The notes under the pieces were generated by a model, which was given only the letters and a program-made list of their open reading frames with translations, did not search any database and was not told the origin of the DNA. DNA of 32,047 nucleotides from a virus: positions 1 to 32,047 of IMG/VR virus record IMGVR_UViG_3300046747_000514; one strand, 5' to 3'. This document shows positions 1 through 32,047 of the stretch, one piece after another. The position numbers and the translations under genes are program-made. The number at the start of each line of letters is the position of its first letter. The stretch's first letter is position 1.

Positions 1-432
1 CCTCGTATTCTGATACGCGTTGATCACGTCCGCAATCACGAGCTGGTCGAGGGCTTTGATGGCGGCGTCGTAGGGGGTTGCCCCGGTGAGGTCTTCGAGG
101 GTTGGCTTGCTCCGCCCGACCCCACTATTGACTCCGTAGTCGACAACGCAGTAGTCGACTCCGGCGGGGAGCTCGTCGGCGAGGACTTCGTCCCAGTAGT
201 ACCGCTTGTATATGGGGGCAGCGGATTCAGGCGTAAGGGCCTTGACCTTTGCGACCAATATGTCCCAATCGCCTTCTCCACGGGCTGGAAGATGGACCTC
301 ATTCCACCGAGCAACGTCCGCAATCGTGACACCGCACTTTGTAGGCCCGCCAGAGTCATCTGGATCATCTTCATACTTCGTTCCTTCGTCTTTCATGAGG
401 TGAGAGTAGAAAAGGTCCCAAGTGCTGCGCAT
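1..432 (-). CDS. Endolysin, GH108 family N-acetylmuramidase (C-terminus cut by window edge)
   Basis: The reverse strand from ATG at 432 stays open to base 1, giving 144 residues with no stop, so the C-terminus lies outside the window. The start has a good ribosome site (AGAGGGG, 5 bases upstream). Residues 14-30 read KDEGTKYEDDPDDSGGP, matching the GH108 signature EGGYxxDPxDxGGxT; E16 would be the catalytic acid. Around residue 80 there is YYWDEV followed by LPAGVDYCVVDYGVNSG, also typical of the family. GH108 enzymes cleave peptidoglycan glycan strands, so this is the phage lysozyme. It is at the downstream end seen of the late block, 10 bases after the gene at 443-688. No signal peptide is seen, so export would need a holin. 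The usual second Gly of EGG is Thr here. Confidence 0.85.
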   Translation of the reverse strand, partial: MRSTWDLFYSHLMKDEGTKYEDDPDDSGGPTKCGVTIADVARWNEVHLPARGEGDWDILVAKVKALTPESAAPIYKRYYWDEVLADELPAGVDYCVVDYGVNSGVGRSKPTLEDLTGATPYDAAIKALDQLVIADVINAYQNTR

Positions 433-442
433 TTTGCCCCTC

Positions 443-688
443 TTATAGCTTGAACCAGGCACCAGAGCGTCTTTCGTAGAGGCCACGGCCGGATCCAGGG
501 TCCCAATTCGTGCCATCGGCGTAAACTAGCATCCCATCGCTGAGTTTAGCCGGCGGAGCGTTGAGAATAGTGAAAGTCAACACATCCGGCTGCGGAACTG
601 CACGAGAAATGGCCTCGAACTGCTGTCGAGCCCAGTCTCTGGTCTGCTCATCCTCTCCCGGAGGAGCTTGTGGAGTGAATTTTGCCAT
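443..688 (-). CDS. Small conserved phage protein next to tail and lysis genes
   Basis: This is an 81-residue protein of unknown function. The N-terminal half is charged (GEDEQTRDWARQQFEAISRA). The C-terminal half contains ADGTNWDPGSGRGLYERR followed by GAWFKL at the very end. That terminal pattern (ADGTNWNPGSGxGxYxxxxGxW) is one I recognise from small proteins encoded beside tail fibre and lysis genes in many phages, where it may be a small beta module attached to the virion. The start ATG at 688 overlaps the end of the nozzle-like gene, so the two are translationally coupled. A structural role is inference. Confidence 0.7.
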   Translation of the reverse strand: MAKFTPQAPPGEDEQTRDWARQQFEAISRAVPQPDVLTFTILNAPPAKLSDGMLVYADGTNWDPGSGRGLYERRSGAWFKL

Positions 689-2295
689 TACTGGTTGCTC
701 AGGATGCTAACTTCAAGGCCGATTCCCTGAAGTTCCCACGGATTGTTATCGGTTGAGCTGATATTGTAGGCTAAAAGCCTTCCATTTGCCACGAAGTCGA
801 GGTATTTTTGGGTCTGAGGGTTGAAAGTCTGTGTCGGCTGCCACGTGATGGCGCCCTTGATCTGCTCCTGTGCACCCATCTTAATTGCAAAGGTCCCATT
901 CCCATCAATCTGAGGCCAAAAGCGAGAGCAAAGCTTGCGCGAATTGTAATCAACGATTGGTTGCCCCTTCCGATCCTTGCCAACGATCGCAAGTCCCTCT
1001 CGCTCGACAAAAGCGAGCGGGGCAACCGTGTCGAAGGCTAGCCCCGAGTCGAGCTGATAGAGCTTACTTTTCCCCGGGCTCGAGTAGATGAAGCCTCGAG
1101 ACCCCGGAGTGTCCCACGGGCTCGTGTCTGAACTCCAAGGAGTTGTCGCCGCATCCCAGGTTCGCCCGGGCGTTCCAATAATCGTCCCGACCGCGGTGTA
1201 TAGGCCATCCCAGTCCCGGAATTGCACTGTGTCAAACTGGTAGTTCCAGATCATCACCTTGTTTGGAAGGGTGTTTCCGGAGCTCGGATAGCAGAACCAC
1301 ACCTCACGTTGCGGAATGTTGTCGAAGGCGTAGGCTGAGATGTAGTTGACTGCGTCCATGTCTGCAAAGAGAAACTTCCGCTCACGCTCGTTCAGGATGC
1401 TCTTCGCACTGTTCCGGTAGCCGTAATGGTACAGGGCATCGTCCTGAGAGACCACGAAGTGCCGCTGCCCCTTGTCGATGGCGCAGACCGCCCTCGGGTT
1501 CAACACTCCAGAGGTGGCCAAGATCAGCTCAAAGTGCATCACGTCCTGCCCGCCGATGAAAGTCATCACGTGGGTGGACATAACCTTGTAGATGATCAGA
1601 GAGTTACCAAGCATGAGGCCCGTCAGGATCTCGCCGCCCTCAATGTCTGTGAGCTCAATCCGACCTGCATCGTGCGTGGCATCCGTGAAGTCCCAGGTGA
1701 CGGGGATCGTGCCGGGATCAGTCTTCGCCGACCACCATACCATATGCGGCGAGATCGTGACGCCGGAGACAATGTTGAGGGCAACCAGATACTGGCCGAA
1801 GGCCACGACCTTCTTCGCAATTGTCGAAGCGGGCCAGTTCGGCAGATTTTGAAGCAGCTGCGCGGGATTCAAATTGGACCAGTACTGTGGGACGTCCAGC
1901 TGATCATTCAGGATCGGCACGCCCCCAATAATACAGAAGTTCCAATCCCACTGGTTCGCCGTGATATAGGCACCACCAGCCGCCCGCGTGATCGTATGGT
2001 GCGTTCCGTCGTAGACGAAAGCCGCAGTCTTCGTGCCATAGAGCCAAAACACGATGCCCTGCGCAGGCACCGCAAAGACCCAATCCGGACCGCCACTTGG
2101 CGTTCCATAGACCTGCGTATGGCCCAAGATCCTCTGAACCATCCGATTCTGAAACCGGATGTTGTTCCCATCTGTGAAGGCTTCCGGAGGCAGCAGGTGC
2201 CCTGGCCGATCTTTGATGATCCCGAGCGTGCCAAGGTCATCCAACGGAATATACGTCGGAGGTGGGAAGCTTTGTCTTGCTGCAGCCCGTGCCAT
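688..2295 (-). CDS. Tail nozzle/hub-like structural protein
   Basis: This 535-residue protein is beta-rich, with few charged runs and many WxY/WDF strands. Near the N-terminus there is TDGNNIRFQNRMVQRILGHTQ, resembling the opening of P22 gp10-like packaged-DNA stabilisation and nozzle proteins (adNvRfxdgxxxkixG). Repeated strand motifs such as FAVPAQGIVFWLYGTKTAAF and ALYHYGYR suggest a beta-propeller. In short-tailed phages this type closes the tail tube below the adaptor and keeps DNA in the capsid. Position supports this: the adaptor-like protein, a tail fibre and the lysis gene surround it. ATG at 2295 overlaps the fibre stop (TGATG). The assignment rests on fold resemblance and order, not on a diagnostic motif. 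Confidence 0.6.
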   Translation of the reverse strand: MARAAARQSFPPPTYIPLDDLGTLGIIKDRPGHLLPPEAFTDGNNIRFQNRMVQRILGHTQVYGTPSGGPDWVFAVPAQGIVFWLYGTKTAAFVYDGTHHTITRAAGGAYITANQWDWNFCIIGGVPILNDQLDVPQYWSNLNPAQLLQNLPNWPASTIAKKVVAFGQYLVALNIVSGVTISPHMVWWSAKTDPGTIPVTWDFTDATHDAGRIELTDIEGGEILTGLMLGNSLIIYKVMSTHVMTFIGGQDVMHFELILATSGVLNPRAVCAIDKGQRHFVVSQDDALYHYGYRNSAKSILNERERKFLFADMDAVNYISAYAFDNIPQREVWFCYPSSGNTLPNKVMIWNYQFDTVQFRDWDGLYTAVGTIIGTPGRTWDAATTPWSSDTSPWDTPGSRGFIYSSPGKSKLYQLDSGLAFDTVAPLAFVEREGLAIVGKDRKGQPIVDYNSRKLCSRFWPQIDGNGTFAIKMGAQEQIKGAITWQPTQTFNPQTQKYLDFVANGRLLAYNISSTDNNPWELQGIGLEVSILSNQ

Positions 2296-3584
2296 CAGGG
2301 AAGAGCCTTTACGTAGCCTGCAAGGTAGATGTTCTTCGGACGGTTCTCTGTCGTGAAGTTTCCACCATTGACAGCGCCGCTTGTGAAGGTCTTGGAGAAA
2401 GCAACACCAGTGGATGAAGAATCACCATCTGCACCGAGCAGAAGCGTTCCAACGTTCACACCACCGCTTCCGTGTCGGGAGGTCCCGTCACCAACAAGAG
2501 TAGTCGTGTGCGTATGCGCTCCAACTGCATGATCCTGCTTAGTTCCCGTATGATCTCCAGTGGTTCCATCTCCACGGTTCGTGCGCGAAGCGGCATCCGG
2601 ATCATTCCCAGCCGCATTGTTCCAGAACCTTGGAAAGTACCCACGAACGTCCGGCATGCCCGCCGTGGTGGTGCCGTTGCCGGAGCCAAAGCTCGTGCTC
2701 CAGGCCGTGAACAGAGGTGCGTAGAGGGTTCGGTCGAAGTTGACTCCATTCAACGGCAACCACTTATTGCTCGGGGCCGCCTCAAGCAACGTGTTTCCCG
2801 TCATGCCCACGGGCATATCATCCTGGCGGAGGAGCAGAGCACGCCAAGTCGCCCCGTTCCAAAAGACAATGGCGCTGTCGCCGGGACCGTAGAGGCTAAT
2901 CGAGGCCAAGCCGTTGATGGTCCCAGAGGTTGGCGTCAGCGTGAGTGGATTGACTGTGGAGTCCGTCTTGAAGATCGTCGCGCGGAAGTTCCCAAGGAAC
3001 GTGGTAGGAAGGTTGACCACCTTCGACCCTACGGACGTGTCGAATTCGATCAGCCGCTCCATGTCCGAATAGAGCACCGTGTAGGGAGCGGCTGGTGCAA
3101 TGGCCACCGGCGGCAGGCCAAACATCGAGTCCGCCGCAAACCACGCATTGACGGCGTTGCTCCACTGGAGCTCAATGATCTGGTTCTGATACGACAGGAT
3201 GAGGCTGGACTGCCCGTTGATCAGGTTTCCGCCTCCGTTGATCGTGACCGTATTGTTCGTGCTATCCTTCTTCACGACCCACATCTTCCACCCGTCCGAA
3301 TGCACGTTCACGGGCGAGCTCGGGTTCGGAAGCGTCACGGTCCGGCCACCTGCGGTAGCATCAATGATCTGGAGGGAATTCATATCCGTGGGGTAAACTA
3401 CGGTGTAGTTTCCGACTGTCTGGTTCGTCACGATCAAGTTGAACATCTTGGTCGCGTTTGGAAAGGTCTGCTGGAGGACACTTTTCAGCAGCCGCAAATG
3501 GTTGTCGCCCTCAGACTCGAGATCGCTTCCCGGCGGAAGCGTCGGAGAGAGCTGGCTTATGTACTGTGCAACTTCTACGGTCAC
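2295..3584 (-). CDS. Tail fibre/spike with C-terminal phage tail collar domain
   Basis: This 429-residue protein begins with a virion-attachment segment typical of phage fibres (ISQLSPTLPPGSDLESEGDNHLRLLK). The middle holds repeated beta strands (TVTLPNP, ITINGGG-like), as in a trimeric shaft. The last 160 residues are a Phage Tail Collar domain: GMTGNTLL..WLPLNG, then MPDVRGYFPRFW, a loop rich in Asp, Thr and His (TGDHTGTKQDHAVGAHTHT), and TTENRPKNIYLAGYVKA at the end. It probably trimerises and binds the host surface. Its start lies one base after the stop of the adaptor-like gene and its stop overlaps the next start. A receptor-binding role is inferred from the family. Confidence 0.88.
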   Translation of the reverse strand: MTVEVAQYISQLSPTLPPGSDLESEGDNHLRLLKSVLQQTFPNATKMFNLIVTNQTVGNYTVVYPTDMNSLQIIDATAGGRTVTLPNPSSPVNVHSDGWKMWVVKKDSTNNTVTINGGGNLINGQSSLILSYQNQIIELQWSNAVNAWFAADSMFGLPPVAIAPAAPYTVLYSDMERLIEFDTSVGSKVVNLPTTFLGNFRATIFKTDSTVNPLTLTPTSGTINGLASISLYGPGDSAIVFWNGATWRALLLRQDDMPVGMTGNTLLEAAPSNKWLPLNGVNFDRTLYAPLFTAWSTSFGSGNGTTTAGMPDVRGYFPRFWNNAAGNDPDAASRTNRGDGTTGDHTGTKQDHAVGAHTHTTTLVGDGTSRHGSGGVNVGTLLLGADGDSSSTGVAFSKTFTSGAVNGGNFTTENRPKNIYLAGYVKALP

Positions 3585-3585
3585 G

Positions 3586-4305
3586 TCAGTTCCCCGTATC
3601 GATCTCGTCCGGACTTATGCCAGGAGGCAGAAGACCAGCTCGCCCTTGGCCCCGAACCGGGCCACCCATCTGCGGTGTGGTGTTCGACACCTCTTGCTCC
3701 GTGTTCGCGCGGATCAAGCTTGCCATGCCGTCACTTTCCATACGCTCGAATTCAGTCTTGGCTCCAGCATCCCGAAGCCCTGTGCAGAGGAAGCGTCCCG
3801 CTTTGCCCATGATGAGATCCGGAACAACCTTAAGCCACTGGTTCTCAATATTGGTTGTGAGAACTTGGTCCTTTGCGTAGTAGATCAGTCGGAGCATATA
3901 GTTCGTGTCCGGAAGGGGAAAGATCCGAAAATAGTTTCCGACCTTCGCATACGCTTGTGGGATCTGTTGGCTGCCCGGCGTGATTGTGCTCGGGGCAAAG
4001 TTCTTTTTCAGGATCTCGTAGTCATCCTTCCGAAGCTGAGTCTCATCCTCCGTCGGATAGCTCGCGGGTCGGAAGCGGAAGGGCAACGTATCGTGCTCCG
4101 CGAGGAAATCCTGCGGGACCTCAACACGCTCGTCCCCAGCCGTGGTCTGGACCAGGCTATCTTCCGACAGAAGGAACCAGGGCTTTGGCACCCCAGTCTC
4201 AAGCAACGTCTGCGCGAATTGAAGCATGGTCACGATATTAGCTGCCTGGTCCGTGCGGAAGCCAAGCATTGTCTGCATGATCGCGGCTGCATCGTCTCGA
4301 AGCAT
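3586..4305 (-). CDS. Head-tail adaptor-like protein
   Basis: This 239-residue protein opens with an alpha-helical stretch (MLRDDAAAIMQTMLGFRTDQ). The middle contains VPQDFLAEHD, then FRIFPLPDTNYMLRLIYYAKD, the pattern of T7 gp11 / P22 gp4-like adaptor proteins (FxIxPxPdxxYxlxlxYyakp). A helical segment with IMGKAGRFLCTGLRDAGAKTEFERM follows, and the tail is Pro/Gly rich. Adaptors dock under the portal and join it to the tail nozzle. Order within the late block fits: it precedes the fibre and nozzle genes. Its ATG overlaps the upstream stop (TGATG at 4305). Family assignment is by pattern only. Confidence 0.65.
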   Translation of the reverse strand: MLRDDAAAIMQTMLGFRTDQAANIVTMLQFAQTLLETGVPKPWFLLSEDSLVQTTAGDERVEVPQDFLAEHDTLPFRFRPASYPTEDETQLRKDDYEILKKNFAPSTITPGSQQIPQAYAKVGNYFRIFPLPDTNYMLRLIYYAKDQVLTTNIENQWLKVVPDLIMGKAGRFLCTGLRDAGAKTEFERMESDGMASLIRANTEQEVSNTTPQMGGPVRGQGRAGLLPPGISPDEIDTGN

Positions 4306-5129
4306 CAGGTTTGTCCTGGCTTACAGTAGGGAGAGTCAGAGGCCCAGGAGACCACAATTGGAGTCTCCTTCGAGAAGGAGTCCGAAAGGGGAGCCTCGGC
4401 CGAAAAGGCCGCAGATAGCGGAGGCTCCTTTGTGAAAACGTCCGGAAGCGGCGTCTCTGGCAGAAACGCATCCGTGATGGGGACTTCATTCTGATAGTTA
4501 CAGGTGACTCCGAACGTCAGCCCGAGAGAGTTGAACCTATAGTTGATGATGAAGCCCGAGATCGCCCACTGGAACGAGATGGGCTCCGCCTGTTGCCAGT
4601 ACGAGGGCCGGAGATAGTTGAGGGCCCGGCGCTCTATCCCAGGTCGAACGTTGCTGCCCTGAAAAGCAGCTGCCGTGATGCCCCGATCCTTATCTTCAAT
4701 GAAGGTTCGGAAGACATTCTGGCGCTGCGCATTGAGCCAAGCTTCCGTCCCATGCTGGAAGGACAGCGGCCGGACATTTGAGCCCTGAGATGCCGCCATC
4801 GTGATGCCCCGATCTTTGTCCAGAATCGGGGTCCAGAACGTATTCTGCCTATAGTAGCTCGCAGAGGTCGGCGCGCCCCGCACGTATTGCAGGGGGCGCT
4901 CGCTTGAACCTTGCATAGCAGACCAAACAATCTTCCGCTCAAAGTCCGGCGTCGGCGTGTAGAAGACGCTCGGGCGCAAATAGTTGTCCCAACCCACAGG
5001 TCCCTTCGAGAACTGCAAGGGACGTGCTTGCACGCCCTGCCAGCTTGCGGCAGAGGAAACTACAATGACTACACCAGACGAAGGTTCTTCGCCTAGTGCA
5101 AGTTCGCCTACTGAACTAAAGCCGGGCAT
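4305..5129 (-). CDS. Repeat-containing structural protein of unknown function
   Basis: This 274-residue protein has two internal repeat systems. Residues ~30-175 carry about three and a half copies of a unit near 42 residues, each with QGSxxRPLxF/Y, then a Tyr/Trp-rich stretch (YLRPSVFYTP, YYRQNTFWTP, AQRQNVFRTF), then DKDRGIT. Near the C-terminus a short unit of about 11 residues repeats four times (PLPDVFTKEPP, PLSAAFSAEAP, PLSDSFSKETP). Between them is a hydrophobic segment (GFIINYRFNSLGLTFGV). The repeats suggest an elongated or multimeric virion part. It lies between the two paralogous structural proteins and the adaptor, so it could be a tail or neck component. I recognise no known family. 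Confidence 0.8.
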   Translation of the reverse strand: MPGFSSVGELALGEEPSSGVVIVVSSAASWQGVQARPLQFSKGPVGWDNYLRPSVFYTPTPDFERKIVWSAMQGSSERPLQYVRGAPTSASYYRQNTFWTPILDKDRGITMAASQGSNVRPLSFQHGTEAWLNAQRQNVFRTFIEDKDRGITAAAFQGSNVRPGIERRALNYLRPSYWQQAEPISFQWAISGFIINYRFNSLGLTFGVTCNYQNEVPITDAFLPETPLPDVFTKEPPLSAAFSAEAPLSDSFSKETPIVVSWASDSPYCKPGQT

Positions 5130-5138
5130 TTCTAGGTC

Positions 5139-5786
5139 CTATGGAACATAAGCAGCAAGTTCTTCCCACTGCGCCGTGAGGGAGAAGGTCCACGTGCCGG
5201 TGGCAGGCACCGTAGCCTCAACTACAAAGCCCTCGTTCTGCGCCAGCACCAGCGGGTACTCGCCCGGCCGAGGCGCGAAGAGCTCACTTGGTATGATAAG
5301 CGGCGTGCCGGCTACGGCCGGAATACTCGTGCTGAGCGAGGCAAAGGGATTGGCATCCTTGGTTCGCGTGCCAGCAGTCAAAGTGGCTGTGGACGACCAC
5401 CGAATGTCACCGACCGTTGTCGTCGCCATCGACGTGCGCAGCTTCTGGTTATTTCCCGTCAGCGTTGCGGCCGTGCCACCCGTGTCAGAGGCCGAAAACG
5501 AGCGGGCGACGAAAGCATTGAATGTGATAACACCAGCAGTAAATGCGGTCGCAGTATTGCCAGCAGAGATAACGAGCTTCTTAAGAACCGCGATATTAGT
5601 TGTGGTCCAACGGAAGGAGAAGATCGGCGAGTTGGCGCCAAGAGCCGCTGCCATAGCACCGGAGACACCTGCAATCGAGAAGATGCCAAGTGCACCATAG
5701 TCAATTGGCTTTGGCGTAATCCGTAATGCTTTGGAGCCTGTCTCCACTTCCGCATTAGCGCTCGTGCCTGCAAGTTGGACGGGCAT
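5139..5786 (-). CDS. Minor structural protein, paralogue of the gene at 5787-6455
   Basis: This 215-residue protein is rich in Ala, Thr, Gly and Ser and probably all-beta. It shares a common plan with its upstream neighbour: SKALRxxxxPxxxGxxGxFSxA near the N-terminus, a hydrophobic strand pair with LKKLVI / LRKVIV, SFSASD/NFSVQH in the middle, DANPFAS/DANPMGA, then a C-terminal block PGEYPLVLAQNEGFVVEATVP ending WEELAAY. The conserved C-terminal PGExP...NEGFxV...QWEEL points to a virion surface or tail-associated fold kept in both copies. The start follows the neighbour's stop directly. Exact role unknown. Confidence 0.8.
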   Translation of the reverse strand: MPVQLAGTSANAEVETGSKALRITPKPIDYGALGIFSIAGVSGAMAAALGANSPIFSFRWTTTNIAVLKKLVISAGNTATAFTAGVITFNAFVARSFSASDTGGTAATLTGNNQKLRTSMATTTVGDIRWSSTATLTAGTRTKDANPFASLSTSIPAVAGTPLIIPSELFAPRPGEYPLVLAQNEGFVVEATVPATGTWTFSLTAQWEELAAYVP

Positions 5787-6455
5787 TTAGTAGCTCTCCA
5801 GTTCTTCCCATTGAAACGCGACGGTTGCACCAATGCTATTGTTGATGCCGGTAGGTACAGCCCACTGCACCTCAAAGCCTTCATTCCTACGCATCAAGTA
5901 CGGGTGCTCTCCAGGCTCTACTGCAAAAATAGGGACACCAGGGGCAAATGTATCTTTGGCGTTTCCAGCGAGCGCTGATATAGCAACGGCCCCCATTGGG
6001 TTCGCGTCCAACGTATAGACGGCACCCGTCATCGCAGCATTGCTGAGGGTGACAAAAACTATGTTGGCGTTCTCTGCACCGTACTCCATACGAGTACGGT
6101 GCTTGTTGCTATGGGCTTGAACTAGAAGCGCGGTCTGGTTCGCATTGTGCTGAACTGAGAAATTACGGGCTGCGAACAATTTTGCAACGTAAGTTCCAGC
6201 AACTGAGTTAAGGTTCGTCGTGATGTTAAAATTAACAATGACTTTGCGCAAGCTTGCAAGCGTAGTTGCCGATAGCCATTGAAAAGTGAGCATTGGCCCA
6301 GCTACAACTTGCGTGCCTGTCACTATAGTCGCAGCAGCCGAGAAAACACCATGCAAATTCGGGTCCACAGGATACTGCACACCACGCAGGGCCTTGGAGT
6401 TAGTCTCGATCTCCGAGATCCCGCCCGTTGTTTCTCCGATGATCTGGAATGGCAT
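5787..6455 (-). CDS. Minor structural protein, paralogue of the gene at 5139-5786
   Basis: This 222-residue protein is a tandem paralogue of the next gene downstream. Shared landmarks are SKALR near residue 20, FSAAATIV, LRKVIVNFNI, LFAARNFSVQ, LDANPMGAVAIS, and the end PGEHPYLMRRNEGFEVQWAVP...FQWEEL. The stop of the upstream gene is directly adjacent to ATG at 6455, and its own stop adjoins the paralogue's ATG at 5786. It probably forms part of the virion, perhaps as a pair with its paralogue in a ring or on the capsid surface. Function is inferred only from position and composition. Confidence 0.8.
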   Translation of the reverse strand: MPFQIIGETTGGISEIETNSKALRGVQYPVDPNLHGVFSAAATIVTGTQVVAGPMLTFQWLSATTLASLRKVIVNFNITTNLNSVAGTYVAKLFAARNFSVQHNANQTALLVQAHSNKHRTRMEYGAENANIVFVTLSNAAMTGAVYTLDANPMGAVAISALAGNAKDTFAPGVPIFAVEPGEHPYLMRRNEGFEVQWAVPTGINNSIGATVAFQWEELESY

Positions 6456-7103
6456 CTAGTTCCAGCTCCAAGCTACGTTCCAAATGCCATAGGTGCGCAG
6501 ATTGCGCACGTTCGCGCCTCTGCGATAGCTGTCGTCCTCCGGCGGCGGATCATTGGCAACGCGGCCGTAGATGGTGAAGCCTGTTCCGGCCACCACGTTT
6601 CCGGCGAACACAATTGGTGGGTCGAGCCAATGCTCGTCAATGGAATGGTCTGCCGTTGCTGCCGGCAACACCCATGCATCGACATTTGAATTTGAGCGGA
6701 TGAATGTCTGCCCCGTGATAGCCACGAGCGCGTCCGTCGCCCCCGGAAACGCTCCAAAGGTCAAGCTAGCTACGCCTTGCTTTCCGAAGTCCTCAGCCAG
6801 GTCCGGGATGCGAAAGACGGCAGCTCCAGCCAAACTCATCTTGGCCGTGCCCGCCGTGCCTCCGATCTTAGAGAGAAAGACCGTATCTCGAGTGAGGCTA
6901 GGTCCTGCGCTGGTGTACGTTCCTTCCCCTTCCTCGAAGTCCGTGCCCTCTTCGAGGATATAGGAGATGATGGAGTTGTTTACAACTCCGGCTTCAGCCG
7001 CCGTGCAAAATGCATTGGAGAAGGCGGAACCGAGTGTGAGTGTTCCCGTGCCCACAGTCGATGTGAGCTGTTTAACTCGATTCGCTAGGATCCTGCTGGT
7101 CAT
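6456..7103 (-). CDS. Structural protein with a GTGTLTLG-type N-terminal module
   Basis: This 215-residue protein starts with RVKQLTSTVGTGTLTLGSAF, followed by ISYILEEGTDFEEGEGTY and SLTRDTVFLS. This is a module I know from phage tail and structural proteins (RV..T.TTGTGT..L.GA...Y.I..G..wE.G.GT....LsRd.v). The C-terminal part has FTIYGRVANDPPPEDDSYRRG and ends with a striking aromatic stretch, LRTYGIWNVAWSWN. The first module is thought to be a beta-sandwich used for virion attachment. It sits among small structural genes. Whether it is a tail or capsid protein is open. Confidence 0.8.
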   Translation of the reverse strand: MTSRILANRVKQLTSTVGTGTLTLGSAFSNAFCTAAEAGVVNNSIISYILEEGTDFEEGEGTYTSAGPSLTRDTVFLSKIGGTAGTAKMSLAGAAVFRIPDLAEDFGKQGVASLTFGAFPGATDALVAITGQTFIRSNSNVDAWVLPAATADHSIDEHWLDPPIVFAGNVVAGTGFTIYGRVANDPPPEDDSYRRGANVRNLRTYGIWNVAWSWN

Positions 7104-7106
7104 TCA

Positions 7107-7352
7107 TCATAGTCCGTACGACCGTCGAGCCTCGACCTTATCAAGCCACTTCTCGAAAGGCCGGCAAGTCCCCTTCACATGGCACCGAGCGCACACGGGC
7201 TTTGAACACATGGTGCAAAAACCCCCCGCATCCTCCGGCCGCGTTGTCGAGTCAAGCCGACTGACCCCATTACAGTGGCAGCAGGTGAACGTGTCGAACT
7301 CTTTGACCCCCTCCGGAGTCGTGACGCGAAAGCTTCCACCAGGGTTTCGCAA
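7107..7352 (-). CDS. Small zinc-ribbon-like protein in the structural block
   Basis: This 81-residue protein has seven Cys and two His arranged as likely metal ligands: CCHCNGVSR near residue 24, then FCTMCSKPVCARCHVKGTCRPF near residue 45. The pairs CxxC...CxxC...CxxC fit one or two zinc ribbons. The ending FEKWLDKVEARRSYG is helical and basic. Similar small Cys-rich proteins occur among head-tail genes of other phages and have no defined role. It lies between two structural genes with spacing of only a few bases, so it is co-expressed with them. Zinc binding is inferred from cysteine spacing. Confidence 0.75.
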   Translation of the reverse strand: MRNPGGSFRVTTPEGVKEFDTFTCCHCNGVSRLDSTTRPEDAGGFCTMCSKPVCARCHVKGTCRPFEKWLDKVEARRSYGL

Positions 7353-7355
7353 GTC

Positions 7356-7820
7356 TCACCTTTCGATGAATTGAATCCGAGTTCCGATCGTGCCCGTGTA
7401 GGCGGCAGACTTCGCCCGAAGCACAAGTCCATTTGCCGCCGTGGCTGGCCAGATCAGCTCACTTCCCGGGGCCGCGAGCCACCGAACCGTGGCTCTCTGG
7501 TTCACCACGAAGTAGTCGAGGAAGCTGTTTGCTGTGACCGTCGGCTCGGCCGTGTAGCCAATCTTAGCCGTGGTCAGTGCAGCAGCATCCGCCGGGTCCA
7601 GCGGATTCGGCGTGAAAGCCGTGCCCGTGCCATCGACCGTCATCCGAGCAATGTCAATTTCGATCTCATTATCCGCTGGTGGGCTCTGATTGAAGCCAAC
7701 GAAGTAGTCGTACAATACGCCCCTCCGGGGCGTAGCACCGCAGAAAGCTGCGATCTGCGTCTTGAAGGCTGCAGCAGTCGCCTGTTGCGTGCTCTCATTC
7801 GCGACAGTGTAGTTTGCCAT
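7356..7820 (-). CDS. Structural/decoration-type protein
   Basis: This 154-residue protein has a plan seen in small phage virion proteins: GVLYDYFVGFNQSPPADNEI, then FTPNPLDPADAAALT, EPTVTANSFLDYFVVNQRAT, and APGSELIWPATAANGLVLRA. It is rich in Ala and Thr with alternating hydrophobic residues, as in a beta-sandwich. The motif VNQRAxxRWxAxPGSELxxPATAxNGLxL is a pattern I recognise among capsid-adjacent genes. ATG at 7820 overlaps the stop of the upstream gene. A decoration or minor capsid role is likely but not proven. Confidence 0.75.
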   Translation of the reverse strand: MANYTVANESTQQATAAAFKTQIAAFCGATPRRGVLYDYFVGFNQSPPADNEIEIDIARMTVDGTGTAFTPNPLDPADAAALTTAKIGYTAEPTVTANSFLDYFVVNQRATVRWLAAPGSELIWPATAANGLVLRAKSAAYTGTIGTRIQFIER

Positions 7821-8239
7821 TAGGAGATCCCCTGGATTAGTCCATTGATAGGGTCGAAAGTCACGCTGATGAGTTCCGCCGGCGCCAACGTCACAGAGTT
7901 ACCGTAGTCAGAGAAGCCGATCAAGCCCCCACTTGTGCTATCATACAGCACTCCCCAACGCCACGCATTGATGGCGGTTAGGATCGCCACGATCTGGAAG
8001 TTGTTCGGTAGGAAGGTCCAGAGGCCCCCGATCTGGGCAGAAGACGCCACCGTCACCGTGTAGCCGCCCGCCACGTAGCCGCCGGGACCTGGAGTGATCT
8101 CGGTGATCTGATTGAAGAGCGTCTGAGAGACCACCGGCGGAACGTTCGTCAGGCCGAACTTGAGCACATTGCTGCCGGGGATCGCCTGCCCGTTCCCCAT
8201 AGCCGCGACGAAGCTGTCGAACCTTTGGAACGCGGACAA
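7820..8239 (-). CDS. Small structural protein of unknown role
   Basis: This 139-residue protein begins MSAFQRFDSFVAAMGNGQA and contains LKFGLTNVPPVVSQTLFNQI, ITPGPGGYVAGGYTV, and INAWRWGVLYDST. The pattern (F..F....g.g......LK..LTN..P.........ITPG.GY.aGG) is one I associate with small proteins near phage capsid genes. The composition (Gly, Val, Thr, Trp/Tyr strands) suggests a compact beta-fold. It is tightly packed between neighbouring structural genes. No enzymatic motif is present. Confidence 0.75.
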   Translation of the reverse strand: MSAFQRFDSFVAAMGNGQAIPGSNVLKFGLTNVPPVVSQTLFNQITEITPGPGGYVAGGYTVTVASSAQIGGLWTFLPNNFQIVAILTAINAWRWGVLYDSTSGGLIGFSDYGNSVTLAPAELISVTFDPINGLIQGIS

Positions 8240-8242
8240 TCA

Positions 8243-8599
8243 TTAGCCCTCACGAATCCAAGTCCGAACGCCGGTGGCAGCATTGAGGTCGATGCATTGC
8301 ATCGAGATCATCGTGTTTGCAGCCATTACGACCGCTGCTCCGAGCAACGTGTCCGTCGTGCTCACGTTCACGGTCGGTGTCGCACCCGCCCTCGTGTAGA
8401 TCAAGTATTCATCCCCGATCTGACCCTGTGGTGGGAGGTTCACGAACGCTACTCCCGTGACCTCAATCATCATCGGATTCGCCCTGGCGAACCCCACGGC
8501 TGAGACGTAGGGAAGGATCGAAGCTGAAGCTTGCGCTGCCCCTGCTGATGCGAAAATGCCCATGTGGGCAATGGCAGAGTCTTTCTTATTCGAAGCCAT
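8243..8599 (-). CDS. Small structural protein of unknown role
   Basis: This 118-residue protein has an Ala/Ser-rich N-terminus (IFASAGAAQASASILPYVSA) and a beta-type C-terminal half (NLPPQGQIGDEYLIYTRAGA, VNVSTTDTLLG, ISMQCIDLNAATGVRTWIREG). The ending resembles small beta-sandwich proteins in which the chain closes on a Trp-containing strand. It is placed between two other small structural genes with 2-4 base gaps. A virion role is inferred from context only. Confidence 0.7.
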   Translation of the reverse strand: MASNKKDSAIAHMGIFASAGAAQASASILPYVSAVGFARANPMMIEVTGVAFVNLPPQGQIGDEYLIYTRAGATPTVNVSTTDTLLGAAVVMAANTMISMQCIDLNAATGVRTWIREG

Positions 8600-8601
8600 G
8601 A

Positions 8602-8895
8602 CTATTCGTCCTCCTCCATTTTGCGGCCGTCGAACTCACTCGCTTCCGCAATGTGCATCTCGGTGATCTCAATCTCCAGAGATCCTGGGATCTCCATCAG
8701 GCGCTCCTTCGGCGTCCGTTTCTTCTCACCGACTACCATCGGGTAGTCGGACTCTTTCCGCTTCTCCGGGCCGCGCAGGCTCTTGACTTTCCCCGTCACG
8801 ACCACCGTGACGACATCATCGAGGTCGACATCATCCATCGCCTCGACTTTCATGAAGTCAATTCGAGCCTGGCACTTGCCATCGCCGTAGGCCAT
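8602..8895 (-). CDS. Small protein of unknown function in the structural block
   Basis: This is a 97-residue protein. I place the start at ATG 8895 (MAYGDGKCQARIDF), preceded by GGGAG about 6 bases upstream, rather than an upstream start that would lie inside the previous gene. The protein is acidic and well mixed: MDDVDLDDVVTVVVTGKVKSL, a basic central loop (GPEKRKESDYPMVVGEKKRT), then GSLEIEITEMHIAEASEF. The alternating hydrophobic strands suggest a small beta domain, possibly a virion or chaperone-like protein. I do not recognise a family. Confidence 0.7.
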   Translation of the reverse strand: MAYGDGKCQARIDFMKVEAMDDVDLDDVVTVVVTGKVKSLRGPEKRKESDYPMVVGEKKRTPKERLMEIPGSLEIEITEMHIAEASEFDGRKMEEDE

Positions 8896-8896
8896 A

Positions 8897-9487
8897 CTAG
8901 CTCCCAAAGTAGCCGTTGATTGAGATAGATCCACGGAGTACCTGACTTGCTGTTGCAGTTCCAACTGGAACCCGGAAGAAGATGTGCATGAAGCGTCCAG
9001 GTTCGACAATGGGAAGGGCTCCAAACATCCTCTGGATGATTGGAGGCTGAGATCCGATTAAGGCTCCCACAAGGAGAGTCTGCGAGCCCAGCGACAGACG
9101 GCGAGGACCAAACACGCCACCGGTCCCTCCCCCGTCCGTCGTCGCTAGACTCGCAGCTGTTGAGTTAACAGCCAGGCCCCACTCGACGATGGTGGGAGTT
9201 GTAGCCACAGCGGCTCCGGTGTTAACAAGAGAGATCTGGATATCGGTGATGAAGAGGTGTGCTTGCACGGCCGCAAGGGCGCCCGGAGCACTCCACCCGA
9301 ACAACGCGAAGTCAGTCTCAGCGCTCGCTGGGGCCGCGAAGTTGTATAGTCCACCAAGCGTCGCGTAGCTTGGGACCGAATTCGATAGAACCGCGGCGGC
9401 TGGAGCCGCCGAGTTCGCATACTGTGAGAGGCCACCAAGTTGACCAGTGATATCAGAATAGACACTGATAAGTTTGCCAGTTGCCAT
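8897..9487 (-). CDS. Structural protein of unknown role
   Basis: This 196-residue protein is low in charge and rich in Ala, Gly, Ser and Val. Features are LGGLSQYANSAAPAAAVLS, LHLFITDIQISLVNTGAAV, TPTIVEWGLAVNSTAAS, GGVFGPRRLSLGSQTLLVG and the end VLRGSISINGYFGS. The strand-rich character and overall plan resemble the neighbouring paralogue pair (5139-6455), in particular the central IVEWGLAVN / RRLSLGSQ and the final beta-hairpin, but I cannot show homology by eye. It is separated from the upstream gene by a strong hairpin (9511-9541). A virion role is inferred. Confidence 0.75.
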   Translation of the reverse strand: MATGKLISVYSDITGQLGGLSQYANSAAPAAAVLSNSVPSYATLGGLYNFAAPASAETDFALFGWSAPGALAAVQAHLFITDIQISLVNTGAAVATTPTIVEWGLAVNSTAASLATTDGGGTGGVFGPRRLSLGSQTLLVGALIGSQPPIIQRMFGALPIVEPGRFMHIFFRVPVGTATASQVLRGSISINGYFGS

Positions 9488-9510
9488 TGAAGTCTCCGGT
9501 CAAGGTGACA

Positions 9511-9541
9511 GGGGGAAGAAAGCTTGTTCCTTTCCTCCCCC
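9511..9541. terminator. Strong hairpin between two late genes, possible attenuator or processing site
   Basis: Left arm GGGGGAAGAAAG (9511-9522), 7-base loop, right arm CTTTCCTCCCCC (9530-9541): a 12-position stem with one mismatch. Read on the reverse strand there is no T-run after the stem, so full termination is unlikely; partial termination or RNA end protection is possible. Its arms closely match those of the terminator-like hairpin at 29719-29749. Confidence 0.6.
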
Positions 9542-9548
9542 TATTGCA

Positions 9549-9914
9549 TCACGGGCTCGTCTGCGTCGATGCTGCCACAATCCCGCGCCAGCCGACTCCA
9601 TCCGGGTTGAAGAACAACCCAGACTGAAAGGCAGCCGACAAGGCCCCAGGCTGTGCCAAGGCGCCTCCGGCACTTGTTTGGATCGTGACGACAAAGGCTC
9701 CATTATTGCAGAGGATGAACATGAGCCCTTTTGTCGTCGCCTCTGGCGGGAGCCGAAGATTTCGCGCCGCCGTCGGTGTGATCATGATGATCGGTGGATG
9801 CGATGGAGTAAGCTGAAAATTCACCGCATCGCCGATCAGATCCTGGCCCGCAGCCCAGCCGCGCCACCAGGTCATATCATAGATGTCACCACCTTCAAGA
9901 GTAGGCCGAGTCAT
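9549..9914 (-). CDS. Small decoration-like protein after the major capsid gene
   Basis: This 121-residue protein lies directly downstream of the major capsid gene, the usual place for a capsid decoration or stabilising protein. It contains VNFQLTPSHPPIIMITPTA, NLRLPPEATTKGLMFILCNNG and AFVVTIQTSAGG, a beta-sandwich-like run of strands that resembles small capsid-surface proteins. The C-terminal GLFFNPDGVGWRGIVAAST is also strand-like. ATG at 9914 overlaps the capsid gene stop (ATGA). Its function is inferred from place and fold. Confidence 0.7.
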   Translation of the reverse strand: MTRPTLEGGDIYDMTWWRGWAAGQDLIGDAVNFQLTPSHPPIIMITPTAARNLRLPPEATTKGLMFILCNNGAFVVTIQTSAGGALAQPGALSAAFQSGLFFNPDGVGWRGIVAASTQTSP

Positions 9915-11152
9915 GGCTGGATACCTCCAATGTACGCGCAGGTCAGGCCACCACGATCGAGCTCAATGGAGCACTCGGTCTGGATGAAACCTCTCCGGAG
10001 GTCTTCGTCCTTCAGCTGAACGTCGTCCTTCGTCCTGGTGTCACGTCCTTTGAGCGTCACGTAGGTGATGCTCGCAAAGTCCAACACCCACATGCTGTTC
10101 GTGTACAGCGGGTGCCGGTTCAGCAACGGATGGCTTCGGAGAAGGACCCGGCCCTGGGGCAGAATCAGCTCCCGGAAGTTCATCCCGTAGACTTCAACCG
10201 GACCTCCATAGAAGATCTGGCTGTTCGCGTCGGCAGACACGATCTTATTCAGGGCATTCAGCGCCCCGTTCCCGACAAACGCAATGCGCTCATCGCCAGC
10301 CGGCGTGTCGAAGTTGAAGATTGGAAACAGCGTGTCAAGTAGCTGGTTCCATGTCACAGAGGTCGTGAAGACCGTCTGCCGGGCGCTCGGGAGCTGAGCC
10401 CGAATCCCGTTCATCGTTCGCATCGGCTTGCCGTTGCTGCCCGTCACCTCCGACACACGGCCGAAGAGCATGCTCCACTCGATAGCCCTCGAGTGGTCAA
10501 ACATCTTCCGCTTCTTGTCGTTCGACCACGGATCTCCCGTACGGAAGAAGGTCATCTCAGCCGTTCCACTGAGCTCGTACGTGTCCTTGAAGATCTGGGT
10601 CTTGTTCGTGAACATAATCGGATTACGGCTGACCGCCTTTGGCGCTGCCGTGCCTTCAGCGTACAGGCTGCCGATCAGGAGCAGGAAGCTCTGGTCCGGA
10701 ATGCTCGCCGGCGTAGTGCCAGCAGCACCTCTCGAGCAGATGAACTCCGTGTCGGAGATCACGTTCTGGACCAGCAAACATTCCTGATTGAACGTTGCGT
10801 TGTCCGTCACGGGCTCCACCAGGAGCAAATCGCCCGGCTTCAAGTGGCTCGCCACGCCCCACCCGGCATCCAGCGTCGTCGCCGTCGGGTCCACCGAGTT
10901 CACGTTAATGTCCGTCACGCCAGACGCAATGGAGGAGCCTCCCCCGTTCGCGCGCAGGCGGACTAGATCATTCGGCTCATCCCACCAGTTGTATTCCGGA
11001 TCGGAAACAGTCCGCTTCCGGATCTTGCTCGTGAGAGCAAAGAGCGGTGCGCTTCCATTCGGATTCAGGAAGAGAATCATCTCCCTGAAGTTCTTCGGGC
11101 GTTCATTGGCAGAGAAGTCGCCAGTGCCCCTCAGTCCAGCTACAGCAGCCAC
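9911..11152 (-). CDS. Major capsid protein, SU10-like (DUF5309)
   Basis: This 413-residue protein is the likely main shell protein. The opening (GLRGTGDFSANERPKNFREM) and LNPNGSAPLFALTSKIRKRT plus PEYNWWDEPND match the SU10-type major capsid family, in which a short N-arm is followed by the sequence around FxWxxD. Later come GTAEMTFFRTGDPW, the MFDHSRAIEWSMLFGRVSE helix (spine-helix position of an HK97 fold), and TSMWVLDF-like strands (YTNSMWVLDFASITYVTLK). The gene follows the scaffold with a 19-base gap, as in canonical packaging-head order. Length fits the family (about 330-420). Confidence 0.85.
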   Translation of the reverse strand: MAAVAGLRGTGDFSANERPKNFREMILFLNPNGSAPLFALTSKIRKRTVSDPEYNWWDEPNDLVRLRANGGGSSIASGVTDINVNSVDPTATTLDAGWGVASHLKPGDLLLVEPVTDNATFNQECLLVQNVISDTEFICSRGAAGTTPASIPDQSFLLLIGSLYAEGTAAPKAVSRNPIMFTNKTQIFKDTYELSGTAEMTFFRTGDPWSNDKKRKMFDHSRAIEWSMLFGRVSEVTGSNGKPMRTMNGIRAQLPSARQTVFTTSVTWNQLLDTLFPIFNFDTPAGDERIAFVGNGALNALNKIVSADANSQIFYGGPVEVYGMNFRELILPQGRVLLRSHPLLNRHPLYTNSMWVLDFASITYVTLKGRDTRTKDDVQLKDEDLRRGFIQTECSIELDRGGLTCAYIGGIQP

Positions 11153-11171
11153 GTTTTAGTCTCCACTCGGT

Positions 11172-12275
11172 TTACGAGGGTGGGTCGAAGCGACCTTGAT
11201 CACCCATCTGGATTAAGCTCGTCATGAGGTCCCACTGGTTCCTTGACGGAGGTGCAGTCCGAGCGCCGGGCTGCTTAGCTCCTGCCGCGGAATAGGCCTG
11301 TGGGGTCTGACGAACCTGCCTGCCGGGCATCTGTGGAGCCCTCGGCCGCCCATTTGACTGCGGCGTGATAGGGACTCCGGCAACTCCAAGCATGACCGCA
11401 GCTTGCGCTGCTGTGAAGCGGACCATATCCGCCTCGGCCATCTGTGGGTTCGTTGCCCGGACATTCTGAGCTATCGTAGCAACCGTCTGCCGATGCTGTG
11501 AATTGGTCCGATCAAGTCCCGGAAACTGCTTCCAGAACCTATTCTCGGCCTCAGCGTTCCTCTGCTGAGCCTTCATCATGCCCATCACAACGTTCGGCAA
11601 GTTGCTTGCGACAACCCGCATAACGCTCGAGACTGCGTTCATGTGAACGTTAGCCATCATATGAGCATACACTTTCTTTGGGTCCGTCGCGAGCTCTTCA
11701 AGCTGCCTATCGGAGACCGTGTACACTTCAGATGCGAGCCTGTCACGAATCACATTTAGGTTCTGCTCCAGGCCCTCGCTCAGGCTCTGGAATGAAACCT
11801 GCTCAGGCTGCGCCTGTGGCGCAGAAGGAGCCGCAGCTGGCGCCGTTCCCGGCACCGGTTGAGCCACCGTCGGTTCGGGCTGTTGAGCGGGCTGCTCCGT
11901 GGGCTGCTGTGCCACCACGGGCTCTTGCTCTTGGCCCTCCACCGGCTGCTCCGAGCCCGGGAAAGTGAAGCCTTCGTCTCCCAGGTCTGCCTGATACGAG
12001 TCATCCTCGTCACCAGGATCACTACCGCCGCCTTCGGCGACGTTGGCAGCTGGAGCTACGTCTTCCGCGCTCCCGCCTAGCTGCCGAAAAGCCTCCAGAG
12101 TGTCTTCCAGGTCCTCCGCCTCTGGCGGATCAATTTCGCCACTGCCGGCCGGTAGCTGGTCCCTTGGGATCGATTCCCGAGCCTCAACCGTCTGCCTCGG
12201 TCCAGCCGCTGGTGTCGTCCGCGTCGGGGTCTGTCCGTTCATTGCGCCGTTGTTGCGACCGGACTGTCTGGCCAT
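11172..12275 (-). CDS. Capsid scaffolding protein
   Basis: This 367-residue protein has a disordered N-terminal half: acidic (DPPEAEDLEDTLEAFRQL, DPGDEDDSYQADLGDEG) then Pro/Gln/Ala-rich repeats (PTEQPAQQPEPTVAQ). The C-terminal half is helical (LSEGLEQNLNVIRDRLASEV, MMKAQQRNAEAENRFWKQFPG), with a basic Arg/Pro/Gln-rich end, the usual capsid-binding pattern of scaffold proteins. It sits between portal and major capsid genes. No protease motif is seen. The first 92 bases overlap the end of the gene at 12184-12588 in another frame. Confidence 0.75.
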   Translation of the reverse strand: MARQSGRNNGAMNGQTPTRTTPAAGPRQTVEARESIPRDQLPAGSGEIDPPEAEDLEDTLEAFRQLGGSAEDVAPAANVAEGGGSDPGDEDDSYQADLGDEGFTFPGSEQPVEGQEQEPVVAQQPTEQPAQQPEPTVAQPVPGTAPAAAPSAPQAQPEQVSFQSLSEGLEQNLNVIRDRLASEVYTVSDRQLEELATDPKKVYAHMMANVHMNAVSSVMRVVASNLPNVVMGMMKAQQRNAEAENRFWKQFPGLDRTNSQHRQTVATIAQNVRATNPQMAEADMVRFTAAQAAVMLGVAGVPITPQSNGRPRAPQMPGRQVRQTPQAYSAAGAKQPGARTAPPSRNQWDLMTSLIQMGDQGRFDPPS

Positions 12276-12588
12276 GTTGTTCTCTCTCCTGAGCTAGTGA
12301 ATCAAGTGCATCTTGCGCTGCGCGCAAGACGACCTCCGGATATCGTTCGATGAGCAAAAGAGCCCCAATTTCCCCTCGCTTGTATTCACTCGCCCCAGTC
12401 TCTTCGAGGAAAAATTGAGCCTGACGGGCCTCAATCTGACTCCGAAGGAACCCTGCCACGATCCGCCACCCTTCAGATGAAGTCAAGCCTTGCATCGCAT
12501 CTTTCTGCGCAACGGCCCCTGCCCTCTGCTCTTGACGCTGCGCGTCAAGTTCAGCCATATAACGGGTCTGACGTATATCTTCATTCAT
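12184..12588 (-). CDS. Unknown helical protein between portal and scaffold
   Basis: This 134-residue protein is strongly helical: MAELDAQRQEQRAGAVAQKD at the N-terminus, then GWRIVAGFLRSQIEARQAQF and EIGALLLIERYPEVVLRAA. The final 30 residues (QRRNERTDPDADDTSGWTEAD) are polar, and their coding overlaps the first 92 bases of the scaffold gene in another frame. ATG at 12588 overlaps the portal stop (ATGA). Position suggests a role in procapsid assembly, perhaps a second scaffold or portal-associated protein. I recognise no family. Confidence 0.7.
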   Translation of the reverse strand: MNEDIRQTRYMAELDAQRQEQRAGAVAQKDAMQGLTSSEGWRIVAGFLRSQIEARQAQFFLEETGASEYKRGEIGALLLIERYPEVVLRAAQDALDSLAQEREQHGQTVRSQQRRNERTDPDADDTSGWTEADG

Positions 12589-14579
12589 TGTATTGAAGGT
12601 CCTGGTGCTTGTCCGCCCGTCCCGTGCACTGGACTCGTGAGGCCCGGAGATGCTCCCCCTGGCGGCCCGCCAGCGCTACGTGCTGAGCCATTCCCACCAC
12701 GGCGCTTGCCACCAACCATAGGAACGGAATTCCCCTGGGCTAGAGCCATCTGAAACTTCTGATCGTCGGTGATCTGAACCTTGAATTGATTGATGTTCTT
12801 GAGGCCGCTGAGCACCGCAACCCACTGGAAGATTCCGGCCAGATCGAACTGCGCGGAGATCTGAGGGATCGCCATCACGGAGCTGATCATCTCTTTCCAT
12901 AAGTTCGCCTGTGCGAAGCGGTCGATGGGAAGCGTCCCGTCCACGGGGATAAAGTCGTAGAAGCCCGCAATGGCGTCCGGAGTCACATTCACGAAGGGCT
13001 GCCCGGCCTGCTGAGCCAAGTCGCCCACAATCTTGAGCTTCATCTCCATGTCATAGTATTGCTGGCTGTTCTGCACCAGGATCTGCGTCAGTGGGCTCCA
13101 GCCACACATGCTCATATACTCGGCCAACGTCTTCAGCCGGTTCACTCCGAAGGACGTGCTGGTGCGGACCTCCGTCGCTGTCTTCCGGCCGCCCGTCGCG
13201 AGCAGGCCCATGATCTGATCGTTAACGCCCGCCGTCCGCTCGCCAATGCCGATCATCGCGGGCAGATCCGCCATGTGCCCCCTCGTGATGTCCTGGATCG
13301 CGAGCTGCGTCACAGGTCCCTTCGTGTCCGTTCCGTAGGCTTCAGGCTTGAGCCGAATGACGCCGCCCGGCAGCGGGTTCAGCAGGTCCTTCATCACGAT
13401 CCGAGACGGGTCCGCCACCACCTTGTTGTTCAGAGCGGCTCGTACGTTGTAGAAGTGACTATTAAGTAGCCAGTCAATGGTATTCTGAATGTCCGAGAGG
13501 ACCTCAGGGTATCCACGGTTCGTGAGGCCATACGCTTCCGGGTCCATAGGACAGACCATATATGGGTACTTGCAGTGGTAGGCTCCGAGTGGAGCTGCTC
13601 CAAAGAGTACACCATAATTTGCCGTACTCGTAAAGACCCACTTCTCGGGGAAGTCACTTTGGCTGAGGCCCCACTCCTTCGGGATGATCTCAATGACCAT
13701 TTCATAGGCGTCCACCATCATCGGGTGCGTGCGGAAGATATTCAGAACTTCGTTCCACTGTTGGGTCTGCGCGTAGGACTCCGGGCGCTCCAGCAGCGGG
13801 CTGCCCATGTCCGTGATGCTATAGTCTTCGCCCTTTCCTGGTCCAATAGCGGCGATGTTCTTCTCCATATACTTGCCGGCCTTCGTCCTACGGACGATCT
13901 CATTCCAGGAAATTTTCACCCGTCTGCCCGCGAACTCCCCTTTCTGGAACTCCTTCACCGGCTTCCGCACGTCCCAGATGAAGAACTGTGGCTGCACGTT
14001 GTAGATAGTATTCCCAGCGTACCGCCGGATCTGAGTCGTCTGCTGCACGAAGCCCTTTGTTGGCTGCCCCAGCCAATCCACGGCGGGCACAAGCTCCGTG
14101 ATATTCTCCGTGATGTCATCCCAGTAGACGCCGATGACTCCGAAGCCGTATTTCAGGGAATCATAGAGCCAAGTGTACAGTGCAGGTCCCATCTCCCCCG
14201 CGAGCATCTGATAGCCGAGCAGAGCCTCCATGGCTTGGACCTGGGACGCGCCTTCGCCATGCCTTCCATCGAGCTGGAGCACCGGGTTCCGCCCCATGAA
14301 GACAGACGTCAGGTAGGTATGCGCGGCCATGACGACCGCATACGAGTATGGGATCTGCATCGTGGTATATTGCGGGCTACCGGCGTTCTCCCGATCGTTC
14401 CGCCGGACCGCATCCATATCATCCGTCGGCAGGGCCGCAAGCACCCGCTCCTCCGCCTCCTGCCAGTCATGGAACTTCTTCCCTACGATCCGCTCCCAGA
14501 AGCGGACGCGATCTCGGATCTCCTGAAGGATCCGCCTCTCAAGGTCCGAGCCGTATTTGATCTGCCTAGTCTGGCTCAT
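12585..14579 (-). CDS. Portal protein
   Basis: This 664-residue protein fits the short-tailed-phage type of portal in length and plan. It has DLERRILQEIRDRVRFWERI and FHDWQEAEERVLAAL at the N-terminus, then MQIPYSYAVVMAAHTYLTSVFMG and the wing region with WLYDSLKYGFGVIGVYWDD. Residues ~370-395 contain RGYPEVLSDIQNTIDWLLNSHFYNV, and TGGRKTATEVRTSTSFGVNRL follows, the conserved clip/stem helix of portals. The end is Gly/Pro/Ser-rich and disordered. It forms the dodecameric DNA entry ring. It lies directly after the large terminase, as expected. Confidence 0.9.
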   Translation of the reverse strand: MSQTRQIKYGSDLERRILQEIRDRVRFWERIVGKKFHDWQEAEERVLAALPTDDMDAVRRNDRENAGSPQYTTMQIPYSYAVVMAAHTYLTSVFMGRNPVLQLDGRHGEGASQVQAMEALLGYQMLAGEMGPALYTWLYDSLKYGFGVIGVYWDDITENITELVPAVDWLGQPTKGFVQQTTQIRRYAGNTIYNVQPQFFIWDVRKPVKEFQKGEFAGRRVKISWNEIVRRTKAGKYMEKNIAAIGPGKGEDYSITDMGSPLLERPESYAQTQQWNEVLNIFRTHPMMVDAYEMVIEIIPKEWGLSQSDFPEKWVFTSTANYGVLFGAAPLGAYHCKYPYMVCPMDPEAYGLTNRGYPEVLSDIQNTIDWLLNSHFYNVRAALNNKVVADPSRIVMKDLLNPLPGGVIRLKPEAYGTDTKGPVTQLAIQDITRGHMADLPAMIGIGERTAGVNDQIMGLLATGGRKTATEVRTSTSFGVNRLKTLAEYMSMCGWSPLTQILVQNSQQYYDMEMKLKIVGDLAQQAGQPFVNVTPDAIAGFYDFIPVDGTLPIDRFAQANLWKEMISSVMAIPQISAQFDLAGIFQWVAVLSGLKNINQFKVQITDDQKFQMALAQGNSVPMVGGKRRGGNGSARSAGGPPGGASPGLTSPVHGTGGQAPGPSIQ

Positions 14580-14593
14580 GCGCTATGCGCACC

Positions 14594-16276
14594 CTAAGGT
14601 GCCCCCCGTTCGTAGTCGAGTTCAAGGATGTTCGCCTCATCCTCAAGGTATAGGTTCTCTTGCATGAAGGACACGTTGCCCTTCTCGAGGCTTGAGATCA
14701 CGATGGCCGCAGCATTGAGGACATCATCATGGTCCCCATCCGGGTTCTTCCCTGGGTAGTGCAGGAACTGGGAGATCAGCTCGTGCTGATCCTTGCGGAA
14801 GTAGAGCTGCCCGTTGCTGGCCGGGCCCGCCAACCCATCATTGATCACGTCGGATTTAGCCCTCCTATCGTCGAAGGGAGTAATGACCCAATAGCGTCCG
14901 CGAGCACGCATAGCCTGACGCAGAAGCCACTCGAGGGTCTTCTGATACGCAACTGTTTCCACGATAATTTTCCGTGGAGCATACTTAATACAGAGGTTGA
15001 AGAAAGTCGCAATTGTCCAGTTTGGTTCATGACCTCGATTGTAAACGGTCTCAAGAATATAGTATGCTCCGTCGTGGCGGCAAGCAACCACGAAGGCCTC
15101 GTAGTCTTTCTTGGCAAAGCCCTTCTTAATTTGTATCTCTGTTGGAGGTGGTACCGGGTCAATAGCGATTTCAACCCACCGCGATGCGCGTGGTGGTTCT
15201 GGCGTGTGTGTCCCGTCCCCATAGTAGTTCACCCAGTCGTCTCGGAAGAAGCACGTTTCGGGAGAGATCAGCTTGCACTCTTTCTCCTTCGTGAAGAGTG
15301 AGAGCTTGTTTCGTCGGATGCTTGCCTCGCGGTCGGCCCGGAGGACCTCGGAGCTCTCCCGCTCGGGCCACGAGCTAATGCGGAACTCCGTCGGCAGGTT
15401 CTCCGTCTCCAGCGTCCAGCACCCGAACCTCGCGGAGTAGAACTGATTGTCGTTGATGGCCCGCTGGCTCACGTCCTCGAAGTCCTGCGGCGTGTTGAGG
15501 AGAACCATCTTCGCATCCGGCGCCTCACTCGCCGGCGCCAGGGAGTCCTTCAGATCCGCCATCACGAGGTCATAGATCTTCTCCCTCTGCTCCGTCGTGG
15601 CGGAGTTTTCCCCGTCGACCACGTCGTCGATGATGATCAGGTCCGGCCGGTAGTCATCAATGTTGATGCCCCGCGTGCTGCCGGAGATCCCAAGAGCAAG
15701 GACCCAGATGCTATGCTGCTCCGGACCATGTAGGATGTGGAGCTCCTCGTCCGTCCACGGGTTGCCCTTGTTGAGCCCAAAGGCTTTAGCCCAGGGACTG
15801 TTCTTCTCCACCTGCGTCCGCAGCCACCGGACGGAGCGCCGGGCATGCCGCTCACTCTTGCCGATGTACACGATGGTCCGACTAATGCCATAAGCAATCC
15901 GCTTCGAGGCGAAGGCCCTCAGGTTCGTAGTCTTTGCGAAGCCTCTGGGTAGAATGATATTGCACAGGCGTTTGTTCGGGTCATCCAGGATGTTCCACGT
16001 TGGTCGGGCGTAGAGGCCGAAGCCCTGCCGGAAGGTCTTTGGGAACCACGTCTTGCAATACAGCAGGGAGTCCACGGCCCCAAGGGCTACGATCTCCTTC
16101 ACGGAAGGGGAAGAGGAGGCAGAAGAGAGGATCGGCTCCTCTGCCTCCCGAGCCGAAGGAGCTGGGGAAACGGTCAGTCCTTCGGTGGCCTCCTGCTCAC
16201 CTCTCAGGAGGAACTCTGGATTAAGTGTCGGTGGGGGCTCGAAGCCCCCCTTACGGGGCGGCCCGCTCGAGCTCAT
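14594..16276 (-). CDS. Terminase large subunit (ATPase and nuclease)
   Basis: This 560-residue protein has both TerL domains. A deviant Walker A, LPRGFAKTT, lies at residues ~109-117, and Walker B LIIIDDVVDGENS follows at ~213. The C-terminal RNase H-like nuclease has D373 (EIAIDPVPPP), E440 (KIIVETVAYQKTLEWLLRQA) and a DGDHDDVLNAAA motif at 513-524, the usual acidic triad. It cuts concatemers and drives DNA into the capsid through the portal. The N-terminal 60 residues are Pro/Ser/Glu rich and disordered, as the coding there overlaps the upstream small gene by 26 bases. Confidence 0.93.
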   Translation of the reverse strand: MSSSGPPRKGGFEPPPTLNPEFLLRGEQEATEGLTVSPAPSAREAEEPILSSASSSPSVKEIVALGAVDSLLYCKTWFPKTFRQGFGLYARPTWNILDDPNKRLCNIILPRGFAKTTNLRAFASKRIAYGISRTIVYIGKSERHARRSVRWLRTQVEKNSPWAKAFGLNKGNPWTDEELHILHGPEQHSIWVLALGISGSTRGINIDDYRPDLIIIDDVVDGENSATTEQREKIYDLVMADLKDSLAPASEAPDAKMVLLNTPQDFEDVSQRAINDNQFYSARFGCWTLETENLPTEFRISSWPERESSEVLRADREASIRRNKLSLFTKEKECKLISPETCFFRDDWVNYYGDGTHTPEPPRASRWVEIAIDPVPPPTEIQIKKGFAKKDYEAFVVACRHDGAYYILETVYNRGHEPNWTIATFFNLCIKYAPRKIIVETVAYQKTLEWLLRQAMRARGRYWVITPFDDRRAKSDVINDGLAGPASNGQLYFRKDQHELISQFLHYPGKNPDGDHDDVLNAAAIVISSLEKGNVSFMQENLYLEDEANILELDYERGAP

Positions 16277-16403
16277 TTGTCACCATCTTGATGGCGGCCC
16301 GCCGGGCCTGGAGGGTCCGGTTGATCCACCTCGTATGCTGCTCGTTCCACCCAGGCTTGCTGCGCAGGCCCCGCTTCCGCAAGCTCTCGATGTCCATGAT
16401 CAC
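16251..16403 (-). CDS. Small basic protein before the large terminase
   Basis: This gives about 50 residues from GTG at 16403 (overlapping the upstream stop as GTGA) or 48 from ATG at 16397. The sequence is basic and helical: ESLRKRGLRSKPGWNEQHTR, then INRTLQARRAAIKMVTNELERAAP. The same frame stays open further upstream to ATG 16661, which would make a 136-residue protein, but that portion is Cys-rich with poor third-position bias and overlaps the better-looking membrane gene at 16400-16648. Its last 26 bases overlap the terminase start. Function unknown; it could be a short packaging or lysis accessory. Confidence 0.45.
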   Translation of the reverse strand: MIMDIESLRKRGLRSKPGWNEQHTRWINRTLQARRAAIKMVTNELERAAP

Positions 16404-16648
16404 TGAGCGAACTGGTGCTCGTCCCGCAGCAGCGATGGCCGTGTGATTTGGTACGTCTTCACGTAGTGCCAGCGCAATCCGGAGCCATCGCCCAGTTGCC
16501 TCCACGCCGCAGGCGCTGGCCGTATCAAGAAGGAAGAAATCAAGACCAGTAGGAAGAGCGCTACAGCAAAGGTCATTCCAAGAATCGCACAGTGCAAGCG
16601 AGTCCGAAAGAGGAGCTGCCTTGAAGACAAGCTCGAGGCTCTTCTCAC
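16400..16648 (-). CDS. Small single-pass membrane protein, spanin or holin candidate
   Basis: This 82-residue protein starts at GTG 16648, overlapping the upstream stop as GTGA. After a basic N-terminus it has one strong transmembrane segment, residues ~20-43 (AILGMTFAVALFLLVLISSF), followed by a polar region of about 40 residues (RPAPAAWRQLGDGSGLRWHY). An alternative start is ATG at residue 25, which would leave only part of the segment. A single N-terminal helix with an outer polar domain would suit an inner-membrane lysis protein, although no lipobox partner is seen. G/C preference at third positions favours this frame over the competing long frame from 16661. Confidence 0.55.
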   Translation of the reverse strand: MRRASSLSSRQLLFRTRLHCAILGMTFAVALFLLVLISSFLIRPAPAAWRQLGDGSGLRWHYVKTYQITRPSLLRDEHQFAQ

Positions 16649-16842
16649 GATTGGTTTCCATCTGCCTCACTTCGTTCGGCAAGAGCCCGAACGCTCTTTC
16701 TAAGGTCTCGGCCTAGAGCCTGAACACGAGCCAGATCCCGCTCCGTGCGCTGGAGAAACTCCGCATTGGTCGCTGCGATCCTATCTCTTTCGGATCGAAA
16801 GGAGGTCAATGCTTTGCTTAATGTCGCCAATAGATTTGACAT
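16645..16842 (-). CDS. Small coiled-coil protein in the lysis-like cluster
   Basis: This 65-residue protein starts at ATG 16842 with GGAG just upstream; the first 62 bases overlap the end of the neighbouring membrane gene in another frame. It is predicted helical and charged throughout: LSKALTSFRSERDRIAATNA, EFLQRTERDLARVQALGRD and LRKSVRALAERSEAD, a heptad-like pattern. It has no membrane segment or signal peptide. A later TTG start at residue 15 is possible. Coiled-coil small proteins beside holins can be lysis regulators, but that is a guess here. Confidence 0.5.
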   Translation of the reverse strand: MSNLLATLSKALTSFRSERDRIAATNAEFLQRTERDLARVQALGRDLRKSVRALAERSEADGNQS

Positions 16843-17038
16843 AGCTCTCCAGAATCTCCGTACGCTTATCTGCAGCTGTCTGCATACTCTGGCGAGTGGC
16901 TTCGTGGGACTTTCTTTCCTGCAGGTACAGCCAAGCCTGATAGGCGTTGGCCATGATGAGAACAGTTCCAAGTGCGCCGGTCTGCCCGAAGAGCAAGCTG
17001 AGCAGATTGATGATGAAGCTCTGATCCCCAGTCCCCAT
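16781..17038 (-). CDS. Small membrane protein, holin candidate
   Basis: This 85-residue protein starts at ATG 17038 with GGGGAAG upstream. Residues 8-39 form a hydrophobic region (FIINLLSLLFGQTGALGTVL then IMANAYQAWLYLQ) long enough for one or two membrane passes. A helical, charged C-terminal tail follows (RKSHEATRQSMQTAADKRTE, ILESYVKSIGDIKQSIDLL). Size, N-terminal hydrophobic part and charged coiled tail fit many phage holins, which control the timing of endolysin release. Between the terminase subunits is an unusual but known location for lysis genes. No direct family motif is present, so the holin call is inference. Confidence 0.55.
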   Translation of the reverse strand: MGTGDQSFIINLLSLLFGQTGALGTVLIMANAYQAWLYLQERKSHEATRQSMQTAADKRTEILESYVKSIGDIKQSIDLLSIRKR

Positions 17039-17054
17039 GGTTCTTCCCCAAGCC

Positions 17055-17561
17055 CTACGTGCTCTGCTCAGCTTTCTCCGTGTCTATGGAAAGGATCTCG
17101 GCCTCGACGGAGTCGAAGCGAAGCTGCCGCATCCGCTCGCGGGCCTCCGCAAGCTCTGGGGCGGAGACGACACCAAGGTTGAAGTTCACGTTGGTCTGGG
17201 GGCCCGGCTGCTTCTTCCCGCTGTCGTAGCCGAAGCGCTTCATATTCACGTCCACGATCTCGAGGAGCTGGGGCAAGGGGATCGTGGTGCCCTCGAGAGA
17301 GACCTTCTCATTGATCGCGTCCAGTGCCATCTCGGCCGCGGCAAAACCCTTAGCACGAATGTGACCGATAAGTTCCTTACTAGCCTCCGCACTCCGCCGG
17401 GAGAAGTACTCGCGGAAGACATCAGAGTTCCGGATGGTCGAAAGCCATGGTAGGGAGATCTGGAAGTCATGGGCGATCTCCGTGAGCGTAGCCTCGGGCC
17501 GGGCGATCAGGGCATCTGCCAGGCGCTCGTACCACCATAGGACCTTACTCGGAGCTGCCAA
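17055..17561 (-). CDS. Terminase small subunit
   Basis: I place the start at TTG 17561, which has a strong GGAGG (17570-17574) 8 bases upstream and overlaps the previous stop by 17 bases, giving 168 residues. The same frame is open to ATG 17651, which would give 198 residues and overlap the upstream gene by 107 bases. The N-terminal part has a helix-turn-helix (TLTEIAHDFQISLPWLSTIR), the usual DNA-recognition element of small terminases. A helical segment (EMALDAINEKVSLEG) and a C-terminal tail (APELAEARERMRQLRFDSVE) suited to oligomerisation and large-subunit contact follow. It recognises phage DNA and starts packaging. Confidence 0.75.
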   Translation of the reverse strand: MAAPSKVLWWYERLADALIARPEATLTEIAHDFQISLPWLSTIRNSDVFREYFSRRSAEASKELIGHIRAKGFAAAEMALDAINEKVSLEGTTIPLPQLLEIVDVNMKRFGYDSGKKQPGPQTNVNFNLGVVSAPELAEARERMRQLRFDSVEAEILSIDTEKAEQST

Positions 17562-17928
17562 TGGTTCGGCCTCCAGATGGAACGGCGGGCAGGACCTTCC
17601 CTTGGGCCTGCTGGGGCTGGGCCAGGGGCCGTATGCCTTGCCAGAGCTCAAGAAAGAAGTCCTGCCCGGCGAGATTCAGGTGTTGGAAGAGTTCCCGGTT
17701 CGCTGCGTGAATCTCGAAGCACGCGATGGGGTCGGTGGGGACTTTGTCCGGGTTCTCGCCCTGAAGAGCCTCAAAGCGGAGGCAGAGGACCGGAGTAGTG
17801 ATGGCGCGGGCGACCTCGTTGGGACCAACGGTCCAACGCTGCTGATGCTCCTCCCGCTGGCTGACGAGGCGGACTTTGAGTCGCAATTGAGGGGCCTCCG
17901 CCTTCGACGCTCGGGTCTTAGTATCCAC
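17545..17928 (-). CDS. Unknown early-late-operon protein, GTG start
   Basis: This gives 127 residues from GTG 17928, a start that overlaps the stop of the leader gene by 11 bases. The frame is open further upstream, but that part is low-complexity and lies inside the leader gene. The protein contains APQLRLKVRLVSQREEHQQR, TTPVLCLRFEALQGE, IACFEIHAANRELFQHLNLA and DFFLELWQGI, which look like genuine folded-protein segments. The end (QPQQAQGKVLPAVPSGGRT) is polar. Its location before terminase suggests a packaging-related or regulatory role, but I recognise no family. The start codon is the weak point. Confidence 0.6.
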   Translation of the reverse strand: MDTKTRASKAEAPQLRLKVRLVSQREEHQQRWTVGPNEVARAITTPVLCLRFEALQGENPDKVPTDPIACFEIHAANRELFQHLNLAGQDFFLELWQGIRPLAQPQQAQGKVLPAVPSGGRTIGSSE

Positions 17929-18157
17929 GCCGAGCCGTGTGATGGGCGAAGTTCGGCTTGTTGGTGTGGGAAGTGTTCCGGCCACCATGGATGTGCGAGG
18001 CTCCGTGGCCGCCGCCCGTGCCAGCACGAGCACCGGCTCCGCCCGTCTCATTCTTGATCTTGCAGGGCGTGCTCTCCGTTGGGGCGCCCTTGGTGTTGTA
18101 CGCTGGAATTGAGCTCCAGCCTCCACCATCCTTATGGTGCTTCTCGCCTTTGGCCAT
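17918..18157 (-). CDS. His/Gly-rich leader protein of the leftward block
   Basis: This 79-residue protein is the first gene of the leftward block. ATG 18157 has AAGGAG seven bases upstream, which decides against a longer frame from 18247. The sequence is low-complexity: MAKGEKHHKDGGGWSSIPAY, then GGAGARAGTGGGHGASHIHG, and a basic ending (KPNFAHHTARRGY). It has about ten His and many Gly, with no membrane segment. His/Gly content could bind metal or nucleic acid, but no known family is recognised. As the first gene after the divergent region it would be the first late product made. Confidence 0.65.
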   Translation of the reverse strand: MAKGEKHHKDGGGWSSIPAYNTKGAPTESTPCKIKNETGGAGARAGTGGGHGASHIHGGRNTSHTNKPNFAHHTARRGY

Positions 18158-18511
18158 GAGCTGTGCTCCTTGTTTGGACCTGTATTTGTCGCGGGCAGAA
18201 GAGCATATAGCATGAGCTTTGTCAACCGAATTATGCACGAAGTGCATAACTCCCCTTGTGGTTTCTCCGGAGCGACTCCCGGGAGGGGTGGCTCCCGCGC
18301 AGCGGGACCAGCCGGCTGGGGGGGAGCCGGGAGGCTGATGTCAAGTCAATTCTCCGCGAGGCTCATCAACTTATTGTGACCATCACGACTTCGTGATATC
18401 ACGATTAGTTGACTTGCGGGGAGGCGGGACCTGGTGTATATTTTTGAGGTCAGCGGGAATGCTGACCAGTGCAATACCTCACCCGCGCACACGCGCGAGA
18501 AGGGCATAGAT
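18158..18511. promoter_or_regulatory. Divergent control region between leftward and rightward gene blocks
   Basis: No convincing gene lies here. It separates the two transcription directions. It holds a perfect 19-base palindrome TTATGCACGAAGTGCATAA (18231-18249), a second one ATCACGACTTCGTGAT (18382-18397) followed by ATCACGAT, and a promoter candidate at 18414-18442. The palindromes have the size and symmetry of dimeric repressor or activator sites. A leftward promoter must lie here but I find no clean -35/-10 pair. Confidence 0.55.
18414..18442 (+). promoter_or_regulatory. Candidate sigma70-type promoter for the first rightward gene
   Basis: TTGCGG (18414-18419), a 17-base spacer and TATATT (18437-18442). 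The -10 box matches five of six consensus bases and the spacing is ideal; the -35 is weak. It lies about 70 bases before ATG 18512, just downstream of the 18382-18397 palindrome. Confidence 0.5.
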
Positions 18512-18721
18512 ATGATTAAGGTTAGTGTTGTGGCAACTGTGACGCTCGAACTCGAGGTCGACCTGGTCGACATCCAGGACGAGCTCGACGGGCCGCCTTC
18601 GGCGGCGGCTGTCAAGTCCTATCTCGAGGGCGAGACGCCAGAATTGCTTGACCAGTGGATGGCCGATGAAGGCTATGCAGTGGCCAAGGTCACGGTTAGT
18701 TTACCAGATGACTTTGAGTAA
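18512..18721 (+). CDS. Small acidic early protein of unknown function
   Basis: This 69-residue protein starts at ATG 18512 (AGAAGGG upstream). It opens with alternating hydrophobic residues (MIKVSVVATVTLELEVDLVD), a beta-strand pair, and continues with a helix (AAAVKSYLEGETPELLDQWM) and a final strand (AVAKVTVSLPDDFE). It is acidic. First gene in the rightward direction, it is probably expressed soon after infection and followed by a hairpin at 18729-18750. Small acidic first genes of phages often interfere with host proteins, but nothing in the sequence specifies a target. Confidence 0.7.
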   Translation: MIKVSVVATVTLELEVDLVDIQDELDGPPSAAAVKSYLEGETPELLDQWMADEGYAVAKVTVSLPDDFE

Positions 18722-18728
18722 GGTCAGG

Positions 18729-18750
18729 CGTGTGGCCGTAAGGCCACACG
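18729..18750 (+). terminator. Hairpin after the first rightward gene
   Basis: CGTGTGGCC, loop GTAA, GGCCACACG: a perfect 9-bp stem 8 bases after the stop at 18721. Only TT follows, not a T-run, so it may be a weak terminator or an RNA-stabilising hairpin. Confidence 0.5.
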
Positions 18751-18831
18751 TTGCCCCTCTACAACGTCAAGTCCAAATACGCAGGCTCACGAAAATGTGA
18801 AGAAAAAAACATCGATCAGAGCAGATAGGAC

Positions 18832-18859
18832 TTGCAAAATCTTCGCCTTGTGTTAGTAT
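18832..18859 (+). promoter_or_regulatory. Candidate promoter for the gene at 18933
   Basis: TTGCAA (18832-18837), a 16-base spacer, then TAGTAT (18854-18859), with TG at 18851-18852 giving an extended -10 (TGTTAGTAT). Predicted transcript start is near 18866, about 67 bases before ATG 18933, which excludes the longer TTG-start reading of that gene. Confidence 0.45.
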
Positions 18860-18932
18860 TCGCCTGTTGGAAGGAACCGGGCGATTGGCGCAAGGTTCAC
18901 AAGGGACCGCCTCACGGCAACGTGAGTCGGAT

Positions 18933-19589
18933 ATGACTATGGCAAGTGTAGACACGTCTGAACGGTTCAAGGTCAGCGATGGCGGTGAGTCCGGCCGTCC
19001 GGTGCGAGTCCGGAAGCTGTATATCACGGATGCCAACAAGACCGGGGACGTTAGGGCCAGCGCGGATGAGCCCATCCGCGTTGCGAGTCTCCTGTTTGTC
19101 GAGAACGGGACTCGGATCGACATTGATCTCGATCACATGGCAGACCAGTTTCCCAACTGGTTTCGGGCAGCTGCCGCGTTTGGGTGCCTTACGGCCGCAG
19201 CCAATGCCGCGACCTCCGCAAAAAAGGAGGACGGCACGCGTGGTGACCTGGACGACATGATCAATGCGGCGGAAGACCGCGTCGCGCAGTTTCTTGAGGG
19301 AGAATGGTCCGAAGGGGCCGCAGGACCTCGAGTCAGTGACTTTGTGACTGCATATGTCGAGAGCCGCAAGGTGAATGGCATTGTAGTCCCGGACGCGGCC
19401 ATCGCCGCGCTTCGCGAAAAGCTTTCGAGCAAGGCCCTTACTCCGAAGGCGTTGCTCGCGGACCTCACGGTCCGGCGGGAGTACCATGCGCTTAAGGAGC
19501 GCAGGGCCGCAGAGCGAGCAGCGAAGGCCGCTGAGGCAGCGCAGGGAGCCGGTATGTCCTCTGAGCTGGATGATTTGATCAACGCCTGA
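18933..19589 (+). CDS. Early phage protein of unknown function, Ala-rich C-terminal helix
   Basis: This 218-residue protein starts at ATG 18933 (a second ATG follows two codons later). The first part is beta-like (RPVRVRKLYITDAN, PIRVASLLFVENGTRIDIDL). Then comes a helical segment (QFPNWFRAAAAFGCLTAAA), a GDLDDMINAAEDRVAQFLEG stretch, PRVSDFVTAYVESRK, and a C-terminal helix very rich in Ala and charged residues (LKERRAAERAAKAAEAAQG) ending ELDDLINA. The DDMINA and DDLINA echoes are notable. I recognise this layout from early proteins of other phages, where function is unknown. It has its own promoter candidate and a strong terminator at 19617. Confidence 0.75.
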   Translation: MTMASVDTSERFKVSDGGESGRPVRVRKLYITDANKTGDVRASADEPIRVASLLFVENGTRIDIDLDHMADQFPNWFRAAAAFGCLTAAANAATSAKKEDGTRGDLDDMINAAEDRVAQFLEGEWSEGAAGPRVSDFVTAYVESRKVNGIVVPDAAIAALREKLSSKALTPKALLADLTVRREYHALKERRAAERAAKAAEAAQGAGMSSELDDLINA

Positions 19590-19616
19590 TGGGGCCTGGT
19601 CAACTGCAAGAGCCTA

Positions 19617-19641
19617 GAGGGCGCGAGAGCGCCCTCTTTTT
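19617..19641 (+). terminator. Intrinsic terminator after the 18933 gene
   Basis: GAGGGCGC, loop GAGA, GCGCCCTC, then TTTTT (19637-19641): a perfect 8-bp GC-rich stem with a T-run, 27 bases after the stop. A second small hairpin, GCGTCC-TTC-GGACGC, follows at 19642-19656. Confidence 0.85.
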
Positions 19642-19721
19642 GCGTCCTTCGGACGCAACCATAAGATAATAAGGTCATATGTTTCGCACATAGTCATCCT
19701 TCATATGTAGGGTCAAAAATA

Positions 19722-19750
19722 GGAACAGATCGGAACAGATCGGGAACAGA
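19722..19750 (+). repeat. 10-bp tandem repeat, 2.9 copies
   Basis: GGAACAGATC is repeated exactly twice (19722-19731, 19732-19741) and followed by a near copy GGGAACAGA (19742-19750). One copy per helical turn is the spacing used by iterons and cooperative operator sites. Confidence 0.8.
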
Positions 19751-19901
19751 ATAAGTTGATTTGAAGATTTATGAGTGTCTGAGTGGTACGAGGGGGCCAC
19801 ACACAGAGACCCCAGGGGCCACAAAGCAACGCGCTTTCCGCCCCCTGTGCTTCGCACACCATATGCTTCGCATATAGTCCCGCTCTTCTACTACCCTCTT
19901 G

Positions 19902-19922
19902 TTTTTTTTTTTTTTTTTTTTT
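19902..19922 (+). repeat. 21-base T homopolymer
   Basis: An unbroken run of 21 T followed by ATATTTTTATATAG. This would melt easily and bend DNA; it may also be of uncertain length because homopolymers are error-prone in sequencing. Confidence 0.8.
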
Positions 19923-20257
19923 ATATTTTTATATAGTAAGAGAAAGGAGAAAGTGTGTGGAAAAAACTAGTCTTTTCTCTGGGACCATATGGCTTCGCTA
20001 TAGTGTGCTTCGCACATAAGCTCAAGCTCTGAGCCGAAAGCTGTCTGCCCCGGCCGATGAGCTTATGGGTCGAGAGACCACGAACATTGCACGAGCAACG
20101 GCACTGCGACAGGGGCGAGGGCCTGTAGGGCCTGCCAGTCAGACAGTCATAAATCTTCAAATGAACACAATGTTGCCACAATTCGGCCACAAAGGCGTGC
20201 CACACTTCCCCCTGCGCCTGGACCACGAGTCCGAGCGCAGCACAGCGAGGTGACCAG

Positions 20258-20446
20258 ATGATTATCCAGCTCAACATAGACATCGCGCTCGTGAAAGCCA
20301 ACATCGAGAAGGAGCCCGCAGCGAAGTACGAATGGTGCGTGCAATATGATAGCAATTTTCTAGTCAAAGGCTACGCGCCAAATGTTCGAGTTGCGATTGA
20401 GAAGGTTCTAGCTGATCTCGATGGAATGGGAGTTCGAATTGACTAG
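20258..20446 (+). CDS. Small protein of unknown function
   Basis: This 62-residue protein starts at ATG 20258 with GAGGTG upstream. It begins with a strand-like MIIQLNIDIALVKANIEKEP, followed by KYEWCVQYDSNFLVKGYAPN and a helical end (VRVAIEKVLADLDGMGVRID). Size and plan resemble other small unknown proteins in this arm. First in a run of about eleven short genes. No motif recognised. Confidence 0.65.
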   Translation: MIIQLNIDIALVKANIEKEPAAKYEWCVQYDSNFLVKGYAPNVRVAIEKVLADLDGMGVRID

Positions 20447-20514
20447 TGGCTTGGCCTCCGTGCAAACGATCGCACGCGAGGCCCGCGCCAGTGCAGAAAC
20501 CAATGAGGTTCATC

Positions 20515-20748
20515 ATGCGTCTCTGTGCAGTTTGCTACACTGAAGTCGATAAGCTGATGCTATGTGATCTAACAGCTCACGAGTTTGAATGCTATAAGAG
20601 GGCTGGACCAGATCACGTTCCAGCTGAACACAAGGAACGCTTCGAAACTCTTCTCAAGTGGGAGAAGCGAAGCGCAGCAGCAAAGCGAGGAGCCGCTACA
20701 CGAAAGGCTCAGCGTGAAGCAGCGGGGCGAAGTGCCCCGAGCAAGTGA
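20515..20748 (+). CDS. Small basic Cys-containing protein
   Basis: This 77-residue protein starts at ATG 20515 (GAGGTT six bases upstream). MRLCAVCYTEVDKLMLCDLT has CxxC plus one more Cys, suggesting a possible metal site. The C-terminal 35 residues are strongly basic and helical (LLKWEKRSAAAKRGAATRKA), as in a nucleic-acid-binding tail. The frame is open upstream to 20446 with a GTG that overlaps the previous stop, but those residues look non-coding. Function unknown. Confidence 0.6.
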   Translation: MRLCAVCYTEVDKLMLCDLTAHEFECYKRAGPDHVPAEHKERFETLLKWEKRSAAAKRGAATRKAQREAAGRSAPSK

Positions 20749-20756
20749 GGTGTACC

Positions 20757-20936
20757 ATGAAACTCCATTTCCGTATTTGTCCGGACCACACCATTCGGAT
20801 CTGGCGAGACGATTGGGCAGGAGACCAGTTTAACGTTCTCACCCCCATCGCTTGGCAGAGACTAGAACAGAAAGTCAATGAAATCAATGAGTCGATAAGA
20901 CTAATTGAAATCGTTGATCATACCGACGAAGACTAG
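20757..20936 (+). CDS. Small protein of unknown function
   Basis: This 59-residue protein starts at ATG 20757 (GAGGTG upstream), 8 bases after the previous stop. It reads MKLHFRICPDHTIRIWRDDW, then FNVLTPIAWQRLEQKVNEIN and SIRLIEIVDHTDED: a small strand-helix-strand layout with an acidic end. No family recognised. Confidence 0.6.
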   Translation: MKLHFRICPDHTIRIWRDDWAGDQFNVLTPIAWQRLEQKVNEINESIRLIEIVDHTDED

Positions 20937-20940
20937 ACTA

Positions 20941-20974
20941 AGGGCTCCCATGCTGACTATCGCATGTGGAGCCT
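20941..20974 (+). terminator. Stem-loop between small genes
   Basis: AGGGCTCCCATGC pairs with GCATGTGGAGCCT with small bulges and an 8-base loop. There is no T-run, so it may be a weak terminator, an RNase-processing site or an mRNA-stabilising hairpin ahead of ATG 21007. Confidence 0.4.
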
Positions 20975-21006
20975 AAAGCCGTGCGGGAACAAGGAGGCCC
21001 GCGAAC

Positions 21007-21213
21007 ATGGCAATAGTCGCCCTGAACCGTCGAGAGACGCTGAAGATGATCGGGCGCCTGCTCACAGCCCGAACATACTTCAGCTGTAGCTGGCGTGACG
21101 GTCTCTTCCGCCTCCACATACCCGACCACTTCGTGGTCGGCTTGAAGCCCTCGGCCTTCGTCCTGCCGACGCAAGTGCGTCAGCCGAGGCAAGTGCCTAA
21201 CAGACTGCAATAG
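21007..21213 (+). CDS. Small basic protein of unknown function
   Basis: This 68-residue protein starts at ATG 21007 with AAGGAGG about ten bases upstream. It is basic: MAIVALNRRETLKMIGRLLT, then FSCSWRDGLFRLHIPDHFVVG and a Gln/Pro/Arg ending (TQVRQPRQVPNRLQ). The beginning looks helical, the centre strand-like. No family recognised. Confidence 0.55.
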   Translation: MAIVALNRRETLKMIGRLLTARTYFSCSWRDGLFRLHIPDHFVVGLKPSAFVLPTQVRQPRQVPNRLQ

Positions 21214-21220
21214 CAAACGG

Positions 21221-21244
21221 CCCGGGTCGCGCAAGCGGCTCGGG
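21221..21244 (+). terminator. GNRA-loop hairpin after the 21007 gene
   Basis: CCCGGGTCGC, loop GCAA, GCGGCTCGGG: a 10-position stem with two G-T wobbles and a GNRA tetraloop, 7 bases after the stop. TCTTCCTG follows, so the T-run is poor. Partial termination or RNA stabilisation is likely. Confidence 0.5.
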
Positions 21245-21267
21245 TCTTCCTGCTTCCGGAGGACACC

Positions 21268-21504
21268 ATGAGTGGAAAAGCCCAGACCTCAGTCAAGCCA
21301 CCAATGCTACTACCGCTCGAGAACTGGCAGGGCCGTGAGGTCGAACGCCTGCATGCACTTGCGACGCTCGCCCGGCGCTTTCGCCCGTACACGGAGGAAG
21401 AGGCAATGGAGGTCGCAAAGTTGCAACGGGCCCTGAACGGTGACCCGGTGCGCCAGCCACAGACGCTCGCAGATTTCGAGAAAGAATGGCTCAACCTAAA
21501 GTAA
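21268..21504 (+). CDS. Small helical protein of unknown function
   Basis: This 78-residue protein starts at ATG 21268 (GGAGGACACC upstream). After a polar start it is mostly helical: NWQGREVERLHALATLARRF, YTEEEAMEVAKLQRALNGDP, and a final TLADFEKEWLNLK. The next gene's ribosome site lies just beyond its end. No family recognised. Confidence 0.65.
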   Translation: MSGKAQTSVKPPMLLPLENWQGREVERLHALATLARRFRPYTEEEAMEVAKLQRALNGDPVRQPQTLADFEKEWLNLK

Positions 21505-21515
21505 AGGAGATCACC

Positions 21516-22061
21516 ATGGACCACGGATATCACGGCAAGCCCCGCCACCCAGTACCTGCCCCGCAGTTCCCGACCTTCATCAAAGCCTACGAGATCGAGG
21601 TTAGCAAAGCTCAGCAGAAGCTCAAGAGCATCGAAAGCATGCACCGCCCGTACGAGATCGTAACGGGAGTCATCACGAAGCTCAGCTGGCTCAATGAAGT
21701 CACCGTGACCCTCGAAACACATGGGATCGACGTCATCACCCGTGTGCTGCATGAGGACCGAAAGGAGAAATTCGACCAGATGCTCCACAACGTCTGCGAG
21801 GAGCTAGTCTCCTGGCGCCTGCGAGAAAGCCTCGAGGTCCCGAACTGGAACACTCTAGGCTACGACTTCAGCACCTTCATTCATACAAAGTCGGAGCCCA
21901 GGTGCAGAATCTACTTCATGCTGGATGTGCCCATCCGAGGAACCAAGTGGATCAAGGTCACAGAGACCAGAGAGGTTCTCCCAGAGCCTCGCGTGATCAC
22001 CACGATCCGTACTGAGTGGCTCGAAGAGTCTCAGAACATCATACCGGAGGCCGGCCGATGA
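21516..22061 (+). CDS. Unknown protein of mixed alpha/beta composition
   Basis: This 181-residue protein starts at ATG 21516 with a good AAAGGAG; the frame runs further upstream but inside the previous gene. It has an N-terminal helical region (KAYEIEVSKAQQKLKSIESM), then strands (EIVTGVITKLSWLNEVTVTL), VLHEDRKEKFDQMLHNVCEE, RCRIYFMLDVPIRGTKWIKV, and an acidic end. It looks like a soluble folded protein, but I recognise no motif. Its stop overlaps the next start (ATGA). Confidence 0.7.
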   Translation: MDHGYHGKPRHPVPAPQFPTFIKAYEIEVSKAQQKLKSIESMHRPYEIVTGVITKLSWLNEVTVTLETHGIDVITRVLHEDRKEKFDQMLHNVCEELVSWRLRESLEVPNWNTLGYDFSTFIHTKSEPRCRIYFMLDVPIRGTKWIKVTETREVLPEPRVITTIRTEWLEESQNIIPEAGR

Positions 22062-22360
22062 AGCGAAACAGGCGGAGGCGATGCGAGCCCATAGTGCCCT
22101 CAAAGGCTGAGCAGGACACCTACGCAAAGGCTCTTGAAAAGAGTCGTGCGTATTATCAGCAAGTGATGGAAACATGGGACGTGTTGCCTCCGGAGATCCG
22201 AGCAAAATATCAGGAGGTCCTCGTCGGTGACGACCGCGTCGTCATGGGCACAGCAGAGGACCTCTGGAGCCGTGGCTACTCCCCCGAGATGTCCATGCAG
22301 AAGCTCGAGACCTTCATACGAATGCAGCGAGAAGCCCTAGAAAGGCAGAGAGACCGATGA
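22058..22360 (+). CDS. Small helical protein of unknown function
   Basis: This 100-residue protein starts at ATG 22058, overlapping the previous stop. It opens with a very basic MKRNRRRRCEPIVPSKAEQD, then a helix (YAKALEKSRAYYQQVMETWD), VLPPEIRAKYQEVLVGDDRV and MQKLETFIRMQREALERQRD at the end. It ends overlapping the next start. Possibly nucleic-acid-associated through its basic tip. No family recognised. Confidence 0.7.
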   Translation: MKRNRRRRCEPIVPSKAEQDTYAKALEKSRAYYQQVMETWDVLPPEIRAKYQEVLVGDDRVVMGTAEDLWSRGYSPEMSMQKLETFIRMQREALERQRDR

Positions 22361-22560
22361 TACCAGACCATACAATTAGGCTCGCCTGCTGTTGGGTCGC
22401 TAGCGCGGCCTACTTCGTGGGGTCCCTCGCCTGGGAAGCCTGGCCCGCGGTCCCCACCACATTGATCCTTCTAGCCTTCTTCACCCATCAACTCGAGTCC
22501 GAAGTGAGGTACTTGCATGAGCTCAGCAAACAAGTCGACGATGAACCTCTACCCAATTAA
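22357..22560 (+). CDS. Small two-helix membrane protein
   Basis: This 67-residue protein starts with ATGA overlap at 22357. Residues ~8-25 (RLACCWVASAAYFVGSLAW) and ~30-43 (AVPTTLILLAFFTHQ) are hydrophobic and separated by a short Pro-Ala turn, so it is likely a hairpin in the inner membrane, followed by a charged tail (ESEVRYLHELSKQVDDEPLPN). Its location in the early arm, away from the lysis candidates, suggests host take-over or exclusion rather than lysis; this is inference. Confidence 0.65.
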   Translation: MIPDHTIRLACCWVASAAYFVGSLAWEAWPAVPTTLILLAFFTHQLESEVRYLHELSKQVDDEPLPN

Positions 22561-22813
22561 GCAGTGCATACGCCGGGCAAATACACTTCTCCCGCTCGGA
22601 GCTATCATCCACCAGCAGTTCAACTGTGGTGCCTGTGGCACCAAGCAAACCATGGAGACCCCAGATGTTTTCTTCAAAAGTGGGACCTGTGAAATATGTC
22701 ATGCAGTCACGAACATCGAGGCGGCTGGATGCAACTATCTTGTCGAACTCCACAATGTCGACCGGGCAAAGCTTGCGGCCTTCGAGAAAGCTCTCAACGA
22801 TGAAGGAAATTGA
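22517..22813 (+). CDS. Small zinc-ribbon-like protein
   Basis: This 98-residue protein overlaps the previous gene by 44 bases if it starts at ATG 22517 (GAGGT upstream); ATG 22541 is the alternative. It has two Cys pairs, FNCGACGTKQ and GTCEICHAVT, about 23 residues apart, a typical zinc-ribbon arrangement, plus a helical end (NVDRAKLAAFEKALNDEGN). The metal site is inferred from spacing. Function unknown. Confidence 0.65.
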   Translation: MSSANKSTMNLYPIKQCIRRANTLLPLGAIIHQQFNCGACGTKQTMETPDVFFKSGTCEICHAVTNIEAAGCNYLVELHNVDRAKLAAFEKALNDEGN

Positions 22814-23084
22814 CCCCCGGATCATTCAGATCTGGAACGCGGCCCCCACGATCCTGGTCTTCGACGAAGAGCGCGAGGCGGAAGCCCTCCGGCACCAGCT
22901 CTACTATGCCCGCCGGGCGCTTCTGCCAGAGCACCCAGCGCTGAAGGACTTCAAGATCACCGTCTTCAAAGATGGCCCGCTCTGGCGCCTGCAAATTAAG
23001 AACGTTGGCAAGCTCCTAGACGCCGCAATCGAGCGGGCCGGCATCAACATCCCTGAGCCCCCAGACCTGGAGGACCCCACATGA
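22800..23084 (+). CDS. Small protein of unknown function
   Basis: This 94-residue protein starts at ATG 22800, inside the end of the previous gene (14-base overlap). Its sequence has IQIWNAAPTILVFDEEREAE, ALRHQLYYARRALLPEHPAL, then strand FKITVFKDGPLWRLQIKN and an end PEPPDLEDPT. It looks like a compact alpha/beta protein. The stop overlaps a possible 19-codon peptide at 23081. Confidence 0.65.
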   Translation: MKEIDPRIIQIWNAAPTILVFDEEREAEALRHQLYYARRALLPEHPALKDFKITVFKDGPLWRLQIKNVGKLLDAAIERAGINIPEPPDLEDPT

Positions 23085-23254
23085 AGGAGGTCAGGACGGC
23101 ATCACGAAAAAGTGATGAAACTGAACGCGATTTAGTTTGACACAAGGGCCGCTTTCTGCCACCATGCGCGTGACTCACGGGAGAGCTTACATGAGCCGAA
23201 TCATCGCGTTGCCCATCGGCTCAGCCCTTGCCTCGACCGTGAGTTTCCTGTCTG

Positions 23255-23287
23255 AGCCCAGACCGTTCCCCCGCGGTCTGGGCTTTT
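23255..23287 (+). terminator. Intrinsic terminator
   Basis: AGCCCAGACC (23255-23264) pairs perfectly with GGTCTGGGCT (23275-23284) across a C-rich loop, then TTT (total run TTTT from 23284). Confidence 0.8.
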
Positions 23288-23327
23288 CCTTTTCCAGTCT
23301 CTACCTCCGCACCTGGGGACTGGAAAC

Positions 23328-23378
23328 GGGGAGCTTGTCTGGGTCCTACGCAGCCCATAGACAGGCTCCCCACTTTTT
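23328..23378 (+). terminator. Second intrinsic terminator
   Basis: GGGGAGC-T-TGTCT-GGG pairs with CCC-AT-AGACA-G-GCTCCCC (right arm 23354-23371), followed by AC then TTTTT (23374-23378). It lies just before the ribosome site of the gene at 23401. Confidence 0.75.
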
Positions 23379-23400
23379 CACCACCTGAAAGGACACGCCA

Positions 23401-23730
23401 ATGGCACAAGTTGGAACCACTCGCTTCAAGCGCATCACGGACTACACGCCAGAAGAGCTGGACCTCGCGGTCCAGCGTGGCGTCGATCACTGCAAGCTGG
23501 TCCGCTTCGAGGACCCCTCGGACGGCATCAGCCGCAGCCTTGACTTCTGGACTCTCTTCAATGCCTTCGACGCATACAATGAGAAGCGGAGTCGGAAGAA
23601 CGCAGCCGCACGTAGCGACCAAGGCGCCAAAATGAACCAAACAACCGTTGGTTCACCATCACAGGAACGGGCTCAAAGTAGCACACAAGGTCCCAGATTT
23701 GCAGACTACAATGAGAAACAGAAAGGATAA
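23401..23730 (+). CDS. Small protein of unknown function
   Basis: This 109-residue protein starts at ATG 23401 (AAAGGAC upstream). The N-terminal 70 residues look folded: YTPEELDLAVQRGVDHCKLV, then RFEDPSDGISRSLDFWTLFN and AFDAYNEKRSRKN. The rest is polar and disordered (GSPSQERAQSSTQGPRFADY). It sits right after the tandem terminators and so begins a new transcription unit. No family recognised. Confidence 0.7.
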   Translation: MAQVGTTRFKRITDYTPEELDLAVQRGVDHCKLVRFEDPSDGISRSLDFWTLFNAFDAYNEKRSRKNAAARSDQGAKMNQTTVGSPSQERAQSSTQGPRFADYNEKQKG

Positions 23731-23736
23731 CTTCCC

Positions 23737-24054
23737 ATGGCCTTCCGCCCAAAGAACTCAGGCTCGAGACCGACTGCCGACCCAGGTCAACATGACCAGC
23801 TGTCAGACCTCTACAGCAAGGGACGCCTGCCCGTGAGCCGGAAGGGGCACGTTGCCACCGGCCCAAACGTACATTCCGCTCGGCCGAACCCACCGGTCAT
23901 GCGGACCAGGACGCAGGACCCGGCAGTCCAATCTCAGCGGTTTCCTTTGGGCGGAGGGACCTCACCAGGGTCCGGCGGCCGGGCGCCCTCGGCTCCCGCC
24001 GAGCCCCAGCAACCGCGCGGCTTCGACCCACACATGCCGGGGAAGAAAGGCTGA
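23737..24054 (+). CDS. Pro/Gly/Ser-rich disordered protein
   Basis: This 105-residue protein starts at ATG 23737 (AAAGGATAA upstream). It is rich in Pro, Gly, Ser and Arg: MAFRPKNSGSRPTADPGQHD, LSDLYSKGRLPVSRKGH, then a nearly all Pro/Gly/Ser stretch (LGGGTSPGSGGRAPSAPAEP) and MPGKKG at the end. It is predicted unstructured and basic. The only ordered-looking part is QHDQLSDLYSKGRLP. Function unknown. Confidence 0.6.
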   Translation: MAFRPKNSGSRPTADPGQHDQLSDLYSKGRLPVSRKGHVATGPNVHSARPNPPVMRTRTQDPAVQSQRFPLGGGTSPGSGGRAPSAPAEPQQPRGFDPHMPGKKG

Positions 24055-24165
24055 GCTTTGCGTTTCCATCTTCGTAGACGACAACGACCGTCGTTCCTCC
24101 TGTTGGTGATCTCCACCAACGCAGCCGAGTTCGGCGTTGAGCTCGAGCCCTTTGAGAGAGCCCAC

Positions 24166-24480
24166 ATGAGCACCTCCGTTAACGTTGGCCACACTGTCAG
24201 CATGAAGATCAGCTTTCTGGACACAAACGGGAACCCGATGCTGACGCCAGTCACTCCAGACTCGCCTCCGATCTGGAGCAACTCCTCACCCGCGACCGGG
24301 CAGCTTACTGCCGCCCCCGATGGCCTCTCGGCCGTCGAGTCGGCCATCGCCGCAGGCTCTGACGTCGTCAGCCTCTCCGTCACCGCAGGTGGCCAGGTCT
24401 TCTCCGCGACCCTTGCCATTGACGTAAGCGCAGCCACACAGGTCCTCGGTTCCGTCGCCATTGAGCCCACGGTGAACTGA
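24166..24480 (+). CDS. Ig-like domain protein
   Basis: This 104-residue protein starts at ATG 24166 (GAGAG upstream); the longer frame from 24058 is basic and unlikely. It reads SVNVGHTVSMKISFLDTNGN, PMLTPVTPDSPPIWSNSSPA, LTAAPDGLSAVESAIAAGSD and VVSLSVTAGGQVFSATLAI, the repeated strand pattern of a BIG2/Ig-like fold (G..V......D..Gnp....p...Ws...p....t....G.s...a..aG.d.vs.sV..gG..f.At). I recognise it as a common small phage protein. It may bind sugars on the virion or host surface. Its stop overlaps the next start. Confidence 0.75.
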   Translation: MSTSVNVGHTVSMKISFLDTNGNPMLTPVTPDSPPIWSNSSPATGQLTAAPDGLSAVESAIAAGSDVVSLSVTAGGQVFSATLAIDVSAATQVLGSVAIEPTVN

Positions 24481-24662
24481 TGCCGGGCACGCCTCGCGCG
24501 ACCAAAAAGGACGCAAGATACCAGGCCGTGCCAAACGGCCTGGAGAAATGTGAGCTCTGCATGAATATCCGCTACGCGCCGAAGAGCCCATGGTGCGTGA
24601 AGGTCGAAGGCAAGATCAGCCCGCAGGGCTGGTGTCGCTGGTTCAACAAGAAGGCATCATGA
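24480..24662 (+). CDS. HiPIP-like small iron-sulfur protein
   Basis: This 60-residue protein starts at ATG 24480, overlapping the previous stop. It has four Cys: KCELCMNI, PWCVKVEGKI and GWCRWF. The spacing C-x2-C-x~11-C-x~12-C with GWC near the end and a V-x-G-x-I-x-P-x-GWC stretch matches the cluster-binding core of high-potential iron-sulfur proteins. Those proteins normally carry a Tat signal and act in the periplasm; none is present here, so it would be cytoplasmic or have a structural cluster (or zinc). Cluster type is inferred from spacing. Confidence 0.65.
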   Translation: MPGTPRATKKDARYQAVPNGLEKCELCMNIRYAPKSPWCVKVEGKISPQGWCRWFNKKAS

Positions 24663-25174
24663 AGAGCGGTCACGGTAAACGTATCCCCGGCGCCAAGCGC
24701 CACGTTAAGTATACAATCCCGGAGGAGCTTGCGAACGAGATTGACCTTCTTTTCTTCGACACCAACAACCAACGCTTCACCTATGGCTCCCGTTCCCATC
24801 TCGTGACCATGCTCCTCCAACAATGGCTCACAAACTATAAGAGGACCTTGCATGAACGACATGCAGCTGCAACTAGATCCGCCACTATTGGTCCCCCTTC
24901 CCAGTCCGCAGACCCTGGACCCTGCGGAGTTGAATTCCCGGCTGAAGGAGATCCAACGAATTCAAGCCAAGCGCCCGCTGGAGCCCTCGGAGAACCGCGA
25001 GGGCCTAACGCTGATTCAAATCATCCGTGGGACGCTGTCAACCTCCGGGCCGAAAGGAAAAGGCACCCGGAAGAAAGCCGCCGGGAAGATGACCCTGGAC
25101 GACTTCGAAGCGAGCCTGGGCCTCAGCCTCAAGTGAGAGTGTTCGAACCCCCGGATCACGGAGACGAACCCTGA
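24659..25174 (+). CDS. Putative DNA-binding protein with overprinted tail
   Basis: This 171-residue reading starts at ATG 24659 (ATGA overlap). Residues ~15-62 (VKYTIPEELANEIDLLFFDT, then YGSRSHLVTMLLQQWL) look like a small regulatory fold of the ribbon-helix-helix type. From residue ~65 onward the chain is low complexity (GPPSQSADPGPCGVEFPAEG) because the gene at 24852-25136 is coded in another frame over the same bases. No in-frame stop occurs before 25172, so if translated the tail exists. The stop overlaps the start of the nuclease gene. Confidence 0.6.
   Translation: MKSGHGKRIPGAKRHVKYTIPEELANEIDLLFFDTNNQRFTYGSRSHLVTMLLQQWLTNYKRTLHERHAAATRSATIGPPSQSADPGPCGVEFPAEGDPTNSSQAPAGALGEPRGPNADSNHPWDAVNLRAERKRHPEESRREDDPGRLRSEPGPQPQVRVFEPPDHGDEP
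24852..25136 (+). CDS. Small protein nested inside the 24659 gene
   Basis: This 94-residue protein starts at ATG 24852 with AGAGGA seven bases upstream. It has a Pro/Leu-rich start (MNDMQLQLDPPLLVPLPSPQ), then a helical, charged body (AELNSRLKEIQRIQAKRPLE, REGLTLIQIIRGTLS), a basic GPKGKGTRKKAAG and an end LDDFEASLGLSLK. The composition looks more like a real protein than the frame that overlaps it. Entire coding region lies within 24659-25174 in a different frame. Confidence 0.65.
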   Translation: MNDMQLQLDPPLLVPLPSPQTLDPAELNSRLKEIQRIQAKRPLEPSENREGLTLIQIIRGTLSTSGPKGKGTRKKAAGKMTLDDFEASLGLSLK

Positions 25175-26415
25175 TGGAACCTAGCCTTCCCCACTACGTA
25201 GATAGCTCGACGCTTTCAACGCTCCGAGCCTGCAAACGTAAGTTCTCCTGGAGCACCATCCATGCCCTCTACCCGACAGGAAAGTCCGTCCACCTCGTCG
25301 CCGGAGCCGCCTTTGCCGCTGGCCTCGAAGCCGCTAGGCTCCATGCTTTCCTCCCTGGTGTCGATTGCACACACCAAGATTTGCTTGAAGCTGCTCTACC
25401 TGCTTTCCTACGAGAATGGGGAGACTACGAGCCCCCCACCGGAAACGCCAAGTCCCTCGTGAATACCTTCAGTGCTCTGAATGATTACCTTGAGAACCAC
25501 CACCCTCTCAGTGACCTTGTCCAGCCTCACATCAAGGCTGACGGGACGCCCGCCGTTGAGTTCACCTTCAGCATCCCGCTCGACGGGCCGGACTATCCGC
25601 GCCATCCGGACGGGCAGCCGTTCATCTTCGTAGGTCGTTTCGACCTGCTCGGGTACTATGGAGCGGAGCGGCTCCCCGTAATCGTGGATGAGAAGACCAC
25701 AGGTGCCATTGGCTTTGCTTGGGAACACCAGTGGAGCCTCCGCGGCCAGTTCATCGGCTACGTGTGGGCAATGCAGCAGCTCGGCTTCGGCATTCGCCAT
25801 GTGCTCGTCCGTGGGATCGCGATCAACAAGACCCAATATAAAACCGCATCCGCTCTGCCAATGTACAGCGACCACCTTGTCTCTCGCTGGCACTCACAGC
25901 TCATCCGAGACCTCGTTGAACTCACGGAGACCTTCAAGGTCTGGGACTCTCGCCGGAAGGCCCGGGGTGATGATGCCCTGCTCGAAGGCTTCTGGGATAT
26001 GAACCTTGCGGACGCCTGTAGCTCCTACGGCGGCTGCGCCTTCACGACCCTCTGTGAGGCCAAAAACCCTCGCAACTTCTTCAACAATTACATACGCCAC
26101 CGCTGGGATCCGCTAGCTCGCAACCCAGTGATTGAACTGCATCCCGCGAGCAAACCAGAGGAGGAGCCTTTGGCTCCTCAAGACCCTATGGGGGACATCA
26201 AATGCGAACCTTGTTCATCGGAGTTGCCGTCGGAGCCCTCGTTCTCGCTGCCAGCTTCACTCCAGCCCATGCCCAGAGCGGCGCCCGCTGCTACCTTGAG
26301 GGAACTGTCTCCGCCGGAGCCAGCCTTCTCCCAGTCAGCGCCGGGCCTTCCACCATCGACCTCGGAGCCGAAGGCCTCGGAGTCAGTCCCGGCATCGGCT
26401 GCGACTACATCTTGA
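25174..26415 (+). CDS. Cas4/AddB-like PD-(D/E)XK nuclease with Fe-S cluster
   Basis: This 413-residue protein has a nuclease core: GRFDLLG (D157), PVIVDEKTTG (D172, E173, K174) and QWSLRGQFIGYVWAM (Q192), the pattern of the RecB/Cas4 family. C20 (LRACKRKFSW) and a C-terminal trio C282, C288, C294 (ACSSYGGCAFTTLCEAK) match the one-plus-three cysteines that hold a 4Fe-4S cluster in Cas4 and AddB. It likely degrades DNA ends to make single strands for the recombinase at 28343. The final ~70 residues are low complexity and are coded over the start of the OMP gene. Start overlaps the previous stop. Confidence 0.85.
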   Translation: MEPSLPHYVDSSTLSTLRACKRKFSWSTIHALYPTGKSVHLVAGAAFAAGLEAARLHAFLPGVDCTHQDLLEAALPAFLREWGDYEPPTGNAKSLVNTFSALNDYLENHHPLSDLVQPHIKADGTPAVEFTFSIPLDGPDYPRHPDGQPFIFVGRFDLLGYYGAERLPVIVDEKTTGAIGFAWEHQWSLRGQFIGYVWAMQQLGFGIRHVLVRGIAINKTQYKTASALPMYSDHLVSRWHSQLIRDLVELTETFKVWDSRRKARGDDALLEGFWDMNLADACSSYGGCAFTTLCEAKNPRNFFNNYIRHRWDPLARNPVIELHPASKPEEEPLAPQDPMGDIKCEPCSSELPSEPSFSLPASLQPMPRAAPAATLRELSPPEPAFSQSAPGLPPSTSEPKASESVPASAATTS

Positions 26416-26864
26416 ACCCTTTTTTCATCGGGGCGCTCTTCCGATACGACTTCACGCACTTCCAGGGGAACGTTGGACCGGGGACCTCCTTCGAGATCGA
26501 CCGGATAGCGACCCCGGCCATCCGTGCTGGCTTCAATGTGACGCCTTCTACTGGGATATATGGTCTTGCCGGCTACAGCTGGGCGCACGAGGCTGGCTCT
26601 GGTGCAATCTCTTCCGCGAACTTCCAAGGCCCCGTCTTTGGAACGGGGATCGAGCACCAGTTCACGAAGTACCTGAGCCTGAAGTTGGAGTACAACTTTG
26701 AGCACTTCAACCACGCAGCTATCGGTCCGGTCCTCGCCAGCGATGGGCCGGACACGCACGTCGTCCGCCTCGGGCTCAGCTTCAACTTCGGCGGCGTGAA
26801 CTATCCGGAGCCTTCTATCCAGGGACAGAGCCGTTACACCCCTCTGAAGAGACAACATTATTAG
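26202..26864 (+). CDS. Outer-membrane beta-barrel protein
   Basis: This 220-residue protein starts at ATG 26202 (GGGGAC upstream), inside the C-terminal coding of the nuclease gene. Residues 1-24 are a typical Sec signal (MRTLFIGVAVGALVLAASFT) with cleavage expected after PAHA. Then come alternating-residue strands: CYLEGTVSAGASLLP, FFIGALFRYDFTHFQG, AGFNVTPSTGIYGLAGYSW, YLSLKLEYNFEHFNH and VVRLGLSFNFGGVNY, fitting an eight-strand OmpA/Omp25-type barrel. This type is common in alphaproteobacteria. In a phage it may change receptor use or exclude other phages. The chain extends past the usual final Phe by ~25 residues. Confidence 0.8.
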   Translation: MRTLFIGVAVGALVLAASFTPAHAQSGARCYLEGTVSAGASLLPVSAGPSTIDLGAEGLGVSPGIGCDYILNPFFIGALFRYDFTHFQGNVGPGTSFEIDRIATPAIRAGFNVTPSTGIYGLAGYSWAHEAGSGAISSANFQGPVFGTGIEHQFTKYLSLKLEYNFEHFNHAAIGPVLASDGPDTHVVRLGLSFNFGGVNYPEPSIQGQSRYTPLKRQHY

Positions 26865-26904
26865 ATCACGTATCTTCAACAAGAGCAAATTCAAGGAGAT
26901 CAAT

Positions 26905-27060
26905 ATGGCCAAAAAGCACCCGGGGTTCAAAGCCGTCCAATCTAAGATCCAAAAGGAAGGCTACAGCAAGAGAGCCGCGGGTGCAATCTTGGCAAATAAG
27001 ACCCGGCATGCTTCGTCTTCGGCAAAGAAGTCCAACCCCAGATTGAGGAGAGTCAAATGA
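26905..27060 (+). CDS. Small conserved phage protein, FKAVQSKI type
   Basis: This 51-residue protein has an excellent AAGGAG seven bases before ATG 26905. It reads AKKHPGFKAVQSKIQKEGYS, KRAAGAILANKTRHASSSAK and KSNPRLRRVK. I recognise this pattern (GF..VQ.KIa.k.G.S...AGAILA..TR.AS..AKk.NPRL.rV) from very small proteins in many phages; the function is unknown. It is basic and might bind DNA. Too short for automatic ORF cut-offs. Its stop overlaps the next start. Confidence 0.85.
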   Translation: MAKKHPGFKAVQSKIQKEGYSKRAAGAILANKTRHASSSAKKSNPRLRRVK

Positions 27061-27296
27061 GCTGGTCAATCAACATCTATATTCGCCAGAGGGATCGGCT
27101 CATGCTCACCGAGCCCCCGTTCAACCTTCCTGCCCCGATCCAGGATGTGATCATCCCGGCCATCGAGGCCGCCAGCAAGCGGGACGACACGATCTTCCAC
27201 GTGGAGGGAAGCGGGCACCAAGCCACCGGGAAGGACCACAATATTACCACGGTCAACCTCAGAGTCGAGCCGATCACAGTCGTAGGAATGGTCTGA
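27057..27296 (+). CDS. Small protein of unknown function
   Basis: This 79-residue protein starts with ATGA overlap at 27057. It contains MSWSINIYIRQRDRLMLTEP, NLPAPIQDVIIPAIEAAS, TIFHVEGSGHQATGKDHN and a strand end (VNLRVEPITVVGMV). The layout suggests a small alpha/beta fold. It is embedded in a group of tiny conserved genes between nuclease and recombinase. No family recognised with certainty. Confidence 0.7.
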   Translation: MSWSINIYIRQRDRLMLTEPPFNLPAPIQDVIIPAIEAASKRDDTIFHVEGSGHQATGKDHNITTVNLRVEPITVVGMV

Positions 27297-27463
27297 TGCC
27301 AGTCAAATCCAAATCTCAGGGTCGCTTGATGGCCGCAGCCGCACATACTAAGGGTGGCTTCGGCGGAGTCTCGCAGAAGGTCGGTCGGGAGTTCGTGCCC
27401 AAGGGAAGCCATATACCCCGAGGACTCCCATCGAAGGTGAAGCAAAAGAGGAGAAAAAAATGA
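27296..27463 (+). CDS. Small conserved basic phage protein, MPVKSKxQ type
   Basis: This 55-residue protein starts at ATG 27296, overlapping the previous stop (TGATG). It reads MPVKSKSQGRLMAAAAHTKG, GFGGVSQKVGREFVPKGSH and a basic end (LPSKVKQKRRKK). I know this pattern (MPvkSkaQrR.M.aAa......GvpqKVGkEFv...k...LP..vk) from short proteins found in many phages; role unknown. It is too short for common length cut-offs. Confidence 0.85.
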   Translation: MPVKSKSQGRLMAAAAHTKGGFGGVSQKVGREFVPKGSHIPRGLPSKVKQKRRKK

Positions 27464-27551
27464 TCTGATGCTCAGGCTCTGGCGGGCGCCGCACGTCCTC
27501 CCGGTGTGATCCCCGGTGTCCGTCAGACCTCTCTCACCTGAAAGGATCAAC

Positions 27552-28346
27552 ATGGCCTTCTTCCAGAAAACATCCGCCGCCCCGATCTCACGCCTCCGGG
27601 CAGCTATCCAGTCCGCCTCCCGCCACGACATCCTGCACTCCCTGCCGGACCGCTTTGCGGAGCTCGTGACCTCCTTCGAGAACATCAACGTGCACCCGGA
27701 CTACCGGGCAGACGTCTACGCCCTGCTCGCTGGGGCCGTCAAGATCAGCAACTCCGTCCTCGACCACACCTACCCTGCCAAGGACGCCTTGTTGGAGATC
27801 ACCAACCTCATGGTGATGCTCCCCCGGATGATCCACCACCTGACGAATAGGCCAACAACCACCGGCTTCGCCATCATGGTGCCCGGGACCAAGCAAATCT
27901 ACCCCCAGGTCTTCAGCACAGAAAACGAGGGGAACCGGCAGTTGGGAGCCTTGCAGAAGCTCGGGGCCTTCTCCAGCGCAATGGTGGTCCCTGTGCAGAT
28001 CACCTCGGACCATGCCATCAGGCCAGACCAACCCGTTGAGGACACCCAGCACCAGCCCCAGGCTTGGGCTCCTCAAATCCCCGCCGGCGTCCGCCCGAGC
28101 ATCCCCGTGCACGACTTCGAGCCTATTTCTCCACAGGAGGTCAAAGACCGCATTGATGATATGGAAAAGTGGGACTTCCTAGGTCCGCAGGAGCTTGAGA
28201 CGATAGAGGCCCCTGTCGAAACGCCCCAAATTTCGCCCCTGGCGGCCGTTTCGCCAGAAGGCCCTGCCCCCCAGGCACAAGGCGAAACGGCGCCCACGGC
28301 CAAATCTGCCCCCGTAGCGTTGAACCCAAGCGAGGCCACGCCATGA
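27552..28346 (+). CDS. Unknown protein ahead of the recombinase
   Basis: This 264-residue protein starts at ATG 27552 (AAAGGATCA upstream). The first ~160 residues look folded and helical with strands: AAIQSASRHDILHSLPDRFA, YRADVYALLAGAVKISNSVL, LLEITNLMVMLPRMIHHLT and TGFAIMVPGTKQIYPQVF. The rest is disordered, Pro/Glu/Ala-rich (ISPLAAVSPEGPAPQAQGET). The stop overlaps the recombinase start (ATGA), so the two are coupled and may act together, for example as a recombinase loader or partner. I recognise no motif. Confidence 0.7.
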   Translation: MAFFQKTSAAPISRLRAAIQSASRHDILHSLPDRFAELVTSFENINVHPDYRADVYALLAGAVKISNSVLDHTYPAKDALLEITNLMVMLPRMIHHLTNRPTTTGFAIMVPGTKQIYPQVFSTENEGNRQLGALQKLGAFSSAMVVPVQITSDHAIRPDQPVEDTQHQPQAWAPQIPAGVRPSIPVHDFEPISPQEVKDRIDDMEKWDFLGPQELETIEAPVETPQISPLAAVSPEGPAPQAQGETAPTAKSAPVALNPSEATP

Positions 28347-29215
28347 CGCCGCAAATCGTAGGGGCCATTAAGCCCGAACCTCAAACAATCCAGGCTCCCG
28401 CCGTGCTTCTGATGGGAGAAACTGGCGGGGGTAAGACCCACTCCGTGGTGACGCTCCTGGAGGCCGGGCTCGAGGTCTTCCTCATTGGGACGGAGCCGAC
28501 GTTTCTCGACTCCATCTTGGATGCCATCGGAGAGCGGAAGGAGTTGCTCGCCCGCTTCTACTGGAAGGCGATACAGCCTGCCCGGGTTGGCATCAAGGGT
28601 CTTCAGGCCATGGTCCTTCAGATCTCCAAGATGGCCTATGATGACCTGAGCAAGCTGCGGCCGGACAATATGCGTAGCAACGCGCAGCTGATCACGTTCC
28701 TTTCCACGCTCGAGGACTTCGTTGACGATAGGACTGATAAACATTTTGGCTCTGTTGAGTCCTGGGGTCCACAGCGAGCTCTTGTGGTGGATAGCTTATC
28801 TGGTCTCAATCTTATGGCTATGGATCTCACTATAGGGAACAAGGTGACGGCCCATCAGGGCGAGTGGGGCATTGCCATGGGGACTTTGGAGAAGCTCCTC
28901 CATAATCTTACCTCGAACCTGCGGTGTTTCTTCATTCTGATCGCGCACACGGAGAGGGAGGGAGATGAGCTCTCCCAGGGCACGAAGATCATGGTCTCGA
29001 CCCTGGGGAAGAAGCTGGCCCCGAAGATCCCTCGGTTCTTCTCCGAGGTCGTACTCGCATACCGCGAGGGGGATAAGTTTCTGTGGTCAACTATGGCTAC
29101 AGGTGTAGTTCTGAAGAAGCGGGCTCTCCCGCTCGACGGAAAGCTTCAACCATCATTCAAGCCGATTGTTGAAGCTCATCATCGCCGCCTGGCGATGCTT
29201 GCAAAGCAGGCTTGA
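28343..29215 (+). CDS. Sak4-like RecA-fold single-strand annealing/recombinase ATPase
   Basis: This 290-residue protein has a Walker A, GETGGGKT (residues 25-32), and Walker B ending RALVVDSLS (D150). Further landmarks are LRCFFILIAHTEREGDELSQ, the RecA-like sensor strand, and VVLAYREGDKFLW. The size and order match the Sak4 family of phage recombinases, which pair single strands with help from an SSB-type protein. The DUF669-like gene directly downstream and the Fe-S nuclease upstream give the usual trio. Start overlaps the previous stop. Confidence 0.85.
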   Translation: MTPQIVGAIKPEPQTIQAPAVLLMGETGGGKTHSVVTLLEAGLEVFLIGTEPTFLDSILDAIGERKELLARFYWKAIQPARVGIKGLQAMVLQISKMAYDDLSKLRPDNMRSNAQLITFLSTLEDFVDDRTDKHFGSVESWGPQRALVVDSLSGLNLMAMDLTIGNKVTAHQGEWGIAMGTLEKLLHNLTSNLRCFFILIAHTEREGDELSQGTKIMVSTLGKKLAPKIPRFFSEVVLAYREGDKFLWSTMATGVVLKKRALPLDGKLQPSFKPIVEAHHRRLAMLAKQA

Positions 29216-29240
29216 CTAACCGTAAGGAAAGGCTACCGTT

Positions 29241-29711
29241 ATGGGTGTATTTGATCCAGCAAAGTTTCTCGAGTCGACCACGAATGACGCCGGGAGCACT
29301 AGGCTCGACCCTATTCCCCAGGGTGAGTACCTCGCCATCATTGATGATGTCTCGTTCAGGGAGATTGAGATTACCAGGGGCGAGAACGCGGGCAAGATGA
29401 GGGTGATCATGTCCGTGAATTGGGAGATCAAGGATGATGCTTTGAAGGCCCAGCTTGATCGGACTCCAAGGGTCCGACAGGATGTTTGGCTGGACCAGGA
29501 CTCGAATGGGGATTTGGACTATGCTAAGGGCAAGAACGTGGGCCTAGGTCGCCTACGGGAAGCACTTGGGCAGAACAGCCCAGGCGCGGCCTGGAGTCCG
29601 GCCATGCTGAAGGGAGCCGGTCCAGCCATGATCAGCGTCACGGAGCGGCCGGACAATAACAACAGGGACGTGATCTATAATGATGTGAAGTCGGTCGGGA
29701 CCGTAAGCTAG
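29241..29711 (+). CDS. ssDNA-binding protein, DUF669-like
   Basis: This 156-residue protein starts at ATG 29241. It contains PIPQGEYLAIIDDVSFREIE, then NAGKMRVIMSVNWEIKDD, VRQDVWLDQDSNGDLDYAKGK, NVGLGRLREALGQ and a final NRDVIYNDVKSVGTV. The pattern (PxGeYxaxi..v......AGk...v...i.D......vrq...LD..G.LD..kg.N..LgrLReAlg...YndVksv) is that of the DUF669/OB-fold proteins next to Sak4. It likely coats single strands at forks and recombination sites. A terminator follows right after its stop. Confidence 0.8.
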   Translation: MGVFDPAKFLESTTNDAGSTRLDPIPQGEYLAIIDDVSFREIEITRGENAGKMRVIMSVNWEIKDDALKAQLDRTPRVRQDVWLDQDSNGDLDYAKGKNVGLGRLREALGQNSPGAAWSPAMLKGAGPAMISVTERPDNNNRDVIYNDVKSVGTVS

Positions 29712-29718
29712 GGAGACA

Positions 29719-29749
29719 GGGGGCAGAAAGTCGGTGGCTTTCTTCCCCC
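29719..29749 (+). terminator. Terminator after the ssDNA-binding gene
   Basis: GGGGGCAGAAAG (29719-29730), 7-base loop, CTTTCTTCCCCC (29738-29749): a 12-position stem with one G-T pair, followed by TTTCATTT. The arms nearly match those of the hairpin at 9511-9541. Confidence 0.75.
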
Positions 29750-29770
29750 TTTCATTTGGGGAAACACCAT

Positions 29771-31141
29771 ATGCAGACCATAGATCACACCTCCATCACC
29801 ATCCCCGTGCGCCAACGTAAGGAGCGGCCCCGAGGCTTTCTGGAGAAGCTCAAGGCCAGCATCGTCAGCAAGGGGCTCATGCATCCGCTGGTGCTCTCGA
29901 TCTCGGAGGCCGGCGCCTCCCTCGTCGCGGGCGAAGGCCGCCTGATTGTGCTTCGGGAGCTGCACACGGATGGCATCACCTTCGAGTTCGATGGCAAGGC
30001 CGTCCCGCACGGGCAGATCCCTTTCAGCAGAGTCGGAGACCTCTCGCCAGGGGACCTGGCTGAGGCCGAGCTCGAGGAGAACCTCCTTCGAGCTGCGCTA
30101 ACGTGGCAGGAAGAGCTCGAGGCCAAGGTCCTCATCCACAATCTGCGGAAGGGGCAGAACCCACAGCAGACGGTGATTGCGACTGCCCGGGAGATCGCCG
30201 CCGTCAAGGGCGAAGAGACCACCGTCATTGCCGAGCGGGACTCCCTCTCCCGGTCCATCTTCGTCTCCCAGCACATTGCGAACCCAAAGGTTCGCGCTGC
30301 GAAGACCCTCAACGAGGCCTCCAAAATTGCTCTGGATCAGCTCGAGGCTGGCTTCAAGACGAACCTGCTGGCCCACAATCCCACGCAGTCGCAGCATACG
30401 CTCATCAAGGGAGATCTGCTCACAGTCCTTCCGGACATGGAGACGGGGAGCTTTGATCTGATCTTGGCGGACCCGCCCTATGGGATCAACGCGGACGAGT
30501 ATAGAACCATCACCAAAATTGCCGGGGAGAAAAAGCACCATGAGGGGCACTTCTACAAGGACGACGAGGGGCATTCCGATCTCATCTGCAACACGATCTT
30601 CCGTCAAGGCTTTCGTCTCCTTCGTCCTCGCGGTCTTCTCTTTCTCTTTTGTGACGTTGATCGTTTTGCTAAGCTTCGTGAAGTTGCCATGATGCAGGGC
30701 TTTAGCTCCTGGCGGACTCCGATCATCTGGCATAAGACGGGGGCAAATGCGGGCTTCGCACCCTGGGGCGCCGGCGGCTTTATTCGAAGCTACGAGATGC
30801 TGCTCTTCCTCAGCAAGGGGCGGAAGACCCTGACGATGCCGGGCGGCCAGGACGTGCTCCCCTTCACCCGAGTTCATCACACCGACCGCATTCATGCCGC
30901 GGAGAAGCCGGCTGGCCTCATCTCCCGCCTGATTCAGCTCTCCTGTATCCCCGGAGACTCAGTGCTTGACCCGTGCTGTGGCTCAGGTGTCATCTTCGAA
31001 GCTGCTTCTGCCTGTAGCGTGGTGGCGACGGGAATTGAGATTGACCCAGAATACCATGCGTTTTCCGCAAGCCGACTCCTTGCCACTGTGGAGACTGAGG
31101 AAGACCTTCCAGAAGATACCACAGCAGGAATGGAGGGCTGA
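29771..31141 (+). CDS. ParB-domain DNA methyltransferase fusion
   Basis: This 456-residue protein starts at ATG 29771, with GGGGAA seven bases upstream (a TTG at 29756 is the alternative). Residues ~1-120 form a ParB/Srx-like domain: GEGRLIVLREL near 54-64 and AELEENLLRAALTWQEELEA near 98-117. After a linker, residues ~205-440 form an amino-methyltransferase with DPPYG at 234-238 (ILADPPYGIN) and the AdoMet-binding motif LDPCCGSGVIFEA at ~399-411, an order typical of the beta class of N6-adenine/N4-cytosine enzymes. It likely protects phage DNA from host restriction. The next gene starts at its stop. Confidence 0.85.
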   Translation: MQTIDHTSITIPVRQRKERPRGFLEKLKASIVSKGLMHPLVLSISEAGASLVAGEGRLIVLRELHTDGITFEFDGKAVPHGQIPFSRVGDLSPGDLAEAELEENLLRAALTWQEELEAKVLIHNLRKGQNPQQTVIATAREIAAVKGEETTVIAERDSLSRSIFVSQHIANPKVRAAKTLNEASKIALDQLEAGFKTNLLAHNPTQSQHTLIKGDLLTVLPDMETGSFDLILADPPYGINADEYRTITKIAGEKKHHEGHFYKDDEGHSDLICNTIFRQGFRLLRPRGLLFLFCDVDRFAKLREVAMMQGFSSWRTPIIWHKTGANAGFAPWGAGGFIRSYEMLLFLSKGRKTLTMPGGQDVLPFTRVHHTDRIHAAEKPAGLISRLIQLSCIPGDSVLDPCCGSGVIFEAASACSVVATGIEIDPEYHAFSASRLLATVETEEDLPEDTTAGMEG

Positions 31142-32047
31142 TGGAAGACCTGTTCAAAGGAACAAGCGGCCCACAGGATGCGAAGGTGCTTCTAGTCGGA
31201 GAAGCCTACGGTGAAGAGGAGCACCGGGAGGGCAAGCCTTTTGTCGGCACCAGCGGCTGGTTCCTCAACAAGATGCTGAAGGAGGCCGGGCTCAACCGAG
31301 ACGCAGTCCTCTGCACGAACGTCATCAACAGGCGGCCGCCGGCCAACGACTTCAACCACTTCCTCACATCAAAAGAGCAGAGCAAAGGAGCGAAAAGTGT
31401 CCTCGGAATACGTGCCGGCGCTGACCTTCATCAGGGAGTGGCTGCGCTTTCGCGACTCGTCGAAGCTGTCAATCCGTCCCTTATCATTGCCGCAGGAAAT
31501 TGGCCACTATGGGCTCTTTCGCCTCACGCTGTGGTCAAGACAGTCAAAGGCTATCAGCACCCTACTGGCATTGCCAACTGGAGAGGAAGTCAAACGTACG
31601 CTCGAGATGCTCGAGCTGATGGAAGCAAGCGCCCGCTCCTTCCAATCTACCATCCTGCAGCCATTACCAGGGAGTACAAGCTTCGGGCCGTGACGGTGCA
31701 TGACCTGGGGGCCCGGGCCGCCCGCTTCCTCCGGGGAAACACAAAGTGGGAAGCCCCGACTGTTTGGGTCCAACACAAGCCCGACTACGTCACCGTGATG
31801 CAGTTCCTCCAGAGCTTCAAGGAAAAACATGGCTGGCTTTCGGTCGACATCGAGACTTATCGACGGAGATGGATCTCGTGCGTCGGTCTCGCAGACTCCG
31901 CGCGGTCTGGCCTTTGCATACCGTTTTTTTCCTTTTCCCCTGAAGGGAGATACATTCCTTATTGGACCTCAGAGCAAGAAATTTCGATTTGGCAGGTCCT
32001 CCGGGAAGTTCTTCAGGACCCTAGGACCCGTATCATTGGTCAAAACT
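31141..32047 (+). CDS. Uracil-DNA glycosylase domain fused to family A DNA polymerase exonuclease (3' end cut by window)
   Basis: The frame from ATG 31141 stays open to the right edge (302 codons) and overlaps the previous stop by one base. Residues 16-50 contain VLLVGEAYGEEEHREGKPFV and the TSGWFLNKML helix; TNVINRRPPAN is at 59-69; HPAAITREYK at 171-180. These are the three family-4/5 UDG motifs, with the final H171. From ~230 a second domain begins: WLSVDIET with D236 and E238 (Exo I), and the last visible residues RIIGQN fit Exo II of a DEDDy exonuclease as in Pol I. This points to a polymerase with an attached glycosylase-like domain. Confidence 0.8.
   Translation, partial: MEDLFKGTSGPQDAKVLLVGEAYGEEEHREGKPFVGTSGWFLNKMLKEAGLNRDAVLCTNVINRRPPANDFNHFLTSKEQSKGAKSVLGIRAGADLHQGVAALSRLVEAVNPSLIIAAGNWPLWALSPHAVVKTVKGYQHPTGIANWRGSQTYARDARADGSKRPLLPIYHPAAITREYKLRAVTVHDLGARAARFLRGNTKWEAPTVWVQHKPDYVTVMQFLQSFKEKHGWLSVDIETYRRRWISCVGLADSARSGLCIPFFSFSPEGRYIPYWTSEQEISIWQVLREVLQDPRTRIIGQN

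Follow-up and report, generated by a model that had tools for sequence, protein, structure and literature searches.

A UDG-fold domain at the head of a family A DNA polymerase that appears to be divided between two genes in an environmental phage

Family A polymerases are textbook single chains. Other genes are known in pieces, such as the split gene 43 of T4-like phages and NrdA of Aeh1, and family 4 UDG models have been described as related to the polymerase of phage SPO1, which agrees with the names of PDB entries. The closest described case of a divided family A polymerase is found in the OM43 phages MEP401 and MEP402, for which a PolA cut in the stretch between NLQN and motif A, with a small ORF in between, is already published (PMC10580990, in its available part). 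LUZ24-like phages such as UFV-P2 likewise have PolA in two genes with others between them, but their cut lies between the exonuclease and polymerase parts (171 aa and 546 aa), and UDG is unmentioned in the available part of the article (PMC3890496). In the case of the group 2.2 jumbo phages, the available text describes a polymerase III alpha subunit that also occurs as separate proteins, although this is an unrelated polymerase family and the genes lie far apart (PMC7824862).

Fusions of a UDG domain to PolA are known as well. Like the protein described below, SPO1 gp31 (FJ230960) is a phage family A polymerase with a UDG-fold domain at its N-terminus, but its UDG catalytic motif is lost and an annotated intron interrupts it, rather than a division into separate genes. 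Furthermore, the family A polymerase of phiLo (PDB 9qhs), the second-best Foldseek match of our model with 652 columns and low TM-scores (0.26/0.14), shows a weak N-terminal sequence match to the UDG part (E 0.0032) and is a single 1142-aa chain. Judging from its title and these matches, a solved phage PolA with a UDG-like part probably already exists.

The locus studied here lies at the end of the window, i.e. of the whole stretch of DNA that was analysed (32,047 nucleotides), which is an entire IMG/VR record and ends at position 32047. The initial annotation had described a continuous frame with a UDG domain joined to a family A polymerase exonuclease, and this was borne out: the frame is open for 302 aa from its ATG and runs off the window, and GEAYGEEE (residues 20-27), NRRPPAN (63-69), HPAAI (171-175) and VDIET with D236 and E238 are all where they had been placed (Table 1). 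The ORF overlaps the end of the upstream methylase gene by 1 base, the TTG start of the latter being the ORF caller's choice. Zero matches to the ORF were found in PHROGs, and a scan of genome contigs gave two distant MAG matches only, so that the phage was assigned to no host.

Table 1. Coordinates of the last two genes of the window and of the elements recognised in the polymerase gene
Feature	Position	Strand	Basis and remarks
Upstream gene, ParB-like N part and N6/N4 DNA methylase	29756..31141	+	PF01555 1.8e-23; phrog_67; weak phrog_3264 ParB
ORF, N-terminal gene of the split UDG-exonuclease-PolA	31141..32047	+	302 aa from ATG, open at record end
UDG-superfamily domain, residues 10-179, family-4-like fold without Fe-S cysteines	31168..31677	+	PF03167 2.2e-20; structural match 4zbx
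UDG motif 1 GEAYGEEE; E21 and E27 align to T. thermophilus UDG residues 41 and 47	31198..31221	+	alignment, conservation
NRRPPAN; N69 aligns to N89; R64 replaces Cys of T. thermophilus KCRPPxN	31327..31347	+	alignment, conservation
UDG motif 2 HPAAI (H171)	31651..31665	+	sequence, conservation
PolA 3'-5' exonuclease start, residues 205-302, Exo I D236/E238	31753..32047	+	motif, Pfam on the L002 gene, model

The complete version of the gene was found in a second contig, IMGVR_UViG_3300046792_000341 (41,413 b, in the following L002), in which 5898 of 5907 overlapping bases are identical to the window, so that both come from the same phage or nearly so. In L002 the gene encodes 572 aa (positions 5001-6719) and terminates after ...GTNLQNLPTVKD. 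The initial annotation had regarded a stop just past 32047 as evidence against the fusion; there is no such stop, yet the frame does end at the equivalent of 32859 as read from L002, inside the polymerase palm. The 572-aa chain contains the UDG domain, the exonuclease, the thumb and the first part of the palm only.

Both profile and fold place the N-terminal domain in the UDG superfamily. The PF03167 score of the window ORF is 73.6 bits against a cut-off of 24.3, well beyond chance, and an AlphaFold model of the 572-aa protein, based on an alignment of 79 sequences, reached a pLDDT of 94.6 and a pTM of 0.91 (a single-sequence model with a pLDDT of 33.5 was discarded in its favor). The fold search that had been proposed for the UDG part was carried out on this model, and residues 1-200 matched the family 4 UDGs 4zbx (Z 21.7, rmsd 2.0 Å, 167 aligned residues) and 1ui1 (Z 21.5). 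In the alignment with T. thermophilus UDG, E21, E27, F34, N60, N69 and H171 of HPAA are kept. These include the catalytic-type residues E, E, N and H of family 4 (E21, E27, N69 and H171), with which the family 4 enzymes bind and excise uracil.

The Fe-S cluster cysteines of family 4 are absent from the window protein, as there is no Cys before motif 1 and R64 stands at the Cys position of KCRPPxN. In this column Cys is outside the six commonest residues listed, for split and unsplit relatives alike. Neither the family 4 profile TIGR00758 (79.7 bits, cut-off 125.3) nor the UdgX profile TIGR03914 (52.8 bits, cut-off 189.95) was matched above its cut-off. Because the distant relatives MW202455 and MW202554 exceed the family 4 cut-off (181.4 and 142.9 bits, respectively), the Fe-S cluster was probably lost within the UDG-PolA group.

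Regarding the polymerase part, the PF01612 exonuclease is recognised in the full-length L002 gene with 2.3e-15 over residues 232-392, while Pfam left it unreported on the 302 window residues alone. Model residues 205-572 match phage G20c Pol I (Z 22.4) and residues 324-684 of Klenow (1kfd, Z 21.2), the N-half model ending at Klenow residue 684. PF00476 covers the thumb and the first palm segment of the N half (profile positions 33-133, 4.2e-5, under the cut-off), and this half ends 4 residues after NLQNLP. In L002, 12 bases after the N gene, follows a 574-aa ORF for an adenosylcobalamin-dependent ribonucleotide reductase (RNR; PF02867 2.4e-104; TIGR02504 504.7 bits, over its cut-off). Another 16 bases after the RNR gene, a 267-aa PolA C half begins, matching PF00476 positions 138-342 with 5.2e-20 and carrying motif A (DVDLSGADAQ), motif B and motif C (QVHDS). 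Both the RNR and the C-half gene have their own start codons with Shine-Dalgarno-like sequences just upstream (GGGGGA and GAGGTG, respectively). The exonuclease motifs and motifs A, B and C of a family A polymerase are thus distributed over two genes, and from its sequence the polymerase of the window phage is encoded by these two genes, as read across by one assembly only (L002), with near-identical records possibly missing from the search. Of the initial description, the UDG-like domain on a phage family A polymerase stands, but the single chain does not, since an RNR gene splits it in L002.

To see how this split recurs, relatives were gathered with alignments of the N half and of the C half, of which the best 80 of 209 and the best 80 of 369 were kept. 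A single C-half protein had recovered only its own contig among viral contigs; its alignment gave many matches. Four modules were mapped on all loci and 162 of 189 loci were kept, leaving out loci without UDG, POLN and POLC hits. At 95%, 114 members were kept as distinct, the window phage among them; with the near-zero-distance pairs L036/L037, L068/L144, L051/L123, L096/L097 and L109/L110, about 109 are truly distinct. The polymerase is split before motif A in 54 of the 114 members and unsplit there in 60, a ratio that is not a prevalence, because split proteins served as seeds of the searches, which over-represents split genomes. In 109 of the 114 members, collected by similarity to the window protein, UDG and polymerase N half are on one chain. 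Four of the 60 unsplit members have the UDG, together with the exonuclease, on a chain separate from the polymerase part, and in one split member (L146) the UDG is additionally a third gene. The initial annotation had placed UDG-PolA fusions in a few phages, with SPO1 as the example; the fusions exist and gp31 is a true relative, yet with 109 members the fusion is common and the restriction to a few phages falls. Altogether, UDG-PolA fusions are already known and many phage relatives share the domain order.

The position of the break is well defined. In 53 of the 54 split members, L173 being the exception, the N half stops 3-8 residues past NLQNIP, and a HMMER alignment of the unsplit protein of Microcystis phage Mel-JY34 places the split site in the loop before motif A that reads NLQNIPIRLEE/GRKIRQAF in Bst. 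The gap between the halves ranges from -8 to 2899 bp. Different splits were also seen: in Kuura the break lies inside the exonuclease, with Exo III in the second gene, and in MW202554 it follows the exonuclease, with a gap of 151 bp. The Kuura paper names a DNA polymerase, and the words 'split' and 'uracil' are absent from its available text (PMC9959647).

Both halves appear to be maintained. Exonuclease residues D236, E238 and D377, palm R550 and the motif A D are invariant in all 114 rows of the alignment, exonuclease D306 is kept in 113 (and in 54/54 split rows), and HD of motif C is found in all 106 rows with data, 50/50 split rows with data included. Among the 25 close pairs listed, which exclude the window phage and amount to about seven independent comparisons in two clades, dN/dS was 0.07-0.17 for both halves. 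A Shine-Dalgarno-like signal precedes the C-half start in 38 of 54 cases, compared to 7 of 53 internal start codons; the former count is biased, as the best of several candidate starts was taken, and it was given little weight.

The history of the split was followed on two trees. In a FastTree phylogeny of the 114 rows, the split state changes 12 times, at least 6 of these changes being forced by well supported branches; in an IQ-TREE phylogeny of 60 rows, picked after seeing the first tree, there are 11 changes, of which at least 4 are forced. The split label itself had been set before any tree. A single clade of all split rows was rejected for the 60-row set (p-AU 4e-11). Within the FastTree phylogeny, four RNR-bearing phages, the window phage included, form a clade (99) inside an all-split clade of 33 rows (98). 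It is important to add that the two trees place some rows differently (L056, L148 and L172) and that neither gives a direction; thus, an old split followed by several re-fusions is, on these sequences, equally possible as repeated splitting.

The contents of the gap were then compared. Of the 76 in-gap ORFs, 15 group into a single cluster; three of its members were scanned, and all three are dUTPases. A dUTPase was found in 22 of 53 split records tested, 20 of them over the family cut-off, versus 1 of 53 unsplit records (L179). Divided by search, these are 21/50 split (19 over cut-off) plus L036, and 1/48 and 0/5 unsplit; one of the 54 split members (L068, nearly the same as L144) and seven of the 60 unsplit ones were omitted, and many records are fragments, for which absence counts as weak. 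Of the 22 dUTPase genes, 20 are in the gap (positions converted by hand from contig coordinates) and two, in the sisters L147 and L178, precede the N gene by about 20 and 245 bp. All 20 in-gap copies share one 28-row clade, so they reflect few independent events. No PF00692 dUTPase was found in the 41.4-kb contig of the window phage or in Vibrio phage VS-ABTNL-3. Of the 50 records searched for RNR, 42 split and 8 unsplit, four had the gene, every time within the gap, i.e. 4 of the 42 split records. Other gap genes encode HD/YfbR-like, DUF3310, DUF7768, RNase_T, SNase, Lon_C and methyltransferase proteins, and 7 of 20 gap ORFs scanned gave no match at E 0.01. An HNH endonuclease in the gap of L158 (PF13392 1.7e-7) fits a homing-endonuclease origin for some splits, which is only a suggestion.

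Our main reading, to which we give a probability of about 0.6, is that of a two-gene polymerase whose chains would assemble in trans, with a UDG domain that checks the fork for uracil and a loop that acts as insertion slot. The window ORF would be the gene for the large subunit, consisting of UDG-fold domain, 3'-5' exonuclease, thumb and first part of the palm, and a second, small gene, 3' of the B12-dependent RNR gene, would supply the fingers and the remaining palm, including the catalytic motifs A, B and C. The conservation of both halves suggests that the separately translated chains fold together into one Klenow-like family A polymerase. In the window phage, whose UDG motifs are intact, the UDG domain would most likely sense or remove uracil at the fork, and in relatives carrying a dUTPase both may jointly keep uracil out of the phage genome. 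Exclusion of uracil by the polymerase's UDG domain is plausible and has indirect support from the dUTPase genes that related phages carry inside or just upstream of their polymerase genes. The loop before motif A seems to tolerate cutting and may have become an insertion slot, often for dNTP-pool genes: RNR in the gap of the window phage fits dNTP supply, and dUTPase in the gap of relatives fits uracil exclusion. While the domains, the predicted N-half fold, the split, the residue conservation and the gap contents are observations, the assembly in trans, the UDG activity and the purpose of the gene order are what we infer from them.

A further-reaching version, tentative and on balance unlikely, describes a recurrent gene-in-pieces polymerase, in which the loop was cut or re-fused several times and served as a docking slot for dUTPase or RNR, and in which side-by-side translation would yield one uracil-excluding complex with the UDG domain as sensor. 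If this were true, both polymerase halves may join the enzymes of dNTP synthesis and sanitation in one complex that bars uracil at synthesis.

With respect to the UDG domain, the main rival to uracil sensing would be, by analogy, that it acts mainly as a DNA tether or processivity module for which catalysis is optional, like vaccinia D4, which is itself a UDG. In vaccinia, polymerase E9 acts together with an A20/D4 heterodimer, according to the available part of PMC5682278. In our alignment, the domain is still present in 33 of 114 rows that deviate at one or more of the four catalytic-type residues (9 split rows out of 54, with one more row incomplete there, and 24 unsplit rows out of 60), and therefore uracil excision, as far as the sequences tell, cannot be essential across the whole family. 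In addition, the domain of L160, which has a degenerate UDG motif, is under purifying selection when compared to its near relative L157 (dN/dS 0.14), which hints at some other role, although the other three domains of this pair are more strongly constrained (0.02-0.07). On the other hand, the complete set of E, E, N and H survives in 80 of 114 rows (44 split rows out of 54 and 36 unsplit rows out of 60), the 4 RNR-bearing ones among them, and a domain that serves purely as a tether would not need so much. Among the split rows, 26 were assigned a dUTPase or RNR, and 25 of these have all four residues (the exception, L046, is incomplete there), compared to 55 of the remaining 88 rows, which include L179, unsplit with dUTPase; as rows are related, this is a pattern rather than a statistical test. 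We consider a tether role somewhat unlikely as the main function. That the domain recognises a modified base of the phage DNA itself, for instance hydroxymethyluracil, an idea raised in the initial annotation, appears improbable. SPO1, with an annotated dUMP hydroxymethylase, does carry the UDG-fold domain on gp31, the UDG-PolA gene of MW202455 adjoins genes annotated as pyrimidine hmase and thymidylate synthase, and the title of the phiLo structure 9qhs says 'with modified template'. However, the UDG motifs are those of uracil enzymes, and the thymidylate-synthase family PF00303 (ThyX being outside this search) is unmatched in the 41.4-kb contig of the window phage and in 49 of 50 records, the exception being MW202455, in a set devoid of known hmU phages as positive controls. 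A modified base is hence unsupported for the window phage, and SPO1, true relative as it is, serves as a poor guide to activity, as QENPFDYEY replaces GExPGEEE in gp31.

The break itself could also be apparent, if an intron or a split intein rejoined the halves into one polymerase chain. SPO1 gp31 is annotated as intron-containing, an intron was proposed by the authors of the OM43 phage study for their split PolA (PMC10580990, available part), and inteins are present in relatives. Yet at the break no match to a known intron was found with Rfam at gathering score in 11 loci from 10 records, a search that covers described intron types, and a gap of -8 to +7 bp in 7 of the 54 split members leaves no room for one. 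Many gaps are filled by unrelated genes, the N halves stop right after NLQNIP, and Pfam detects no intein family in either half of the window phage (L002), which makes rejoining very improbable compared to two chains. Least credible, with a close to negligible chance, is gene decay or an assembly artefact in a phage that uses another polymerase: only one contig crosses the split in the window phage, but 53 other members, one of them an isolate genome, have the same break, and the invariant catalytic residues in both halves together with the low dN/dS in close pairs of relatives largely refute this explanation.

If the two-gene polymerase is real, a group of environmental phages appears to operate its family A polymerase as two chains, with a cut through the palm that recurs at a single site and with a uracil-glycosylase-like domain on the larger chain. 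This would provide natural two-part polymerases to study, with a named Vibrio phage isolate available, and make it possible to ask directly whether uracil sensing and dNTP supply are coupled to DNA synthesis in phages.

In a literature search with most subscription journals outside it, no account was found of a UDG-bearing split PolA, of the recurrence at one loop or of dUTPase or RNR genes in the break. Compared to the published OM43 case, the same kind of arrangement is present here, i.e. PolA in two genes with the cut between NLQN and motif A, but the position differs, as the break of MEP401 and MEP402 is, by eye, some 10-15 residues nearer to motif A. Their gap holds a small ORF of unknown function instead of RNR or dUTPase, their RNR gene being elsewhere (PMC10580990, available part), and MEP401 gp13 begins at Exo I, apparently lacking the UDG domain that the window protein has. 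Within the UDG-exonuclease-polymerase family itself, two named phages serve for comparison. The polymerase of Mel-JY34 belongs to the same family, yet it is one 810-aa chain. Vibrio phage vB_VspS_VS-ABTNL-3 (PVS_29/28/27) shares both the family and the split loop, with predicted halves of about 568 and 298 aa, but with a 184-aa ORF without Pfam match in the gap and with UDG residues that are partly lost (EDNS), in contrast to the RNR gene and the intact motifs of the window phage.

Some polymerase genes of the collected UDG-PolA family (UDG, uracil-DNA glycosylase-superfamily domain) are divided further or carry inteins. Module mapping assigned the UDG, the exonuclease with the thumb, and the palm/fingers of locus L146 to three separate genes. 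The polymerase of L129 is split and also carries an intein, placed at the exonuclease–thumb boundary by Pfam. With this intein we count the inserts of about 285-310 aa, running from Cys to Asn within motif B, of the polymerase ORFs of L094, L104, L106 and L110; Pfam gave no match for the insert in L094 or L106, the two of these four that were scanned.

The ORF lying between the polymerase halves of L144 and L068 is possibly a decayed dUTPase, in the slot used by the dUTPases of relatives, as judged from a sub-threshold match in L144. In the window, the ORF with the beta-barrel match overlaps the PDDEXK nuclease gene where that gene ends, and is an odd presence within a phage replication region. 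A methylase is also found upstream of the polymerase in three named relatives, with 1-4 genes intervening.

Features and their coordinates
Feature	Location	Strand	Basis or remark
Polymerase ORF with intein at exonuclease–thumb boundary	L129:3548-5998		PF14890, 1.1e-9
Polymerase C half with motif B KRGVHGTNY	L002 (near-identical contig) 8473-9276		alignment to Bst
136-aa gap ORF	L144:5221-5631; also L068		dUTPase match in L144, E 0.13
Outer-membrane beta-barrel-matching ORF	window 26202-26864	+	PF13505, 2e-11; PF01389
ParB-like N part fused to N6/N4 DNA methylase	window 29756-31141	+	directly upstream of polymerase

Regarding a modified-base role, L027 (MW202455.1) would be a better candidate than the window phage, because its UDG-PolA scores above the family 4 cut-off and the genes annotated nearby include a pyrimidine hmase, a thymidylate synthase, an FAD-dependent thymidylate synthase and a thymidylate kinase.

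Across L002 and its relatives, the motif B position matching Bst Y714 (E. coli 762) is His in 52/54 split and 55/60 unsplit rows of the family alignment. The virioplankton survey PMC6302109, in whose main text the terms 'histidine' and 'His762' do not occur, reports Phe, Tyr and Leu types.
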